From: Acidithiobacillus caldus ATCC 51756
Lineage (GTDB): Bacteria; Pseudomonadota; Gammaproteobacteria; Acidithiobacillales; Acidithiobacillaceae
Direction: 5' to 3'
NCBI RefSeq assembly: GCF_000175575.2
Contig: NZ_CP005986.1
Span: 62,001 to 126,000 of the forward strand
DNA length: 64,000 nucleotides
Shown here one piece after another: positions 1 through 64,000 of the stretch. Below the pieces are notes generated by a model, which was not told the origin of the DNA, did not search any database, and worked only from the letters and a program-made list of their open reading frames with translations. Position 1 is the first letter of the stretch; each line of letters begins with the position of its first letter. A program made the position numbers and the translations under genes.

Positions 1-106
1 AGACATTGAAATACCAGTATACGGCCAGCTGACTGGCGAGCAGCAGCGCGCCCACCAGCAGGAATATGCGGGCAAAGAGGGTGTCCGTCCAGAAACGCGG
101 GCGCAT
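1..106 (-). CDS. Sensor histidine kinase, N-terminal fragment
   Basis: Only the first 35 codons are in the window. They read as a short basic N-terminus (MRPRFWTDTLFAR) followed by a hydrophobic segment (IFLLVGALLLASQLAVYWYF), as expected for the first transmembrane helix of a membrane histidine kinase. The ATG overlaps the stop of the upstream response regulator gene by one base (TGATG), so the two are translationally coupled. The kinase assignment rests on this coupling and the membrane segment; no catalytic domain is visible. It would phosphorylate the neighbouring OmpR-type regulator. Confidence 0.6.
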   Translation of the reverse strand, partial: MRPRFWTDTLFARIFLLVGALLLASQLAVYWYFNV

Positions 107-828
107 CAGGTGGCCGTGGAGCCGTGGTCTTCGCTGGGGACGAAGACATAGCCGCGTCCCCAGACCGTCTGCAGGTAGCGTGGAGTCGCGGGATCGTCCT
201 CGATCAGGCGGCGCAGGCGCGAAATGAAGACATCGACGCCGCGCGCTCCCGGGACTTCATCGCCGGCGCGGATCATCTGGATCAGACGATCGCGGGACAA
301 GGTCTGCCAGGGATGGCTGGCCAGGGCGTGGAGCAGGGAGAATTCGGTCTCGGTCAGGGGAATGCGTTCCTCACCGCGCCATAGGCTGCGGGTGTCGAGA
401 GCAAGGCGAAAAGGGCCAAAATGGATGGCGCCGGGGCTTGGTTTGGCCATGTCCGGCTCCTGACTGCGCCGCAGGACGGCACGTATGCGGGCCACCAGCT
501 CTTCGGGCTCGAAGGGTTTGGCCAGGTAATCGTCGGCGCCCAGGGACAGTCCCTGGACGCGATCGTCCAGATCGCCGCGGGCCGTCAACATGATGATGGG
601 CAGCTGGGGTTCCTGCCGGCGCAGGCGTGCGCAGGCTTCGAAACCGTCTTCTCCCGGCATCATCACGTCCAGCAGGAGCAGATCAAAGAATTCCCGCTCC
701 AGCATCCGGTCCATCAGCGCTGTGGAGGCGACGCCACAGACGCTGAAATCCTGCATCTCCAGGTAACGCAGCAGAATGCTGCGCAACCTGGGGTCGTCAT
801 CCACCAGCAGGATGCGGGCCTTGGCCAT
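106..828 (-). CDS. OmpR-family two-component response regulator
   Basis: The 240-residue protein has a receiver domain (about residues 4-120) with the acidic cluster VDDD near residue 10, the phosphoacceptor Asp54 in LLLDVMMPG, Thr82 in MLTARG and Lys104 in LAKPF. A C-terminal winged helix (about 145-235, ending GRGYVFVP) is typical of OmpR/PhoB DNA-binding domains. The start was placed at MAKARILL (828) because it overlaps the upstream stop as TGATG; a longer in-frame extension would read through the upstream gene. It is the middle gene of a leftward unit (LTxxQ protein, regulator, kinase) opposite an RND efflux operon, which is its likely target. Confidence 0.9.
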   Translation of the reverse strand: MAKARILLVDDDPRLRSILLRYLEMQDFSVCGVASTALMDRMLEREFFDLLLLDVMMPGEDGFEACARLRRQEPQLPIIMLTARGDLDDRVQGLSLGADDYLAKPFEPEELVARIRAVLRRSQEPDMAKPSPGAIHFGPFRLALDTRSLWRGEERIPLTETEFSLLHALASHPWQTLSRDRLIQMIRAGDEVPGARGVDVFISRLRRLIEDDPATPRYLQTVWGRGYVFVPSEDHGSTAT

Positions 829-1403
829 CAGGGGCGCTTCCAACCCGGATGACCCCACTCCTTCTGCCGCTTTTCCATGTCGGCATAGAGCTTGGTGACC
901 TGCTGCCACTGGGCCGGCGTCAACAGCTTGTGGACGAACTCCACCTGCGCTATGCCCTCCTGCAGCATCTCGGCGTGGTCTTTCAGCACCTGATCTTCCA
1001 GGGGTTTGATGGTGGCGGCGGGCGCATGGTCCAGAAGCGCCTTGCGCAAGGCGAGGTTATGCTCGCGCCACTGGGACCAGCGCCCGCGCATCTTCTGTTC
1101 GGCCGCCTTGCGCCAGTTTTGCAGCTCCTGATCCTGGGCCGGGGTCAGCTTGAGCTCCACCGCATGTTTCCAGACGATGGGCAGGAGCATGGGTACGGGT
1201 GCATTGGCCATCCGGGCCATTGGACCCCAATGCGGGTGCATGCCGTGCATGGGTCCGTGACCGGCCATGGGCCCAGTACCCATATGCGCGGGGCCGTTGG
1301 CGGTGGTGCCATCCATCGCGCCGGTACCGGCGGCAAAGGCTACTGGAGCAGCCAACAGAAGACTGGCGGCGAGAAACCGAACAGCAGGCTGAAACATTTT
1401 CAT
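828..1403 (-). CDS. Periplasmic Spy/CpxP-like LTxxQ protein, His/Met-rich
   Basis: The 191-residue secreted protein has a clear signal peptide (cleavage near AFAAGTGA). A Met/His/Gly-rich stretch at residues about 28-70 (motifs GPMAGHGPMHG, MHPHWGP) is followed by a helical region with two LTPAQ motifs, the hallmark of the CpxP/Spy/ZraP-like LTxxQ family. Such proteins bind misfolded proteins or metals and dampen partner kinases. AAGGAG lies a few bases ahead of the ATG. Position as first gene of the two-component unit fits an accessory sensor. Metal binding by the His/Met tract is inferred, not shown; the metal cannot be named from sequence. Confidence 0.75.
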   Translation of the reverse strand: MKMFQPAVRFLAASLLLAAPVAFAAGTGAMDGTTANGPAHMGTGPMAGHGPMHGMHPHWGPMARMANAPVPMLLPIVWKHAVELKLTPAQDQELQNWRKAAEQKMRGRWSQWREHNLALRKALLDHAPAATIKPLEDQVLKDHAEMLQEGIAQVEFVHKLLTPAQWQQVTKLYADMEKRQKEWGHPGWKRP

Positions 1404-1601
1404 TGCATTCTCCTTTGTCCGAGGAAGGGGCTCCTTCCGGTCTTTTCAAGATAGCCCGGTCTTGAAATGCCTGCCAGCGGCAAAGTATCAAAGTTTGTAA
1501 AGAGCGCTTCACAAAATGCAACAATTCGTCCCTGGAGGAGCGCTTCCTTTGCCGAACCACATGCCTGAGAATAGCGCCGGTCCCTGGTGTGGAGATGGAG
1601 C
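1404..1601. promoter_or_regulatory. Divergent control region with an 8-bp inverted repeat
   Basis: This gap separates the leftward sensor unit from the rightward efflux operon and must hold both promoters. It contains a perfect inverted repeat, TTTCAAGA (1444-1451) and TCTTGAAA (1460-1467) with an 8-base spacer. Nearby lie spaced direct repeats CAAAG (1481-1485 and 1489-1493) followed by GTAAAG, a layout that would suit an OmpR-family dimer. I could not assign convincing -35/-10 boxes. The regulatory role is inferred from position and symmetry. Confidence 0.45.
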
Positions 1602-3029
1602 GTGAAACCTGGTCGGTGGTCCCTCCTTGGTCTGGCCCTGACCGTTGCGCCGGTGAGTCTGCCGGCCACGGGCGAAAGTTTGCTTGCCGATCCCTTTGCC
1701 ACGACGCACGGGCTCCCGGCGGCGCCGGGCGAGCTTTGGCGGGGCGAAGCCCACCTGCCGCCCTTGCCCAAGGCGCCAGCGGCCAAAGCCGACTGGCTTG
1801 GGCGTGACTGGAGTCTGGCGGAGCTTACGGACTATGCGCTCAGCCACAATCCGCAGACGGCGGCAGCCTGGGATGGTCTACGCGCCCAGGCTGCTGCGCT
1901 GGGAGTGGCGCAAAGCGCATGGCTGCCCACGGTAACCATGAACACCTCCGCCAGTCGGCGCCAGGCCGTGTCCACAGCGGGCTTCAGTGTGCCGGTGCGC
2001 AACAGCGTGAGCCCCAATCTGACCCTGTCGTATACCCTGTGGGATTTTGGTTTGCGTCGAGCCAAGGTGGATGCCGCGCGCGCCCAGGAGTGGGTAGCGG
2101 GTTTCACCCAGAACCAGAGTATTCAGGCCGTCGCCTTCAGCGTGGCCCAGGCCTACTACCAGGTGCTGGGTAATCGGGCCTTGCTTTTGGCAGATCGGCA
2201 GACCGTGGCCGAACAGGAAAAGAACCTGGAGGCTGCGGAACTCCTGCACCGTGCGGGCCAGGCGACCATCGGTGCACTCTATCAAGCGCGTGCCGCCCTG
2301 GCGCAGGCGCGCTCGGCGCTGGCGGCCCAGGAACAGACCCTGCGTGGGAGTGAAGGTAATCTGGCGGCGGCCGTGGGACTTGGGCCAGCGACGCGCATCG
2401 GTCTGGCCGATCTGCGTCTGGACGCCCCGCCGCCCCCGGGCCTTGCACAGGCGGCCGAGACCCTGATGCAGGCCGCCGAAAAAGCCAATCCCGCGCTGCA
2501 AGCGTCTCGTGCCCAGCTGGCCGTTGCCGAGGCCAATGTACGCAGCGCCCGTGCCAGCGGCTTGCCGAGTCTGGCGCTATCCGGAAACTACGGCTACCAG
2601 TTTCAAAACGGTTTCGCGCCGGGGGATACCTGGAGCCTTGGCCTCACCCTGACGGTGCCGCTTTTCACCGGTTTCAATCACCACTATCAGGTACGCCAAG
2701 CCCAGGCCCAGGCCGATCAGGCGCAGGCGCAGCTCAGCCAGAGCCAAAGCACGACGCTCACCCAAGTCTGGCAGGATTACCACAATTTCCAAGGGACCCT
2801 CGCCTCCTATCCCGGGGCGCGCAGCAGCCTGGAGAATGCGGAAAAGGCCTTGGAGGTGGTGCGCGCACAGTATCGGGTGGGCCAGGCCACCATACAGGAT
2901 GTGCTGCTGGCCGAATCGACCCTGGCCCAGGCCCGCTACACCCTCATCCAGAACCTGGTGTCGAGTTATGTGGCCCTGGCGCAACTCAGTCAGGCCGTCG
3001 GTATGCCTTTGGGAGAAGTACAACCATGA
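1602..3029 (+). CDS. TolC-like outer-membrane efflux factor
   Basis: The protein of about 475 residues has an N-terminal signal peptide and two repeated OEP-type halves rich in Ala/Gln coiled coil (for example QAYYQVLGN and RAQYRVGQATIQDVLLAE), the pattern of TolC/NodT-type channels. It would form the outer-membrane duct of the RND pump encoded next. A GTG at 1602 is preferred because GGAG sits 7 bases upstream and a normal signal peptide follows; an in-frame GTG at 1587 would add five residues with no good ribosome site. The stop overlaps the adaptor start (ATGA at 3026). Confidence 0.88.
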   Translation: MKPGRWSLLGLALTVAPVSLPATGESLLADPFATTHGLPAAPGELWRGEAHLPPLPKAPAAKADWLGRDWSLAELTDYALSHNPQTAAAWDGLRAQAAALGVAQSAWLPTVTMNTSASRRQAVSTAGFSVPVRNSVSPNLTLSYTLWDFGLRRAKVDAARAQEWVAGFTQNQSIQAVAFSVAQAYYQVLGNRALLLADRQTVAEQEKNLEAAELLHRAGQATIGALYQARAALAQARSALAAQEQTLRGSEGNLAAAVGLGPATRIGLADLRLDAPPPPGLAQAAETLMQAAEKANPALQASRAQLAVAEANVRSARASGLPSLALSGNYGYQFQNGFAPGDTWSLGLTLTVPLFTGFNHHYQVRQAQAQADQAQAQLSQSQSTTLTQVWQDYHNFQGTLASYPGARSSLENAEKALEVVRAQYRVGQATIQDVLLAESTLAQARYTLIQNLVSSYVALAQLSQAVGMPLGEVQP

Positions 3030-4177
3030 GCATCATGCGTTTTGGGTCGCGCGGCCTGTTGGCCATTGCCTTGGGTCTGTCGCTGAGCGCTTGTCAGAAA
3101 GCGCCGCACCGCGCACCACCACCCCTGAGCGTAGAACTGGTGCAGCCCAAGACCCAGGATGTCGTGGAATATCGCTCCTTCCTCGCCACCGTCGCACCTT
3201 TGCAGACCGTCACTCTGGTACCCCAGATCAGCGGTATCCTGCAGACCCAGAGCTTCGTGCAAGGTGGGAAGGTGGAGCGCGGTCAGGTGCTCTTCCGGAT
3301 CGACCCCGCGCAGGCGCAGGCAAGCGTGGCCCAGGCCGCCGCCAAGCTGGCGGCGGACGAGGCTACGGCACGTTATCAGGCGCGCTTGGTGGAGCAGGAT
3401 AAACCCTTGGTCGCCAAGGATTTCATCACTCGGCAGAGCTTTGAGCAGGCGGTGTCCCAAGCCGAGGCGGCGCGTGCCACGGTGCAGGCCGATCGGGCGG
3501 CCCTCGCCCAGGCCCGATTGAATCTGGGCTACACGGTCATCCGCGCACCCATTGCCGGCACCATCGGCATGGCCCTGGTCAAACCGGGCAATCTCGTCAG
3601 CGCCAACCAGACCCAGTTGGCGGTCATCAACCAAGTCCACCCCATCGCCATCAATTTTCAGATTCCCCAGGGTTTGCTGGGGGCCGCCCGTTTGGCCCAG
3701 AGCGAGGGTCTGGCCGTGCCCGTTTTCGATGAGAAGACGGGCGCAAATCTCGCCACCGCCAGGGTCCAGGTGGTGGACAATGGCGTCAATGCGACCACGG
3801 CCACCGTCAGCGTGCAGGCGCAGGCGCCCAACGACAACGACGCCCTCTGGCCCGGACAGTATGTGGAGGCGCGCCTGCCGGTACGTCGGCTGCAAGGGGC
3901 TCTGACCCTGCCGGCGGGGGCGGTGCAGCAGGGGCAGTCCGGGAATTTCGTCTATATTGCCCCAGGGGGCAAGGTGGCGGTGCAGAAGGTGGACTTGCTC
4001 TGGGAGGATGGTCCGCTGGCGGTGCTCCAGGGTCTACCGGCGGGTAGCGCGGTGATCTATCCGGTGCCGGCCCGTATCTACCCGGGCGCCAGGGTGCTCC
4101 TGCCCGGTGAAACCGCTCCGGAGCGTGGTGGCGCAGCGGCCCACGCCGGTCACGGCCAGCGGAGGCAGCAGCCGTGA
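3026..4177 (+). CDS. RND efflux periplasmic adaptor lipoprotein
   Basis: The 383-residue membrane-fusion protein begins with a lipoprotein signal (LSLSACQK, lipidated Cys at about residue 23). It continues with the barrel-sandwich half motif (VPQISGILQTQSFVQGGKVERGQVLFRIDP), an alpha-hairpin rich in Ala/Gln/Glu, the second lipoyl half (TVIRAPIAGTIG) and a C-terminal beta-barrel region. This is the AcrA/MexA domain order. It bridges inner-membrane permease and outer-membrane channel. It overlaps both neighbours by four bases, so the three genes form one translationally coupled operon. Confidence 0.92.
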   Translation: MSIMRFGSRGLLAIALGLSLSACQKAPHRAPPPLSVELVQPKTQDVVEYRSFLATVAPLQTVTLVPQISGILQTQSFVQGGKVERGQVLFRIDPAQAQASVAQAAAKLAADEATARYQARLVEQDKPLVAKDFITRQSFEQAVSQAEAARATVQADRAALAQARLNLGYTVIRAPIAGTIGMALVKPGNLVSANQTQLAVINQVHPIAINFQIPQGLLGAARLAQSEGLAVPVFDEKTGANLATARVQVVDNGVNATTATVSVQAQAPNDNDALWPGQYVEARLPVRRLQGALTLPAGAVQQGQSGNFVYIAPGGKVAVQKVDLLWEDGPLAVLQGLPAGSAVIYPVPARIYPGARVLLPGETAPERGGAAAHAGHGQRRQQP

Positions 4178-7100
4178 ATATCTCTGCCCTTTTCATTCGG
4201 CGCCGGGTGCTGACCATCGTCCTCACCCTGGGTCTCGTGGTCTACGGGATCTTTGCCTTTCTGCGTCTGCCCGTGGCACTTTTGCCCAGCGTCGATTTTC
4301 CGACGGTGGTGGTGGCCGCATCCCTACCGGGCGCAAGCCCGCAGACCATGGCCAGTAGTGTGGCGACTCCTCTGGAGAAGCAGTTCTCCGCCATCCCTGG
4401 CCTTGCCTCCATGAGTTCCACCAGCAGCCAGGGCTCGTCCCGGATCATTCTGCAATTCGACCTTAGCCAGAACATCGATGTGGCGACCCAGAATGTCCAG
4501 AACGCCGTCACCCAGGCGGCGCACCTGCTCCCGCCCGGCCTGCCCAGTCTGCCCCTGGTACGGCAGATCAATCCCTCGGCGGCGCCCATCGAGTTCATCG
4601 CCCTGTCGGCCCCACAGATGCCCATCTATCGGCTCAATCAGTATGCGGTGGATCGGGTGGTCCCGGCCCTGTCGGGTATTCCTGGGGTTGCCCAGGTGCA
4701 GGTCTTCGGTGAGCAGAACTATGCCGTGCGTATCCACGCCATTCCCTTCTCCATGGCGGCGCGGGGCATCTCGCTGCAGACCCTGAGTCAGGCCATCGGC
4801 AGCCACAACGTCAATCTGCCTCAGGGAACCCTGTTGGGAGAAGCCCGGAATTACGCCGTCAACGTCCATGGCCAGCTGGACGATGCCGAAGCCTTCCGCG
4901 AGATGCCGGTACTTCAGAGCCAGGGGACGGTCATCCCGCTGGCGGATGTGGCCACGGTACAAGACGGTGTGGACAACGACCAGATTGCCAGCTGGCTCGG
5001 GCCACAACGCGCCCTCATTCTGGCCGTGGTACGCCAACCTGATGCCGATACCGTCGCCATCTCCACCGCCATCCAGAAGCGTCTGCCCGATCTGGCCGCG
5101 AGCCTGCCGGGCGGCGCACAGATGAAGGTCATCTACGACAAGGCCGACTACATCCGCTCGGCAGTCCAGGAAACGGAGTTTACCCTGCTGCTGGCCTCGA
5201 TTCTGGTGGCAGCGGTGTTGTGGCTGTTCCTGCGTCGCGGCAGTCCTACCCTCATCGGCGCACTGGCCATTCCCACCTCCATTCTCGGTACCTTTGCCGT
5301 GATGTCTGTGCTGGGTTACACCCTCAACACCCTGACGCTGCTGGCCCTTACCCTGGCCGTCGGTTTCGTGGTGGACGATGCGGTGGTGATGCTCGAGAAT
5401 ATTTCTCGACATGAGGAAATGGGCGAAGATCCCGAGACCGCCGCCTTCCGCGGCAGCGAGGAGATCGGCTTCACCGTCGTCTCCATGACCCTGTCCCTAG
5501 CCGTGGTTTTCCTGCCCTTTCTGCTCATGGGCGGTATCATCGGTCGGCTGTTTCGGGAGTTCGGCGTGACCATTGCCGTGGTCATCCTGCTTTCGGGCCT
5601 GGTCTCCCTGACCCTGACCCCCATGCTCTGTGCGCGCTACCTGCAGGTCAAGCACGACGCGGCCAGCGCCTTCGAGCGCTGGTTTCTGCGCCTGCGCGAC
5701 CGCTACGGGCAGAGCCTGCGCTGGACCCTGGCGCACCGCGGCTGGGTCTATGGCGTCGCGGGCCTGTCCTTTGCCGCCATGATCGGACTGTTCTTGATCC
5801 TGCCCAAGGGCTTCATTCCCAGCGACGACAGCGGCATGATCATGGGCAATCTGCAGTACCCGGAGGGCATCTCCTTCGCCGAGCTCAGTCGTCAGCAGCA
5901 GGCCATCGCCGCCGTGGTCGAGAAAAACCCGGCGGTGATGTCGGTGCTCTCCAGCGCCGGTCAGGGCGCTGGCGCCTTTGGCTCGGCCAATACCGGGCGT
6001 CTCATCATCCGTCTGAAACCTCTGGGTCAGCGTCCTGCCGGTACCATGGTAATCCAGCAGTTGCGGCGCAGCGTGGAGCGCTTCCGTGGGGTGCAGGTGA
6101 GTTTCATGATGCCGCCCGCCATCCAGATGGGCCCCATCTCCTCGCAGTCCAGCTACCAGTATGTGCTGCAGAGTGAAAACCAGGGCAGCCTCGACGCCGC
6201 CGTGCCGAAGTTTGTCGAGGCCCTGCGCGCAGCTCCCGGATTTCAGTCGGTCACCAGCGATCTGCAGCTGGCCGATCCGCAGATCGATGTCAAGATCCTG
6301 CAGAAACGCGCGCAGGCCCTGGGCGTCACCCCCCAGGTCATCGAGCAGGCCCTCAATTTTGCTTTTGGGGGCACTCAGGTCGGCACCATCTACGCTGCCA
6401 CCAACCAGTATTCGGTCATTCTCGACCTGGCAAGACGCTTTCAGCAGAATCTCTCGGCCCTGGACAATATCTTCCTCCCCGGCAATGGCGGCCTGGTTCC
6501 CCTCAGTTCCGTCACCCAGGCCAGCTATGGCGTGGGTCCCCTGAGCATCAGCCACTACAACGGTATTCCGAGTGTCACGGTGTCCTACAATCTGGCTCCC
6601 GGCATGGCACTCGGTTCTGCCAGTACGACCATCCAGAAGCTGGCCTCCGAGATCCTGCCGGCGGATGTCCAGGGCACTGCCGGCGGCACGGCTGCGGCCT
6701 TTCAGCAGTCGAGCGGCGGACTCCCGTTGTTGTTGTTGGCAACGGTGGCCCTGATTTACGCCATTCTCGCCATCCTCTACGAAGATTTCGTGCATCCCCT
6801 GACCATTCTCACGGCGCTGCCCCTGGCGGGCTTCGGGGCCTTGCTGGCCTTGTGGATATTCGGTAAGGAACTCGACCTTTTCAGTTTTGTGGGGATCATC
6901 ATGCTGGTGGGCTTGGTCAAGAAAAACGGAATCATCATGGTGGATTTCGCCGTGCATCGGCGGCGCGCCGGTGCCGACCCCGTCACCGCCATGGTCGATG
7001 CCTGCCTTACCCGCTTTCGCCCCATCATGATGACCAATCTCGCCGCGGTCCTGGGTATCCTGCCCATAGCCATAGGCTTCGGTGCCGGTGCTGAGTCGCG

Positions 7101-7245
7101 GGTACCGCTCGGGGTGGCCGTGGCCGGTGGTATCGTCGTGTCCCAGTTCCTGACCCTGTATGTGACGCCGGCCTTCTATGTGCTTTTTGAAAACCTTCGC
7201 CGCCCCCGGCGGGCTGCGCGGCCCGCCCTTGCCGAAGGCGGATGA
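4174..7245 (+). CDS. RND-family efflux permease (HAE1 type)
   Basis: The 1023-residue inner-membrane protein has the duplicated RND layout: TM1 near the N-terminus, a large periplasmic loop, a first TM bundle with the paired aspartates GFVVDDAVVMLENI used for proton relay in AcrB-like pumps, then a second loop and bundle (MLVGLVKKNGIIMVDFA). Length and motifs match hydrophobe/amphiphile exporters rather than the longer heavy-metal CusA type. The start is a GTG overlapping the adaptor stop. The substrate is unknown; the divergent stress or metal sensor may control it. Confidence 0.93.
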   Translation: MNISALFIRRRVLTIVLTLGLVVYGIFAFLRLPVALLPSVDFPTVVVAASLPGASPQTMASSVATPLEKQFSAIPGLASMSSTSSQGSSRIILQFDLSQNIDVATQNVQNAVTQAAHLLPPGLPSLPLVRQINPSAAPIEFIALSAPQMPIYRLNQYAVDRVVPALSGIPGVAQVQVFGEQNYAVRIHAIPFSMAARGISLQTLSQAIGSHNVNLPQGTLLGEARNYAVNVHGQLDDAEAFREMPVLQSQGTVIPLADVATVQDGVDNDQIASWLGPQRALILAVVRQPDADTVAISTAIQKRLPDLAASLPGGAQMKVIYDKADYIRSAVQETEFTLLLASILVAAVLWLFLRRGSPTLIGALAIPTSILGTFAVMSVLGYTLNTLTLLALTLAVGFVVDDAVVMLENISRHEEMGEDPETAAFRGSEEIGFTVVSMTLSLAVVFLPFLLMGGIIGRLFREFGVTIAVVILLSGLVSLTLTPMLCARYLQVKHDAASAFERWFLRLRDRYGQSLRWTLAHRGWVYGVAGLSFAAMIGLFLILPKGFIPSDDSGMIMGNLQYPEGISFAELSRQQQAIAAVVEKNPAVMSVLSSAGQGAGAFGSANTGRLIIRLKPLGQRPAGTMVIQQLRRSVERFRGVQVSFMMPPAIQMGPISSQSSYQYVLQSENQGSLDAAVPKFVEALRAAPGFQSVTSDLQLADPQIDVKILQKRAQALGVTPQVIEQALNFAFGGTQVGTIYAATNQYSVILDLARRFQQNLSALDNIFLPGNGGLVPLSSVTQASYGVGPLSISHYNGIPSVTVSYNLAPGMALGSASTTIQKLASEILPADVQGTAGGTAAAFQQSSGGLPLLLLATVALIYAILAILYEDFVHPLTILTALPLAGFGALLALWIFGKELDLFSFVGIIMLVGLVKKNGIIMVDFAVHRRRAGADPVTAMVDACLTRFRPIMMTNLAAVLGILPIAIGFGAGAESRVPLGVAVAGGIVVSQFLTLYVTPAFYVLFENLRRPRRAARPALAEGG

Positions 7246-7306
7246 CCGGGCGGATCTCGCCAGCCTGTGCTATAAATTCTCCGGGCGATGGTGGGAGGGA
7301 AGGGGT

Positions 7307-7822
7307 ATGCGCAAGTGGTTCTTTTCGGGATTGGTCATCCTTGGTCTTGGCGGGTGTGCCAGCAATCCCATGATGCCGCCGTCACCGACGGGCGCTGCGG
7401 CAACGGCCGAGGCCCGCTCCCAGGCGGCGGCGCGGGCGGCGCAGGAGGCCCAGCAGAAGCTTGCAGCAACGGCCGTACAACGTCGGGCCGCCGAGGGGCA
7501 GTTCTGCGCTTCCTGGCGCCGCGCCCTGGATCTTGCTCGCCGTGATGCCATCGGCTGCGCCAGGATGGAAGCGGACCAGCAGGCCGCCTGCTGGTCGGCG
7601 GTGGCGCAATGGGCGGGCGAGGAGAGCCGGTATTTTTCCGCGTTAGAATCGCTCTTTAGTGAAGGTCCCTATGCCACTTCGGCGGGAAAAGCCGGGGAGT
7701 TCTTCCATCTCACCCAAAGCTGGGCCACTACCTGCGGCGACAGCCTCGCCGACTGCACCAGCGCTCCGCAGCGCGCTACCATGGATCAACGCAAGCTCGA
7801 GGTGAACCGCTTCTGTCATTGA
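7307..7822 (+). CDS. Small Cys-rich lipoprotein of unknown function
   Basis: The 171-residue protein starts with a lipobox signal (LGLGGCASN). An Ala/Gln-rich helical linker (about 30-65) leads to a C-terminal part with several cysteines (FCASWRR, IGCARME, AACWSAV, TTCGDSLADC, FCH) that could form disulfides in the periplasm. The start MRKWFF at 7307 follows a purine-rich GGGAGGGAAGGGG; in-frame codons further upstream would overlap the permease gene and lack a signal sequence. A TATAAA at about 7271 may be a -10 box. No family was recognised. Confidence 0.7.
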   Translation: MRKWFFSGLVILGLGGCASNPMMPPSPTGAAATAEARSQAAARAAQEAQQKLAATAVQRRAAEGQFCASWRRALDLARRDAIGCARMEADQQAACWSAVAQWAGEESRYFSALESLFSEGPYATSAGKAGEFFHLTQSWATTCGDSLADCTSAPQRATMDQRKLEVNRFCH

Positions 7823-7851
7823 TCAACACGGACCAGACCAAGGAGTGGTGC

Positions 7852-8307
7852 ATGGGCGGATTCCTCAGGGATTTCAAGACCTTTTTACAGCGCGGCAGTG
7901 TCGTTGACCTGGCCGTGGCCTTTGTCATCGGGGCCGCATTTTCGGGCGTGGTCAACTCCCTGGTGACCAACGTCCTCATGCCGCCCCTGGGTCTCTTGCT
8001 GGGCAAGGTGGACTTCAGCAACCTCTACCTGACGCTCCACACCGGCAAGGTCCCAGGACCCTACGCGACGCTGGCGGCGGCGCAGAAGGCGGGGGCCGTC
8101 ACCCTGAACTATGGTCTTTTCATCAACTCGGTAGTGGGCTTTGTCATCATCGCCCTGTTCGTCTTCAGTCTGGTGCGGCTCATCAATCGGCTTTATCCCA
8201 AGCCTGCGGCAGCGGTGGCCAGCAAGGATTGCCCCTTCTGCGCCAGCAGTATCCCTCTGGCGGCCCAGCGCTGTCCCCACTGCACCTCGGATCTGCGCCT
8301 TGACTGA
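7852..8307 (+). CDS. mscL: Large-conductance mechanosensitive channel with C-terminal Cys motif
   Basis: The 151-residue inner-membrane channel opens under membrane tension and releases solutes on osmotic downshock. It shows the MscL N-terminal amphipathic helix and TM1 ([21 protein letters not shown]), the loop (FSNLYLTL) and TM2 ([18 protein letters not shown]). After TM2 comes an added tail with two CxxC pairs (CPFC and CPHC) resembling a zinc ribbon. The start at 7852 follows AAGGAG at about 7840; the extra 11 codons upstream lack family similarity. Confidence 0.93.
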
Positions 8308-8375
8308 GTCGCCGCGCGCCGCCGGCGACGGGCAAGGTCGCCGGTCCGAATCGGGCTTGTGGCGCTAGGGGACGT

Positions 8376-9902
8376 GTGGTGCCCATGACGTCCTGGTGGT
8401 GGCTTCCCCCCATCCTGGCCTTGACACTGGCCCTGCTCTATCTTGTTTGGCGCTGGCGTCGGGACCTGCGGGAGCGAGACACCCTGCGCGTCGAGCGCGA
8501 TGGACTCCGGACGGAGCTCGAGCGCTTTCGGGCGCAGGATGTCCGCCAGCAGGATCGTATCGCGCAGTTGGAGCGCGAGCTTCGCGCAGAGGCACTCGCC
8601 GGCGCGGAGCTGCGTGCGGAGAATCGTCAGATCGCGGAGTTGCGGCGGGAGCAGGAAAAGCTCCGGGAAGCCCTCGAGCTTGGCCGTCAGGATATCGGCC
8701 AGCGTGACCGCCGCCTTGCGGAATTGGAGGAGCGCCTACTGCAGGAGCGTCGCCAGGCGGAGGCGCGGGTGGCGAGCCTCGAGGAGGCGCGCGAACATTT
8801 CCGCCAGCTCTTCGAGGCCCTGTCGGCGGAGGCACTGCGGCGCAACAACCAGTCTTTCCTGACTCTGGCCCAGGAAAAGCTGGCGGGCTTTCAGGAAAGT
8901 GCCAAGGGCGACTGGGAGCAACGCCAGGCCAGCCTGCAGCAGTTGGTCCAGCCCATCCAGGAATCCCTGGGCAAGGTGGGCGAACGCCTCGATCTGCTGG
9001 AGCGGGCCCGTATCGACGCCTACAGCAGTCTCAACGAGCAGTTGCGCGCGCTGGTGCAGGATCACCTGCCGCGCCTGCATCAGGAGACGGCGAGTCTCGT
9101 CAAGGCGCTGCGGCAACCGGCGGCACGGGGGCGTTGGGGTGAGTTGCAGCTGCGCCGGGTGGTGGAAATGGCGGGTATGCTCGCCCATTGCGACTTCGTG
9201 GAGCAGGAAAGTCTGGGAGGCAATGGCGAGGTCGGCATCCAGCGTCCCGATCTCATCGTCCGTCTGCCCGGCGGCAAGCAGATTGCCGTGGATGCCAAGG
9301 CCCCCCTCAATGCCTACCTGCAGGCCGTGGAGGCGATGGAGGAGGGCGACAAGGCCCTATGGTTGAAGAAGCATGCCGCTGAGCTCAAGACCCACATGGG
9401 CCAGCTGGGCAAGAAAGTCTACTGGGAGCGGCTGGTACCGACGCCGGAATTCGTGGTGCTGTTCCTGCCGGGCGAGGACCTTTTCAGTGCTGCGCTGCAG
9501 GCGGATCCCGGACTCCTGGAATATGGTGTGGAGCAGAAGGTCATCGTCGCCACCCCCACCACCCTCATCGCCCTGTTGCGCGCCGTCGCCTACGGCTGGC
9601 GCCAGGAGTCTCTGGCCGAGAATGCCCAGGCCATCAGCGCGCTGGGCAAGGAACTCTACGATCGCCTCGGCACCCTAGCGGAGCATTGGGCGCGCGTCGG
9701 CAAGGGGCTCGGGCAGGCCGTGCAGGCTTACAACCGGGCGACGGGGTCACTGGAGAGCCGCGTCCTGGTCACGGCCCGCCGCTTCCGCGATCTGCAGGCC
9801 AGCGAGGCGGCGAAGGAACTGGAGACGCTGGAGCCGGTGGACAGCATCCCGAGACATCCCCCCGAGGGACTGGTGGACTCGTCCGAAGGCGACCCGAGGT
9901 AA
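8376..9902 (+). CDS. rmuC: DNA recombination protein RmuC homologue
   Basis: The protein of up to 508 residues has one N-terminal membrane helix ([16 protein letters not shown]), a long Glu/Arg/Gln coiled coil (about 25-190) and a C-terminal domain with the PD-(D/E)xK-like core ([20 protein letters not shown]), as in RmuC. RmuC limits sequence inversions between short repeats. Three in-frame starts are possible: GTG 8376, GTG 8379 and ATG 8385. AGGGG at 8367 best serves the GTG codons, so the widest form is given. Confidence 0.88.
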
Positions 9903-9917
9903 CGGGACGCTGCCGCC

Positions 9918-10865
9918 TCAGTGCGAGGCTGCGGATCCGCGTTGGGACAGGGCCAGAGGCAGGCTGAAGATGACCTTTTCCTCCACCCCGTCGGTTTCCA
10001 CCGGTACGCCAGCACCCCACTCCTTGAGGGTATCGATGATTTCCTGAACCAGGCTCTCGGGGGCCGAGGCGCCGGCACTGATGCCGATACGTTCCACCCC
10101 CGTGAACCAGTCGCGCCGCAGCTGACTGGCATCCTCGATGAGGTGCGTGGCGGTACCCAGGCGCACCCCCAACTCGGCGAGGCGGCTGGAATTGGAGCTG
10201 TTGGGGGCACCCACCACCAAAAGGATGTCGACATCGGGCACCAGCCGCTTGACGGCATCCTGGCGGTTCTGGGTGGCGTAGCAGATGTCGTCCTTCTTGG
10301 GCCCCTGGATGGCCGGGAAGCGCTCGCGCAGGGCCTGGATGACCTCGGCCGTGTCGTCCATGCTGAGCGTGGTCTGGGTGATGTAGGCCAACCGTTCCGG
10401 ATTGCGCGGGGCGAGGGCGGCGACGTCGCGGACGTTGGAGACGAGGTGCATCATACCCTCTTCCACCTGACCCATGGTGCCCTCCACTTCCGGGTGCCCG
10501 GCGTGGCCGATGAGCACCATCTCCATGCCCTCGCGGCTGTATTTCTTGACTTCCATGTGGACCTTGGTGACCAGGGGACAGGTGGCGTCGAATACCGTCA
10601 GACCGCGTTCCTGCGCCCGCCGGCGTACGGAGATGGGCACGCCGTGGGCACTGAAGATGACCGTGGCGCCATCGGGAACCTCGTCCAATTCCTCGACGAA
10701 AATCGCCCCCCGGGCACGCAGATCGTCCACGACGTGCCGGTTATGGACCACTTCGTGGCGTACGTAGATGGGGGCACCGTAGAGTTCCAGGGCGCGCTCG
10801 ACGATCTGGATGGCGCGATTCACGCCGGCACAGAAACCGCGCGGATTGGCAAGCAGGATATCCAT
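9918..10865 (-). CDS. ispH: 4-hydroxy-3-methylbut-2-enyl diphosphate reductase
   Basis: This is the last enzyme of the non-mevalonate isoprenoid pathway, reducing HMBPP to IPP and DMAPP with a 4Fe-4S cluster. The three cluster cysteines are present in [19 protein letters not shown] and [10 protein letters not shown]. The catalytic-site motifs [17 protein letters not shown] and [10 protein letters not shown] are intact. The length of 315 residues is normal. The ATG at 10865 is chosen over an upstream TTG because GGGAG lies 7 bases before it. It converges on rmuC with only 15 bases between stops. Confidence 0.95.
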
Positions 10866-10916
10866 GGGCAAGCTCCCGAAAATTAAAGGCGATGGTCACC
10901 CGCCGGCGGACGCCTG

Positions 10917-11657
10917 TCAACCGCCGAGGTCGCCAAGGAAGCCTTGGGCAAGAGTCAGGGCGGTGATGGACGCCGTTTCCGCGCGGAGGATGCGCGGACC
11001 CAGGTGCGCACCGAGGAAACCCAGGGATTCAGCCCACGCCAGCTCCTCGGGATGCAGTCCTCCCTCGGGACCGCAGAGCAGGGCGATGCGGCGAGCGCTG
11101 CGGCGTGTGCCCAGGACCTTGCCCAGACTCGTGCCGTAGCTCGGGTCGCAGACCACCGCCAGGTCCACCTCGGGCGGGCCCAACTCGGACAAGGCCATGG
11201 CCGGGCGCAATTCGGGAATACGCGTGGCGCTGCTCTGCTCGCACGCGGCTATCACGATATCGCGCCAACGCTGCTGCCGTTTGGGTGCGCGCGCCTCCGC
11301 CAACGGTACGAGGCTGTGGCGGCAGACGACGGGTTGCAGGGCCCAGGCGCCAAGTTCCGTCGCCTTCTGCAGTGCCCAATCCCAACGCTCCGCCCGGATC
11401 ACGGGGAGCCACAGGCAGCACTGCAGTGGCGAGCCCGTATCGCGCCAGCGCGCCCGGCCCACGGCCAGCAGTGCCTGCTTACCACGGGCGCCCAGAAGTT
11501 CGGCAGGATAGTCGCGACCATCGCCGGTGAAGAGGGTCAGCTCCTGGCCCGGTCGGCCACGCAGCACACGCAGCAGGTGATGGCTGGGTGCGGGCGGCAG
11601 CAGCCAGTGACCGTCTTCCTTGGGCGTTTCGGTGCTGTAGAGGTGTATGCGCGGCAT
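10917..11657 (-). CDS. rsmE: 16S rRNA m3U1498 methyltransferase
   Basis: The 246-residue SPOUT-fold methyltransferase should methylate N3 of U1498 of 16S rRNA. Visible family features are the N-terminal PUA-like part (MPRIHLYS, HHLLRVLR), the motif KATELGAWALQPV, the SAM-binding knot signature LLCGPEGGLHPEELAWA and the C-terminal LGPRILRAETA. The start is set at MPRIHLYS; the in-frame extension upstream has no family similarity. It probably shares a leftward transcript with ispH, 51 bases downstream. Confidence 0.93.
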   Translation of the reverse strand: MPRIHLYSTETPKEDGHWLLPPAPSHHLLRVLRGRPGQELTLFTGDGRDYPAELLGARGKQALLAVGRARWRDTGSPLQCCLWLPVIRAERWDWALQKATELGAWALQPVVCRHSLVPLAEARAPKRQQRWRDIVIAACEQSSATRIPELRPAMALSELGPPEVDLAVVCDPSYGTSLGKVLGTRRSARRIALLCGPEGGLHPEELAWAESLGFLGAHLGPRILRAETASITALTLAQGFLGDLGG

Positions 11658-11744
11658 GTTTGGGGTGCAGGCTTGAAGGATGGGCGACGACGCTGCACGA
11701 TACCATGAGCAATGGGCGGACCGCAGCAAAGGTGGCAGCAGCCG

Positions 11745-12590
11745 ATGTTTACCAATTCCGAGAGCGAAGTGGCCTGGATCGGAGCGGTCCTGCGTCAGGC
11801 GGCCGAGCGTTTCATCCTGCCCCGCTTTCACGAGGTGGTCTGCAGTAAAAAGCCCGACGGCAGTGTGGTGACCTCGGCGGATCTCGACAGCCAGGACTTT
11901 CTCCAGACGATGCTGGCATCGCGCTATCCGGAGTTGCCCCTGTTGGGTGAGGAGATGAGCCGCTCGCAGCAAGAGGAACTCCTGGCGCGGCAGGTGCCCC
12001 TCTGGTGCCTCGATCCCCTGGACGGCACCAGCAATTTTGCCGCCGGCGTACCCATTTTTGGCATTTCCCTGGCCTTGCTGCAGGGTGGGCGCACCATGGC
12101 CGGCTGGGTGTACGACCCCACCCGCGACGAACTCTTCACAGCATGCGCCGGAAAAGGGGCCGCCCTCAACGGTCAGGCCTTGGTGCCGCGGGAAGCGCCG
12201 CCCCTGGATCGGGCCGTCGGGGTGGTGGATTACAAGCGCCTAGCCCGGAACTTGTCCCTGCGCCTCATCGATGAGCGCCCCTTTCACAGTCAGCGAAATT
12301 TTGGCAGTTCGGTGCTGGAGTGGTGCTGGCTCGCCGCCGGCCGTTACCATTTCTATCTCCACGGCGGCCAGCAGCTCTGGGATCGCGCGGCGGGGGCACT
12401 GATCCTGGCGGAAACGGGCGGTGCCCTCAGCACCCTCGCGGGACGCCCCCTGCCTGCGGCAGCCCTGGCCTGCAGTTCGGTACTGGCGACCCTCGACCCA
12501 CACCTGCACGACGCCTGGCGTCGATGGCTCGACGGGGCGGATCTCCAGCCTGCGTCGAGTTCCCAAAAAGGGCGCATTGATTTATGCTGA
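11745..12590 (+). CDS. Inositol monophosphatase-family phosphatase
   Basis: The 281-residue Mg-dependent phosphatase carries the family metal-binding motifs GEEM (near residue 65), DPLDGTSNF (about 88) and the C-terminal WDRAAGALIL. The family includes inositol-1-phosphatase, CysQ (PAP phosphatase) and some FBPases, so the substrate is open. It begins at MFTNSES, about 90 bases from divergent rsmE, and ends 41 bases before the FBPase gene, so it may be the first gene of the carbon operon. A role in sugar-phosphate turnover is inferred from position only. Confidence 0.85.
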   Translation: MFTNSESEVAWIGAVLRQAAERFILPRFHEVVCSKKPDGSVVTSADLDSQDFLQTMLASRYPELPLLGEEMSRSQQEELLARQVPLWCLDPLDGTSNFAAGVPIFGISLALLQGGRTMAGWVYDPTRDELFTACAGKGAALNGQALVPREAPPLDRAVGVVDYKRLARNLSLRLIDERPFHSQRNFGSSVLEWCWLAAGRYHFYLHGGQQLWDRAAGALILAETGGALSTLAGRPLPAAALACSSVLATLDPHLHDAWRRWLDGADLQPASSSQKGRIDLC

Positions 12591-12631
12591 AAGCGAATTG
12601 TCACCCATGCGCTATCAGGAACTGCTAATTT

Positions 12632-13579
12632 ATGGCCACCATCCGTAACCTCGCCCTGTCCCTTTTGCCCGTCACCGAGAATGCCGCCCGTGCGGCGAGC
12701 GCCTGGATTGGCCGAGGTGAAAAAGAACGTGGCGATGGTGCGGCGGTGGATGCCATGCGTGCCGCCCTGAGCGAGGTTCCCATGCGCGGTGTGGTGGTCA
12801 TCGGTGAGGGCGAGAAGGATGAGGCGCCCATGCTCTACAATGGCGAGAGCGTCGGCTCGGGCAGCGGGCCGGAGGTGGAGATCGCCGTGGATCCGGTGGA
12901 AGGCACCACCTTCATGGCGGGCGGAATGCCCGGCTCCATCTGTGTGCTCGCCGCTGCCCCCAAGGGATCCATGTTCCGCCCCGGTCCTGCTTTCTACATG
13001 GACAAGCTCGTGGTTCCGGCGCCGGCGCGTGGCAAGATCGATCCCGCCGCCCCCATGGTCGACAAACTGGCGGCGTTAGCGCGGGCGCTGGGCAAGGAGG
13101 TGCGCGAGCTGCGCATCTTCGTCCTCAAGAAGCCGCGGCACGAGGCCATGATCCGCGAGATCCAGGCTGCCGGTGCCGCCGTGCGGCTCCAGACCGACGG
13201 CGATGTGAGCGGTGGCATCATGGCCGCTCTGGGCGTCAAGGTGGACGCCATGATGGGTATCGGTGGCACGCCCGAAGGGGTCATCAGTGCCTGTGCGGCC
13301 CGCGCCATGGGCGCCGATATGTTTGGTTGCCTTGCACCGCAAAAGCCGGGCGAGGCCGAGGCCATCGCCGCTGCCGGGTTGAAGGCCGGCCAGTGGCTGG
13401 GTCTGAACGATCTCGTGGCCAGCGACGACGTGCTGTTCGTGGCGACGGGCCTCACTTCCGGTGACATCCTCGACGGCGTGTCCCGTTCCCACTACTTCGT
13501 CGAAAGTGAAAGCCTCGTCATCTCTGGCCACGACGGTATTCTCCGGCGCGTGCGCACGCACCAGCGGGTGGACGCCTAA
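12632..13579 (+). CDS. glpX: Class II fructose-1,6-bisphosphatase (GlpX type)
   Basis: The 315-residue enzyme converts fructose-1,6-bisphosphate to fructose-6-phosphate; related autotroph enzymes also take sedoheptulose-1,7-bisphosphate. GlpX-family motifs are [34 protein letters not shown] and [12 protein letters not shown]. It lacks the class I FBPase pattern. It leads the Calvin genes, with transketolase 56 bases behind, and is the only FBPase-type gene seen here apart from the inositol-phosphatase relative upstream. Confidence 0.93.
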
Positions 13580-13635
13580 GTTTTGGACTGCAACCTCGGC
13601 GGTGCGCCCGTCGCCGCCCACGTAAGGAGCTTTTT

Positions 13636-15633
13636 ATGACCGTCACGCGCAGCGATCTCGCCAACGCCATCCGCGTCCTGAGCATGGACGCCATCGAGAA
13701 GGCCAAATCGGGCCATCCGGGTATGCCCATGGGCATGGCCGACATCGCCGAAGTGCTCTGGAACGATTTCCTCGTGCACAACCCGGCGGATCCGCACTGG
13801 CCCAACCGCGACCGTTTCCTGCTTTCCAATGGTCATGGTTCCATGCTTCAGTACGCGCTGCTGCACCTTACGGGCTACGACCTTAGCATCGACGACCTGA
13901 AGCAGTTCCGCCAGTGGCACAGTAAAACGCCGGGGCACCCGGAGTATCGCGACACGCCCGGCGTAGAGACCACCACCGGTCCCCTGGGGCAGGGCCTCGC
14001 CAACGGCGTGGGCATGGCGCTGGCCGAGCAGATCCTGGGCAGGCACTTCAACCGTCCCGATCACGAGATCATCAACCACTATACCTACGTCTTCCTGGGC
14101 GATGGCTGCCTTATGGAGGGCATTTCCCACGAGGCCTGCTCGCTGGCCGGCGTCTGGGGGCTCAACAAGCTCATCTGTTTCTACGACGACAATAACATTT
14201 CCATCGATGGCCACGTGGACGACTGGTTTGCCGACGACACGCCGGCGCGCTTCCGTGCCTATGGCTGGCACGTCATCCCCGGCGTCGACGGCCACGATCC
14301 GGAGGCCGTGAAAAAGGCCATCCTCGAGGCCCGCGCCCAGACCACCAAGCCTACCCTGATCTGCTGCAAGACCGTCATTGGCCACGGTTCACCCAACAAG
14401 GCGGGCACCCACGATGTGCACGGCGCGCCCCTGGGGGCGGAGGAAATCGCCCTGACCCGCAAGAATCTGGGTTGGAGTGGCGAACCTTTCGAGGTCCCCG
14501 AGGCCATCTACCGGGCTTTCGATGCGCGCGGCAAGGGTGAGCAGGCCCAGGCCGAATGGAAGGAACGCTTCGCCAAGTACCGTGAGCTCTTTCCCCAGGA
14601 TGCCGCGGAGCTGGAGCGGCGCTGGGCGGGTAAGGCCAGTCCCGAGTTCGATCGCGCCATTGCCGACCTCATCGCGGAATTTCGCAAGGATCCGCCCAAG
14701 ATTGCCACCCGTGTGGCGTCGGGCAAGTGTATCCAGGCCGTCGCCAAGGCGGTGCCGGAGTTTGTGGGTGGGTCGGCGGATCTGACCCCTTCCAACAACA
14801 CCCGCTGGAAGGAGGCCCTGGACATCGGCAAGCACCGCCTCATGGGGAACTACATCCACTACGGTGTGCGCGAGTTCGGCATGGCCGCCATCATGAACGG
14901 CATGGCCCTGTACGGCGGGCTCCTGCCCTTTGGCGGCACCTTCCTGATCTTTTCGGATTACGCCCGCAACGCCATCCGCATGTCGGCCCTCATGGGCCTC
15001 CGCGTCATCTACATCATGACCCACGACTCCATCGGTCTGGGTGAGGATGGCCCTACCCATCAGCCGGTCGAGCAGGTCAATAGCCTTCGCCTGGTGCCCA
15101 ATCTGCATGTCTGGCGCCCGGCCGATGCCGTGGAGACGGCCACCGCCTGGGAGATTTCGGTTAAGCAGGAGCGTACCCCGAGTCTTCTGGCGCTCAGCCG
15201 GCAGAATCTCGCGCCCCTCCCCCACAGCGACGCCACCATCGCCGGCGCCCGGCGCGGTGGTTACGTGCTCAAAGACGCCGAGGGTGGGGAGCCGGCGGGC
15301 ATCCTCATCGCGACGGGCTCCGAGGTGGAGCTGGCTCTGGCGGCCCAGGCGCGTCTGGCCGAGCGGGGAGTGGCGGTGCGGGTGGTATCCATGCCCTGCG
15401 TCGAGCTCTTCGATGCCCAGGACGCCAACTATCGCGAATCCGTTCTGCCCAGCAAGGTAACCCGTCGCCTGGCCATCGAGGCCGGTACCACGGCGCTCTG
15501 GTACAAGTACGTGGGTCTTCAGGGAGCGGTCATCGGCATCGACCGCTTTGGTGCCTCCGCGCCGGCGCCCGTGATCTTCGAAAAATTGGGTTTCACCGTG
15601 GATCACATCGTCGACACGTTCCAGGGACTGTGA
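13636..15633 (+). CDS. cbbT: Transketolase
   Basis: The 665-residue thiamine-diphosphate enzyme moves two-carbon units among F6P, GAP, S7P, E4P and pentose phosphates in RuBP regeneration. The ThDP-binding segment GDGCLMEG...NNISIDG is present, as are the N-terminal [10 protein letters not shown] and the pyrimidine-domain motifs [16 protein letters not shown] and [11 protein letters not shown]. Length is standard. AAGGAGC precedes the ATG. E4P made here is also a precursor of chorismate, which links it to the trp genes downstream. Confidence 0.97.
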
Positions 15634-15693
15634 GGCGGACACGCACCCATCTTCCAACAGATTTCTATTGTCCAGTTCTTCAAGGAGTGACAC

Positions 15694-16710
15694 ATGGCAT
15701 TGCGGATTGGTATCAACGGATACGGGCGGATCGGTCGCAATATTCTGCGGGCGGTCTATGAAGCCGAGCGGCAGAACGAGATTCAGATCGTCGCCATCAA
15801 CGATCTCGGCAGCCCGGAGACCAATGCCCATCTGACCCAGTACGACTCGGTACACGGCCGCTTTCCCTTCCCCGTCAGCGTCGAGGGGCAGGAGATGTTG
15901 GTGGGCAAGGATCGCGTGCGGGTTCTGGCGGAGCGGGATCCGAGCAAGCTGCCCTGGGGTGACCTGGGGGTGGACGTGGTGCTGGAGTGCACCGGCATCT
16001 TCACCACCCGCGAAAAGGCGTCGCTGCACATCCAGGGTGGCGCCAAGAAGGTCCTGATCTCCGCCCCGGCCAAGGATCCGGTGGACCTTACCGTAGTTTA
16101 CGGCGTCAATCACCACCTCCTGGATCCCGCCAAGCACCAGATCGTGTCCAATGGTTCCTGCACCACCAACTGCCTGGCGCCGTTGGCAAAGACCCTCAAC
16201 GATCTGACGCCCATCGTTGGCGGGACCATGAACACCATTCACTCCATGACCAACGATCAGCGTATCATCGACGTCTACCACAGTGACCTGCGCCGGGCTC
16301 GGGCGGCGAGCATGAGCATGATCCCCACCAGCACCGGTGCCGCCAAGGCCATTGGCTTGGTGCTGCCGGAGCTGGAGGGCAAGCTGGACGGTTTCGCCAT
16401 CCGCGTGCCCACCACCAACGTCTCCATCGTCGATCTCACCTGTCTGGTGGAGCGGGAAGTCTCCGTCGCCGACATCCATGCGGCCATGAAGGCGGCCTCG
16501 GAAGGCGCGCTGAAAGGTGTCTTTGCCTACAACGACAAGCCCTTGGTATCCATCGACTTCAACCACAGCCCCGCCAGCTCCACCTACGAGTCCTCCCTCA
16601 CCAAGGTCAAGGGCAAGCTGGTGAAGGTCTGCTCCTGGTACGACAACGAGTGGGGCTTCTCCAACCGCATGATCGACACGGCCCTGGCCATGATGGGCGT
16701 CAAGCGCTGA
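15694..16710 (+). CDS. cbbG: Glyceraldehyde-3-phosphate dehydrogenase
   Basis: The 338-residue enzyme begins with the Rossmann motif [13 protein letters not shown] and has the catalytic cysteine in [12 protein letters not shown] plus the C-terminal [12 protein letters not shown]. In this setting it should run in the reductive direction on 1,3-bisphosphoglycerate. INDLG at the end of beta-2 keeps an aspartate, which usually favours NAD(H); cofactor preference is not certain. AAGGAG lies 8 bases before the ATG. The PGK gene starts 10 bases after the stop. Confidence 0.97.
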
Positions 16711-16720
16711 GGAGTTGCTC

Positions 16721-17917
16721 ATGAACGTGCTGCGGATGACGGATCTGGACCTCAAGGGCAAGCGGGTTCTGATTCGTGAAGATCTCAACGTCCCCATGGA
16801 CGAGGCTGGCCAGATCGGCGACGACACGCGCATCCGGGCAGCATTGCCGACCTTGCGCGCGGCGTTGGCGGCGGGCGCCAAGGTGATGGTGATGTCGCAT
16901 CTGGGCCGGCCGAAGGAGGGGGTCTTCGACGAGAAGGCAAGCCTCGCTCCGGTAGCGGCGCACCTTGGCAAACTGCTGGGGCGCGAAGTGCCTCTGGTAC
17001 GCGACTGGCTGGGGGCCGGCGGCGCGGTGCTCAAGGAGCTCGCCGACGGACAGATCGTGGTGCTGGAAAATGTCCGCTTCAATGCCGGCGAGGGTAAGGA
17101 CGACGAGACCTTGGCGCGGCAGATGGCGGCCCTGTGCGATGTCTTCGTCATGGATGCCTTCGGCACGGCCCACCGCGCCCAGGCCAGCACCCACGGGGTG
17201 GGTTTGTATGCGCCCGTCGCCTGTGCCGGACCGCTTCTGGTCAATGAGCTGGAGGCACTGGGCAAGGCCCTGCAGAATCCCAAGCGGCCTTTGGTGGCCA
17301 TCGTCGCCGGCTCCAAGGTGTCCACCAAGCTGACCATCCTCAAATCCCTGGCAGAAAAGGTCGACCAGCTGGTGGTGGGCGGTGGCATCGCCAACACGTT
17401 CCTGCTCGCCGCCGGGCACGGCATCGGCAAATCGCTGTGCGAGCAGGATCTGGTGGATGAGGCCAAGGCCATCATGGCGGCGGCCAAGGCCAAGGGGGGC
17501 GACGTTCCTTTGCCCACGGATGTCGTGGTGGCGAAGGAATTCTCGGCTACGGCTGCGGCGCGCACCTGCGCAGTGGACGCCGTTGGCGCCGATGAGATGA
17601 TCCTCGACATCGGCCCCGACAGTGCCGCGGCTTTGGGCGAGATCCTGCGCAAGGCCGGGACCATCGTCTGGAATGGCCCGGTGGGGGTATTCGAATTCGA
17701 TGCCTTCGCCGGCGGCACCCGCGCCATAGCCCAGGCCGTTGCCGAAAGCAGTGCTTTTTCCATCGCTGGCGGCGGCGACACCATCGCCGCCATCCATAAG
17801 TTCCACATCCAGGACAAGGTCTCCTACATCAGCACGGGTGGGGGCGCGTTCCTCGAGTTCCTCGAGGGCAAGACCCTGCCGGCGGTGGCCATGCTTGAAC
17901 AGCGCGCGCGAGGCTGA
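16721..17917 (+). CDS. pgk: Phosphoglycerate kinase
   Basis: The 398-residue two-domain kinase phosphorylates 3-phosphoglycerate in the Calvin cycle. Family motifs visible are [26 protein letters not shown]-like VVLENVRF, the hinge [11 protein letters not shown] and the C-terminal ATP-site GGGDTIAA. The ATG at 16721 follows GAGGAG at about 16709; an in-frame TTG two codons earlier is less likely. The pyruvate kinase gene begins three bases after its stop. Confidence 0.97.
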
Positions 17918-17920
17918 TGC

Positions 17921-19357
17921 TTGATTCGTCGAACCAAGATCGTTGCCACCCTTGGCCCCGCCAGCTCGGAGGTCGAGGTCATCGACCGGCTGATCGAGGC
18001 GGGTGTGGACGTCGTCCGCCTCAACTTTTCTCACGGTACCGCCGAAGATCACGTCCGCCGCGCGGAACTGGTGCGCGAGCGCGCCCGTGCCCACGGTCGG
18101 GCGGTGGGCGTGCTTGCCGATCTGCAGGGGCCGAAAATCCGCATTGGCAAGTTTGCCGAGGGTAAGATTCAGCTACGTGAAGGCGACTCCTTCATCCTGG
18201 ACAGCGCCTGCCAACTGGGCGACCAGGGACGGGTAGGCATCACCTATCCGCAGCTCGTCGGTGATGTGGAGCGGGGTGCCACCCTGTTGCTCAATGACGG
18301 CATGATCGTGCTGTGGGTGGACCGGGTACAGGGGACCGAGATCCACACCCGAGTCGTCCAGGGCGGTGAGCTTTCCAATAACAAGGGCATCAATCGCGCG
18401 GGCGGCGGGCTCACGGCCCCGGCCCTGACCGACAAGGATCGTGCCGACATCCTCACGGCGGCGCAGTTGGAGGCCGATTATCTGGCCGTGTCCTTTCCGC
18501 GCGGCGCGGCGGATATGGACGAGGCGCGTCGCCTCTTTCGCGAGGCCGGTGGTCACGGTGCCCTGGTGGCCAAGATCGAACGGGCGGAGGCGGTGGCCGC
18601 CATCGAGGAAATCCTCGCGGTTTCCGAAGTGGTCATGGTGGCTCGCGGAGATCTTGGCGTGGAGATCGGCGACGCCGCGGTACCACCGGTGCAGAAGCGG
18701 ATCATTGCCCTGGCCCAGAAATATGGTCGGGTCACCATCACCGCAACACAGATGATGGAGTCCATGATCCACCAGCCCATCCCCACCCGGGCCGAGGTCT
18801 CGGACGTGGCCAATGCCGTGCTGGACGGCACCGACGCCGTCATGCTGTCGGCGGAGACGGCGAGCGGTGCCTTCCCGGTGGAGGCCGTCGCCGCCATGGC
18901 GCGAACCTGTCTTGAGGTGGAACGGCAGATGCCCTGCGGCGGGACCTCGCCGGTGCCGGATCAGGCCCTGCAACGGGTGGACGAGACCATTGCCGCGGCG
19001 GCCATTCTCGCCACCCAGAGGGCCCCCATCGCCGCCATCGCGGCTTTCACCGAGAGTGGCTCCACTGCCCTGTGGCTCTCCCGGGCCCAGCCCCGGGTAC
19101 CCATTTATGCCCTGACACCCCAGGTGTACACCCGGCGACGGGTGACCCTCTATCGCGGTGTCTACCCGGTGAACTTCCCCCAGAGTCGCCACGACGATCC
19201 GGCCCAGGTCATGCGCGCGGCGGAGGATGAGCTGCGTCGGCGCGGCGTCGTGCGCGAGGGCGATCTCATTCTCATCACCATTGGCGAGCCCATCGGCGCC
19301 CCTGGTGGTACCAATACCCTCAAGATCGTGCGTATTGGCGGGCCGCAGCGTGCATGA
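17921..19357 (+). CDS. pyk: Pyruvate kinase
   Basis: The 478-residue enzyme makes pyruvate and ATP from PEP. Visible are RRTKIVATLGPAS, RLNFSHGT, the catalytic lysine region VAKIERAEA, the metal-site MVARGDLGVEIG and MMESMIHQPIPTRAEVSDV. The frame opens with a TTG at 17921; no ATG or GTG exists in frame close upstream, and the first family residues follow at once, so the TTG is taken as start. A weak start inside an otherwise tightly coupled operon may lower its yield. It feeds fixed carbon to the TCA pathway. Confidence 0.94.
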   Translation: MIRRTKIVATLGPASSEVEVIDRLIEAGVDVVRLNFSHGTAEDHVRRAELVRERARAHGRAVGVLADLQGPKIRIGKFAEGKIQLREGDSFILDSACQLGDQGRVGITYPQLVGDVERGATLLLNDGMIVLWVDRVQGTEIHTRVVQGGELSNNKGINRAGGGLTAPALTDKDRADILTAAQLEADYLAVSFPRGAADMDEARRLFREAGGHGALVAKIERAEAVAAIEEILAVSEVVMVARGDLGVEIGDAAVPPVQKRIIALAQKYGRVTITATQMMESMIHQPIPTRAEVSDVANAVLDGTDAVMLSAETASGAFPVEAVAAMARTCLEVERQMPCGGTSPVPDQALQRVDETIAAAAILATQRAPIAAIAAFTESGSTALWLSRAQPRVPIYALTPQVYTRRRVTLYRGVYPVNFPQSRHDDPAQVMRAAEDELRRRGVVREGDLILITIGEPIGAPGGTNTLKIVRIGGPQRA

Positions 19358-19457
19358 CCGCCGGCGCGCGGTGGGCGGCTTGCAGGCCGTCGAGGCCCTT
19401 GGTTAGCATAGGGATGAGACTCATTTCCCAATCCACCACAGCATCGAGGTAAGCACT

Positions 19458-20528
19458 ATGGCACTCGTTTCCATGCGTCAACTCCTGGATCATGCCGCCG
19501 AGCACGGTTATGGCATTCCGGCCTTCAACGTCAACAATCTGGAGCAGGTCCGCGCCATCATGGAGGCGGCGGCGGCCACGGACGCCCCGGTCATCCTGCA
19601 GGCTTCGGCCGGCGCCCGTAAGTACGCCGGCGAGCCTTTTTTGCGCCACCTGATCCTGGCCGCCATCGAAGAGTATCCCGACATCCCCGTCGTTCTCCAC
19701 CAGGATCATGGCGCCAGCCCAGCCGTCTGCATCCAGGCCATCCGCTCCGGTTTCTCCAGCGTGATGATGGACGGCTCCCTGATGGAAGATGCCAAAACCC
19801 CCGCTAGCTACGACTACAACGTCACGGTCACGGCCAAGGTCGTGGAAATGGCCCATGCCGTTGGCGTGACGGTGGAGGGGGAATTGGGTTGTCTCGGTTC
19901 CCTGGAGACGGGCATGGCCGGTGAGGAGGATGGTGTCGGCGCGGAAGGCTGCCTGAGCCACGACCAGCTGCTGACGGATCCGGAAGAGGCGGCGCAGTTC
20001 GTCAAGGCTACCAAGGTGGACGCTCTGGCCATTGCCATCGGCACCAGTCACGGCGCCTACAAGTTCACCCAGCCGCCCACGGGTAAGGTCCTGCGCATCG
20101 ATCGGGTGAAGGAGATCCACGCCCGTATTCCGGACACCCACCTGGTCATGCACGGCTCCAGCTCCGTTCCCCAGGAGTGGCTCAAGGTCATCCATGAGTT
20201 TGGTGGCGACATCGGTGAGACCTACGGCGTCCCGGTGGAGGAGATTCAAGAGGGCATCAAGCACGGTGTGCGCAAGGTCAATATCGATACGGACTTGCGC
20301 CTGGCGGCGACGGGTGCGGTGCGCAAGAGCCTGTACACCAATCCGAAAAACTTCGATCCGCGCAAGTTCCTGCAGGCATCCCTCGACGCCATGCGCGATA
20401 TCTGCAAGCAGCGCTACGAAGCCTTTGGCACCGCCGGCCACGCCAGCAAGATCAAGGTGATCCCCCTGGATACCATGGTCAAGCGCTACACCAAGGGCGA
20501 GCTGGATCCGCGCGTCACCGGCGTCTGA
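19458..20528 (+). CDS. cbbA: Class II fructose-bisphosphate aldolase
   Basis: The 356-residue zinc-dependent aldolase condenses DHAP with GAP or E4P. Class II features are the N-terminal [13 protein letters not shown], the zinc ligand segment [26 protein letters not shown] and MHGSSSVP. It is preceded by 100 bases without a gene, the longest gap in the carbon cluster until trpE, so an internal promoter is possible. It is followed by a GC-rich hairpin before the epimerase gene. Confidence 0.96.
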
Positions 20529-20547
20529 GCGCATAGCTCTCCATCGT

Positions 20548-20584
20548 GGGAGGGGTTCGCCCCTCCCTTTGTCTCCCGGGAGAC
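20548..20584 (+). terminator. Intercistronic UUCG hairpin plus 14-bp palindrome
   Basis: A perfect 8-bp stem (GGGAGGGG at 20548 and CCCCTCCC at 20560) closed by TTCG is followed by TTTGT, a weak attenuator-type terminator. Directly after lies the perfect palindrome GTCTCCCGGGAGAC (20571-20584), whose right arm contains GGGAGA, the ribosome site of the epimerase gene starting at 20590. Partial termination, mRNA processing or control of translation are all possible; the function is inferred from structure. Confidence 0.5.
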
Positions 20585-20589
20585 CAGAA

Positions 20590-21249
20590 ATGTCCCAATT
20601 CAAGATTTCCCCCTCCATCCTGTCGGCGGATTTCGCCCGTCTTGGGGAGGAGGTTCGGGCCGTGGACGAGGCGGGGGCGGACTACATCCACGTCGATGTC
20701 ATGGACAACCACTTCGTGCCCAATCTCACCATTGGCCCGGTGGTGGTGCAGGCCATTCGTCCCCATACCCAGAAGCCCCTGGACGTCCACCTGATGATCA
20801 CGCCCGTGGACGCCATCATTCCCGAGTTCGCCAAGGCCGGTGCCAACATCATCACCGTCCATCCCGAGGCGACCATCCACCTGGATCGCAGCATCCAGCT
20901 CATCAAGAGCCTGGGTTGCAAGGCCGGCGTTTCCCTCAATCCCGCCACGCCGCTGTCGGTGCTGGATTACATTCTGGAGAGCATCGATCTCGTCCTCGTC
21001 ATGAGCGTGAACCCGGGGTTCGGCGGGCAGAGCTTCATCGACTACAGCCTGCGCAAGATCGAGGCCATTCGCAAACGTATCGATGCCACCGGCAAAGCCA
21101 TCGAGCTGGAGGTGGACGGTGGCGTGAAGGTGGACAACGTCCGCCGCGTGGCCGATGCCGGTGCCGACGTCTTTGTGGCCGGGAGTGCCATCTACAACAC
21201 CCCCGATTACCGGGCGACCATTGCCGCTTTCCGTAGCGCTCTGGGATAA
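20590..21249 (+). CDS. rpe: Ribulose-phosphate 3-epimerase
   Basis: The 219-residue TIM-barrel enzyme interconverts ribulose-5-P and xylulose-5-P. It shows [14 protein letters not shown], the metal-site [19 protein letters not shown], the phosphate loop [13 protein letters not shown] and VDGGVK. The start MSQFKI follows GGGAGA by six bases; seven upstream in-frame codons lie inside the hairpin region. Phosphoglycolate phosphatase follows after nine bases. Confidence 0.96.
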
Positions 21250-21258
21250 GCCGCGAAG

Positions 21259-21969
21259 ATGACGACCACAGGCAAGCGCTTTCGGGCGAAGGTCGTCCTG
21301 CTGGATCTGGACGGCACCCTCGTGGACACCGCGCCGGATCTCGCTGCCGCAGCCAATCACGTGCTGCGCAAGCTCGGCAGAGAGCCGGCCGAGATGCCGG
21401 TGATTCGCGGCTTCATCGGCAATGGCGTGCGCGAGTTGATGCGGCGCGCCCTGTGTCTCACCAGGGCTCCCACGGAGGCGGAGTTGGACGAAGCCATGGT
21501 GGACTTCGGCGCCTACTACGCCGCCCACCTCACGGACCACAGCCGCGTTTACCCGGGGGTCGCCGAGACGCTGGAGGCCCTCAAGGCCCAGGATCGGCGC
21601 ATCGTCTGCATTACCAACAAGGCCGGTACCTTCACCGAGCCGCTTCTGGATACCCTCGGTCTGCGCCCACACTTCGATCTCGTGCTTTCGGGCGATAGCC
21701 TGCCGCGCAAGAAGCCCGATCCCTTGCCGCTGACCCACGCCGCGACGCATTTTGGGGTGCAGCCGGAAACCGCCCTGCTGGTGGGCGACTCGCGCAACGA
21801 CACCGAGGCCGCCCGGGCCGCGGGAATGCCCGTGGCCTGCGTCACCTACGGTTACCACGGCGACCAGCCCGTGGCCGAACTGCAGCCGGACGCCCTTCTG
21901 GACAACCTTCTCGAGTTGTTGGATATTCTCGAGCACACGCCGCACGAGCGGGATTTCGGAAAGGTCTGA
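21259..21969 (+). CDS. cbbZ: Phosphoglycolate phosphatase
   Basis: The 236-residue HAD hydrolase dephosphorylates 2-phosphoglycolate, the by-product of RuBisCO oxygenation. HAD motif I is LLDLDGTLVDTAPDL, motif II lies in CITNKAG, and motifs III/IV are KKPDPLPL and VGDSRNDTEAARAAG. Placement between Calvin genes and trpE fits the cbbZ role; general Gph activity cannot be separated by sequence. Its 3' end carries GGAAAGG, which could serve the short leader ORF that follows. Confidence 0.92.
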   Translation: MTTTGKRFRAKVVLLDLDGTLVDTAPDLAAAANHVLRKLGREPAEMPVIRGFIGNGVRELMRRALCLTRAPTEAELDEAMVDFGAYYAAHLTDHSRVYPGVAETLEALKAQDRRIVCITNKAGTFTEPLLDTLGLRPHFDLVLSGDSLPRKKPDPLPLTHAATHFGVQPETALLVGDSRNDTEAARAAGMPVACVTYGYHGDQPVAELQPDALLDNLLELLDILEHTPHERDFGKV

Positions 21970-21970
21970 C

Positions 21971-22024
21971 GTGTACGGGAAGCGCACAGTTCACACCGCG
22001 ATGGGACGATGGTGCTGCCACTGA
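21971..22024 (+). CDS. Candidate 17-residue leader peptide before trpE
   Basis: A GTG-initiated frame of 17 codons begins six bases after GGAAAGG and ends TGA at 22022. It reads MYGKRTVHTAMGRWCCH, with one Trp codon near the end placed inside the 5' arm of the hairpin that follows. This resembles the layout of an amino-acid biosynthesis leader, although a single Trp is weak compared with the paired Trp of classic trpL. Expression is unproven. Confidence 0.35.
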   Translation: MYGKRTVHTAMGRWCCH

Positions 22025-22054
22025 CCGGCAGTGTCGTCCGTCCATTCCCCATCG
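21999..22054 (+). promoter_or_regulatory. Nested stem-loop in the trpE leader
   Basis: Three nested complementary pairs are present: CGATGGG (21999) with CCCATCG (22048), GACGA (22005) with TCGTC (22034), and CTGCC (22015) with GGCAG (22027). The structure ends immediately before GAGGTG, the trpE ribosome site, and has no U-tract, so it is better suited to controlling translation or RNA stability than to intrinsic termination. It overlaps the short leader ORF. Base pairing was judged by eye. Confidence 0.45.
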
Positions 22055-22067
22055 TGAGGTGTAACCC

Positions 22068-23576
22068 GTGATTTCCGAAGCCCATTTTCATGCCTTGGCA
22101 AAGCAAGGCTACAATCGCATCCCCTTGGTCCGCGAGGTTTTGGCCGACCTCGACACGCCCTTGTCGGCCTATCTCAAGGTCGTTCGCGGTCCCTTCGCGT
22201 ATCTCTTTGAATCCGTCCAGGGCGGTGAGCAGTGGGGGCGTTATTCCATCATCGGGCTACCGGCCCGGGAACGCCTGGAGGTGCGGGCGGGCGAGGTCCA
22301 GGTCTTTGTGGACGATACCCTCACGGAGCGTTGCCGTCCCGCGGACCCACTGGACTGGATCCGCGCCTATCACCGACGCTTTCGTGTGCCCCAGAGCGAG
22401 GATGTGGCGGGACGCTTTGCGGGTGGGCTGGTGGGCTATTTTGGCTTTGATACGGTGCGTTACATCGAGCCGCGCCTGCAGCGCGCGCCGCGTCTGCCCG
22501 ATCCCCTGGATTTGCCGGAGATACAGCTGCTGGTAGCGCAGGAGCTGCTGGTTTTCGATAACTTGCGTGGCACCCTGCGCATCATCGTCCACGCCGATCC
22601 CGCCGAGCGCCACGCCTACGAGCGTGCCCGAGCGCGGGTGGAGGCCCTCGCCGCCACGCTTCGCGATGGCTCGCCCGTGCCGCCGGCCGCGGCAACGCGC
22701 AAGGGACGTGTGCGTGAGGAGGATTATCGCGCGAGCTTCAGTCGGGAGGCCTACATGGCCGCCGTCGAGCGAATCCGTGACTACATTGCCGCGGGGGACG
22801 TGATGCAGGTGGTGCCCTCGCAGCGCCTCAGCATCCCGCTGGAGGCCCATCCCCTCGACCTTTACCGCGCCCTGCGCGGCGTCAATCCCTCGCCCTACCT
22901 TTTTTACCTGGATCTGGGCAAGACCCAGCTGGTGGGCTCCTCTCCGGAGATCCTCGTCCGGGTGGAGGATGGTCGAGTGACCGTGCGCCCCATCGCGGGC
23001 ACCCGCCCCCGAGGCGTTGATCTGGAGCACGATCTCGCCCTGGAGCAGGAACTGCTGGCGGATGCCAAGGAGCGGGCCGAGCACCTCATGCTCATCGATC
23101 TGGCTCGCAACGATGTGGGGAGGATTGCCGAGGTGGGCAGCGTTCACCTGGACGAATCCTTCGGTATCGAACGCTATTCCCACGTCATGCACATCGTCTC
23201 GGAGGTTTCGGGGCGCCTGCGTCCGGGTTTGGACGCCATGGACGCCCTGCGCGCCGCCTTCCCCGCCGGGACCGTCTCCGGTGCCCCCAAAATCCGCGCC
23301 ATGGAGATCATCCGTGAGCTGGAGCCCGTGTCCCGCGGGATTTACGCCGGTGCCGTGGGTTACTGGGGCTTCAACGGCAATCTGGACACCTGCATCGCCA
23401 TCCGCACCGGGGTGGTACAGGATGGCGAGCTGCACATCCAGGCCGGTGGTGGCATCGTCGCCGATTCCAAACCTGCCAGCGAGTGGGAGGAGACCATGAA
23501 CAAGCGCCGCGCCATGTTCCGCGCCGTCGATCTGGCGGAGAATGGTCTGGATCCTGAGGTGGGGGTGCAGCGATGA
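22068..23576 (+). CDS. trpE: Anthranilate synthase component I
   Basis: The 502-residue chorismate-using subunit makes anthranilate with TrpG. The C-terminal chorismate-binding domain is clear ([77 protein letters not shown]). The feedback motif LLES is not obvious at the N-terminus, where [18 protein letters not shown] stands instead. The start is a GTG with GAGGTG upstream. It overlaps trpG by four bases (ATGA). Confidence 0.96.
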
Positions 23577-24160
23577 TCCTCATGATCGACAACTACGACA
23601 GCTTCACCTACAACCTGGTGCAGTACTTTGGTGAGTTGGGGGAACGGCTGGAGGTCGTGCGCAACGACGCCCTCAGCATTGCCGATATCGAGGCCATGCA
23701 GCCCGAGCGCATCTGCATCTCACCGGGTCCCTGCACCCCGGCGCAGGCCGGTATCTCTCTGGAAGTCATCCGCCATTTTGCCGGACGACTCCCCATCCTC
23801 GGGGTCTGTCTTGGCCACCAGGCCATCGGCGAAGCCTTTGGCGGACGCGTCGTCCGCGCGCCGGAGGTGGTGCACGGCAAGACCTCGCCCATCTTCCACG
23901 ACGATAAGGGCATCTTTGCCGGTCTGCCCAAACCCTTCACGGCAACCCGTTATCACTCCCTCATCGTCGCCCGGGACGATCTCCCGAGCGAGCTCGAGGT
24001 CACCGCCTGGACCGAGGATGGACTCATCATGGGCCTGCGCCACCGCCGCTTTGCCGTGGAGGGGGTGCAGTTCCATCCGGAGTCCATTCTCAGCGAATGC
24101 GGCAAGGAACTCCTCGCCCACTTCTGCAAGGTCCGGGAGGCAAGCCGTGCAGGCGCGTGA
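23573..24160 (+). CDS. trpG: Anthranilate synthase glutamine amidotransferase
   Basis: The 195-residue class I amidotransferase supplies ammonia to TrpE. The triad is visible: Cys in GVCLGHQAI, and His/Glu in VQFHPESIL; the N-terminal [20 protein letters not shown] is the family hallmark. In many bacteria the same subunit also serves PabB in folate synthesis. It is coupled to trpE by a four-base overlap and overlaps the start of trpD by 14 bases. Confidence 0.96.
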
Positions 24161-25166
24161 GGTGCTGGAAAGACTCATCGCCCACCGCGACCTGTCCAGC
24201 AGCGAGGCGCAGGCCATTTTTGACGCGATCATGTCGGGTTCGTGGACACCTGCCCAGATTGGCGCGCTTCTGGTGGCGCTGCGCATGAAAGGTGAGCGTG
24301 TGGAAGAACTGGTGGGCGCTACCCGCGCTCTGCGCGCACATATGCTGCGGGTGGAGGTGGGTACCGAGCATCTCGTCGATACCTGCGGCACTGGTGGCGA
24401 CGCCCGCAACACCTTCAACATCTCCACCCTCGCCGCCATCGTCGCTGCTGCCGCTGGCGCGCGGGTGGCCAAGCACGGTAACCGTGCCGTCTCCGGTCGC
24501 AGCGGCAGCGCCGACGTGCTGGAGGCGGCGGGCCTGTGCCTCGATCTCACACCGACGCAGGTGGCCGCCTGCATCGACGCTGTGGGTATCGGCTTCCTCT
24601 TTGCACCCAGCCACCACGGTGCCATGCGCCACGCCGTTGGCCCCCGGCGGGAGCTGGGCATCCGCTCCCTGTTCAATCTCATGGGTCCCCTGAGCAATCC
24701 TGCCGGCGCACCGCACCAGGTCCTCGGCGTGTTTGCCGATGCCTGGCTGATGCCCGTGGCGGAGGCGGCCAAGGAGCTGGGGGGGCGGCACGTCCTCGTG
24801 GTGCACGGCCACGATGGTCTGGACGAGATCAGTATCAGCGGCCCCACGGAGGTGGCTGAGGTACGGGAGGACGGCAGCATCCGCCGCTTTCGACTGCAGC
24901 CTGGAGACTTCGGCATCGCACCGGCGCCCCTGGAGGTGCTGCAGATTCGCGACACGCACGAGGCCCTGGCGGCCTTTCACGAGGTGCTCTCGGGCAAGCC
25001 GGGGGCACGTCAGGATGTGGTCGCCCTCAATGCCGGTGCGGCCCTCTACGCCGCCGATGTGGTGGACGATCTCTCCGAGGCGGTGGCACAGGCGCGCGCT
25101 GCCCTGGTCTCGGGAGCTGCCCGCGAACGTTGGGAGCGTCTGCGCTCCTTTGCCGCAAGGAGTTGA
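24147..25166 (+). CDS. trpD: Anthranilate phosphoribosyltransferase
   Basis: The 339-residue enzyme joins anthranilate to PRPP. Motifs are DTCGTGGD (PRPP site), [39 protein letters not shown] and [11 protein letters not shown]. The true start is a GTG at 24147 with GGGAGG seven bases upstream, inside the end of trpG; the same open frame continues far upstream only as a shadow of trpG. This overlap implies translational coupling. Confidence 0.95.
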
Positions 25167-25172
25167 GCCGTG

Positions 25173-25958
25173 ATGGATACCCTCCAGGAAATTCTCCAGC
25201 ACAAGGCCACGGAAGTGGCGGCGCGACGTCAGCGTCTGGGCCTTGCCGAGCTGCAGTCGGCGGCGGCCCTTGCGGCACCGCCGCGGGATTTCGTCGGCGC
25301 CTTGCGCCAGCCCCAGGCGACGGGGGCGGCGGCGGTCATCGCCGAGATCAAGAAAGCTTCTCCCTCGGCCGGGGTCATCCGTGAAAATTTCAACCCCGTG
25401 GAGATCGCCCGCGACTACGCTGCTCACGGTGCCGCCTGCCTTTCGGTATTGACGGACGAGCGTTTTTTTCAGGGTAACGACAGCTACCTCACGGCGGCGC
25501 GCTCGGCGGTGAACCTGCCGGCCCTGCGCAAGGATTTCTGCATCGATCCCTATCAGGTCTGGGAGGCGCGCGCCATCGGTGCCGATGCCATCCTGCTCAT
25601 CGTCGCAGCCCTCGGCGACGATACCCTGCGTGAGCTGGAGGCCCTTGCCCTGGATCTGGGCATGGCCGTCCTGGTGGAAGTGCACGACGCCCAGGAACTG
25701 CGGCGCGCCCTGGCTCTGCGCAGTCCCCTCTTGGGCATCAACAATCGCGACCTGCGCAGTTTCACCACCTCCATCCAGCGCAGCATCGACCTGTTGCCCG
25801 CCATTCCCGAGGATCGCCTGGTGATCAGCGAAAGTGGCATCCGCAGCCCGGAGGACGTTGCCACCCTGCGCGCTCGCGGCATCCACGCGTTCCTGGTGGG
25901 GGAGGCGCTGATGCGCGAGGACGCTCCCGGAAAGGCCCTGGCGCAACTGTTTGCCTAA
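25173..25958 (+). CDS. trpC: Indole-3-glycerol phosphate synthase
   Basis: The 261-residue TIM-barrel enzyme forms indole-glycerol phosphate. It has the N-terminal helix (MDTLQEILQHKATEV), VIAEIKKASPSAGVI, SVLTDERFFQG, LRKDFCIDPYQ, GINNRDLRSF and VISESGIRSPEDV. It is a stand-alone TrpC, not fused to TrpF. It closes the trp block; trpF, trpB and trpA are not in the window. An in-frame GTG one codon earlier is a possible alternative start. Confidence 0.96.
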   Translation: MDTLQEILQHKATEVAARRQRLGLAELQSAAALAAPPRDFVGALRQPQATGAAAVIAEIKKASPSAGVIRENFNPVEIARDYAAHGAACLSVLTDERFFQGNDSYLTAARSAVNLPALRKDFCIDPYQVWEARAIGADAILLIVAALGDDTLRELEALALDLGMAVLVEVHDAQELRRALALRSPLLGINNRDLRSFTTSIQRSIDLLPAIPEDRLVISESGIRSPEDVATLRARGIHAFLVGEALMREDAPGKALAQLFA

Positions 25959-26011
25959 AGACGACCGTGGTATGGTAAAGTCTGGAATGCGGTAACTCAG
26001 GGAGCAAGGAC

Positions 26012-26440
26012 ATGAAGGCAGAGGTTCGGTGGTCTGGTCCCGGACACATGAGTTTCCTGGCCCATGCCGATAGCGGTCATGCCCTGGTCATGGATGGCGC
26101 CGCCGATATCGGCGGTAAGAATCTCGGGCCACGGCCCATGGAGTTGCTGCTCATGGGTCTGGGCGGCTGCTCCAGTATCGACGTGGTCATGATCCTGCAA
26201 AAATCCCGGCAGGATGTGCGCGACTGTGTGGTGCAGCTGCAGGCGCAGCGCGCCGACAGCGACCCCAAGGTCTTCACGGCCATTCACCTGCATTATGTGG
26301 TGACGGGCCGAGATCTCGATCCGCGCCGGGTCGAGCACGCCATTGGCCTTTCTGCGGAAAAATACTGCTCGGCCAGTATCATGCTGGGTAAAACGGCACA
26401 AATCACACACGATTTCGAGATACGGAGCCTGGAGTGCTAG
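26012..26440 (+). CDS. OsmC/YhfA-family peroxidase-like protein
   Basis: The 142-residue protein has the OsmC fold signature with both redox cysteines, in GLGGCSSIDV and EKYCSASIM. YhfA-type members resemble it more than the peroxide-specific Ohr type, and their physiological substrate is unclear. It lies upstream of an Rrf2 regulator by 31 bases and probably shares its transcript, suggesting a redox-response pair. AAGGAC stands before the ATG. Confidence 0.85.
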   Translation: MKAEVRWSGPGHMSFLAHADSGHALVMDGAADIGGKNLGPRPMELLLMGLGGCSSIDVVMILQKSRQDVRDCVVQLQAQRADSDPKVFTAIHLHYVVTGRDLDPRRVEHAIGLSAEKYCSASIMLGKTAQITHDFEIRSLEC

Positions 26441-26471
26441 GGCCGGATCTTGGCGAACTGGGGGGACTCCC

Positions 26472-26960
26472 ATGCTCCTGAGCAAAACCAGCGAATACGC
26501 TCTGCAGGCACTCATCTATCTCGCTGCCCAGCCCTCGGGCGAACCGGTATTGAGCCGCGATATCTCGGACTATCTGCGGGTGCCGGCGCAGTACCTGGCC
26601 AAGATCCTCCAGGTTCTGGCCAAAAGAGGGGTTCTCGACTCCTACAAAGGTCGCGGCGGCGGTTTCGTCCTGCGGCCCGGTGCCGAACAGATGAATATTC
26701 TGGAGGTGGTGGAGATGGTGGAGGGCGCACCCTTTGGCCAAGGCTGCGTGCTCGGCCTCAAGGCCTGTGCCGATGAGACCGCCTGCCCCGTGCACTATGC
26801 CTGGAAACCCCTCAAGGCGCAGGTGGTGGAGCTTTTGGGTAAACAGACCATCGGCAGCATGGCCGAGGCGGTACGCGCTGGCCGCTATCGCATCCACCTG
26901 CCGGGCGGCAACGACCTCCAGCTACGTGCCTTGCCCGGTCGGGATGTCTACTCGGGCTAG
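26472..26960 (+). CDS. Rrf2-family regulator with three conserved cysteines
   Basis: The 162-residue regulator has the Rrf2 winged helix (LLSKTSEYALQALIYLA, ISDYLRVPAQYLAKILQ, KGRGGGFVL). Three cysteines then follow in GCVLGLKACADETACPVH, spaced C-x6-C-x5-C with a histidine three residues on. IscR and NsrR use a similar cluster to bind Fe-S and sense iron, NO or redox stress; the spacing here matches neither exactly. Start ATG at 26472. Likely target: the OsmC gene just upstream or itself. Confidence 0.88.
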   Translation: MLLSKTSEYALQALIYLAAQPSGEPVLSRDISDYLRVPAQYLAKILQVLAKRGVLDSYKGRGGGFVLRPGAEQMNILEVVEMVEGAPFGQGCVLGLKACADETACPVHYAWKPLKAQVVELLGKQTIGSMAEAVRAGRYRIHLPGGNDLQLRALPGRDVYSG

Positions 26961-26968
26961 GGCCAGCG

Positions 26969-27595
26969 TCACACCCACAGTGCGCCACGGGTCATGATCT
27001 TGGATAGGCCGCGCAAGGCCGTTTCGCTCCAGACCGGCAGGGGCTGAGCCCCCAAGTTTTCGGCCTTGTCTGCGTGCGCGATCTCGTCTTGGCGCATCTG
27101 CTCCAGAATCTTGCGACTGCGCTCGTCCTCCGGCGGGAGCAGAGCCAGGTGCTCGTCGAGGTGCTTCTCGACCAGATGCTCCACGGCCACCACGAGACCC
27201 AGGTTGCTGCCGCGACCACGCCGCGCCGCCGCAAAACCCATGCCCCAGCCGACGCCGTACCAGATGGGACCGAGCAGACTGGGATGGCTGCGCAGCTCGC
27301 GCAGGCGGTCCTCACACCAACGCAGGTGATCCTCCTCTTCTCGCCGCGCTTGCAGGAGTTCGCTGCGTAGCTGCGGATCGTCGGTTCCGGCTGCCTGACC
27401 CGTGTACAGCGCCTGGGCCATGACCTCGCCCGTGTGATTGACGCGCATGAGACGACCGGCGCGTCGCCGCTGCCAGGGCCGCAAAAGGGAGTCCCGCGTA
27501 CCCCGTGCGGGGTTGCTGCGGCCACTACCGGGGCTCTGACCGGCCAGGGTGCGCAGGGCGTTATCGAAGTTGGCGATGATCCGTTCGGTGAGCAT
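26969..27595 (-). CDS. coq7: Demethoxyubiquinone hydroxylase
   Basis: The 208-residue di-iron hydroxylase performs an O2-dependent step of ubiquinone synthesis. Iron-ligand motifs are visible: NHTGEVMAQALY, REEEDHLRWC (ExxH), VEHLVEKHLDEHL and DEIAHADKAENLGA (ExxH). The start MLTERIIANFDN is preferred to upstream codons lacking similarity. Its stop is nine bases from the end of the convergent Rrf2 gene. Presence indicates aerobic respiration with ubiquinone. Confidence 0.93.
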   Translation of the reverse strand: MLTERIIANFDNALRTLAGQSPGSGRSNPARGTRDSLLRPWQRRRAGRLMRVNHTGEVMAQALYTGQAAGTDDPQLRSELLQARREEEDHLRWCEDRLRELRSHPSLLGPIWYGVGWGMGFAAARRGRGSNLGLVVAVEHLVEKHLDEHLALLPPEDERSRKILEQMRQDEIAHADKAENLGAQPLPVWSETALRGLSKIMTRGALWV

Positions 27596-27665
27596 GGCGG
27601 GCAACCTCTGCCTGAGACGTGGAGATTGGGTTATCATGGGTGCAGCGTCCAGAGGGGTCAAGATC

Positions 27666-27983
27666 GTGTCCGAAGCTTTTTATGAGCGCCATCTTTTTAT
27701 CTGCCTCAATCGCCGGGAGTCGGGCGAGCAGGCCTGCAACAACAGCGATATAGCCGAGCGCGCCTTTCACAGCGCCAAGCGGCACGCCAAGACGCTGGGT
27801 ATCCACGGTGCGGGCAAGGTGCGGGTCAATCGCAGTGGCTGTCTGGGTCGCTGCAGCGAAGGACCCACCGCCGTCGTCTATCCCGATGGCGTCTGGTACA
27901 CCTACGTGGATGAGGACGACCTCATCGAGATCGTCGAGTCGCACCTGCGCGATGGTCACCCCGTCGAGCGTCTACGGATCTGA
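27666..27983 (+). CDS. Thioredoxin-like 2Fe-2S ferredoxin domain protein
   Basis: The protein of about 105 residues has the pattern of shethna-type/(2Fe-2S) ferredoxins: HLFICLNRRESGEQACNNS followed by VNRSGCLGRCSEGPTAVVYPDG and WYTYVDEDDL, giving four cluster cysteines in a thioredoxin-like fold. A GTG at 27666 is chosen because the conserved part starts directly after it and GAGGGG lies upstream; an ATG at 27636 would add ten residues. Its stop overlaps the hydrolase start (TGATG). Confidence 0.8.
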   Translation: MSEAFYERHLFICLNRRESGEQACNNSDIAERAFHSAKRHAKTLGIHGAGKVRVNRSGCLGRCSEGPTAVVYPDGVWYTYVDEDDLIEIVESHLRDGHPVERLRI

Positions 27984-28708
27984 TGCTGCCCATCGATCGT
28001 ACCCACCTCTACGACGGCAAGGAGCTCGAGCTCGAGTGTGTCGGCGAGCGCGTGTTCATTCCGGGGCCTGTCGGGCTCCTGGAGGGCTTGACCGCCTGTC
28101 CGGAGCGGGAAACCCGGCGCGCCGTGGCCGTGATCCTGCACCCGCATCCCCTCTACGGTGGTACCCTCAACAATAAGGTGGTGCACTATCTGAGTCGATC
28201 CTGCAACCGTCTGGGCATCCCTTCCCTTCGCTTCAACTTTCGCGGCGTGGGTGAGAGTGGCGGGCACTACGACGACGGTCGCGGTGAAACGGATGACTGC
28301 CTTGCGGTCCTCGACTGGGTGGCGCAGCGGCGCCCGGGCTTCTCCATCTGGTTGGCGGGTTTTTCCTTCGGCGCCTACGTCGCCTACCGGGCGGCACGGG
28401 ATCCGCGGGTGCGGCAGCTCATTACCGTGGCGCCGCCCGTGAACCTCTTCGATTTCACCGGCCTGCCGGAGCCACAATGCCCGTGGATGGTCATTCAGGG
28501 GGAGTCGGACGAACTGGTGCCTGCAGATGCCGTATGGTCTTGGCTGGACAGTCTGCCCGTTGACCCCGAGCGCGTTTCCTTACCGGCGGACCACTTCTTC
28601 CACGGCCGGCTGGCGACCATCGAGGCCGCCCTTCTGGAGCGCTTCCAGGCCGATCCCGCTGGCGAAGGCGATGGACGTGACTGTGCCTTCGAACTTTCTC
28701 GAGGCTGA
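27983..28708 (+). CDS. Alpha/beta-hydrolase (HPHP-type)
   Basis: The 241-residue cytosolic hydrolase carries ILHPHPLYGGTLNNKVV, LRFNFRGVGESGG, the nucleophile elbow GFSFGAY (GxSxG), an acid in QGESDELVP and a C-terminal His in ADHFFHG. It belongs to a widespread group of conserved alpha/beta-hydrolases; the substrate is unknown. It is coupled to the ferredoxin-like gene by one base and overlaps the ABC ATPase gene by 38 bases. Confidence 0.85.
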   Translation: MLPIDRTHLYDGKELELECVGERVFIPGPVGLLEGLTACPERETRRAVAVILHPHPLYGGTLNNKVVHYLSRSCNRLGIPSLRFNFRGVGESGGHYDDGRGETDDCLAVLDWVAQRRPGFSIWLAGFSFGAYVAYRAARDPRVRQLITVAPPVNLFDFTGLPEPQCPWMVIQGESDELVPADAVWSWLDSLPVDPERVSLPADHFFHGRLATIEAALLERFQADPAGEGDGRDCAFELSRG

Positions 28709-29615
28709 GGGACTCTACAAGGCCTATTCGGGTCGGCCGGTCCTGCAGAATTTTGGACTACGGATTCGCACCGGCGAGTGCTACGTCCTCGTGGGTCCCA
28801 ATGGCGCTGGCAAAAGTACCTGCATCCGTGGCATTCAGGGCATCACGCCACTGGACGCGGGAGAGATCCGTATCGCCGGTCAGCCCGTGCAGAGTCTACC
28901 CCATGGCGGTCGATATACCCTGGGGGTGGTGCCGCAAGAGGACAATCTCGATCCCGACTTTACCGTTGCCGAGAACCTCTGGGTCTACGGCCGCTATTTC
29001 GCCTTGCCGCGGGCGAGCATCCGCCGCCGCACGAGCGAGCTTCTGGAATTCATGCTCCTCGCCGATTATGCGCACAAGCCCATCGCTGCCCTTTCGGGGG
29101 GCATGAAGCGGCGCCTGACCATCGCCCGCGCCCTCATCCACGAGCCACGCCTGATTCTCCTCGACGAGCCCAGCACCGGTCTCGACCCCCAGGCGCGTCA
29201 CCTCATCTGGCAAAAGCTGCGGGAATTGAAGCGCCAAGGAGTCACCCTGCTGCTCACCACCCACTACATGGATGAGGCGGAACGCCTTGCCGATCGGGTG
29301 GGTATCATCGACCACGGGCGGATATTGGACGAGGCGCCACCAGCGGAACTCATCGCCCGCCACATCCCACCCATGGTTCTGGAACTGCGACGGCTGGACG
29401 GCAGTAGGCCGGACCCCGAGGACTGGCATGTGGGACGGGTGGCGGCGGCGGAGCGTGTGGGCGACACGCTCCTGCTCTACGGGGCGGATCTGGCTGGCGT
29501 GCATCGGCATTTTGCCGAGCTTGGTGGTCTGCAGCTACTTCTGCGTAACGCCAACCTGGAGGATGTCTTCCTGCGTCTGACGGGACGGGATCTGCGTGAG
29601 GGCGACCGCGAGTGA
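28671..29615 (+). CDS. ABC-2 transporter ATP-binding protein (NodI/DrrA-like)
   Basis: The 314-residue ATPase has Walker A GPNGAGKST, Q-loop VVPQEDN, signature LSGGMKRRL, Walker B LILLDEPSTGLD and switch TTHYMDEAERLADRVG. A C-terminal extension is typical of NodI/CcmA-like exporters. The ATG at 28671 lies inside the hydrolase gene; the family similarity starts about ten residues in. It pairs with the permease that overlaps its stop. Cargo (lipid, polysaccharide or drug) is not predictable. Confidence 0.9.
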   Translation: MDVTVPSNFLEAEGLYKAYSGRPVLQNFGLRIRTGECYVLVGPNGAGKSTCIRGIQGITPLDAGEIRIAGQPVQSLPHGGRYTLGVVPQEDNLDPDFTVAENLWVYGRYFALPRASIRRRTSELLEFMLLADYAHKPIAALSGGMKRRLTIARALIHEPRLILLDEPSTGLDPQARHLIWQKLRELKRQGVTLLLTTHYMDEAERLADRVGIIDHGRILDEAPPAELIARHIPPMVLELRRLDGSRPDPEDWHVGRVAAAERVGDTLLLYGADLAGVHRHFAELGGLQLLLRNANLEDVFLRLTGRDLREGDRE

Positions 29616-30391
29616 GCACCTGGCGCCATTACCTGCCGGGCTGGGCCTGCTGGGCCCTGGTCGCGCGCAACTTTCGCGTGTGGCGCAAGCTGTGGTTACC
29701 GAGCCTCCTGGGCAATTTCGGCGACCCGCTCCTCTATCTGCTGGCCCTGGGCTACGGTCTTGGCCATTTTGTCGGGCGGATCGAGGGCATGTCCTACATC
29801 ACCTTCATCGCCTCGGGCATCGTCGCTAGTTCGGTCATGAATACGGCGACCTTCGAGGGGCTCTATTCCGCCTTTACTCGCATGAGCGTGCAGAAGACCT
29901 ACGCGGCCATCCTCGCCACTCCCCTGGAGGTGAGCGATGTCCTCGCCGGCGAGATGCTCTGGTCTGCGCTCAAGGGAACCATCAGTGCCGTCGCCATCAT
30001 CGTCGTGGCCAGCTTTTTCGGGGCGATCCACTGGGCTGGCGTGCCCTGGGCGCTACCGGTCATCCTCCTGTCGGGCATGGCCTTTGCTGCCATTGCCCTG
30101 ACGGTGACCGCCATTTCCCGAAGCTACGACTTTTTCATGTATTACTTCACCCTGGTGGTGACGCCCATGTTCCTCTTCTGCGGCGTGTTCTATCCCCTGA
30201 AAACCCTGCCTACCCTCGGCCAGACCATTGCGCAATTCCTCCCCCTCACCCACGCCGTGGCCCTGCTGCGGCCGTGGCTCACTGGCCACTGGCCAACGGA
30301 TATCGCCCTGCACCTGGCGGTGCTGGCAGGCTACACGGTGGTGGGCTATACCCTCGCTATCCTTCTGTTGCGGCGCAGGTTGCTGGTATGA
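29612..30391 (+). CDS. ABC-2 transporter permease (NodJ-like)
   Basis: The 259-residue membrane protein has about six hydrophobic helices and the ABC-2/NodJ pattern (GNFGDPLLYLLALGYGLG, GIVASSVMNTATFEGLY, KTYAAILATPLEVSDVLAGE, TPMFLFCGVFYPL). The start is a GTG overlapping the ATPase stop. With the ATPase it forms an exporter. The tmRNA gene follows after about 100 bases. Confidence 0.9.
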   Translation: MSTWRHYLPGWACWALVARNFRVWRKLWLPSLLGNFGDPLLYLLALGYGLGHFVGRIEGMSYITFIASGIVASSVMNTATFEGLYSAFTRMSVQKTYAAILATPLEVSDVLAGEMLWSALKGTISAVAIIVVASFFGAIHWAGVPWALPVILLSGMAFAAIALTVTAISRSYDFFMYYFTLVVTPMFLFCGVFYPLKTLPTLGQTIAQFLPLTHAVALLRPWLTGHWPTDIALHLAVLAGYTVVGYTLAILLLRRRLLV

Positions 30392-30420
30392 TCGCGGTGT
30401 CGGTCCCTTTGCGCAGAGCG

Positions 30421-30458
30421 TTCCACAGGGATACTATGAACGAGCTGATTCTGTGGAA
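30421..30458. promoter_or_regulatory. Inverted repeat ahead of ssrA
   Basis: TTCCACA (30421-30427) and TGTGGAA (30452-30458) are exact inverted copies separated by 24 bases and followed by CTTTTAT. The pair could be a terminator for the ABC genes or an operator near the ssrA promoter; no clear -35/-10 pair was found in the remaining bases before 30495. Confidence 0.3.
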
Positions 30459-30494
30459 CTTTTATCGGACGTTCAGGTCTTATCCTTCGAAACG

Positions 30495-30857
30495 GGGGGC
30501 GATCGGTTTCGACACAGGTCGCGAAGCCTTCGGTGCGTGCAGAGCTGCGGTTTGCTCTTAAAACTGGTCGCAACGCTATAATTGCCAACGACAGCAATTA
30601 CGCCCTCGCTGCTTAAGCAGTGAGCCCTCCGCCCGGGTTCGTCCGCGGACGCGGTGGCCGCAAGGCCTGCGGGGGGTCGACAAACGCGGAATCGCGCTGG
30701 GTCTGTCCGCTGACCCAGCGTTAAAACAAGCGGACTCGCATTCTGGGAATCCTGTCCGTCGGAGTCCCGGAGTGTCAAAGCAAAAAGACGGACTACGCAT
30801 GTAGAACCGGGGGTCTAGGTCCTGTGGACGCGGGTTCGATTCCCGCCGCCTCCACCA
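30495..30857 (+). ncRNA. ssrA: Transfer-messenger RNA (tmRNA)
   Basis: The 5' end GGGGGCG pairs with CGCCTCC before the 3' CCA, forming the acceptor stem with one G-U pair. The T-arm GCGGGTTCGATTCCCGC is intact. The resume codon is GCC at 30584 and the tag reads ANDSNYALAA, stopping at TAA (30614-30616); this matches the tag I recall for Acidithiobacillus. Length of 363 nt is normal. With SmpB it frees stalled ribosomes and tags the unfinished protein. Open reading frames on either strand here are not genes. Confidence 0.96.
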
Positions 30858-30864
30858 TTTACCC

Positions 30865-30895
30865 AAGGCCAACCCTTATCGGTTGGCCTTTTTTC
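30865..30895 (+). terminator. Rho-independent terminator of ssrA
   Basis: A perfect 10-bp stem (AAGGCCAACC and GGTTGGCCTT) with a six-base loop is followed by a T-tract, eight bases after the tmRNA CCA end. Confidence 0.93.
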
Positions 30896-31119
30896 TTGCG
30901 CGTTCCCCGCGTGTTGGCGCGTGTTCACGGCGTGATCTTGCGGACGCAGCCTTTGAGCTCGGACCGCCTTCGCCCCTCACGGCCTCTCTGTTCTCTGTTT
31001 TTCGCTCAGTGTCCGTGGAGGACTCCGGGGACCTGTACGTGCTCCATCAAGGACTTAGCGGCGCCGGTTGCAGTCGGCAACTGCCCGGCGGCGGCGACCG
31101 AGAGAGATCGTCAGGCCGC
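30896..31119. other. Gene-free junction between host ssrA and the prophage
   Basis: No convincing gene is seen between the ssrA terminator and the end of the leftward prophage operon. As the recombinase operon is the outermost phage module, attL probably lies here or at the 3' end of ssrA. The partner attR is outside the window, so the crossover cannot be located. Confidence 0.5.
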
Positions 31120-31143
31120 AAAAAGGCCGCCCGAAGGCGGCGG
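31120..31143 (-). terminator. Terminator of the leftward recombinase operon
   Basis: On the minus strand GCCGCC-TTCG-GGCGGC forms a six-bp stem with a stable C(UUCG)G tetraloop and is followed by CTTTTT. It lies about 20 bases after the stop of the last gene. Confidence 0.88.
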
Positions 31144-31163
31144 CGATGTGATGACAGGGCCCG

Positions 31164-31637
31164 TCAGGGCATCGAGGCCAGCACCCGGATCTGCTCGGCC
31201 CAGCCATAGGGCCACGGGCGCCCCAGCAGTCGCTCGACGGGGAGTTCGGGGGTGGCGGCGAGGCGCTCCACCAACTCGGGGGCCAGCAGGGTCAGCCGCA
31301 TAAGGCGATGGACCTGCGAGACGTCCATCCCCTCGGCTTTGGCGATCTCGGCCGCCGAGGCAACCCTTCCCTCGGTGAGCAGCCGCTGCCAGTGGTGCGC
31401 CAGCCCAAGCGCTCGCAGGAGAGCGGTGTCCGGGATCTCGGTGCGCACGGGAGCGGCCCAGGTCGAGTGCGCCTCGACGGCCGTCCGGACCCCAGGTGGT
31501 GGGATCACCGCGCGCCGGGTGCCACGCTGGACGAGCCGCCAGGGCACGAAGGTTTCCAGTTTCACGCCGCCCGCCGGCGTCGGCAGTTTCTGGGTGACCG
31601 GCGCTCCCTCGATGCGTCCCCGGTGCTTCGTGCTCAC
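31164..31637 (-). CDS. Prophage HTH protein, paralogue of its neighbour (copy 2)
   Basis: The 157-residue protein has a helix-turn-helix-like core (ASAAEIAKAEGMDVSQVHRLM) inside a region of ParB/KorB flavour: HHWQRLL before it and RLTLLAPELVERL after it. The same framework recurs in the gene upstream, so the two arose by duplication. N-terminus carries LETFVPWRL, again shared. The start overlaps the preceding stop (ATGA). Both follow the serine recombinase, so a role in recombination directionality or operon control is likely but unproven. Confidence 0.7.
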   Translation of the reverse strand: MSTKHRGRIEGAPVTQKLPTPAGGVKLETFVPWRLVQRGTRRAVIPPPGVRTAVEAHSTWAAPVRTEIPDTALLRALGLAHHWQRLLTEGRVASAAEIAKAEGMDVSQVHRLMRLTLLAPELVERLAATPELPVERLLGRPWPYGWAEQIRVLASMP

Positions 31638-32017
31638 GCTTTCTCCTCGAAGCGCCGCACGATCTCGCGCTGGGCCGCCCAGTCCACCGGCAGCGGGTGG
31701 CGCTGGAACCAGATCAGGCTCATCCGGCGTGGCTGCCGCCCGGCCATCAGCATCTCGACGATGTCGGGCGCGAGCAGCGTCAGGCGCAGCAGCTCGTTGA
31801 CCACCGAGTGGTGCAGCCCTTCGGCACGCGCGATGGCCGAGCCGCTGGGCATCGCGCCGCTGTCCAGCAGCCGTTGCCAGTGGAAGGCCCGCGCCATCCC
31901 TTCGATGAGCGTGCTGTCGTGCGCGTCCCGGTCCTCGGCCTGGTGCTGAACCAGCCGGCGCACGCCGCGCCGCCGCAGGGTCAGCGGCACGAAGGTCTCG
32001 AGCGTCCCGTCCTTCAT
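31634..32017 (-). CDS. Prophage HTH protein, paralogue of its neighbour (copy 1)
   Basis: The 127-residue protein shares with the next gene LETFVPLTL at the N-terminus, FHWQRLL, an HTH-like SGSAIARAEGLHHSVVNELL and the exact string LRLTLLAPDIVEML-type helix. The start MKDGTLETF is used because its ATG overlaps the recombinase stop (ATGA at 32014-32017). Tandem paralogues behind a resolvase-type integrase suggest accessory DNA-binding factors. No Pfam name is claimed. Confidence 0.7.
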   Translation of the reverse strand: MKDGTLETFVPLTLRRRGVRRLVQHQAEDRDAHDSTLIEGMARAFHWQRLLDSGAMPSGSAIARAEGLHHSVVNELLRLTLLAPDIVEMLMAGRQPRRMSLIWFQRHPLPVDWAAQREIVRRFEEKA

Positions 32018-33393
32018 GCCTCGACCTCCAGCAGCTCGGCGCCGATGCTCCTGGGCGCGAACTCGCCGATCAAGGCGTCCCAGCCCAGTTCGCGCCACTT
32101 CACCCGGATGCCCTGCATCTCGGCGGTGTGGACGAGATCGATGCGCTCGATCATCAGGTTGGCGATGCGGTGCTGCTCAACCGGGAAGAGCTGATCCCAC
32201 ACGTCGTTGAGGCGGCCCATCGCCATCACGACCGTGGCCTCGTCGATCGGTGCGCCCTGGCGTTGGACGTGACGCACGACCGCTGCAATGGATTCGGGGC
32301 TGGTCAGCACGGTGCGGATCTGGGCTACGACTGCCGCCTCAATCTCCCCGGCGGGCAGGCGCTCGTAACTCTTGCCCGGCGCGCCGAAGCGACTCTCGGA
32401 CTTGGAGACGTAGTAGTGATACTTGCGTCCGTTTTTGCGCGAGTAGGTCGGGTACATGCGTTCGCCCGAAGGGGCATAGAGCAGTCCCCGTAGCAAGGCG
32501 TCGGTGCGTGACCGGATCTTGGTCTCCACAGAGCGCGCGTGGCTGTCGCGGGCCAGCACCGCGTGAACCTGGTCCCACAGCTGGCGTTCGATGATCGGCT
32601 CGTGCACGCCGGGGTACCACTGGCCCCGGCTCGACAGCTCCCCGAGGTAGATGCGGTTGCGCAGCACCTTGTGGATGTACTTCTTGTCGATACGTGTGCC
32701 GGTGCGAACCCGCCCGTCCTGCGTCGTCCACGCCTTGGTCGTGATGCCCTCGGCAGTCAGTCGAGCAGCGATCTGGGTCGGCGAACCGATTGAGAGCATC
32801 TCCTCGAAGATGCGGCGCACCACGGCCGCCTCGGCTTCGTTGATGACCAGTTGCCGGTTCGCCACGTCGTAGCCCAGTGGCGGCACGCCGCCCATCCACA
32901 GCCCCTTCTTCTTGGCCGCGGCGATCTTGTCGCGGATGCGCTCACCGGTGACCTCGCGCTCGAACTGGGCGAAGGACAGCAGGATGTTGAGCGTGAGCCG
33001 CCCCATCGAGGTCGTGGTGTTGAATTGCTGGGTCACCGAGACGAAGGACACGCCCTGGCGCTCGAACACCTCGACCATCTTGGAGAAGTCGGCGAGGCTC
33101 CTCGTCAGGCGGTCGATCTTGTAGACCACCACGATGTCGATCAGCCCGCGCTGGATATCGGCCATCAGGCGCTTCAAGGCCGGGCGCTCGGTGTTGCCGC
33201 CGGAGTAGCCGGGGTCGTCGTAGTCGTCGGCCACCGCAATCCATCCCTCGGCGCGCTGGCTGGCGATGAAGGCGTGCCCGGCTTCCTTTTGCGCATCGAT
33301 GGAGTTGAACTCCTGGTCGAGCCGCTCGTCCGACGACACCCGGCAGTAGACCGCGCAGCGTTTGCGCGCCTTAGTGGAGGCGATTTCCGTCAT
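32014..33393 (-). CDS. Large serine recombinase (phage integrase type)
   Basis: The 459-residue recombinase has a resolvase N-terminal catalytic domain with the nucleophile Ser in AVYCRVSSDE (about residue 20), the SIDAQ motif, YSGG, and the arginine motif YKIDRLTRS. The recombinase domain follows (GGVPPLGYDV, EAAVVRRIFEEML, GITTKAW, IHKVLRNRIYLGEL). The zinc-ribbon segment keeps its position (ALLRGLLYAPSGERM) but lacks the usual CxxC cysteines. It likely drives integration and excision. TGATG overlap with DUF2924 shows coupling. Confidence 0.93.
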   Translation of the reverse strand: MTEIASTKARKRCAVYCRVSSDERLDQEFNSIDAQKEAGHAFIASQRAEGWIAVADDYDDPGYSGGNTERPALKRLMADIQRGLIDIVVVYKIDRLTRSLADFSKMVEVFERQGVSFVSVTQQFNTTTSMGRLTLNILLSFAQFEREVTGERIRDKIAAAKKKGLWMGGVPPLGYDVANRQLVINEAEAAVVRRIFEEMLSIGSPTQIAARLTAEGITTKAWTTQDGRVRTGTRIDKKYIHKVLRNRIYLGELSSRGQWYPGVHEPIIERQLWDQVHAVLARDSHARSVETKIRSRTDALLRGLLYAPSGERMYPTYSRKNGRKYHYYVSKSESRFGAPGKSYERLPAGEIEAAVVAQIRTVLTSPESIAAVVRHVQRQGAPIDEATVVMAMGRLNDVWDQLFPVEQHRIANLMIERIDLVHTAEMQGIRVKWRELGWDALIGEFAPRSIGAELLEVEA

Positions 33394-33836
33394 CAGGCGC
33401 CTCCTTTCAGACCGAAGAACAGCGGGCCGCTCCAATGCTGGCCGGTGATGTGCCGAGCCACCGCCGTCAAGCTCTTGAAGGTGTGGCCCTCGTACTCGAA
33501 ATGGCCCTCGGCATTGACCGTCACCCGATGCTCGCGCTCGCCCCATTCGCGCAGCAGCACGGTGCCCGGTGCGAAGTCGAACTTGCGCGGGCGCGCGCGC
33601 AGTTTGATCTTGGAGTGCTTCGCGCCGATGGCCTCCAGACGCTGGCGCGTTTCGGGGGCCAGTCCGCCGAAAGCTTCTTCCTGCAGCTTATAGGCGATGC
33701 GGGATTCGACGTGCGTTCGATTCGGATGTTTGGGCCGGCGTTCGAAGTACCGGTCCCAGATGACCCAGAGCTCGGCCATGGGCAGGTGGCCCAGTTCGGC
33801 GATCCGCGCCGCGACGGAAGCTTGTTTCTCGTTCAT
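33393..33836 (-). CDS. DUF2924 protein
   Basis: The 147-residue basic protein has the pattern I associate with DUF2924: LPMAELWVIWDRYF, RIAYKLQEEAFGGL and a C-terminal beta region (TVLLREWGEREHRV, FEYEGHTFKSLTAVARHITG). Members are commonly next to phage serine recombinases, as here. The ATG at 33836 has AGGAG upstream and overlaps the stop of a 63-residue ORF. Its biochemical function is unknown; DNA binding is possible given the charge. Confidence 0.8.
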   Translation of the reverse strand: MNEKQASVAARIAELGHLPMAELWVIWDRYFERRPKHPNRTHVESRIAYKLQEEAFGGLAPETRQRLEAIGAKHSKIKLRARPRKFDFAPGTVLLREWGEREHRVTVNAEGHFEYEGHTFKSLTAVARHITGQHWSGPLFFGLKGGA

Positions 33837-34027
33837 CACAACTTCTCCTGTTGAGAGGGGGTTGTATGAACGCGCTGGTCGGGCAAGAAGCCAAGGCGAA
33901 CCGCGCTCTGTTCCAGCCCGGAAGACCCGAGGGTACGGACGATGGCGGCCGCAAGGATGGTGGTGATTTCGCCAGCACGGGCGCTGGCGCTCATCTCTGC
34001 CGGAGATGCAAGTTCGAGGTTTGTCAT
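33836..34027 (-). CDS. 63-residue hypothetical ORF carrying the repeat element
   Basis: A small frame with GGAG five bases before its ATG ends in TGA overlapping the DUF2924 start. Its last 20 codons read LGFLPDQRVHTTPSQQ and belong to the repeat element found at 51287, 51965 and 53097; a 126-residue protein at 51258 ends in the related LGFSIEQRVHT. The N-terminal part (ARAGEITTILAAAIVRTLG) is a plausible helix. It may be a true peptide or only a translated leader. Confidence 0.45.
   Translation of the reverse strand: MTNLELASPAEMSASARAGEITTILAAAIVRTLGSSGLEQSAVRLGFLPDQRVHTTPSQQEKL
33864..33896 (-). repeat. Start-associated repeat element, copy 4 (distant)
   Basis: A 33-base copy 17-19 kb from the other three, ahead of the DUF2924 gene. 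It keeps CTTGGCTTCT and CAGCGCGTTCATAC, but the dyad (33868-33880) has one changed base (GAAC-N5-GGTC). Confidence 0.75.
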
Positions 34028-34090
34028 GACGGCTCCAGGGAATCGAAACCGTCACGGATGATGTGCGCAGATTTCCGAAGCGGATCGCAA

Positions 34091-34106
34091 CGCCGATCAA
34101 TCGGCG
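34091..34106. promoter_or_regulatory. 16-bp dyad in the leftward operon
   Basis: CGCCGAT and ATCGGCG flank a two-base centre, 64 bases upstream of the 63-residue ORF and 26 bases beyond the stop of the 751-residue gene. The dyad could be an operator for an internal promoter serving the recombinase genes. No promoter boxes were identified. Confidence 0.3.
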
Positions 34107-34131
34107 CGGCGCGCTGACGCCTCAACGGCGG

Positions 34132-36387
34132 TCAGACGTCTTCGGTGACTGCTTCGATCGCAGCGCTGCGCGTGTCGCTGTCATCGACGACCACTCGATC
34201 GAGTGGGGTCAGCTTCAGCTGCCACGCCCGCGTGCCTGGGACCCTTTCGAGATAGTCGCGCCAGGGCGAGTGCTTGCCGGTGAAGAGGTTGGCCGGAGAC
34301 GTGCAGCCCGTGCCGGCCATCAGCGCCTTCGTGTTGACGTGGGGCGTTCCTGCGGCCCAGGCCTCCACCAGCCGCTGCAAGACGGCGATCCTTGCTTTGC
34401 CCGTGACCCGCCACGGCGCCTTGCCCGGAAGGTACAGCGTCGCCGCGTGACCATCGGGGGCGACCTTGAGCGTCACCGTCGACCCGCCCATGGCCGCCAG
34501 TTGCCCGTGGCGATAGGCCACCTTCAGCCGGTCCAGGTCGATGGCGCTGCCGTTGCCCGCATCGGCGAGCACATCCTCGATGGGAATGACGACATTGGTG
34601 CCGGCGAATGGCAGCGGCGTCGAGGTCGTCGTCAACACCACGCCCGCCACCGGGCGCGGACGAAGCCTCAGCGCAGCGTCGACTTTCGCGTACGCGCGCT
34701 CGTGGGACATCCTGGAGGCGAAGTACAGCGCCACGGCATGGCCGTCGATGTCGATCTCGCCAAGGAACACCGGCTCGTCGTCGAAGTGCCGACTGCGGGG
34801 TCCTTTCAAGGCCGATCCCAGCGCCGTGATCAATTCCTCGCGCAACCAGTCCAGCTGCACCTTCCAGCGCCGGGCGAGGCGGGCCGGCATGACCACGTCG
34901 TTGCCCGTCAGAGGATCGCGGTAGCGCACGGTGTCGGCATCGGCGCAACGTTCGAGCACCACCTTCATCGGCTCGCCTTCGTCGACGGGGACCGACAGCT
35001 CGGCAATGCGCTCGCCTTCGATGAGGATGCCTTCGTCCTGCAGCCGCTCGATGTCGATGCCGAGCTTATGCAGTGCGAAGCCGTCCATCGGGCTGCTGGC
35101 GCTCTCCAGAAGCCGGGCCACCTGCGCGATCAGGCTCGGATCGTCCCGCCCGCAGCCCGGGTGCAGCGGTTTGCGCACCCCCAGGGCCTCGAGCAGTTGC
35201 ATCCCGGCGCGGCGCAGGCGTTGGTCTTTCTCGCCAGCCAGGCTGCAGCGACCGGGCTCGGCCAGCACGATGGCCAGCGGGGTGGCCGCCGTCTCCCCCT
35301 CGAACACCAGTTCGGCCACCAGGGTCACACCGAGCAAGGCACCAGGCTGCGCGAAGGGGTGGTTGCCCCAGCGCTCGTCGATCACCTCGTGCAGTTCTGC
35401 GCCGCTGTCGATGTGCAGCGTGACGGCGTCCGTGGCATGCCCAAGCAAAGCCTTGGCTTCGGTCAGATACAGCCGCTCGATGCGGCCCCCGTCGATGCGC
35501 GGCTTGGTGTCCTTCAGTGGCCGCGCAAAGCGCGACAGATCGTAGCGCGAGCGGTCCAGCGGGCGGTTCGACAAGGGGGCCTTGAAGCCGTGCCGGGACA
35601 GCACGTTGGCCAGCGGCGCACGGATGCCCAGTGTCGGGGCAAAGACTTCGACGAGCCCACGATGGGGCGCGTAGATCAGGGTGGCGTCGCGCGCCGGGAA
35701 GTAGAAGAAGCTCTTGCGCTGGCGGTTGCGCATCTCCACCGCGGCCACCTGATCGCCGGCGAAACGCACCACGAGGTAGTGCGTCGTCTGGGTCTGGCCT
35801 TGCCGGTTCGGCTCCTCCATGGCCACGTGGATGACCTCGCAGGGCTCGGCCAGCCGCATCGCCTCGGTGAGTTGCGCTTCCAGCCGGTCCTTGACCTCAT
35901 CGTTCCACAGGAAGGGCGGCGCCTCGCCAGGCACGTCGAACGCGTCGTGCAGGCGTTTGAGCCCCTTCAGGTCCTGGGTGTTGACGATGGACTCGGCAGT
36001 GTCGAAGAGCTTGATCGAGGCCTCGCTGTGCGTGCGCATCCACACCGCGCGACCGACCTCGCCGCCTTCTTGCGCACGAAACCGTGCGAGCAGGTCCTCG
36101 TCGTAGAGCTGCTCGGCGACGGTGGCGAGGATGGCGGCCCCGCGCACGGTGCTCAGGCGCAGCACCCGCAAAGCTTCGCGCTCGGCCGGATCGCGCTGCT
36201 CCTTGCGCAGGTGCTTGATGTGCTCGATGAGGGCAGCGCTCAGCCCCTCGTCGGGCTGCGTCCAATCAAACCCGCGCTGCAGTCCCAGGCACTCGGGCAG
36301 GCCGGCGAACAGCTTGAGGACTGAGGCCGGCACGCGCTCGACCAGCTCCAGCAGACAGTGTGCGTTGGTCAGGGTCTTCTTGCTCAT
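34132..36387 (-). CDS. Unrecognised 751-residue protein of the HTH/PIN cassette
   Basis: I do not recognise this protein. It has a helical N-terminal third (to about 200; LLELVERVPASVLKLF, ALIEHIKHLRKEQRD), a mixed middle part with THYLVVRFAGDQVAAVEMRN and FPARDATLIYAPHRG, and a C-terminal part with beta-rich stretches (FLGEIDIDGHAVALYFAS, VTLKVAPDGHAATLYLPG). No signal peptide, membrane helix, Walker motif or nuclease signature was seen. GGAGG lies four bases before its ATG, and it sits 25 bases after a PIN toxin gene, so it is co-transcribed with the toxin-antitoxin pair. Possible roles are defence or toxin regulation, both speculative. Confidence 0.75.
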   Translation of the reverse strand: MSKKTLTNAHCLLELVERVPASVLKLFAGLPECLGLQRGFDWTQPDEGLSAALIEHIKHLRKEQRDPAEREALRVLRLSTVRGAAILATVAEQLYDEDLLARFRAQEGGEVGRAVWMRTHSEASIKLFDTAESIVNTQDLKGLKRLHDAFDVPGEAPPFLWNDEVKDRLEAQLTEAMRLAEPCEVIHVAMEEPNRQGQTQTTHYLVVRFAGDQVAAVEMRNRQRKSFFYFPARDATLIYAPHRGLVEVFAPTLGIRAPLANVLSRHGFKAPLSNRPLDRSRYDLSRFARPLKDTKPRIDGGRIERLYLTEAKALLGHATDAVTLHIDSGAELHEVIDERWGNHPFAQPGALLGVTLVAELVFEGETAATPLAIVLAEPGRCSLAGEKDQRLRRAGMQLLEALGVRKPLHPGCGRDDPSLIAQVARLLESASSPMDGFALHKLGIDIERLQDEGILIEGERIAELSVPVDEGEPMKVVLERCADADTVRYRDPLTGNDVVMPARLARRWKVQLDWLREELITALGSALKGPRSRHFDDEPVFLGEIDIDGHAVALYFASRMSHERAYAKVDAALRLRPRPVAGVVLTTTSTPLPFAGTNVVIPIEDVLADAGNGSAIDLDRLKVAYRHGQLAAMGGSTVTLKVAPDGHAATLYLPGKAPWRVTGKARIAVLQRLVEAWAAGTPHVNTKALMAGTGCTSPANLFTGKHSPWRDYLERVPGTRAWQLKLTPLDRVVVDDSDTRSAAIEAVTEDV

Positions 36388-36412
36388 GCTCCCTCCGATA
36401 CAGCGCGGTGCC

Positions 36413-36985
36413 TCACATGGCCATGACCCATGGGCGCATCACCGCCACCGATTGCGTCAGCCCCTGCGCCAGCAGGGTGTCCAGGTAGTCGTCCGCCGAC
36501 TTGGGCGGGTTCTTCAGATTGCGGCGGTGGCGGGCGACTGCTTCGAGCACGCCGGCCGGGTGCAGATCCAGCAGATCGACGATGAAGTCGTCCGGATGCT
36601 GCGCCGCGAGGTTGTAGGGCTTGAGCGCCTCAGCGGGGAAGTCCTTGAGGTTGAAGGTCACGATGAGGCTGGCGCCGGCGTGGATGGCGGCCGCCACCAC
36701 ATGGCGGTCGCTGGGGTCGGGCAACTCGATCGAGGCAATCAGGTACTCGAAGCCGGTGACCAGGCAGTCGCGGACGTGGGCGTTCATCAGCCGCCGCGTG
36801 CGCTCGAGTTGCTCGGCAGTCAGATCGGGACGGCTGGCCAGCACGTTGCGCATCCACTCGTCGTGAATCCTGTCGCTCCAGCGCGCCCGGTACAGGTCCG
36901 ACAGCGCCAGATGCATCAACAGATCGCGCAGGGGCGCGGGATAGAGCACGCAGGCGTCGTAGACGACGGTGAAGTGCGAGCTCAT
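36413..36985 (-). CDS. PIN-domain toxin (VapC-like ribonuclease)
   Basis: The 190-residue protein has a PIN-like fold with the first acidic residue in VVYDACVLYP, a central acidic helix (WSDRIHDEWMRN), and PDPSDRHVVAAAI and VTFNLKDFP, the usual positions of the remaining metal-binding acids. PIN toxins cleave RNA. It starts four bases after the stop of the HTH protein, the standard toxin-after-antitoxin arrangement. It is longer at the C-terminus than minimal VapC proteins. Confidence 0.85.
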   Translation of the reverse strand: MSSHFTVVYDACVLYPAPLRDLLMHLALSDLYRARWSDRIHDEWMRNVLASRPDLTAEQLERTRRLMNAHVRDCLVTGFEYLIASIELPDPSDRHVVAAAIHAGASLIVTFNLKDFPAEALKPYNLAAQHPDDFIVDLLDLHPAGVLEAVARHRRNLKNPPKSADDYLDTLLAQGLTQSVAVMRPWVMAM

Positions 36986-36989
36986 CCGC

Positions 36990-37451
36990 TCAGTACCCCA
37001 TGCCGAGTTCCTGGGCCTGCGCGGCCAGTTCGTCGAGGGCCTTGCGGCGCTCGGCATCGATCCGGTGCTTGTAGGCGATCACGTCCTGGTAACGCACCCG
37101 ACGATGCGTGCCGATCTTGTGGAACGGGATCTCGCCTTTTTCCAGCAACTGCACGAGGAAGGGCCGCGAGACGTTGAGCAGGTCGGCCGCTTCCTGCGTG
37201 GTCAGTTCGGCGTGGATGGGGATGACGGTGACGGCATTGCCCTGGCCGATCTCGGTCAGCACGTCCAGCAGCAACCGCAGCGCCGTCGTCGGCAGCGTCA
37301 CTGAGCGCACGGCGCCCTTGTCGTCGTGGAAGTCGATCTGCTGGGTCTCGGCGCGCGTTTGCAGCACCGTCGAGAGCACGCGCCCGGATTCCCGAGCCAG
37401 CGCGACGTCCTCGGCCGAGGGCAGCGCATTGGGGATGGTGGGGGTCGTCAT
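36990..37451 (-). CDS. HTH (excisionase-family) antitoxin
   Basis: The 153-residue protein has an N-terminal helical part and a C-terminal MerR/excisionase-type HTH (ELTTQEAADLLNVSRPFLVQLLEKGEIPFHKIGTHRRVRYQDV, given here in outline). Such HTH proteins pair with PIN toxins as antitoxins and repress their own operon. It is the first gene behind a good sigma70-like promoter at 37488-37515. Confidence 0.8.
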   Translation of the reverse strand: MTTPTIPNALPSAEDVALARESGRVLSTVLQTRAETQQIDFHDDKGAVRSVTLPTTALRLLLDVLTEIGQGNAVTVIPIHAELTTQEAADLLNVSRPFLVQLLEKGEIPFHKIGTHRRVRYQDVIAYKHRIDAERRKALDELAAQAQELGMGY

Positions 37452-37487
37452 GGGGCTCTCCTGGTCGGATCGGATGCGATAGGGGTC

Positions 37488-37515
37488 ATTGTAAACGAAA
37501 CAAACGAAATCGCAA
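37488..37515 (-). promoter_or_regulatory. Sigma70-like promoter of the antitoxin-toxin operon
   Basis: On the minus strand TTGCGA (37515-37510) and TACAAT (37493-37488) are 16 bases apart, in an AT-rich island unlike the surrounding DNA. Two ACGAAA repeats fill the spacer on the plus strand and may be antitoxin-binding sites. The start codon is 37 bases downstream of the -10 box. Confidence 0.65.
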
Positions 37516-37650
37516 TAACCGAAAAGACATTGTTCTAACCATACAAATCAAAGACTTAAGGCGCATGCCTGGCTCGCCACCGGTCGGGCCGCGCCCCGTG
37601 ATCGCCTAAAAAGCACTCGCCCAAGCCCAAAGCGCCGGGCAATTCAATGA

Positions 37651-37673
37651 GGGCTCCCAAACAGAAGGAGCCC
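37651..37673 (+). promoter_or_regulatory. Hairpin masking the ribosome site of the first early gene
   Basis: GGGCTCC (37651) and GGAGCCC (37667) form a 7-bp stem with a nine-base loop; the 3' arm includes GGAG, the ribosome site of the gene at 37678. It may limit translation or act as a DNA operator. Confidence 0.4.
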
Positions 37674-37677
37674 CGCC

Positions 37678-37941
37678 ATGCAGAAACACCCTGCATCTGT
37701 TCGATCCACCCGGAACTTCTATCCGGCACCACCCGAAGGCACGACGCCGGTCGCGCTCAACGAGTTCGAACTCGCCGCCCGCTGGCGACTGTCCGTCCAC
37801 ACCCTGCGCCGCTGGCGGCAGGAGCAGCTGGGCCCGGTCTTTTGCAAGCTGGGCGCACGCGTCACCTACCTGATCAGCGACGTCGAGGCCTTCGAGCGGC
37901 GCGTCTCGCGCTACTCGACCTTCGCTCGGGCATACCAGTGA
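37678..37941 (+). CDS. Early phage HTH protein (excisionase-like)
   Basis: The 87-residue basic protein has an HTH of MerR/AlpA type (LNEFELAARWRLSVHTLRRWRQEQLGP) followed by a short wing (VFCKLGARVTYLISDVEAFE). It is the first rightward gene opposite the toxin operon and could be the phage excisionase or an early regulator. AAGGAG precedes the ATG inside a potential hairpin. Confidence 0.75.
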   Translation: MQKHPASVRSTRNFYPAPPEGTTPVALNEFELAARWRLSVHTLRRWRQEQLGPVFCKLGARVTYLISDVEAFERRVSRYSTFARAYQ

Positions 37942-37951
37942 GGGGGCGGCC

Positions 37952-38431
37952 ATGAGCGACCTCACCCTCTACCCCGCCGACATCGCCGCGATGTCCGTCG
38001 GCCAGCTGGCCGCACTGCCGCCCGCCCAGAAGGCGGAGATCAGCCGCCACCTGGACGAAGCGCTCGCCTGGCTCAAGCAGGCCCGCGCCAAGTTCGACGC
38101 TGCGCTGGAGGCCGCCTACGGCGAGCAGGCCCGTGCTGCCCGCCTCGAAGCCGGCAAGGACTTCGGCGTCGTGCACCTGAAGGACGGGCTGCTTCGCGTG
38201 ACGGTCGATGTCCCGAAGCGCGTGTCCTGGGACCAGGCGCAACTGGCCGCCATCGCCCGGCGCATCGCCGCCGCCGGCGAGAAGGTCGAGGACTACCTGG
38301 ACGTCGAGTACTCCGTCTCGGAATCGCGCTTCTCCAACTGGCCGCCGGCACTGCGCGCCGGGTTCGAGGCCGCCCGCACCGTCAAGCCCGGCAAGCCCAC
38401 GTTCCGGCTGGCCCTCGTCTCGGAGGAGTGA
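37952..38431 (+). CDS. Hypothetical early phage protein with helical N-terminus
   Basis: The 159-residue protein has a predicted helical, Ala/Lys-rich first half (AEISRHLDEALAWLKQARAKFDAALEAAYGEQ, coiled-coil-like) and a mixed second half (VHLKDGLLRVTVDVPKRVSWD, VEYSVSESRFSNWP). It lies 10 bases after the HTH gene and three before the Bro-N gene. Its position in an early recombination module is the only functional hint. Confidence 0.6.
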   Translation: MSDLTLYPADIAAMSVGQLAALPPAQKAEISRHLDEALAWLKQARAKFDAALEAAYGEQARAARLEAGKDFGVVHLKDGLLRVTVDVPKRVSWDQAQLAAIARRIAAAGEKVEDYLDVEYSVSESRFSNWPPALRAGFEAARTVKPGKPTFRLALVSEE

Positions 38432-38434
38432 TCC

Positions 38435-39208
38435 ATGAGCACCGAACTGATCCCGTTTGATTTCGAAGGCCGTCCGGTCCGGGTCGTCACGGATGCCCAA
38501 GGCGAACCGTGGTTCGTCGCGGCGGATGTGTGCGCGGTTCTTGAACTGCCGAACACCACCCGCGCCCTGGCGCGACTGGACCCTGACGAGCAAGCCCTGA
38601 TCTCGATTCAGGGCATCTCGCGCGGCAATGACCAGGTCAACGTCGTCAACGAGCCCGGGCTGTACAGCCTGGTCCTCGGCAGCCGCAAGCGCGAGGCCAA
38701 GCGCTTCAAGCGCTGGGTCACCCACGAGGTGCTGCCGGCGATCCGCAAGACGGGCAGCTACACGGCGCCAAGTGCACGCCCGACCCTGCCGGCACCCACC
38801 CAGGACCGCGTCGCCGCTCTGCTGCTGATCGGCGAGGCCGTGGCCAAGGTGCCGGGGGTCAAGCCCGGCATCGCGATGGCGGCCACGCTCACCTGCATCC
38901 AGGAGAACACGGGCCTGGCGGTCGAGACGCTGCGCCGCGCCCTTCCTGCCCGGGACACTGCGGCGAACGAGGCGATCTGCTCGCTCAACGCCACCCAGCT
39001 CGGCAGGCTGCTCGGCCTGTCGGCCAAGGCCATCAACCAGCGCCTGGCCCACCACGGCCTGCAGTTGCGCAACGAACGCGACGAGTGGGAACTGACCGAG
39101 GCCGGCGAGGCCTGGGCCGAGGCGATGCCGTACTCCCGCAACGGGCACAGCGGCTACCAGATCCTCTGGAACCCTCTGGTGGTCGAGCGGCTGAAGGAGG
39201 TGGCGTGA
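38435..39208 (+). CDS. Bro-N domain antirepressor
   Basis: The 257-residue protein begins with a Bro-N domain (VRVVTDAQGEPWFVAADVCAVLEL, NEPGLYSLVLGSRKREAKRFKRWVTHEVLPAIRKTGSY in outline). The C-terminal half has an HTH-like section (NATQLGRLLGLSAKAINQRLAHHGLQ) as in several phage Ant proteins. It probably counteracts a lysogenic repressor, although none is encoded nearby. The stop overlaps the next start (TGATG). Confidence 0.85.
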   Translation: MSTELIPFDFEGRPVRVVTDAQGEPWFVAADVCAVLELPNTTRALARLDPDEQALISIQGISRGNDQVNVVNEPGLYSLVLGSRKREAKRFKRWVTHEVLPAIRKTGSYTAPSARPTLPAPTQDRVAALLLIGEAVAKVPGVKPGIAMAATLTCIQENTGLAVETLRRALPARDTAANEAICSLNATQLGRLLGLSAKAINQRLAHHGLQLRNERDEWELTEAGEAWAEAMPYSRNGHSGYQILWNPLVVERLKEVA

Positions 39209-40038
39209 TGGCCCTCCCCATCATCACCGCCGACCAGCGGCTGCGCGAGAAGCAGGGCGTCAAGCTCGTGCTGCTGGGCAAGAGCGGCATCGGCAAGACC
39301 AGCCAGTTGAAGACCCTGCCCGAAGCCTCGACCCTGTTCGTCGACCTCGAGGCTGGCGACTTGGCCGTCAAGGACTGGCGCGGCGACTGCGTGCGCCCGA
39401 GCACCTGGCCGGAGTTCCGCGATCTCGTGGTGTTCCTCGCCGGCCCGAACCCGGCGCTGCCCGTGGACGCACCGTTCTCCGAGGCGCACTACCGGCATGT
39501 GTGCGAGCGCTACGGCGATCCCGGTCAACTCGCCAAGTACGACACCTACTTCGTCGACAGCATCACCGTACTCGCGCGCCTGGCGCTCGTCTGGGCCAAG
39601 ACCCAGCCGCAGGCCTACAGCGAGCGCACTGGCAAGCCCGACACCCGGGGCGCCTACGGCCTGCTCGGCTCGGAACTCATCGGGGCGCTGACCCACCTGC
39701 AGCACGCGCGCGGCAAGCACGTGGTGTTCGTGGCCATCCTCGACGAGCGCCTGGACGACTTCAACCGCAAGGTCTTCGTGCCGCAGATCGAGGGCGCCAA
39801 GACCGCAGCCGAGTTGCCCGGCATCGTCGATGAAGTCGTGACGCTGGCCGAGATCAAGGCCGAGGACGGATCGTCCTACCGCGCCTTCGTCTGCCACACG
39901 GTGAACCCCTACGGCGTCCCGGCCAAGGACCGCTCCGGCCAGCTCGAGTTGCTGGAGCCGCCGAACCTGCGCGCGCTGATCGACAAGTGCGCCGCCGCCA
40001 CCCGCCTTCCGCCATCCGCTACCGCCTTCGAGGAGTGA
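39208..40038 (+). CDS. RecA-like phage ATPase (Sak4-type)
   Basis: The 276-residue ATPase has Walker A LLGKSGIGKTS, Walker B-like FVDLEAGD and DTYFVDSITVL, and ends with a Pro-rich tail. This is the size and pattern of single-domain RecA-like proteins (Sak4 group) used by phages for strand annealing or exchange. The following gene is probably its ssDNA-binding partner, a usual combination. Confidence 0.75.
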   Translation: MALPIITADQRLREKQGVKLVLLGKSGIGKTSQLKTLPEASTLFVDLEAGDLAVKDWRGDCVRPSTWPEFRDLVVFLAGPNPALPVDAPFSEAHYRHVCERYGDPGQLAKYDTYFVDSITVLARLALVWAKTQPQAYSERTGKPDTRGAYGLLGSELIGALTHLQHARGKHVVFVAILDERLDDFNRKVFVPQIEGAKTAAELPGIVDEVVTLAEIKAEDGSSYRAFVCHTVNPYGVPAKDRSGQLELLEPPNLRALIDKCAAATRLPPSATAFEE

Positions 40039-40041
40039 GCC

Positions 40042-40668
40042 ATGACCGATTGGTGCGATTTCAACGACGCGCAGCAGCAGCCCAGTTTCGACCTCATCCC
40101 CAAGGGCACGCTCGCCCGCGTGCGCATGACCCTCAAGCCCGGGGGCTTCGATGACCCGGCCCAGGGCTGGACCGGCGGCTACGCCACGCAGAGTTTTGAA
40201 ACTGGCTCGGTCTATCTGGCGGCCGAGTTCGTCGTGCTGGAGGGCGAGTACGCCCGGCGCAAGCTGTGGTCGAACATCGGCTTGCACAGCGCGAAGGGCC
40301 CGGCCTGGGGCCAGATGGGGCGCAGCTTCGTGCGCGCCGTGCTCAATTCCGCCCGCAATGTCCATCCCCAGGACAACGGACCGCAGGCCGCCGCCGCGCG
40401 GCGCATCCAGGGCTTCCACGAGCTCGACGGCATCGAGTTTGCGGCCCGCATCGACGTCGAGAAGGACGGCCGCGGCGAGTTGAAGAACGTCATCCGAAAC
40501 GCCGTCGAGCCCGACCACCCGGACTACGCCCGCCTGATGGGGCTGCCGCCGAAGAACCCCGGCAGTGGTTCCACCGGCGCGCCCGCCGCAGCAACCCCGC
40601 CGCGCACGACGCCGCCCGTCAACCCGCACCCCCCCGCCGTGCCGGGCAAGCCCGCCTGGGCGCAGTGA
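40042..40668 (+). CDS. Probable phage ssDNA-binding protein
   Basis: The 208-residue protein has a beta-rich N-terminal domain (ARVRMTLKPGG, VYLAAEFVVLEGEYARRKLWSNIGL), a helical part with AARRIQGFHELDGIEFAARIDV, and a Gly/Pro-rich disordered tail ending AWAQ, an SSB-like organisation. It starts three bases after the RecA-like ATPase gene. The assignment comes from layout and neighbours, not from a signature motif. Confidence 0.55.
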   Translation: MTDWCDFNDAQQQPSFDLIPKGTLARVRMTLKPGGFDDPAQGWTGGYATQSFETGSVYLAAEFVVLEGEYARRKLWSNIGLHSAKGPAWGQMGRSFVRAVLNSARNVHPQDNGPQAAAARRIQGFHELDGIEFAARIDVEKDGRGELKNVIRNAVEPDHPDYARLMGLPPKNPGSGSTGAPAAATPPRTTPPVNPHPPAVPGKPAWAQ

Positions 40669-40731
40669 GAGGAGGGGCGATGAAAACGAGCGAAGCGAAG
40701 TTTCGCGAAGCCGAAGGCGAGAGCGAATGCA

Positions 40732-41253
40732 ATGAGCGGCAAGTGCTGGGTCTGCAAACGACAGGCGCGCGGCTACGGCCACTCGGACCTCCGGCATCCG
40801 GTGGGCGACGCCCGGCGCTATCCGATCGACTGGGTGTTCTGCTCGCGGCGTTGCCAGCAGGTGTTTCATGCGCTCTACGGTCAGTGGCTGCGGGTGCAGG
40901 AAGGACGCACGCCCAAGACGGAGGTGGCCATGATCGACCCGTCTGACGTCGAACTGGCCGCGATGAAGAAGTGCCTCAAGGCCTTCGGCGAGGTCGCGGG
41001 CGAGATCGGCTTTGCCAAGCCGCTGGGCGACTACTCCGAGGCCGAGGCGCTCCAGGTGATCGACGCCATCGTCACCTGCTACACGGAGGCGATGGTCGAG
41101 CACCACGAGGCGACCAAGTATCCGCCGGTGCGGGGCTTGAAAGACCCGGTGTCCGACCCCTTCGCCGACCTCGAGGACGATCTGCCGTGGGAGGAGCCGA
41201 AGGCTCAAGCGCAGACGGCACGCACGGCAGCACCCAAGGAGGCGCGGCGATGA
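40732..41253 (+). CDS. Zinc-finger-like phage protein (DUF6511-like)
   Basis: The 173-residue protein begins CWVCKRQARGYGHSD and has WVFCSRRCQQVFH about 35 residues later, forming a CxxC...CxxxC zinc-binding pair. An acidic helical C-terminal region follows. I associate this start with DUF6511 phage proteins. Its own ribosome site is weak, while an out-of-frame ATG at 40680 has an excellent one. It is located between the SSB-like gene and the nuclease. Confidence 0.65.
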   Translation: MSGKCWVCKRQARGYGHSDLRHPVGDARRYPIDWVFCSRRCQQVFHALYGQWLRVQEGRTPKTEVAMIDPSDVELAAMKKCLKAFGEVAGEIGFAKPLGDYSEAEALQVIDAIVTCYTEAMVEHHEATKYPPVRGLKDPVSDPFADLEDDLPWEEPKAQAQTARTAAPKEARR

Positions 41254-41996
41254 TGGACTTCAACGCCTCCAAGAGCCTGTCGGGTCAGCTCACGGCGCTG
41301 ATCGACGCCGGGCTGCAGCAGTCTCGCGCGGCGCAGCCTCGCCGCACGTACCTGGGCGCCTCGCGCCTCGGGGTCGCCTGCGAGCGCGCGCTGCAGTACG
41401 AGTTTGCCGACGCCCCGGTCGATCCGGGTCGCGAGACCGACGGCCGCCTGCTGCGCGTCTTCGATCGCGGCCACGTGATCGAGGACTGCATGGTCGGATG
41501 GCTGCGTGCCGCGGGCTTCGATCTGCGCACGCGTAACGACGCGGGGGAGCAATTCGGCTTCTCGGCGCTGGACGGGCGCCTGCAGGGCCACGTCGATGGC
41601 GTGCTCGTCGCCGGGCCCGATCTGGGGTTCGGTTCCGGCTACCCGGCGCTGTGGGAGAACAAGTGCCTGGGCGCCAAGTCCTGGCGCGAGTTGGAGAAGC
41701 GCCGACTCGCGGTCGCCAAGCCCATCTACGCGGCGCAAGTGGCGCTCTACCAGGCCTACCTCGGGCTGCACGCGCACCCGGCGCTCTTCACGGCGGTGAA
41801 CGCTGACACGATGGAGATCCACGCCGAGCTGGTGCCGTTCGACGCGGCGTTGGCGCAGCGCATGTCGGACCGGGCGGTGAAGGTCATCACGGCCACCGAG
41901 GCGGGCGAACTGCTGCCGCGCTCGTTCTCCGATCCCACCCATGTCGAGTGCCGGATGTGCCCGTGGCAGGACCGGTGCTGGAGGGCTGCGGCATGA
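41250..41996 (+). CDS. PD-(D/E)xK exonuclease, Cas4/RecB-like
   Basis: The 248-residue nuclease shows RTYLGASRLGVACERALQYEF, the catalytic acid and lysine segments GHVDGVL and ALWENKCLG, QVALYQAYLG, and a C-terminal cysteine group VECRMCPWQDRC that could hold an Fe-S cluster as in Cas4/AddB-type nucleases. ATG 41250 has AAGGAGG seven bases upstream. It most likely works with the ATPase and SSB-like protein in phage recombination. Confidence 0.82.
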   Translation: MMDFNASKSLSGQLTALIDAGLQQSRAAQPRRTYLGASRLGVACERALQYEFADAPVDPGRETDGRLLRVFDRGHVIEDCMVGWLRAAGFDLRTRNDAGEQFGFSALDGRLQGHVDGVLVAGPDLGFGSGYPALWENKCLGAKSWRELEKRRLAVAKPIYAAQVALYQAYLGLHAHPALFTAVNADTMEIHAELVPFDAALAQRMSDRAVKVITATEAGELLPRSFSDPTHVECRMCPWQDRCWRAAA

Positions 41997-42247
41997 GGAC
42001 CCGATCCGTATCGACGACGGGCGCGATTGGCGAGCCCATGATCGACGCCAAGCAAGCCGCGGCCAGCCTGCGTCTGCCGTACTACTGGTTCGCCGATCCA
42101 ATGATGCGCGCCAAGCACCGCATCCCGCACTACCTTCTGGGTGGGCTGGTGCGCTACCGGCTGTCGGAACTGCAGGTTTGGGCCTCGCACCACGCGAGAG
42201 CCATGGCCCGCAGCGCGTCGGATGGCAGCGAGGAGGGCGACGCATGA
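41993..42247 (+). CDS. Small HTH-like phage protein
   Basis: The 84-residue protein overlaps the nuclease stop and the primase start by four bases each. Its centre (MIDAKQAAASLRLPYYWFADPMMRAKHRIPHYLLGGLVRYRLSELQVW, in outline) resembles an AlpA/excisionase-type HTH in which the wing follows RIPHYLLG. It could bind near the replication genes. Confidence 0.6.
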   Translation: MRTRSVSTTGAIGEPMIDAKQAAASLRLPYYWFADPMMRAKHRIPHYLLGGLVRYRLSELQVWASHHARAMARSASDGSEEGDA

Positions 42248-44544
42248 TCGATTTCAACGATCGCCCGGCCCCGTTCGCCGAAGCGGACCCCACCGCGCGC
42301 CGCGAGGAGATTCGCGCCGCCCTGCTCGCGAGGCTGGAGTCGGTGCTGATGACGCTGCTGCCCGCCGGCAAGAAGCGCGGGCAGACGTACCGGGTTGGCG
42401 ATGTGCTGGGCAGCCCGGGCGATAGTCTGGAAGTTTCGCTCAAGGACGACACGGCAGGCCTGTGGCGCGACCACGCCACGGGCGAGGGCGGCGATATCTT
42501 CGACCTGATCGCCGCCCACCACGGGCTCGATGCCCAGACCGACTTTGCCCGCGTGCTGGAGGTCGCCGGGCAACTGGTCGGCAGGGCTGCTCGCCTGCCA
42601 TCCAAACGCAAGAAGGCGGAGCCGCCAACCGATGAGCTAGGGCCGGCCACCGCCAAATGGGACTACCTGGACGCCGATGGTCGCCTGATTGCCGTCGTCT
42701 ACCGCTACGACCCGCCTGGCCGCAGAAAGGAATTCCGGCCGTGGGACGTCAAGCGGCGCAGAATGGCCCCGCCCGATCCGCGGCCGCTGTACAACCAGCC
42801 GGGGATCAAGGCGGCCGATCAGGTCATCCTGGTCGAGGGCGAGAAGTGCTCGCAGGCGCTCATCGACGCGGGCTTCTGCGCCACCACCGCCATGCACGGG
42901 GCCAACGCCCCGGTGGACAAGACCGACTGGTCGCCGCTTGCGGGCAAGTCGGTGCTGATCTGGCCGGATCGGGACAAACCGGGATTCGGCTATGCCGAGG
43001 CTGCCTCGCAAGCCGTGCTCATGGCCGGCGCCGCCTCCTGCGCCATCTTGCTGCCACCCGACGATAAACCCGAGGGGTGGGATGCGGCCGATGCCGTGGC
43101 CGAGGGCTTCGATGTGGCGGGTTTTGTGGTCAATGGCCCGCGCATGACGATACAGCCAGAACAAGAGGATGCGCCCGAGCACACAACGGATGCCGCGCAC
43201 GGTGGGGCTTCGGTGTTGGGCTCGGAGGATGCGTTGGCGCTGAGTTTTACCCGCCGCTACCAGCGCGATTGGCGCTACGTGGCGGCCTGGGGCAAATGGC
43301 TGATGTGGGATGGGCAGCGTTGGCGGGCCGAGGAGACGCTGGCCGCGACCGACCTGATTCGCCACGTCTGTCGCCACGCGGCGGTCCGCGCTGACAACGC
43401 TCGGCTCGCGACCAAGCTCGCCGCCAGCAGCACCGTCGGCGGAGTAGAGCGTCTGGCCCGCACCGACCGCCGTCACGCGGCGACCCCCGACGAGTGGGAT
43501 GCCGATCCGTGGCTGCTCAACACGCAGGGCGGGGTCGTCGACCTGCGCACCGGCCGGATGCGCCCGCACGACCGTGCCGATCGGATGACCAAGATCGCCC
43601 CGGCGACCTTGGTGCCGGGCAGCGCCTGCCCGACCTGGATACGGTTTCTCGAGCAGGTCACTGGGGGCGATGCCGAACTGCAGGCCTACCTGCAGCGCAT
43701 GGTCGGCTACTGCCTGACCGGCTCGACGGCGGAGCACGCGCTGTTTTTCCTCTATGGCACGGGCGCCAATGGCAAGTCGGTGTTCGTCAACACGCTTGCC
43801 ACGATCTTAGGCGACTACGCCGCCAATGCACCGATGGACACCTTCATGGAGGCGCGCGGCGACCGTCACCCGACCGACCTGGCGGGGTTGCGCGGCGCAC
43901 GGCTGGTGACGGCGACCGAGACCGAGCAGGGGCGGCGGTGGAACGAGGCCAAGATCAAGGAGATCACCGGCGGCGACCGCATTACGGCGCGATTCATGCG
44001 GCAGGACTTCTTCACCTATGTTCCGCAGTTCAAGCTGGTGATCGCGGGCAACCACAAGCCCGCCATCCGCAATGTTGATGAGGCGATGCGCCGGCGGCTG
44101 CACCTGATCCCCTTTACCGTGACCATCCCGCCCGAACGACGCGACAAGACACTGCAGCAGAAGCTGCTGGCCGAGCGCGACGGGATTCTCGCCTGGGCGG
44201 TGCAAGGGTGTCTTGCCTGGCAGCGCGAGGGGCTGCGCCCGCCGCAGTCGGTGCTAGATGCGACGGACGAGTACTTCGAGGCGGAAGACGCCCTGGGCCG
44301 TTGGCTCGAGGAGCGATGCGTGCGCGACCCGAACGCCAAGTCGCTAGTCGCCGAACTCTTCAGCGATTGGAAGCAATGGGCAGAGGCGGCCGGGGAGTTC
44401 GTGGGATCGCAAAAGCGCTTCTCTGATCTGCTGCTCACCCGAGGATTGGAGAAGTGGCGCAACGGCATGGGACTGCGGGGGTTTCGGGGAGTGGGTCTGA
44501 AAGAGACCCCGAAGGACCGCTTCACGCCCTATGTCGATAGATGA
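42244..44544 (+). CDS. P4-type primase/helicase (Toprim plus D5/SF3)
   Basis: The 766-residue replication protein has a Toprim-like primase region (VILVEGEKCSQALIDAG and LIWPDRDKPGFGYAEA) and a D5_N/SF3 helicase with Walker A LYGTGANGKSVF, ETEQGRRWNEAKIKEITGGD and the sensor IAGNHKPAIRN. No N-terminal CHC2 zinc finger with cysteines was seen. It primes and unwinds phage DNA; the iteron-like repeats directly behind it are the obvious origin. Confidence 0.93.
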   Translation: MIDFNDRPAPFAEADPTARREEIRAALLARLESVLMTLLPAGKKRGQTYRVGDVLGSPGDSLEVSLKDDTAGLWRDHATGEGGDIFDLIAAHHGLDAQTDFARVLEVAGQLVGRAARLPSKRKKAEPPTDELGPATAKWDYLDADGRLIAVVYRYDPPGRRKEFRPWDVKRRRMAPPDPRPLYNQPGIKAADQVILVEGEKCSQALIDAGFCATTAMHGANAPVDKTDWSPLAGKSVLIWPDRDKPGFGYAEAASQAVLMAGAASCAILLPPDDKPEGWDAADAVAEGFDVAGFVVNGPRMTIQPEQEDAPEHTTDAAHGGASVLGSEDALALSFTRRYQRDWRYVAAWGKWLMWDGQRWRAEETLAATDLIRHVCRHAAVRADNARLATKLAASSTVGGVERLARTDRRHAATPDEWDADPWLLNTQGGVVDLRTGRMRPHDRADRMTKIAPATLVPGSACPTWIRFLEQVTGGDAELQAYLQRMVGYCLTGSTAEHALFFLYGTGANGKSVFVNTLATILGDYAANAPMDTFMEARGDRHPTDLAGLRGARLVTATETEQGRRWNEAKIKEITGGDRITARFMRQDFFTYVPQFKLVIAGNHKPAIRNVDEAMRRRLHLIPFTVTIPPERRDKTLQQKLLAERDGILAWAVQGCLAWQREGLRPPQSVLDATDEYFEAEDALGRWLEERCVRDPNAKSLVAELFSDWKQWAEAAGEFVGSQKRFSDLLLTRGLEKWRNGMGLRGFRGVGLKETPKDRFTPYVDR

Positions 44545-44563
44545 CTGAACCACAAATCCGGAC

Positions 44564-44657
44564 CTGACGGGTCTGACGGGTCTGACGGATTTACTTATTT
44601 ACCCGTACACGCGCGCGCGCGTAGGAAGTTAACCGGCAAACCCGTCAGATCCGTCAG
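44564..44657. repeat. Iteron cluster, candidate replication origin
   Basis: Three gapless 9-bp copies (CTGACGGGT 44564, CTGACGGGT 44573, CTGACGGAT 44582) are mirrored by two inverted copies (ACCCGTCAG 44640, ATCCGTCAG 44649). Between them lie an AT-rich stretch TTACTTATTTA and an alternating ACACGCGCGCGCGCGT tract. The cluster fills the only gap behind the primase gene. Iterons plus an AT-rich section are typical of origins; function is inferred. Confidence 0.6.
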
Positions 44658-44684
44658 ACCGCCTAAAACACAGGAATGACGAGC

Positions 44685-45152
44685 ATGACGACAACGATCC
44701 TGGCCCTTGACCTGGGCATCACCACCGGCTGGGCGCTGCTGGGGCGTGACGGCCTCATCAGCGGCGGCAGCGAGTCCTTCAGGCCGCAGCGCTTCGAAGG
44801 CGGCGGGATGCGCTTCTTGCGCTTCAAGCGCTGGCTTGCCGACATAAAGCGGTGCGCCGATGGCATCGACTGGGTGGTGTTTGAGGAGGTGCGCAAACAC
44901 GCCGGCGTGGATGCCGCGCACGCCTACGGCGGCTTTCTGGCGACGCTCACGTCCTGGTGCGAACACCACGGCATCCCTTACCAGGGTGTGCCAGTGGGCA
45001 CGATCAAGCGTCACGCAACCGGTCGTGGCAACGCCAACAAGGCCGAGATGATCGCGGCCGCCAAGGCGCGCGGCATCACGCCGGTCGATGACAACCACGC
45101 CGATGCGCTGGCGCTGCTCAACTGGGCAATGGCCCAAGGGGGCGAGGCATGA
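44685..45152 (+). CDS. RuvC-like Holliday junction resolvase
   Basis: The 155-residue protein has an RNase H fold with the acidic residues in LALDLGITTGWAL, WVVFEEVRKHAG and DDNHADALALL, the pattern of phage RuvC-like endonucleases. It should resolve branched DNA before packaging. The ATG at 44685 is nine bases after AGGA; an ATG three codons earlier abuts the ribosome site and is unlikely. Confidence 0.85.
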   Translation: MTTTILALDLGITTGWALLGRDGLISGGSESFRPQRFEGGGMRFLRFKRWLADIKRCADGIDWVVFEEVRKHAGVDAAHAYGGFLATLTSWCEHHGIPYQGVPVGTIKRHATGRGNANKAEMIAAAKARGITPVDDNHADALALLNWAMAQGGEA

Positions 45153-45406
45153 ACACGCACACCCCATCCATCTACTGCGCCCTGGGCAGAGTGGCACCGC
45201 AGTCACCAGCCAGCACGGACGAACTGCGCGCAATGCGCGCGGCGGCCTGGCACAAACAAGGCATCGTGGTCGTGCCGCTCGACGAGATCTACGACGAGTG
45301 GGAGCGGGCGTTCCTGTCTGGCATCGCCACCCGGCTCTACGGCGCGCGCAGCCCGAAGACACAGCGCGATCGCTCGTGGCGCGAAATCAGGGAGGGCGAG
45401 CGATGA
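45149..45406 (+). CDS. Hypothetical 85-residue phage protein
   Basis: The small soluble protein overlaps the resolvase stop and the next start by four bases each. No motif is recognised apart from a helical centre (DELRAMRAAAWHKQGI, LDEIYDEWERAFL). The coupling argues that it is a real gene. Confidence 0.6.
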   Translation: MNTHTPSIYCALGRVAPQSPASTDELRAMRAAAWHKQGIVVVPLDEIYDEWERAFLSGIATRLYGARSPKTQRDRSWREIREGER

Positions 45407-45930
45407 AGCCGAAGAAGACCCGAGCCGTCAACAGCCACGCCGAGCGCAAGCCGCGCATCGGCGATGAGCGCCTGCGGCCGGACGGCAGCCTCATTCGCTA
45501 CGTGCGGGAAGAGGGGGAAGATGGTTACCCCGTCGAGCACTACCGCACCGTGGACACGCTGGCGCTGATGCTCAGACACGGCAGCATCACGCCCGCGATG
45601 CACGATGCGGGGCAGCATTTCGCCCAGGACTTCGCGCGTGCCTTTGCCAGCGGCGTGGCCAGCCCTCGGCTCGATGGCTTGCCAGCGGGCACGGCACGTG
45701 TGGAGCACATGGTCGAGCGAAATGCTGGCGCGGCGCGCGCCGTGAAGCAAGCGCTCGATGCCGTCGGCGGCATCAGCAGCCCAGCAGGCACCGCGTTGTG
45801 GTTCGTGGCAGGGGTTGGGATGTCGATCATCGATCTGGCCCGCCGGATGTCGTGCAACCGACACGAGGCCAAAGGCTACTTGGTGGCGGCGCTGTCGATT
45901 GCTGCCAAGTTTTACGGATACGGGCGTTGA
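45403..45930 (+). CDS. DUF6456-like phage protein with C-terminal HTH
   Basis: The 175-residue protein has ITPAMHDAGQHFAQDFARAF and a C-terminal block SSPAGTALWFVAGVGMSIIDLARRMSCNRHEAKGYLVAAL (in outline), where IIDLARRMSCNRHEAKGYL looks like a helix-turn-helix. I associate this architecture with DUF6456. As the last gene before the late promoter, whose -35 box overlaps its stop codon, it is a good candidate regulator of late transcription. Confidence 0.65.
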   Translation: MKPKKTRAVNSHAERKPRIGDERLRPDGSLIRYVREEGEDGYPVEHYRTVDTLALMLRHGSITPAMHDAGQHFAQDFARAFASGVASPRLDGLPAGTARVEHMVERNAGAARAVKQALDAVGGISSPAGTALWFVAGVGMSIIDLARRMSCNRHEAKGYLVAALSIAAKFYGYGR

Positions 45931-45955
45931 CAGCGTGGTACCACGAAGGCATACT
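45927..45955 (+). promoter_or_regulatory. Strong sigma70-like promoter with a 12-bp palindromic operator
   Basis: A perfect TTGACA (45927) and CATACT (45950) are 17 bases apart. The spacer contains the perfect palindrome CGTGGTACCACG (45934-45945), so a dimeric repressor bound there would block RNA polymerase. It directs transcription into the late genes. Confidence 0.75.
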
Positions 45956-45976
45956 ATTGCGGTAGTTGTGGTAAGT

Positions 45977-46005
45977 GCGCCCACCGGGGAGACCTGGGTG
46001 GGCGC
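45977..46005 (+). terminator. GC-rich hairpin in the late-operon leader
   Basis: GCGCCCACC (45977) and GGTGGGCGC (45997) form a 9-bp stem with an 11-base loop, followed by TGTCGTTTC. It lies about 20 bases after the expected transcription start. It may be a weak terminator controlled by antitermination or a stable 5' end. Confidence 0.5.
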
Positions 46006-46058
46006 TGTCGTTTCTGGGCCTGGCGTTCGCCTCTCTGCCCAGCGCTGGAGACTCCCCC

Positions 46059-46262
46059 ATGAAACTTCTCATCACCCGCCCGGTGGTCGTCACCGGCGAC
46101 GGCGGCACGCGCTCGTTTGTCCCGGGCCTGACGGTCGAGGTCGACGCAGCCACCGCCGAACAGATCCTGGCGCAGCAGGCGGGCATCGCTGCCGAGCCTG
46201 TTGCAAACACCGAAGCGCCAGCCACTCCTCGCCGCCGGAAGTCCGCCGATGCTGAAACTTGA
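46059..46262 (+). CDS. Small late phage protein (67 residues)
   Basis: The protein reads MKLLITRPVVVTGDGGTRSF followed by a helical region and a basic tail PRRRKSAD. It is the first gene after the late promoter and overlaps the tail protein gene by 14 bases. No function is recognised; the beta-rich start suggests a small structural protein. Confidence 0.6.
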   Translation: MKLLITRPVVVTGDGGTRSFVPGLTVEVDAATAEQILAQQAGIAAEPVANTEAPATPRRRKSADAET

Positions 46263-46818
46263 CGTCACCGCCGATGTGGCCAAAGCGACTGAGCACCTCT
46301 CGGAACTGGCCCAGCAGCACGTACCCAATGCTGCCTCCAAGGCCCTGACCCGCACGGCGTTCGACGCCCGCGATGCAGTGCGCGACGGTCTGCCCGAGCG
46401 CTTCAATCTGCGCCGCCCATGGATCAGCCGAGGCATTGGCGTGACGCCCGCCAAGCCTCGCACGCTGATGGCCGAGGTCTGGTCGCGGGACCGCTTCATG
46501 GCGCTGCAGGAGTCCGGTGGCACCAAGACCGGCAAGCTGGCGATTCCGGTCGGGCCGATGGCACAGACCGCCCAGACCCGCGTCATCCCCAAGAGCCAGT
46601 GGCCGGGCCGACTCTTGGCAAAGAAGAACGTGTTCTACCGCGCCGGTGCCGTGTTCGAGCGTCGTGACGAGAAGCGCATCCTGGCCTTGTACCTGCTGCG
46701 CCGCCAGCAGAAGGTCGAGCCGCGCTTTGGCATGGCCGACACCGTGCGAAGCGTGGCTCTGCGGGAGTACCAACGGCAGATGGAGCGGGCGCTGCGGGAA
46801 GAGCTGACGAAGGGCTGA
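46249..46818 (+). CDS. Minor tail protein Z-like
   Basis: The 189-residue protein has the GPZ-like pattern: helical N-terminus with ADVAKATEHLSELAQQHVPNAASKALTRTAFDARDAVRDGL (in outline), RFNLRRPWISRGIGV, and a basic C-terminal helix. Lambda gpZ helps tail completion. It is unusual to find it ahead of the terminase genes rather than with the tail genes. The assignment is by pattern and moderate in strength. Confidence 0.6.
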   Translation: MLKLDVTADVAKATEHLSELAQQHVPNAASKALTRTAFDARDAVRDGLPERFNLRRPWISRGIGVTPAKPRTLMAEVWSRDRFMALQESGGTKTGKLAIPVGPMAQTAQTRVIPKSQWPGRLLAKKNVFYRAGAVFERRDEKRILALYLLRRQQKVEPRFGMADTVRSVALREYQRQMERALREELTKG

Positions 46819-47111
46819 AGCGTGCGTCGGAACACTGAAAGTCGATAGCCCTAAAAAGCGACAGGAAGCGTTTTGAGCGATTTTGCGATGCGGGCATCTC
46901 CGAGCATTGCCAGGGCTGCAATTGCGCCTCTGGCGACGATTAACGGGTCCTCCCGGGCCATCTGAAACGCGGGGGCCGCGCGCAGCGCGACGCTTGCCTA
47001 GCGTCAGGGCAAAAAATAGGTTTCCAGTTTCCACCCAGGTTTCCACCCGTATTCATGCCGAGGTGATCCATCCATGACGGTTAACTGACCCGAGCAGCCC
47101 GGAGGAATGTG
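46819..47111. other. Gene-free region before small terminase (candidate cos/pac)
   Basis: No supported gene lies in these 293 bases. They hold CCTCCCGGGCC near 46950, a short hairpin GACGCT-TGCCT-AGCGTC (46989-47005) and three GGTTTCCACC-like motifs (47019-47048). Sites cut by terminase often lie immediately upstream of or within the small subunit gene, so this is a candidate packaging site. Confidence 0.4.
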
Positions 47112-47358
47112 ATGGGACTGTCCGTCCGGGCCTATGCCCAACACCGTGGCGTGAGCCACACCGCTGTGGCCAAGGCCATCAAGGCCGGGCGCATCAGCGT
47201 CGAGCCCGACGGCACCATTGACCCGGCCAAGGCCGACGCCCAGTGGGCGCGTAACACGCTGCCGTCACAGAGCCTGAACATCGGTGCCAAGAAGCCTGCG
47301 GCCAAGGTGGAAACCGGCGGGGTTTCCACCCCGGTTTCCACCCCGCCGTTGGAAACCC
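47019..47358. repeat. Seven GGTTTCCACC-like motifs around the small terminase start
   Basis: Copies start at 47019, 47027 and 47038 upstream of the gene; inside it copies lie at 47306 (inverted), 47321, 47333 and 47349 (inverted). The internal group encodes the linker VETGGVSTPVSTPPLETR between the HTH and the rest of the protein. Binding sites for the small terminase are the simplest explanation. Confidence 0.5.
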
Positions 47359-47645
47359 GGGCTGCCGCACCTGACTACCAGACCAGCCGCGCCATCCGCG
47401 AGGCCTATGCCGCGCGCCTGGCGAAGCTTGAATTCGAAGAACGCACGGGCAAGCTGATCAACGCCGACGAGGTGAAGGTCAAGTACTTCAACCTTGCGCG
47501 TCTGCTGCGTGACCGCATCCAGCAGATTCCCCGCAAGGTTGCCCCGCAGATCGTGGCGGCCGTGGTCGCACAACCCGACCAACGCGTGGTGGAGGACCTG
47601 CTGATGGAGGCGATCCGCGAAGCCCTGGAGGAACTCTCACGATGA
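47112..47645 (+). CDS. Phage terminase small subunit
   Basis: The 177-residue DNA-binding subunit has an N-terminal HTH (LSVRAYAQHRGVSHTAVAKAIKAGRI), an Ala/Asp segment ending WARNT, a Val/Pro/Thr linker encoded by the repeat motifs, and a helical oligomerisation part (AYAARLAKLEFEERTGKLI, LARLLRDRIQQIPRKVA). This is the layout of lambda-type small terminases. GGAGG is seven bases before the ATG; a GTG one codon earlier is possible. It overlaps the methyltransferase gene by four bases. Confidence 0.82.
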   Translation: MGLSVRAYAQHRGVSHTAVAKAIKAGRISVEPDGTIDPAKADAQWARNTLPSQSLNIGAKKPAAKVETGGVSTPVSTPPLETRAAAPDYQTSRAIREAYAARLAKLEFEERTGKLINADEVKVKYFNLARLLRDRIQQIPRKVAPQIVAAVVAQPDQRVVEDLLMEAIREALEELSR

Positions 47646-49174
47646 CCGTCACCCATGCTATGGCCAGCCGCATCGAGATGTGGCCACTGGATCGGCTCAA
47701 GCCCTACCAGAGAAATGCCCGTACTCACTCCGACACACAGGTGGCACAGATCGCCGCCAGCATCGTCGAGTTTGGCTTTACCGCGCCGATCCTGGTGTCG
47801 GAGGACGGCGGCATTCTCGCTGGTCATGGTCGCTTGGCGGCTGCGCAGAAACTCGCGCTCGATGTCGTGCCGGTGGTCGTCCTCGACCACCTCACACCCA
47901 TCCAGCGTCGCGCCTATATCCTGGCGGACAACAAACTGGCGCTGCAGGCCGGGTGGGATGAGGAGTTACTGGCATCCGAGCTGGCCGATCTGTCCGAGGC
48001 CGGTTTCGACCTGGCGCTGGCCGGCTTCGATGAGGATGAGCTGGCCGAACTGCTGGCCGACGACGACGCAGACGACGGCACGCCCGGGGCAGAGACAAGC
48101 GAAGAGCCCACGCCAGACGCCGACGACATCACGGTGCCGCGCATCGTCATCAGCCGCCCGGGCGACATCTGGCGGCTGGGTGAGCATCGCCTCATCTGCG
48201 CCGACTCGGCCGACAGCGCCGCCATCGAGCGCTTGATGGCGGGCGAGCGTGCGGCGCTGCTCTTTACCAGCCCGCCCTATGCCAACCAGCGCAACTACAC
48301 CACGGGCGGCATTGCGGACTGGGATGCGCTCATGCATGGCGTCTTTGCCGCGGCCATGCCGATCATGCGCGCCGACGGCCAGATGCTGGTCAACCTGGGC
48401 CTGGTGCATCGCGACGGTGAATGGCAGCCCTACTGGGACGGCTGGATCGAGTGGATGCGCGCGCAAGGCTGGCGGCGCTTTGGCTGGTACGTGTGGGATC
48501 AGGGCGTGACGGTGCCGGGGGATTGGGTAGGACGCCTGGCCCCCCGCCACGAGTTCATCTTCCACTTCAACCGCGAAGCCCGAAAGCCCAACAAGATCGT
48601 GCCGTGCAAGTGGGCCGGGCAGGAAACCCACCTGCGCGCCGACGGTTCGTCCACCGCGATGCGCGGCAAGGACGGCAAGGTCGGCGCCTGGTGCCACGCG
48701 GGGCTGCCGACGCAGGACTACCGCATCCCCGACTCGGTCATCAGCATCACGCGCCAGCGCGGGCCGATCGACAAAGAACGAGAGATCGACCACCCGGCGG
48801 TCTTTCCCATCGGCTTGCCGCAGTTCGTGATGGAGGCTTACACGAACGAGGGCGACGTCGTCTTCGAGCCCTTCTCAGGCTCGGGCACCACGATCTTGGC
48901 GGGTGAGGCGTGCGGCCGCCGGGTCAGGGCCTCGGAGCTTGCGCCAGAGTATGTCGACGTGGCCGTGATCCGCTGGATCAAGAACCACCCCGACCAGACG
49001 CCGGTGCTGGAGTCCACCGGCCAGACCTGGGACGAGGTCAAGGCTGAACGGGAGCCCGAGGGCGTGACCGCAACCTATGCCGACGCCAAGAAACGCCTGT
49101 CGGACGTCTTCAACGACCGCATGGCGAAATTGGCCGACCCGCCGTATTCACCCTGGGGGCGCAATCGCAAATGA
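47642..49174 (+). CDS. ParB-domain DNA methyltransferase, TSPPY type
   Basis: The 510-residue protein fuses an N-terminal ParB/Sulfiredoxin-like domain (LKPYQRNARTHSDTQVAQIAASI, GHGRLAAAQKL) to an N4/N6 amino-methyltransferase with catalytic motif IV TSPPY and SAM-binding motif I FEPFSGSGTTI. SPPY favours N4-cytosine methylation in the classic scheme, though this is not absolute. It is the first of two related enzymes set between the terminase subunits; it could protect phage DNA from host restriction. Confidence 0.88.
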   Translation: MTVTHAMASRIEMWPLDRLKPYQRNARTHSDTQVAQIAASIVEFGFTAPILVSEDGGILAGHGRLAAAQKLALDVVPVVVLDHLTPIQRRAYILADNKLALQAGWDEELLASELADLSEAGFDLALAGFDEDELAELLADDDADDGTPGAETSEEPTPDADDITVPRIVISRPGDIWRLGEHRLICADSADSAAIERLMAGERAALLFTSPPYANQRNYTTGGIADWDALMHGVFAAAMPIMRADGQMLVNLGLVHRDGEWQPYWDGWIEWMRAQGWRRFGWYVWDQGVTVPGDWVGRLAPRHEFIFHFNREARKPNKIVPCKWAGQETHLRADGSSTAMRGKDGKVGAWCHAGLPTQDYRIPDSVISITRQRGPIDKEREIDHPAVFPIGLPQFVMEAYTNEGDVVFEPFSGSGTTILAGEACGRRVRASELAPEYVDVAVIRWIKNHPDQTPVLESTGQTWDEVKAEREPEGVTATYADAKKRLSDVFNDRMAKLADPPYSPWGRNRK

Positions 49175-50457
49175 ACTGGCTCGCCGACAAAATCGAGCGC
49201 TGGCCGACCGAGCGCCTGTTGCCCTACATCCGCAACCCGCGCACGCACTCGGATGAGCAGATTGCTCAGATTGCCGCATCGATTGCCGAATTTGGCTTCG
49301 TCAACCCGATCCTGGTGGGCAGCGACGGCATCATTGTGGCCGGTCACGGGCGCTTGGCGGCGGCGCGCAAGCTGGGGCTTACCACCGTGCCGGTCGTGGT
49401 GCTTGACCACCTCACGCCGACCCAGCGTCGGGCGCTGGTGATCGCCGACAACAAGATCGCCGAGAACGCCGGATGGGACGAGGAACTGCTGCGTCTGGAG
49501 CTGGCCGAGTTGCAGGAGGCCGATTTCGACTTGGCGCTCACCGGCTTCGATGCCGACGAGTTGCTGGAGATCATGGCGGGTGAGGAGACCACCACCGAGG
49601 GCAACACCGACGAGGATGCTGCTCCCGACGTGCCCGAGGAACCCGTCTCCCGGCTGGGCGACGTCTGGCGACTCGGGCCGCACCGCCTGGTCTGCGGCGA
49701 CGCAACCACCGCCGAGGCCTATGCGCGCCTGTTTCCGGACGGCGAGCGGGCGGACATGGTGTTCACCGATCCGCCCTACAACGTGAACTACGCCAACAGC
49801 GCGAAGGACAAGCTGCGCGGCAAACACCGCCCCATCCTCAACGATGCGCTGGGCGAAGGCTTCTACGATTTCCTCTACGACGCGCTGTCGCTGCTCGTTG
49901 CCCACACCCGCGGCGCGATCTACGTCGCCATGTCCTCCAGCGAACTGGATACACTGCAGGCGGCTTTCCGCACCGCCGGCGGCCACTGGTCCACCTTCAT
50001 CATCTGGGCCAAGAACACCTTCACGCTGGGTCGCTCGGACTACCAGCGCCAGTACGAGCCGATCCTCTACGGCTGGCCGGAGGGTGGCGAGCGTCACTGG
50101 TGCGGCGACCGCGACCAGGGCGACGTCTGGCAGATCAAGAAGCCAGCGAAGAACGATCTGCACCCGACCATGAAGCCGGTGGAGCTGGTCGAGCGGGCCA
50201 TCCGCAACTCCAGCCGCCCCGGCGACGTGGTGCTCGACCCCTTCGGCGGTTCCGGCACCACCATGATCGCCGCCGAGAAGGCCGGGCGCGTGGCGCGGCT
50301 GATCGAGCTCGACCCGAAGTATGCGGACGTGATCGTGCGGCGCTGGCAGGACTGGACGGGCCAACAAGCCACCCGCGAGGCGGATGGCGTGGCGTTCGAC
50401 GACCTGGTCGGCACGGCGGATGCCATCGGCCCGGCAGATGCCGAGGAGGCACTGTGA
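49171..50457 (+). CDS. ParB-domain DNA methyltransferase, TDPPY type
   Basis: The 428-residue protein has the same two-domain build as its neighbour (LPYIRNPRTHSDEQIAQIAASI, then a methyltransferase), but motif IV is TDPPYNVNY, typical of N6-adenine enzymes, and motif I is LDPFGGSGTTM. The start overlaps the previous stop by four bases. The pair arose from one ancestor and has diverged in the catalytic motif, so two different bases may be modified. Confidence 0.9.
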   Translation: MNWLADKIERWPTERLLPYIRNPRTHSDEQIAQIAASIAEFGFVNPILVGSDGIIVAGHGRLAAARKLGLTTVPVVVLDHLTPTQRRALVIADNKIAENAGWDEELLRLELAELQEADFDLALTGFDADELLEIMAGEETTTEGNTDEDAAPDVPEEPVSRLGDVWRLGPHRLVCGDATTAEAYARLFPDGERADMVFTDPPYNVNYANSAKDKLRGKHRPILNDALGEGFYDFLYDALSLLVAHTRGAIYVAMSSSELDTLQAAFRTAGGHWSTFIIWAKNTFTLGRSDYQRQYEPILYGWPEGGERHWCGDRDQGDVWQIKKPAKNDLHPTMKPVELVERAIRNSSRPGDVVLDPFGGSGTTMIAAEKAGRVARLIELDPKYADVIVRRWQDWTGQQATREADGVAFDDLVGTADAIGPADAEEAL

Positions 50458-50690
50458 AGCAGTCGCGCTGGATGTCGCTGGTGGAAGCCGTGACCAATGT
50501 GCTGGTCGGCTATGGCGTGGCGGTGGCGACTCAATGGCTGGTGTTTCCCCTGTTTGGTCTGTACGCCACGCTGCAGGAGAACTTGCTGATCGGCCTGATT
50601 TTTACCGTCGTCTCTTTGATTCGAAGCTACCTGCTGCGCAGGGTGTTTGAGGCGCTGCGCGTGCGTCAGCTGTCCGCAAACTCGGGGTAA
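50454..50690 (+). CDS. Small two-helix membrane protein
   Basis: The 78-residue protein has two hydrophobic segments (VTNVLVGYGVAVATQWLVFPLFG and ENLLIGLIFTVVSLIRSYLL) and a basic C-terminus. The GTG start overlaps the methyltransferase stop. It ends 25 bases inside the convergent gene at 50666. It is known to me only as a common phage accessory protein; it has no holin-type features strong enough for that name. Confidence 0.65.
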   Translation: MKQSRWMSLVEAVTNVLVGYGVAVATQWLVFPLFGLYATLQENLLIGLIFTVVSLIRSYLLRRVFEALRVRQLSANSG

Positions 50691-50872
50691 AGGTCGCCGC
50701 TGCTGATGTCGGCGCGGTACGTGACGTTGCGAAACTCGTCCGGCGCGTCAGCCAGGATCACGCCGCCGACCGACTGGATGGCGACGCCGTACTTGCGGGT
50801 GAGTGCCGTCAGCTCGGCGATGAACTGGTCGTAGTGGGCTTCGAGTTGTGGGGTGGTGGAGATGGCGGCCAC
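50666..50872 (-). CDS. Hypothetical 68-residue protein of the leftward cassette
   Basis: The protein has a helical first half (LEAHYDQFIAELTALTRKYGVAIQ) and a beta second half (GGVILADAPDEFRNVTYRAD). Its 3' end overlaps the convergent membrane protein gene. It is the last gene of the leftward accessory cassette and starts 10 bases after its upstream neighbour. Confidence 0.6.
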   Translation of the reverse strand: MAAISTTPQLEAHYDQFIAELTALTRKYGVAIQSVGGVILADAPDEFRNVTYRADISSGDLYPEFADS

Positions 50873-50882
50873 GTTGTGCTCC

Positions 50883-51248
50883 TCACGCCGCCAGGGACTC
50901 TTCGACGATCTCGCAGTGGATCACGAAGCCCGTCAGGTAGGGAAGGCCCTTGGGGATGCCGTACTGCTTGCTGGTGCTGCGGCCAATCGTCCAGCCCATC
51001 CAACGCTGCGTGGCGGCGTTGATCGCGTCGGCCAGGGTGGCGCCTGTGTAGAGGCCGTTTTGCACATCGTCGGCAAAGTGGCGTCCGTGGCCGCTGTCGA
51101 GGAAGGTGCGCACCGATTCGAGGGGCTGGCCGGTGGCCTCGGAGACTGCGGTCATCGCGATCGGCCAGGCGGCGTCGGCGTGTTCGTTCATCGTGCCGTA
51201 AAAGCCCCAGGCGTCGTTCTGGGCGGCGGGGATTTGCTTGGTGGTCAT
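50883..51248 (-). CDS. Hypothetical 121-residue protein of the leftward cassette
   Basis: The soluble protein has MNEHADAAWPIAMTAVSEATGQ, HGRHFADDVQNGLYTGATLADAINAATQRWMGW (in outline) and a C-terminal TGFVIHCEIVEES. AGGAG precedes its ATG, and copy 3 of the repeat element lies 19 bases upstream. No function recognised. Confidence 0.65.
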   Translation of the reverse strand: MTTKQIPAAQNDAWGFYGTMNEHADAAWPIAMTAVSEATGQPLESVRTFLDSGHGRHFADDVQNGLYTGATLADAINAATQRWMGWTIGRSTSKQYGIPKGLPYLTGFVIHCEIVEESLAA

Positions 51249-51257
51249 TGTTTTCTC

Positions 51258-51638
51258 CTACGGATTGGTGGTTGCGATACCCGTATGAACGCGCTGTTCG
51301 ATGGAGAAGCCAAGCGCTTTTTCAATCGAATCGGGCCAGGGCGTGACCCGGATGGTCGTGGGGTCGTAAATCTGCTCGCGCGCACGGGATAGGGCGGCGG
51401 AGGCCTTATTGAGAGCTTCTCTCTCCGTCTTTGCCCGGACGTGGAACACGACGCAGTCGTGATGATCGGTGGTGCGGATCGCATTCACTGACCAACGGCG
51501 CGATGGGGCAGCTGGCCTGGTCTTTTGTCGGCCTGTCCCGCCGCACTTGAAGCACACGCCGCCCAGCACGTTGGCGTAAATGGCAAGACGACCCTTCCCC
51601 TGGCAGCGCGCGCATGGATAGGTCGTGGGCGTCTTCAT
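51258..51638 (-). CDS. DnaJ-type zinc-finger protein ending in the repeat
   Basis: The 126-residue protein opens with two CxxCxGxG motifs (CARCQGKG and CFKCGGTG), the zinc-binding unit of DnaJ-like and related adaptor proteins. The rest has a helix TEREALNKASAALSRAREQI. Its last residues LGFSIEQRVHTGIATTNP are encoded by the repeat element, suggesting that recombination replaced the original end. Confidence 0.7.
   Translation of the reverse strand: MKTPTTYPCARCQGKGRLAIYANVLGGVCFKCGGTGRQKTRPAAPSRRWSVNAIRTTDHHDCVVFHVRAKTEREALNKASAALSRAREQIYDPTTIRVTPWPDSIEKALGFSIEQRVHTGIATTNP
51267..51315 (-). repeat. Start-associated repeat element, copy 3
   Basis: This 49-base copy differs from copy 2 at only two positions. 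Its core is CAGCGCGTTCATAC on the minus strand with the dyad GAAC-N5-GTTC at 51287-51299. It precedes the gene starting at 51248. Confidence 0.8.
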
Positions 51639-51641
51639 CGC

Positions 51642-51926
51642 TTACTCCTGGTTGGCGGCGCGGGCGACTTCGTGCGCGCGGGCCAGTTCCGCCTGGGCGC
51701 TGGCAATCAGGTCCAGGCGCAGGTTGGGCAGGATGTTGCTGGCCAGCTCGTTCAGGAGCCAGTTCATCGTTTTTGCTTGGTCGTGAACCGTTTCGGCTCC
51801 TTCAAATCGCTCGGCGTAACGGTCGAGTTCGCGCAAGCTGCGCTCCAGGGTGCTGCGTGCCTGGGCGATGGCCTCGCGGGCGTTGCGTTGGGCGGCGTCG
51901 ATCAGGTAATCGCGTTCGGTTTTCAT
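51642..51926 (-). CDS. Hypothetical helical 94-residue protein
   Basis: The protein is almost entirely helical (YLIDAAQRNAREAIAQARSTLERSLRELDRYAERF and LIASAQAELARAHEVARA, in outline). Start MKTERDYL at 51926 has AAGGAG upstream; a longer frame would run through repeat copy 2. No family recognised. Confidence 0.65.
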   Translation of the reverse strand: MKTERDYLIDAAQRNAREAIAQARSTLERSLRELDRYAERFEGAETVHDQAKTMNWLLNELASNILPNLRLDLIASAQAELARAHEVARAANQE

Positions 51927-51944
51927 GGAGGGCTCCTTTCGGTG

Positions 51945-51993
51945 GGTGGTTGCGACACCCGTATGAACGCGCTGTTCGATCGAGAAGCCAAGC
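51945..51993 (-). repeat. Start-associated repeat element, copy 2
   Basis: The 49-base copy begins directly after the stop of the 65-residue gene and ends just before the ribosome site of the gene at 51926. The dyad GAAC-N5-GTTC is at 51965-51977. Confidence 0.8.
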
Positions 51994-52191
51994 TCAATCT
52001 GCATCGTGCTGGGCATCAAGGGCTTCAATCGCCAGCACCAGATCGGCGATGCGGTCGGCCTCGAAGCCAAAGCCCCGGCGGCGCAGAAGGTGCTCAATGC
52101 TCGGATGCTTCATCCGGGCGATCTTCCGGCAGGCATCGAGCAAGGCCTGCAGCGGTGCTGCCGGGATCGGGTCGTCGGGCTGCGTGCTCAT
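51994..52191 (-). CDS. Hypothetical 65-residue protein
   Basis: A short helical protein (LQALLDACRKIARMKHPSIEHLLRR, IADLVLAIEALDAQ) whose start overlaps the stop of the DUF3489-like gene by four bases. Repeat copy 2 starts right after its stop. Confidence 0.6.
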   Translation of the reverse strand: MSTQPDDPIPAAPLQALLDACRKIARMKHPSIEHLLRRRGFGFEADRIADLVLAIEALDAQHDAD

Positions 52192-52784
52192 GCGGTGGCT
52201 TCCTCGGCAATGCGGTAAAGGCGCTGCCCTGCACCCGGCGTGCCAGCAGGCCCTTCGATCTTCTCGGAGACGATGGTCAGGCCCAACTTCTTCTTGAGTG
52301 CGCCGGCAAAGGTGCCGCGTACCGTGTGCGCCTGCCAGCCCGTCGCCTCACTGATCTGCGCGATGGTCGCGCCCTCGGGGCGCTTCAACATCTCGATCAC
52401 CAGCGCCTGCTTGCTGTTGCCCGGGCCACGCTTCGGGCCGACATCGGGCCGATCCTGTTGCCAGCTGGCCTCGGCGGCGGTGACTGCGGCCTCCAGTTCC
52501 GGGTCGACGGCCAGGGGCGGCGTGGCAACGCGGGTGGCCACCGTCGGCGGCAGGACATCTTCCGGCTGCGCCTCGCCCTTGATGATGGCGATGGCGGCTG
52601 GGCTCAGGCGCCACTGGCCGCCTTGCTGCTCGATCAACCCCCGCTGCGCGAGGCTGGCGATCATCTTGAGCTTGGCGCCGCCCTTGAGGGCCAGCAGCGG
52701 TTCGATCAATCCGCCGGCGTCGCAATGCGCGCGGGTGATCAGGTCCAGTTGGCGTTCGGTGATCGGGGTGGTTTGTGCGGACAT
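52188..52784 (-). CDS. DUF3489-like DNA-binding protein
   Basis: The 198-residue protein has a C-terminal winged-helix block (KQALVIEMLKRPEGATIAQISEATGWQAHTVRGTFAGALKKKLGL, in outline) that matches what I know as DUF3489, and an N-terminal segment (ITERQLDLITRAHCDAGG) with a second possible HTH. It is a likely regulator of the leftward cassette. Confidence 0.75.
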   Translation of the reverse strand: MSAQTTPITERQLDLITRAHCDAGGLIEPLLALKGGAKLKMIASLAQRGLIEQQGGQWRLSPAAIAIIKGEAQPEDVLPPTVATRVATPPLAVDPELEAAVTAAEASWQQDRPDVGPKRGPGNSKQALVIEMLKRPEGATIAQISEATGWQAHTVRGTFAGALKKKLGLTIVSEKIEGPAGTPGAGQRLYRIAEEATA

Positions 52785-52817
52785 GGTCGTGCTCCTTGTG
52801 AGTGATGTGAAGGAAGG

Positions 52818-53060
52818 TCAGGCGGCTTGTTGTTGGATCGGCCGATCAGTGGCCTTGGCGGCGGCGCTTTGGCCTGCGGTCAGGCCTGCTTGGTAGGCCG
52901 CCATCAGGGCGCTTTGGACGGCCCAGACGCTGACGTCGTGGAAGTCCAGGCGGTCCCTGTTGCGGGTTTCCAGGGTCTCGATGAAGAGATGGTCCAGGGC
53001 GATCCGGGCGAGCAGCTGGTCCAGTTGCTGGGCGGTCTTGTTGGCAGTTTTTCGCATCAT
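52818..53060 (-). CDS. Hypothetical 80-residue protein heading the leftward cassette
   Basis: The helical protein reads MMRKTANKTAQQLDQLLARI followed by HLFIETLETRNRDRLDFHDV and an Ala-rich C-terminus; DUF6900-type proteins look similar. AAGGAG lies three bases before the ATG at 53060 and repeat copy 1 lies 33 bases upstream. It runs divergently from the large terminase gene. Confidence 0.65.
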   Translation of the reverse strand: MMRKTANKTAQQLDQLLARIALDHLFIETLETRNRDRLDFHDVSVWAVQSALMAAYQAGLTAGQSAAAKATDRPIQQQAA

Positions 53061-53092
53061 GGTTCTCCTTGGCGTGTGTTGCTGTGGTGTCT

Positions 53093-53125
53093 GTATGAAC
53101 GCGCTGTTCAAGCAGAAAGCCAAGC
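53093..53125 (-). repeat. Start-associated repeat element, copy 1
   Basis: This 33-base copy keeps GCTTGGCTT and the core CAGCGCGTTCATAC, with the dyad at 53097-53109. It stands in the gap between divergent genes, where a leftward promoter must lie. Confidence 0.75.
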
Positions 53126-53158
53126 GTTCGGCCTATCTATTTCGCATCGGAGTGGCTT

Positions 53159-55024
53159 GTGTTCGACACTGCTGAATCGGCTGTTGAATCGGCCTGGAAA
53201 CGGGGCCTCGCGCCCGACCCCATCCTCACCGTCGATGACTGGGCCAACCGGCACCGGATGCTCTCGTCGGTCGCCTCAGCCGAACCCGGCCGCTGGTCGA
53301 CCAGCCGCACGCCGTATCTCAAGGAGGTGATGGAGGCGCTGTCGGCCACCTCGCGCATCGAGCGTGTTGTGTTCATGGCCGGAGGGCAGGTGGGTAAAAC
53401 CGAATGCGGACTCAACTGGGTCGGCTACGTCATCCACCACGCCCCGGGGCCGATGTTGCTGGTGCAGCCCACGGTGGAAGGCGCCAAGCGCGTCTCCAAG
53501 CAGCGCGTCGATGCGCTGATCGAAGCCAGCCCTGAACTGGCCAGCCGGGTCAAAGACCCCCGCAGCCGCGATTCGGGCAACACCCAGCTGATGAAGGAAT
53601 TCCCCGGTGGCGTGCTGATCATGACCGGCGCCAATTCGGCGGTGGGCCTGCGCTCGATGCCGGTGCGTTACCTGTTTCTGGATGAGGTCGACGGCTATCC
53701 AGGGGATGCCGATGGCGAGGGCGATCCGGTGGCGCTCGCCGTGCAGCGCGCTGCCACCTTCGTCAATCGCAAGGTCTATCTGTGCTCAACGCCGACGCTC
53801 AAAGGCTTCTCGCGCATCGAGGCGGCCTACCTGGAGTCGGACCAGCGGGTGTTCGAGGTGCCCTGCGATCACTGTGGGGCGCACAGCCAGATCCAATGGC
53901 GGGACATCAAGTGGCCGACCGGCAAGATGGCGGACGCCGCCTGGCACTGCCCGGCCTGCGACGGCATTCATCCCGAGTACCGCAAGCCGGCACTGCTGGC
54001 CAACGGTCGTTGGACGGCTAAGGCCGAGGGCGATGGCAAAACGGTGGGATTTCATCTGTCGAGCCTGTACAGCCCGTGGCTGACCTGGGGTGAGATCGCC
54101 CAGGAGCACCACGCTGCCAAGGACGACCCGGTGCGGCTCAAGGTCTGGGTCAACACCAAACTGGCCGAGACCTGGGAAGACCGGGAGGGAGAGACCTTGG
54201 ATGCGGAGGGCCTGATGGAACGTCGTGAAGCCTACGGGCCTGCGATTCCGGCTGAGGTGGCACTGCTCACCTGCGGTATCGACGTGCAGGACGACCGACT
54301 GGAACTGGAAGTGGTCGGCTGGGGCCGAGACGAGGAGTCCTGGTCCATCGACTACAAGGTGCTGTGGGGCGACCCGTCGGCACCGGACACCTGGTCGCAA
54401 CTGGATGCTTACCTCGGCAATCGTTTCGAGCACGAGACCCTGGCCAACGGCCTGACCATCGAAGCTGCTTGCCTCGACACTGGTGGTCACCACACCCTGG
54501 CGGCCTACGCATTCTGCAAGGGCCGCGAGAGGAAACGCATCTGGGCGATCAAGGGCGGTTCAGGCAAACGGCCGATCTGGCCCAAGCGACCGAGCAAGGC
54601 CAACAAGGGCAAAGTCAATCTGTTCACGGTCGGCGTCGATGCCGCCAAGGAAGCGATCTACGCCCGGTTGAAGAAGACAGGCTCAGGCCCAGGGGCGATG
54701 CACTTTCCGATGGATCGGGATGCGCAGTATTTCGAGCAGCTGACCGCTGAGCGGATTCGCACCCGGTATGTGAAGGGCTTCCCGCAACGCTTCTGGTGGA
54801 AGCCCGATGGTCGCAGGAATGAAGCGCTGGACTGCCGGGTGTACGCCTATGCCGCGCTGCACGGCCTGCTGTCGATGGGCCTGAACCTGAACAAGCGGGT
54901 CGAGGCGCTGCCTCCCGCGCCCGTCAATCGCAAGTCTGCCAGCAACGCCACACCGGTGACTGTGCCCATGACCGCCAGCCCGCGCCGTCGGCGCATGGCG
55001 ATTTCGTCGGGTTATGTGAGATGA
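53159..55024 (+). CDS. Phage terminase large subunit (GpA family)
   Basis: The 621-residue packaging motor has the ATPase part with VVFMAGGQVGKTECGLNWVGY (in outline; Walker A-like), Walker B region YLFLDEVDGYPGDADGEGDP, a zinc-finger-like CDHCGAH...CPACDGIHP and the C-terminal nuclease region (LLTCGIDVQDDRLELEVVGWG). This is the lambda gpA type. The GTG start has GGAG eight bases upstream. It overlaps gpW by four bases. Confidence 0.95.
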   Translation: MFDTAESAVESAWKRGLAPDPILTVDDWANRHRMLSSVASAEPGRWSTSRTPYLKEVMEALSATSRIERVVFMAGGQVGKTECGLNWVGYVIHHAPGPMLLVQPTVEGAKRVSKQRVDALIEASPELASRVKDPRSRDSGNTQLMKEFPGGVLIMTGANSAVGLRSMPVRYLFLDEVDGYPGDADGEGDPVALAVQRAATFVNRKVYLCSTPTLKGFSRIEAAYLESDQRVFEVPCDHCGAHSQIQWRDIKWPTGKMADAAWHCPACDGIHPEYRKPALLANGRWTAKAEGDGKTVGFHLSSLYSPWLTWGEIAQEHHAAKDDPVRLKVWVNTKLAETWEDREGETLDAEGLMERREAYGPAIPAEVALLTCGIDVQDDRLELEVVGWGRDEESWSIDYKVLWGDPSAPDTWSQLDAYLGNRFEHETLANGLTIEAACLDTGGHHTLAAYAFCKGRERKRIWAIKGGSGKRPIWPKRPSKANKGKVNLFTVGVDAAKEAIYARLKKTGSGPGAMHFPMDRDAQYFEQLTAERIRTRYVKGFPQRFWWKPDGRRNEALDCRVYAYAALHGLLSMGLNLNKRVEALPPAPVNRKSASNATPVTVPMTASPRRRRMAISSGYVR

Positions 55025-55233
55025 CCATAGAAGAGCTCAAGGCACAGCTTGATGCGCTGCGAGCAGCGCGCTACAGCGGGATGCTGACCGTCAAAGCCGG
55101 CGACAAGTGGCTGACCTACAAGTCGGACGCCGAGCTGCAGGCGGCGCTCCAAGATTTGGAGCGCGAGGTCGCCAACGCCGAAGGCCGCCGCCCGGCGCGG
55201 CGTATCCGCGTCTACGCGAGCAAGGGGTTGTGA
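55021..55233 (+). CDS. Head-tail joining protein gpW
   Basis: The 70-residue protein (MTIEELKAQLDALRAARYSG, then WLTYKSDAELQAALQDLE) matches lambda gpW in length and motif. It sits between terminase and portal as in lambda, and its stop overlaps the portal start (TGATG). Confidence 0.9.
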   Translation: MTIEELKAQLDALRAARYSGMLTVKAGDKWLTYKSDAELQAALQDLEREVANAEGRRPARRIRVYASKGL

Positions 55234-56687
55234 TGGGCGTGTGGCAACAGTGGCGTCAGCGGCTGGGGCGGCAGGTGTTGCGCGTCGGCGCGATGGTCGG
55301 CGGCTTCGAGGGCGGCTTGTCGTCGCGCCGCCTGAAGATGTTTCAGGCCAGCCGCGCGCACGTCAACACCCTGATCCAGTCCTCCGGCGCGGACATGACC
55401 GCGCGCGCGCGCTACCTGATCCGCAACAACGGCTACGCGGCCAATGCGGTGGAGTCGTGGGCGAGCAATGCCGTGGGCACCGGCATCAAGCCCTCGTCGG
55501 CCATCGCCGATGCCGCGCTCAAGGATCGGGTGCAGCGCCTGTGGCTGCGCTGGACGGACGAGTCGGATGCCGAATGGCTGACCGACTTCTACGGCCAGCA
55601 GCGCCGTGCTGCGCGCGAGCTGTTTATCGCTGGCGAAGTGTTTTTCCGGCTACGGCAGCGCCGGCCCGAAGATGGCCTGAGCGTGCCGCTGCAGCTGCAG
55701 ATGCTGCCATCCGAGATGCTGCCGCTGACCGACAACCGCGTGCTCGACAACGGCCACGTGGTGCGGCAGGGCATCGAGTTCGACCGCATCGGCCGTCGCG
55801 TGGCGTATCACTTTCTGCGCCGCCACCCTGGAGACATCACCGATCCAGGCTTGGCCGGCGAGACGGTGCGCGTGCCCGCCGAGATGGTGCTGCACATCAT
55901 CGACCCGGTGGACGCCGGGCAGCTGCGCGGGGTCTCGCGCTTCGCGCCGGCTTTGGTCAAGCTGTTTTTGCTCGACCAGTACGACGACGCCGAGCTTGAC
56001 CGCAAGAAGGTCGCGGCGATGTTCGTGGGCTTCGTGCGCCGACCCGAGCGGGACTTTGACAACAGCGGCGAGCGCGACGCGCAAGACGAGCCGCTGTTGC
56101 CGCTGGAGCCGGGCCAATTGCAAATCCTGGATGAGGGCGAAGACATCACCTTTTCCAACCCGGCTGATGTGGGCGGCAACTACGAGGCATTCCAATACCG
56201 AACGCTCTTGCAGGTGGCCGCCGCCTTGGGGCTGCCCTACGCCAACCTGTCGGCGGACATGCTCAAGGCCAACTACTCCAACACCCGAGCGGCGCTGCTG
56301 GAGTTTCGCCGCCGCATCGAGGCCTTCCAGCACTCGGTGCTGGTGTACCAGCTGTGCCGCGCGGTGTGGGCGCGCTGGATGGACACGGCGGTGCTGTCTG
56401 GCGCGCTGACGCTGCCGGACTACGAGCGCCGGCGCGCCGAGTATCTGGCGTGCAACTGGCTGCCGCCGCGCTGGGACTGGGTCGATCCGCTCAAAGACAT
56501 CCGCGCCGAGATCGAGGCCATCGAGGCTGGGCTCAAGTCCCGCACGCAGGCGATTGCCGAGCGCGGCTATGACGCCTCGCAGGTCGACGCCGAGATCGCC
56601 GCCGATCGGCAGCGCGAGCGCGACCTTGGACTGTGGTTTCAGCGTCGGGCTGCGCCAGTCCCTGTCGATCAACCCGAGCCTGACTGA
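55233..56687 (+). CDS. Portal protein (lambda gpB type)
   Basis: The 484-residue portal shows RRLKMFQASRAHVNTLI, ARYLIRNNGYAANAVES, AGEVFFRLRQRR, HIIDPVDAGQLRGVSRFAP and PYANLSADMLKANYSNTRAALLEFRR (in outline), all typical of lambda-like portals. It forms the dodecameric gate for DNA. Start ATG at 55233 is coupled to gpW. Confidence 0.95.
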   Translation: MGVWQQWRQRLGRQVLRVGAMVGGFEGGLSSRRLKMFQASRAHVNTLIQSSGADMTARARYLIRNNGYAANAVESWASNAVGTGIKPSSAIADAALKDRVQRLWLRWTDESDAEWLTDFYGQQRRAARELFIAGEVFFRLRQRRPEDGLSVPLQLQMLPSEMLPLTDNRVLDNGHVVRQGIEFDRIGRRVAYHFLRRHPGDITDPGLAGETVRVPAEMVLHIIDPVDAGQLRGVSRFAPALVKLFLLDQYDDAELDRKKVAAMFVGFVRRPERDFDNSGERDAQDEPLLPLEPGQLQILDEGEDITFSNPADVGGNYEAFQYRTLLQVAAALGLPYANLSADMLKANYSNTRAALLEFRRRIEAFQHSVLVYQLCRAVWARWMDTAVLSGALTLPDYERRRAEYLACNWLPPRWDWVDPLKDIRAEIEAIEAGLKSRTQAIAERGYDASQVDAEIAADRQRERDLGLWFQRRAAPVPVDQPEPD

Positions 56688-56689
56688 CC

Positions 56690-57952
56690 ATGACCGATCT
56701 GCCCCACCTGGCGTCCCGCCTGTACGGGACGCCGCTTCTGATCGCGCGCCCCAAGCTCGATGTGATCCTGGGCGTGATGGCGCGCAAGCTCGCCGGGCAG
56801 CCGCTGGCGATGCCGACGACCGAGTCGGCGCAGCCGAGACCACCCGCGCTGCAAATCGTCGACGGTATCGCCATCGTGCCGGTGCTGGGGACGCTGGTGC
56901 GGCGCTCGGCGTACCTGGACGCGACCAGTGGCCTGATGAGCTACCACGCGATCCAGGCGATGGCCGAAGACGCCTTTGCCGACCCGCAGGTGCGCGCGGT
57001 GCTGCTGGAGGTGGACTCCAGCGGCGGCGAGGCGGGCGGCGTTTTCGACCTGGCGCTGCGTCTGCGTGCCTTGTCCAAAGCGTCCGGCAAGCCGCTGTGG
57101 GCCATCGCCGACGAGGCAGCGCTCTCAGCAGCCTACGCCATCGCGTCTGCCGCTGAGCAGCTGTGGCTGACCCGCACCGCCGAGGCGGGCTCCATCGGCG
57201 TGGTGGCGGCGCACGTGGACCAGTCGGGCGCGGACGCCCAGGCCGGGCTGTCGTACACCCTGCTGCACGCAGGCGAGCACAAGATCGACGGCCACCCGCA
57301 CGCGCCGCTGCCCGCAGAGGTGGCAGCCGACATCCAAGCCGACATCGACCGCCTCTACGACCAGTTTGTCGAGCTGGTGGCATCACACCGGCGGCTCGAT
57401 GCGCAGGCGGTGCGCGCCACGCAAGCGCGCATCTACCGAGGCCAAGCCGCCCTGCAGGCGGGGCTGGCCGACCGCATCGGCACGCTCGATGACGCGCTGG
57501 CGGCGCTGCAGCAGCGCCTGGCGCGGCGCGCGAGCGCCGATCGCTCTGCGCCCCGACTTTCCCACTCTTGCAAGGAGATGACCATGCACGATGACGCCCC
57601 CGATGCGCTGGCCGCCGAGGTCAGCGTTGACGCAAACGCTGCGGCCGCGCAGGCGGCCGCGCCCGATACAGCTGCGCTGGCTGCGCAGATCGAGCAGCGG
57701 CTGCGCGCCGAACTGGCCGAACTGAACGAGATCGCCGCCCAGGCCAAGCGCCTTGGCGTGACGGTCGATCCGGCGCAGGCGCTGGCCCAAGGTATCAAGC
57801 CCGATGCGCTGCGCCGCACGGTGCTGGAGCAGGCGGCCGCGCGCGATGCGGCAGCCGACATCGTCGCCGTCGCCCTCGCGTCGGCATCGTCCCCATCCGT
57901 CGCCGACAGCCCACTGGTCAAGGCGGCCAAAGCTTACGGAGGTAATCAATGA
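56690..57952 (+). CDS. Capsid maturation protease/scaffold fusion (S49, lambda gpC-like)
   Basis: The 420-residue protein has an S49/SppA-like serine protease (IAIVPVLGTLVRR, VLLEVDSSGGEAGG, IADEAALSAAYAIASAA with the nucleophile Ser, and GSIGVVAAHVD) and a C-terminal Ala/Gln-rich helical scaffold. An in-frame ATG at 57584 with AAGGAG can produce the scaffold alone, as for lambda C/Nu3. It starts two bases after the portal stop. Confidence 0.92.
   Translation: MTDLPHLASRLYGTPLLIARPKLDVILGVMARKLAGQPLAMPTTESAQPRPPALQIVDGIAIVPVLGTLVRRSAYLDATSGLMSYHAIQAMAEDAFADPQVRAVLLEVDSSGGEAGGVFDLALRLRALSKASGKPLWAIADEAALSAAYAIASAAEQLWLTRTAEAGSIGVVAAHVDQSGADAQAGLSYTLLHAGEHKIDGHPHAPLPAEVAADIQADIDRLYDQFVELVASHRRLDAQAVRATQARIYRGQAALQAGLADRIGTLDDALAALQQRLARRASADRSAPRLSHSCKEMTMHDDAPDALAAEVSVDANAAAAQAAAPDTAALAAQIEQRLRAELAELNEIAAQAKRLGVTVDPAQALAQGIKPDALRRTVLEQAAARDAAADIVAVALASASSPSVADSPLVKAAKAYGGNQ
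57584..57952 (+). CDS. Nested scaffold protein (Nu3-like) from an internal start
   Basis: The ATG at 57584 is in frame with the protease gene and six bases after AAGGAG (57572-57577), a better site than that of the full gene. The product, about 122 residues beginning MHDDAPDALAAEVSV, is Ala-rich and helical, as expected of a capsid scaffold. Confidence 0.65.
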   Translation: MHDDAPDALAAEVSVDANAAAAQAAAPDTAALAAQIEQRLRAELAELNEIAAQAKRLGVTVDPAQALAQGIKPDALRRTVLEQAAARDAAADIVAVALASASSPSVADSPLVKAAKAYGGNQ

Positions 57953-58338
57953 GCACGCTGACATCTGAGCCGACGCTGGGCGATGTGCTCAAGCGCGAGT
58001 ACGACCCGGACTACACCCGCGAGACGGTGACCCTGAAGGCGGGTGCCGCCTATCCGTTGGGTGCCGTGCTCGGTCGCATCACCGCCACCGGCGTCTATGC
58101 CTTCTCGCCCGCGGCATCGACCACCGGCCTTGAAGGCGCGGAGATCGCCTGCGCCGTGCTGCTGGAGCCGGTCGCTGAGAGCACGACGGACACCAAGGCC
58201 TTGGCCCTGGTGCGCGGCCCAGCCATCGTGGCCGATCAAGCCCTGGTCTTTGATGCGTCGGTGGACACCGATGCGCAGCGCGCCGCCAAGCGCGAGCAGC
58301 TGGCTGCCTACGGCATCGTGGTGCGTACAGCCGTTTGA
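57949..58338 (+). CDS. Head decoration protein (lambda gpD type)
   Basis: The 129-residue protein (TLGDVLKREYDPDYTRETVTL, YPLGAVLGRIT, ALALVRGPAIVADQALVF) matches the HDPD/gpD pattern. It would trimerise on the expanded capsid. It overlaps the protease stop by four bases and precedes the major capsid gene, as in lambda. Confidence 0.92.
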   Translation: MSTLTSEPTLGDVLKREYDPDYTRETVTLKAGAAYPLGAVLGRITATGVYAFSPAASTTGLEGAEIACAVLLEPVAESTTDTKALALVRGPAIVADQALVFDASVDTDAQRAAKREQLAAYGIVVRTAV

Positions 58339-58351
58339 GAGGAGATTTTCC

Positions 58352-59380
58352 ATGACTGTGATCGTCAATCCGTTTGCTGGGAGCGGCTTTACCCTGGCCG
58401 AGATGACGGCGGCCATCCAGCAGCTGCCCAATCGCTACGGCCGCGTGGGCGAGCTGGGTTTGTTTGCGTCCGAGCCAATCTCGCAGCGCACCGTGGTCAT
58501 CGAGTCGGTCGACGGCGAGCTTCGCTTGCTGCCGTCTGTGCAGCCCGGCGCGCCGGCCACCGTGGGCACGAGCGAGCAGCGCACGCTGCGTTCGTTTGTC
58601 GTACCGCACATCCCGCACAACGACGTGATTCTTCCGGCGGAAGTGCAAGGCGTGCGCGGCTTTGGCGCGGCAGCCAATGAAGACCCGCTGGTGACCGTGA
58701 TGACGCGCAAGCTCGCGCGCATGCGCGCCAAGCACGCGCAGACGCTGGAGTACATGCGCGTCAACGCGCTGCTGGGCGTGACCAAGGACGGCGCGGGCCA
58801 GACGATCTACGACTGGCACGCCGAGTTCGGCATCGCGCGCGCGCAGTTCGACTTCACCTTTGGCGGCAACGAAGACATCATCACCCGCTGCACCCAGGTG
58901 GCGCGCCACATCGAAGAGCATCTCAAAGGCGAGACCATGAGCGGCATCCATGCGCTTGTGAGCCCCGAGTTCTTCGACGCCTTGGTCAAGCACAAGAGCG
59001 TCAAGGATGCCTACGCCTTCCACCAGGGCACGGCCGGCGCCAACCCGCTCAGAGACGATGTGCGCCGGGGCTTTCGCTTTGGCTCCATCGTCTTCGAGGA
59101 GTACTTCGGCACCGTGACGCTGGCCAACGGCACGACCGAGCGCCTGATCCCGGCGCGCGAGGGCGTGGCGTTCCCGCTCGGCACGCTGGACACCTTCCGC
59201 ACCTACTTCGCGCCGGCCAACCTGATGGAAGCCGTGGGCACCTACGGTCAGGAGCTTTATGCGTACCAGGTGCCGCGGCAGGACGGCAGCGGCATCGACA
59301 TCTACACCCAGTCCAACCCGCTGCCGATCGTCAAGCGCCCGGCCTTGACCGTGCGGCTCTTCTCCAGCAACGGATGGTGA
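58352..59380 (+). CDS. Major capsid protein (lambda gpE type)
   Basis: The 342-residue protein has NPFAGSGFTLAEMTAAIQ, RYGRVGELGLFAS, FVVPHIPHNDVILPAEVQG, KLARMRAKHAQTLEYMRVNAL and a C-terminal IYTQSNPLPIVKRP, all features of phage_cap_E proteins. AGGAG precedes the ATG at 58352. It is expected to be the most abundant virion protein. Confidence 0.95.
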   Translation: MTVIVNPFAGSGFTLAEMTAAIQQLPNRYGRVGELGLFASEPISQRTVVIESVDGELRLLPSVQPGAPATVGTSEQRTLRSFVVPHIPHNDVILPAEVQGVRGFGAAANEDPLVTVMTRKLARMRAKHAQTLEYMRVNALLGVTKDGAGQTIYDWHAEFGIARAQFDFTFGGNEDIITRCTQVARHIEEHLKGETMSGIHALVSPEFFDALVKHKSVKDAYAFHQGTAGANPLRDDVRRGFRFGSIVFEEYFGTVTLANGTTERLIPAREGVAFPLGTLDTFRTYFAPANLMEAVGTYGQELYAYQVPRQDGSGIDIYTQSNPLPIVKRPALTVRLFSSNGW

Positions 59381-59709
59381 TGACGCCGTTTGCGCGCGCG
59401 CAGCGGCTGGTCGCCGACGCCGTGCGGTCGACATTTGCCGAGCCGGTGCTGCTGCACCGCGAAACCGGCGATCCGCAGCCGCTGCGCGGCATTTTCAGCG
59501 CCGCGCACGAGGCGGTGGATGTCAGCAGCGGGCAGCCGGTGTCGATGGTGCAGCCGCTGCTGGAGGTCTGGAAGGACGACTGCACGCCGCCGCCGGTCGA
59601 GGGCGATGCGGTGACGGTGCGCGGGCAGCGCTATCTGATCGTCGATGTGCGCCCGGACGGGTGCGGCTTTTTGCGGCTGCTGCTGCATCTTGACGGGGCG
59701 TCGCCGTGA
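59380..59709 (+). CDS. Head-tail joining protein (gpFII-like)
   Basis: The 109-residue protein (FARAQRLVADAVRSTFAEPVLL, PLLEVWKDDCTPPPVEGDAV, YLIVDVRPDGCGFLRLLL) has the size and beta-rich character of FII-like connectors. ATG 59380 overlaps the capsid stop (TGATG); an in-frame ATG two codons earlier is possible. Called mainly by position and pattern. Confidence 0.65.
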   Translation: MTPFARAQRLVADAVRSTFAEPVLLHRETGDPQPLRGIFSAAHEAVDVSSGQPVSMVQPLLEVWKDDCTPPPVEGDAVTVRGQRYLIVDVRPDGCGFLRLLLHLDGASP

Positions 59710-60257
59710 GCAAGCCACCACGCACTGTGATCCGCGAAGCGGTGGCGCAGCGCCTGGCAGCGCATTTGCCGGCGGTCGATGCGCGCATCACGCCGCAGCG
59801 CATCCACGTGCATCGCGCCACGCCGCTGGCATCTGGCCGCTTGCCGGCGATCCTCATCTACGCGCAGCAGGAGCGCATCGAAGAGCAGCCGCACGCTGAT
59901 CCGGGCTTGCGCTACCGCAAGTTGGACGTGGCGGTCGACATCGTCGCCGGTGGCGCGACCGCCGCCGACGATGTGGACACGCTGGCGCAGGCGGTCGAAG
60001 CGATCCTCGATCAGGACGAGACGCTGGGCCGCCTGGTCGAAGGCACGCGGCTGTTGCGCATCGAGATCGACCAAGACGGCGAAGGCGAAACACCGGTGCT
60101 GGCGGCGCGCCTGACCTTTGAGGTCAGCTACTGGACCAAGCCCATCGAAGAAGAAGGCCGCCTGCCGCTGCACGTGCTCTACAGCTGGGTGCCCAAGATC
60201 GGCATCCCGCATGAGCCGGACTATGTGCCGCTGACCGATCCGCCGCCGACGCCATGA
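59706..60257 (+). CDS. Tail terminator/completion-like protein
   Basis: The 183-residue protein (VIREAVAQRLAAHLP, LPAILIYAQQERIE, YRKLDVAVDIVAGG, LTFEVSYWTKP) has the alpha/beta pattern of tail terminators such as gpU. It lies between head-tail connector and baseplate genes. The GTG start overlaps the previous stop. Confidence 0.6.
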   Translation: MSKPPRTVIREAVAQRLAAHLPAVDARITPQRIHVHRATPLASGRLPAILIYAQQERIEEQPHADPGLRYRKLDVAVDIVAGGATAADDVDTLAQAVEAILDQDETLGRLVEGTRLLRIEIDQDGEGETPVLAARLTFEVSYWTKPIEEEGRLPLHVLYSWVPKIGIPHEPDYVPLTDPPPTP

Positions 60258-60730
60258 GCGAACGCCATCTGCATCACGACCTCACCGAAGACGAGCGACG
60301 GCTGAGCAATGTCGTGCTTATCGGGCAGGTGGCCGAGCTCGATGCGAAGAAGGCCCGGGTGCGGGTGCGCGCCGGGCCGATCCTGACCGGCTGGCTGCCG
60401 TTTGCCACGGTGCGCGCCGGGCCTGACCGCACCTGGCACGCGCCCGAGCCGGGCGAGCAGGTGGTGCTGGTCGCGCCCGGCGGCGACCTCAACCAGGCGG
60501 TGGTGGTGGGGTCGATCTACCGCGACGCCTATCCGCCGCCGGCGGACGACCCCGACATCAGCTGCACGGTGTGGAACGACGGCGCGTTCGTGCGGTACGA
60601 CCGCCGCCAGCACCACTGGCACCTGTCGGTGCCATCCGGCGGGCGCATCGTCATCGAGGTTGGCCCCAGCAAGATCGAGATGGATGACGCTGGCATCCGC
60701 ATCACGGCGTCGCGCATCGATCTCAACTGA
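60254..60730 (+). CDS. Baseplate spike protein gpV
   Basis: The 158-residue protein has an OB-like domain (NVVLIGQVAELDAKKARVRVRAG, GEQVVLVAPGGDLNQAVVVGSIY) followed by a short beta-helix stem (GGRIVIEVGPSKIEMDDAGIRI), as in P2 gpV. It forms the central spike of a contractile tail. It overlaps the previous gene by four bases. Confidence 0.9.
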   Translation: MSERHLHHDLTEDERRLSNVVLIGQVAELDAKKARVRVRAGPILTGWLPFATVRAGPDRTWHAPEPGEQVVLVAPGGDLNQAVVVGSIYRDAYPPPADDPDISCTVWNDGAFVRYDRRQHHWHLSVPSGGRIVIEVGPSKIEMDDAGIRITASRIDLN

Positions 60731-60741
60731 TGGAGTGCGAC

Positions 60742-61038
60742 ATGCCTGCCGTGACGCGATTGGGGGATCTGTGCACGGGGCACGGCTGCTATCCGCCGCG
60801 GCCGAACATCACGGCGGCATCGACGGTGTTCGTCAACGGCATCCCGGTGCATCGGGAAAAGGACGAGTGGGATTTGCACGGCTGCGCAGTGTGTCCGCCG
60901 CATGGCGGCCGCTTGGCCGCCGGCAGCCCAAGCGTTTATGCCGAGGGCAAGGCTGTGGGCCGCATCGGCGATCCGGTGGACTGCGGATCAGCAGTGGCGC
61001 AGGGATCTCCAAACGTCTTTTGTGGTGACCTCACATGA
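60742..61038 (+). CDS. PAAR spike-tip protein
   Basis: The 98-residue protein has the PAAR pattern (VTRLGDLCTGHGCYPPRP, STVFVNGIPVHRE, SPSVYAEGKAVGRIGDPVDCGS) with His and Cys residues able to hold a metal at the tip. It caps the gpV spike. ATG 60742 has GGAG six bases upstream; ATG 60730 is an alternative. Confidence 0.92.
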   Translation: MPAVTRLGDLCTGHGCYPPRPNITAASTVFVNGIPVHREKDEWDLHGCAVCPPHGGRLAAGSPSVYAEGKAVGRIGDPVDCGSAVAQGSPNVFCGDLT

Positions 61039-61394
61039 TCGGAGTGGATGCATCCACAGGTAAGCCGCTTTCTGATCTTGACCATCTTCGCCAAAGCCTC
61101 CGCGACATCCTGACCACCCGCATCGGCACGCGCGTGATGCGCCGTGACTACGGCTCTCGCATCCCAGACCTGATCGACCGCCCGATCACGCCGCGGCTCG
61201 CTGTGGAACTGTATGCGGCGGTGGCGGAAGCGCTGGCGCGCTGGGAGCCGCGCTTTCGGCTGACGCGCGTGCGCATGACGGATGCGCGCGCAGGGTGGGT
61301 CGAGCTCACGCTGGAGGGCGAAGTGCGGCCGCAGGGCTTCGCCGACCGCCTGGTCACCTTGTCTGGCATCGGCATCGCAGGAGATCGGTCGTGA
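61035..61394 (+). CDS. Baseplate wedge protein gpW/gp25
   Basis: The 119-residue protein has the GPW_gp25 core (LRQSLRDILTTRIGTRVMRRDYGSRIPDLIDRP in outline). It is a lysozyme-like baseplate wedge subunit in contractile tails. Four-base overlaps link it to PAAR and gpJ genes. Confidence 0.93.
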   Translation: MIGVDASTGKPLSDLDHLRQSLRDILTTRIGTRVMRRDYGSRIPDLIDRPITPRLAVELYAAVAEALARWEPRFRLTRVRMTDARAGWVELTLEGEVRPQGFADRLVTLSGIGIAGDRS

Positions 61395-62245
61395 GCGCGT
61401 ATCCCGTCACTGTCGCCGACTTGGCGAGCCTGCCGCCGCCGCAGTCCATCGAGGAGTTGAGCTTTGAGCGCATCTTTGCCGAGATGCTGCAGGACTTTCG
61501 GGCGCGCTATCCGCAGTACAGCGCGCTGCTGGCCTCCGACCCGGCGATCAAGCTGATCGAGGTGGCGGCCTACCGCGAGTTGCTGCTGCGTGCCCGCATC
61601 AACGAAGCGGCACGGGCCAACCTGCTGGCCTTTGCCGTCGGCAACGACCTGGAGCACCTCGGGGCCTTCTATGGTGTTTCCCGTCTGCCGCAGGAACAGG
61701 ACGAGCCGCTGCGTCGGCGCATCCGCGCCCGCATCATGGGCTTTGCCAACGCAGGCGGTGCGGCCCACTACCGCTACTGGGCCTTGTCGGCCTCGCCGGA
61801 AGTCGCCGATGTGGCGGTCGATAGCCCCGGGCCGGGTCGGGTGCGCATCAGCGTACTGCCCACCGGTCACAGCGACACCGTGCCGGAAGCGCTGCTGGAC
61901 ACGGTGCGCGCCACGGTACTGCGCGACGACGTGCGGGTGCTGACCGATACCGTGGAAGTGGTGCCAGTCAGCCTGGTGCCGGTGACGGTCTCGGCGCAAA
62001 TCTGGCTCTACCCCGACACCCCGATGGCGGTGTTCGACGGGTTGGCCTCGCGTCTGACCCGCGAGCTCGCCCAGGCCGCCGTGCTCGGCTGGGACCTGAC
62101 CCGCTCCTGGCTGATCGGGCAGTTGCAGCAAGCCGGTATCCACAAGGTCGCGCTGCTCAGTCCGGACGCGGACATTCGTATCCACAGCACCCAGGCGGTG
62201 CGCCTGACCGATGTTCAGCTGACCTTCGCGGGCAGAGACCGGTAA
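61391..62245 (+). CDS. Baseplate wedge protein gpJ
   Basis: The 284-residue protein has the Baseplate_J pattern (ALLASDPAIKLIEVAAYRELLLRARINEAARANLLAFA in outline, DLEHLGAFYGVSRL, GRVRISVLP). The GTG start at 61391 overlaps the gp25 stop. It builds the wedge with gpW and gpI. Confidence 0.93.
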   Translation: MSAYPVTVADLASLPPPQSIEELSFERIFAEMLQDFRARYPQYSALLASDPAIKLIEVAAYRELLLRARINEAARANLLAFAVGNDLEHLGAFYGVSRLPQEQDEPLRRRIRARIMGFANAGGAAHYRYWALSASPEVADVAVDSPGPGRVRISVLPTGHSDTVPEALLDTVRATVLRDDVRVLTDTVEVVPVSLVPVTVSAQIWLYPDTPMAVFDGLASRLTRELAQAAVLGWDLTRSWLIGQLQQAGIHKVALLSPDADIRIHSTQAVRLTDVQLTFAGRDR

Positions 62246-62282
62246 GCGCGCCGCCCTGGGGTTTCTCTACCCAGGAGGGCGC

Positions 62283-63854
62283 ATGACATCGGATCACCTG
62301 CTGCCGCCCAATGCCACGGCGCTGGAGCGTTCGCTGTCGCTCTCGACCGACCTGTTGACCCGACTGGGCGGCGAGACCGAGCCCCTCAAGGGCTTCAAGA
62401 CCGACCCCAGCGACAGTCTTTTGCCCTGGTTGATCTGGGAGTACGGACTGGGCGAACTGCTGCCCTACCTGCCCGATCCTCGCCGGGCGATTGCCGAAGG
62501 CATCCGCTGGCAACGCTTGCGCGGTACCCCGGCAGCGCTCACGACCGCCTTGTCGTGGATCGGTGCGACCGCCACGGTCGAGCAGGAAACGCCCGGCATT
62601 CACTTTGCGGAGTTCCAGTTCGATCCGGGTCAGGTGCTGGATGACGATGGGGCCATCGCTAACCTGATCGCCATCGCCCGGTTGTCGGCACCGGCCAGAA
62701 GCCGCCTGTCACGCATCTACCACGGCTGGGATCTGCGCCGTCTGGTGCTCGATGAGAGTCGGCTGGGCGAGGCGCTGCTGTCGGACCACAGCGGCGTGTT
62801 CTGGCGGGATGGGCAGACCAAGCTGTCGTTTGGCCGGGTCCGCCAATTGGCGAACCCGCCGCCCGACATCGTGCTGGCGCCCGCGCGGGAAGCCGTGCGC
62901 TTTGCGATCGCGCGCCTGATGGATCGCTACTTGTTGAGCTTCTCGGCCCTTGGTGATCCGGGCCATACGCCCAACGAGGAGATTCTGCATTCGCACCTGT
63001 TCACGCTGGCCAATGCGCAGGGAGTGCCCGACCCCGTCGGCGTGCGACCCGAGCGCAGGTTTTGCAAAGCGATGGTGGTGCTCTCGGACAGCACGCCCTT
63101 GGGCGACATCAACGCCAACCTGCCGAGGTTTGTCTGGCAGGAACACGGCGAACAATTCGGACTCGGTAAGGGCACCTTGTCCGAATCGGATCATCGCCTG
63201 CGCCGAGTGGAAGTGCTGGAGCGCTTTTATGCCCAGCATCCGACGGCGCTGGCGGTCCCGGTCGTTGAAGTCACGCCGGGCCGATCACCAACAACCACCG
63301 CCACCGTGCGCGCCCGCGCCGATACGGCGCTGGGCGTACTGCGCCTGGGCGATGTCATGCCGGCCCGGGATGTCCTGTCCCTGACACGGCTGTACAGCCT
63401 GATCCAGGCGCCGCTGCCTGACCCCGCGAGTTTGCGCCCACGTCTGTACCAACGGGCGCAAGTAGTGCTCTCCGAGGTGACGCTGGGCGATGTGAACAGC
63501 CGCACCCCACGTCGGGCCATCTATCGCACCCGGCCTGTTGCCCGACTGGGTGATCTCACTTTGGGTGAGGCCGCTGAGATCGAATGGCGGCCACTCACCG
63601 AGATGCAAATTTGCACATCGGTACTGACGCCGCCACTGCCCTATGACTTTGAAGACGCTGCGGCAAGGATGCTGCGCCTGCTGTCTCAGGCCACTGAGCC
63701 CTATGTCTCGGCGGTGCTGCAGCCGGCACGGATCTCGACGGCCAGTACCCGCGCTGCCTGGCGCGGCCAGACCTGGACCGGCGTGCGCTGGCCACGTTCA
63801 ACCTGGACCGATACCCGCGAGCTGATCGGCAGCGCCCATAGCACGCGGTCCTGA
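62283..63854 (+). CDS. Tail protein I with repeated C-terminal extension
   Basis: The first about 170 residues match phage_tail_I (LLPPNATALERSLSLSTDLL, YLPDPRRAIAEGIRWQRLRGT, GWDLRRLVLD). At 523 residues it is more than twice the usual gpI length. The extra part holds three related units of the type VLxxxxLG(D/E), about 12 residues, W/Y, then (F/L)G, starting near 62746, 63072 and 63462. GGAGG precedes the ATG. The extension may decorate the baseplate or hold the tail fibre. Confidence 0.85.
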   Translation: MTSDHLLPPNATALERSLSLSTDLLTRLGGETEPLKGFKTDPSDSLLPWLIWEYGLGELLPYLPDPRRAIAEGIRWQRLRGTPAALTTALSWIGATATVEQETPGIHFAEFQFDPGQVLDDDGAIANLIAIARLSAPARSRLSRIYHGWDLRRLVLDESRLGEALLSDHSGVFWRDGQTKLSFGRVRQLANPPPDIVLAPAREAVRFAIARLMDRYLLSFSALGDPGHTPNEEILHSHLFTLANAQGVPDPVGVRPERRFCKAMVVLSDSTPLGDINANLPRFVWQEHGEQFGLGKGTLSESDHRLRRVEVLERFYAQHPTALAVPVVEVTPGRSPTTTATVRARADTALGVLRLGDVMPARDVLSLTRLYSLIQAPLPDPASLRPRLYQRAQVVLSEVTLGDVNSRTPRRAIYRTRPVARLGDLTLGEAAEIEWRPLTEMQICTSVLTPPLPYDFEDAAARMLRLLSQATEPYVSAVLQPARISTASTRAAWRGQTWTGVRWPRSTWTDTRELIGSAHSTRS

Positions 63855-63887
63855 TTTTCTGACCCCATTCATTTCCTGGAGCACCCG

Positions 63888-64000
63888 ATGGCCATCCTGA
63901 CTGCCAGCGGTCGCGCGGCCCTTGCCGCCGCGATCAAACAACAGACCCTGCACCTCGCCTTGGGCGAGGGCGACCCCTTGTGGGACACCACCAACGCGAT
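63888..64000 (+). CDS. Tail collar/fibre protein, N-terminal fragment
   Basis: The window ends 37 codons into a frame starting at ATG 63888 with GGAG upstream. It reads MAILTASGRAALAAAIKQQT then LHLALGEGDPLWDTTNA, similar to the start of proteins that follow gpI in P2-like phages. The rest, and the sheath and tube genes, are outside the window. Confidence 0.6.
   Translation, partial: MAILTASGRAALAAAIKQQTLHLALGEGDPLWDTTNA

Follow-up and report, generated by a model that had tools for sequence, protein, structure and literature searches.

Tryptophan attenuation is the textbook example of gene control sensed by the ribosome, and it was worked out on transcription terminators of Escherichia coli. 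There, the trpL leader encodes a short peptide with Trp near its C-terminus, and the position of the ribosome on this leader selects the RNA fold and controls trpE. In Bacillus subtilis, the rtpLP leader of the anti-TRAP gene rtpA likewise contains Trp codons, and the position of the leader ribosome governs the next ribosome site. Comparative surveys of attenuation include those of Vitreschak (2004) and Merino (2008). Control by tryptophan leader peptides is known, and so are translational attenuators based on a leader. In attenuators of the erm type, a leader ribosome that has stalled is believed to disrupt the inhibitory stem-loop in front of the cotranscribed gene (PMC5118997). In regard to the class studied here, there is work on attenuation of trpE and trpGDC in Pseudomonas putida (Olekhnovich and Gussin 2001, cited in PMC8297930).

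The window, as we call the whole analysed stretch of 64,000 nucleotides from Acidithiobacillus caldus ATCC 51756, carries a Calvin-cycle/glycolysis gene set (transketolase, GAPDH, PGK, pyruvate kinase, aldolase, rpe, gph) followed by trpE, trpG and trpD. A leader frame of 17 codons, ending with the residues Arg-Trp-Cys-Cys-His, lies between cbbZ (gph) and trpE, and its GTG is separated from the cbbZ stop codon (21967-21969) by a single nucleotide in the sequence TGA-C-GTG (Table 1). The first-pass annotation of this DNA had described such a frame with its ribosome site and a nested stem adjoining the ribosome site of trpE, and both the sequence and the folds bear this out. The cbb3 cluster of A. 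ferrooxidans, trpE and trpG included, is one transcription unit according to RT-PCR (PMC2942843); as far as the available part of that article extends, the linkage of Calvin-cycle and trp genes is noted there without a control element, and the strings 'attenuat' and 'terminator' are absent from it. A second frame of 20 codons (22009-22071, + strand) overlaps the leader frame in the window, starting at the ATG within CGATGG and ending with a stop codon that overlaps the trpE GTG. By eye, the same layout is present in L003, and other family members stop early or lose this frame.

Table 1. Features of the cbbZ-trpE region, with positions of the window
Feature	Position	Strand	Basis
cbbZ/gph, phosphoglycolate phosphatase, last gene 5' of the leader	21259..21969	+	NCBIfam TIGR01449 and NF009695 above cut-off
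GGAAAGG, likely ribosome site of the leader frame, within the cbbZ end	21958..21964	+	sequence; inference
Leader frame, GTG 21971 to TGA 22022-22024, MYGKRTVHTAMGRWCCH*	21971..22024	+	sequence; counterpart MHLGTTGYFAMGRWRCH in L003, the sole other genome of the genus among those examined
Outer helix, 5' arm	21997..22005	+	folds; hidden under a modelled ribosome at the Trp codon, exposed when the ribosome is at the stop
Middle helix	22006-22008/22039-22041	+	folds
CGA-TGG (Arg-Trp), conserved putative sensor dicodon, Trp four codons before the stop	22007..22012	+	family and class comparison
Inner helix 22009-22019/22027-22037, leader stop codon in the loop	22009..22037	+	folds
Outer helix, 3' arm, ending at the trpE ribosome site	22048..22056	+	folds
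trpE ribosome site GAGGTG	22056..22061	+	GAGG invariant, rest near-invariant in 25 family sequences
trpE, anthranilate synthase component I, GTG start at 22068	22068..23576	+	TIGR00564 above cut-off
trpG, anthranilate synthase component II, overlapping the trpE end	23573..24160	+	TIGR00566 above cut-off

Conservation of the leader was followed in 29 genomes of the Acidithiobacillaceae, 28 of which gave a match, with trpE orthologues accepted at 70% identity or more. After removal of duplicates (e.g., L007 and L034 from Igneacidithiobacillus, L017 and L035 from Acidithiobacillus concretivorus, L014 and L036 from A. ferrianus) and addition of named contigs, the set comprised 25 distinct leader sequences of 120 nt. 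Three incomplete genomes were left out, two that gave a paralogue only (G013, G014) and one that gave no match (G019). The hexamer CGATGG is invariant in all 25 distinct trpE leaders and lies within a short frame in every one of them, for instance in MRKTLRWERRWRCC, MRKLERAGKRWRRC, MTGNFIYVGKGRWRRS and MKPLGYATKAWRWRGC, with the Trp codon exactly four codons before the stop in 24 of the 25. Conservation of the small frame and of its Trp codon in relatives had been proposed earlier as a check; both are kept throughout the family and recur across the class, and this comparison of sequences indicates that the leader frame is not there by chance.

In regard to the wider distribution, trpE was searched in 167 genomes spread over the class. 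At a threshold of E 1e-140 this gave 125 matches, one of them from the window's genome, and the other 124 upstream regions formed the class set. A short frame ending in RW followed by zero to six residues, located 25-150 nt before trpE, was present in 58 of these 124 regions, compared with a mean of 3.3 and a maximum of 7 in shuffled sequences, 1 in the reverse complement and 5 in a segment placed inside gph. Frame variants with KW, SW or GW were found at 2, 4 and 2 class loci, which is near the shuffle level (1.4, 2.1 and 2.1, respectively). The Arg codon before Trp was CGA in 46 of the 58 leaders, while CGA makes up 5.1% of the Arg codons in 136 trpE sequences and is used in none of the 11 Arg-Trp pairs found there. 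Furthermore, among hexamers in the 180 nt preceding trpE, CGATGG was the most widespread (62 of 124 regions), and in 56 of its 69 occurrences the CGA-TGG frame had an upstream start and a stop within nine codons, compared with 1 and 7 in the other frames. The frame opened by the start codon inside the hexamer (ATG GCG...) was rejected as the conserved unit, with 7 of 69 occurrences so framed versus 56 for CGA-TGG.

The residues flanking RW vary widely and the N-terminus of the leader peptide is not conserved, and the distance from the leader stop to trpE is mostly 45-65 nt across the class motif loci. Participation of CGATGG itself in a hairpin is real but modest class-wide, with 4.2 versus 3.4 of its 6 bases paired downstream (49 loci). 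The gene upstream of trpE is gph at 91 class loci, and the leader was found at none of the 29 loci with a gap shorter than 40 nt, at one of the three with a gap of 40-79 nt, and at 54 of the 59 with a gap of 80 nt or more, so that the gph-trpE spacer exists where the leader exists. To judge from these comparisons, a Trp-sensing leader device appears to recur in many related bacterial families.

The predicted nested hairpin of the window adjoins or overlaps the trpE ribosome site. Its folding is mildly unusual in comparison with shuffled sequences (z -2.57 for 21950-22090 and z -1.51 for 21970-22072), and since folding sets the leader only slightly apart from them, the case rests on the comparison among genomes. 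No intrinsic terminator, meaning a hairpin with a U tract, was found between leader and trpE in the window, and among 51 class motif loci, 9 had a terminator-like hairpin with a T tract and 42 had none; an intrinsic terminator was consequently rejected as the control element of the leader. The first-pass annotation had considered classic attenuation unsupported in view of the single Trp codon and the lack of a U-tract, and this view has held, with no terminator in the window and none conserved. Rfam gave no relevant attenuator match in the leader up to E 5, and its two matches outside the leader were at chance level, far below the gathering score. No T-box or other known riboswitch aptamer was found in the window, where the only match both at the Rfam gathering level and in ARAGORN was a tmRNA gene (30495-30857, + strand, tag peptide ANDSNYALAA). 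Leaders of the A. ferrooxidans type (e.g., L008, L013, L036) have the inner hairpin followed by CTTCTTTTC, a weak terminator-like tail that is not present in the window's genus. In the deltaproteobacterial loci L111 and L112, trpE is preceded by a hairpin containing CCATGG and then an extended run of T, an arrangement that resembles an intrinsic terminator.

The relation between the leader and the ribosome site it precedes was examined by a swap test, where the leader segment from 25 nt before to 30 nt after the leader start was paired with the trpE ribosome site of its own locus or with those of other loci. The computed mean was -15.4 kcal/mol for own and -9.7 kcal/mol for swapped sites (51 class loci, start codon omitted, 0/5000 permutations), compared with -11.4 and -11.1 for a gph segment of the same loci used as a control (833/5000 permutations). 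The pairing is species-specific in this sense, and a smaller signal at the non-motif loci (-12.1 vs. -10.5, 0/5000 permutations) may come from unrecognised leaders. Twenty of the 51 motif loci and 12 of the 73 non-motif loci were in the best 5% relative to shuffled leaders, and long complements between leader and ribosome site are clear in L145, L184, L188 and L192. At several class loci (L124, L126, L145, L192) the anti-ribosome-site sequence includes the start codon of the leader itself, and a closed fold would therefore also block leader initiation; in such loci, initiation on the leader may be needed before the trpE site is transcribed.

Within the family, an RNAalifold consensus over all sequences was set aside, as it gave no long helix and only two short ones at -2.5 kcal/mol, due to arms that change between clades and are misaligned by MAFFT. 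The core helices of a 14-sequence Acidithiobacillus subset are 100% and 94% paired and almost invariant, without two-sided changes, and the count of pairs is therefore uninformative. The covarying pairs that had been suggested as a check are seen between families, as covariation of the leader 5' end with the trpE ribosome site, and only weakly column by column inside the family.

Occlusion of the ribosome site was expressed as the computed energy needed to open trpE positions -18 to +6, with the leader RNA either free or covered by a ribosome, which was modelled crudely as a fixed 30-nt footprint block, placed at the leader start or so that either the Trp codon or the stop codon occupied the A site. 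Over 50 class loci, the opening energy was 14.3 kcal/mol for free RNA, 8.0 with the ribosome at the start, 11.5 at Trp, 12.7 at the stop, and 6.8 with ribosomes at the start and at Trp; the shuffled counterparts required 7.5-8.2 in all ribosome states (8.2 when free), and the 73 class trpE loci without the motif 9.3 versus 8.1 in shuffles. A rerun with slightly different limits gave 14.6, 11.5 and 12.8 (free, Trp and stop) versus 8.1, 7.9 and 7.8. The energy drop at Trp was 3.1 in the 50 loci versus 0.2 in shuffles, which is a partial relief (11.5 compared with a baseline of 8) that exceeds the relief at the stop by only 1.2-1.4 kcal/mol, and the modelled opening of the trpE site is no smaller with a ribosome at the leader start than with one at Trp. 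For the 25 family sequences, extended by 40 nt upstream, the values were 15.9 free, 11.4 at Trp and 13.4 at the stop, with 10.8, 10.4 and 10.1 in shuffles, and L009, L012, L013, L018 and L023 were exceptions with little or no relief.

The window's own leader showed no relief in the family run (12.1, 13.2 and 12.4 for free, Trp and stop). When folded from 21971 (start range 21966-21976), which assumes that ribosomes cover the end of cbbZ, it required about 17.5 kcal/mol free, 6.9 at Trp and 17.0 at the stop, with the footprint at Trp covering the outer 5' arm and the footprint at the stop leaving that arm free to pair. When it was folded from 21931, with 40 nt of cbbZ RNA included, the values became 12.7, 13.2 and 13.1 and the Trp effect was gone. 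Such dependence on leaving the cbbZ RNA out of the fold is a real weakness of the model for the window species. Over the class and family loci, the site is on average occluded in silico and is freed more by a ribosome at the sensor codon than by one at the stop, as would be expected of a translational attenuator. The earlier idea that the ribosome position might alter access to the trpE start, in place of classic attenuation, agrees with this opening-energy model and with the lack of a conserved terminator.

Betaproteobacterial-type loci (L074, L076, L080, L081, L083, L087, L089, L091, L094) have another kind of leader, with ...AWPW[RC] in it, which sits farther from trpE (about 60-130 nt) and mostly lacks the same occlusion of the ribosome site. 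Burkholderiales-type AWPWR leaders were considered as the same device and rejected, as their opening energy was 12.4 versus 10.7 in shuffles, with no relief at Trp (13 loci, among which L097 is probably spurious).

On the strength of the modelled folds and the comparison, the leader is probably a translational trp attenuator that works without a terminator. Folding of the leader RNA would sequester the trpE ribosome site, and the short leader peptide would be translated through this structure. When charged Trp-tRNA is scarce, a ribosome would wait at CGA-UGG, cover the outer 5' arm and free the trpE ribosome site. When tryptophan is plentiful, the ribosome would cover the last four codons up to the stop and then leave; as the outer helix of the window can already re-form in the model with a ribosome at the stop, little translation of trpE would then be expected. 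If a second ribosome were queued at the leader start, the fold would be opened further. The calculations show the conserved peptide and dicodon, the occlusion, the species-specific pairing and the modelled relief, from which we infer stalling in vivo, the direction of the regulation and the size of its effect, as well as separate control of the trp part within a carbon-fixation operon. An in vivo assay with the his leader of Salmonella identified CGA as a slow Arg codon (PMC4046918). Conceivably, CGA sensitises the codon that follows. It is also conceivable, though we put this forward tentatively, that the leader is an ancestral gammaproteobacterial translational switch, in which a slow CGA in the P site makes a single Trp codon hypersensitive, and stalled and queued ribosomes keep the anti-ribosome-site sequence of the leader off trpE.

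Several other explanations have to be considered. Transcription attenuators are the classical setting of Trp leader peptides, and the leader could act on a terminator, either intrinsic or dependent on Rho, located between cbbZ and trpE, as in the classical trpL or TnaC systems; the nine motif loci with a terminator-like hairpin and the T-rich stretch after the inner hairpin of A. ferrooxidans-type leaders would fit such a role. However, the window leader has no terminator-like site and neither do 42 of the 51 class loci, the usual 45-65 nt between leader stop and trpE is short for alternative hairpins, and the pairing is directed at the ribosome site itself. We regard transcription attenuation here as unlikely, and terminator-based attenuation is not supported as a general mechanism by the sequences compared. 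Arrest by the nascent peptide, with Arg-Trp-Arg near the C-terminus holding the ribosome and possibly sensing free tryptophan, as TnaC does, instead of empty Trp-tRNA, would account for the conserved part being the C-terminal Arg-Trp at a short and, in the family, constant spacing to the stop. Yet the variable surroundings of RW and the unconserved N-terminus speak against it, the synonymous codon CGA is conserved although a mechanism based on the peptide only would have no need of it, and arrest induced by tryptophan would turn a biosynthetic gene on under excess of its product, which makes this explanation quite improbable.

The short distance between cbbZ and the leader start in the window, together with the full opening of the trpE site by a ribosome at the leader start in the class model, would also be compatible with translational coupling independent of tryptophan, where the leader frame only relays ribosomes from cbbZ to trpE through the fold. 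Such coupling predicts neither a near-terminal Trp codon in so many families nor CGA in front of it, and we consider it very unlikely. A chance frame in an ordinary structured spacer could be argued from the leader-only folding z-score of just -1.5, but it is hardly credible in view of a frame kept in 25 of 25 family sequences and enriched in the class (58 of 124), and it is contradicted also by the CGA codon bias and by the pairing in the swap test.

If the terminator-free translational attenuator is real, autotrophs could set their tryptophan enzymes separately while sharing one transcript with the Calvin-cycle genes. The results suggest that this translation-level form of attenuation is widespread where trpE follows gph, and that a conserved slow Arg codon before Trp may be the reason why one Trp codon can suffice. 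In the full-text literature searched, with many subscription papers outside its scope, no description was found of an Arg-Trp leader, or of a leader occluding the ribosome site, before trpE in Gammaproteobacteria. Likewise, we did not find described the combination of a CGA Arg-Trp dicodon, a gph-trpE spacer, a leader anti-ribosome-site sequence and the lack of a conserved terminator in many families of one class, and we claim no priority for it.

Compared with the known systems, the leader resembles trpL of E. coli in encoding a short peptide with Trp near its C-terminus before trpE and in the predicted choice between RNA folds by the position of the ribosome. It differs from trpL in that its Trp codons usually number one or two, that CGA precedes Trp, that neither a terminator nor a U tract is conserved, that it sits inside an operon shortly after gph, and that its fold occludes the ribosome site. 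It shares with rtpLP a leader with Trp codons and a predicted control at the level of translation through the position of the ribosome. In rtpLP, however, masking is brought about by a ribosome located at the leader stop, whereas here it would be due to RNA pairing and the waiting ribosome would free the site, and the gene and the lineage are different. In erm-type attenuators the signal is a macrolide, whereas here it would be charged Trp-tRNA. Unlike the present leader, TrpL of Campylobacter jejuni was proposed to act by transcription termination, with the RNA ending just after the stop codon (PMC3847290). The attenuation of P. putida likewise concerns trpE in a gammaproteobacterium; among the systems studied so far it is probably the closest one, and it may represent a member of the leader group.
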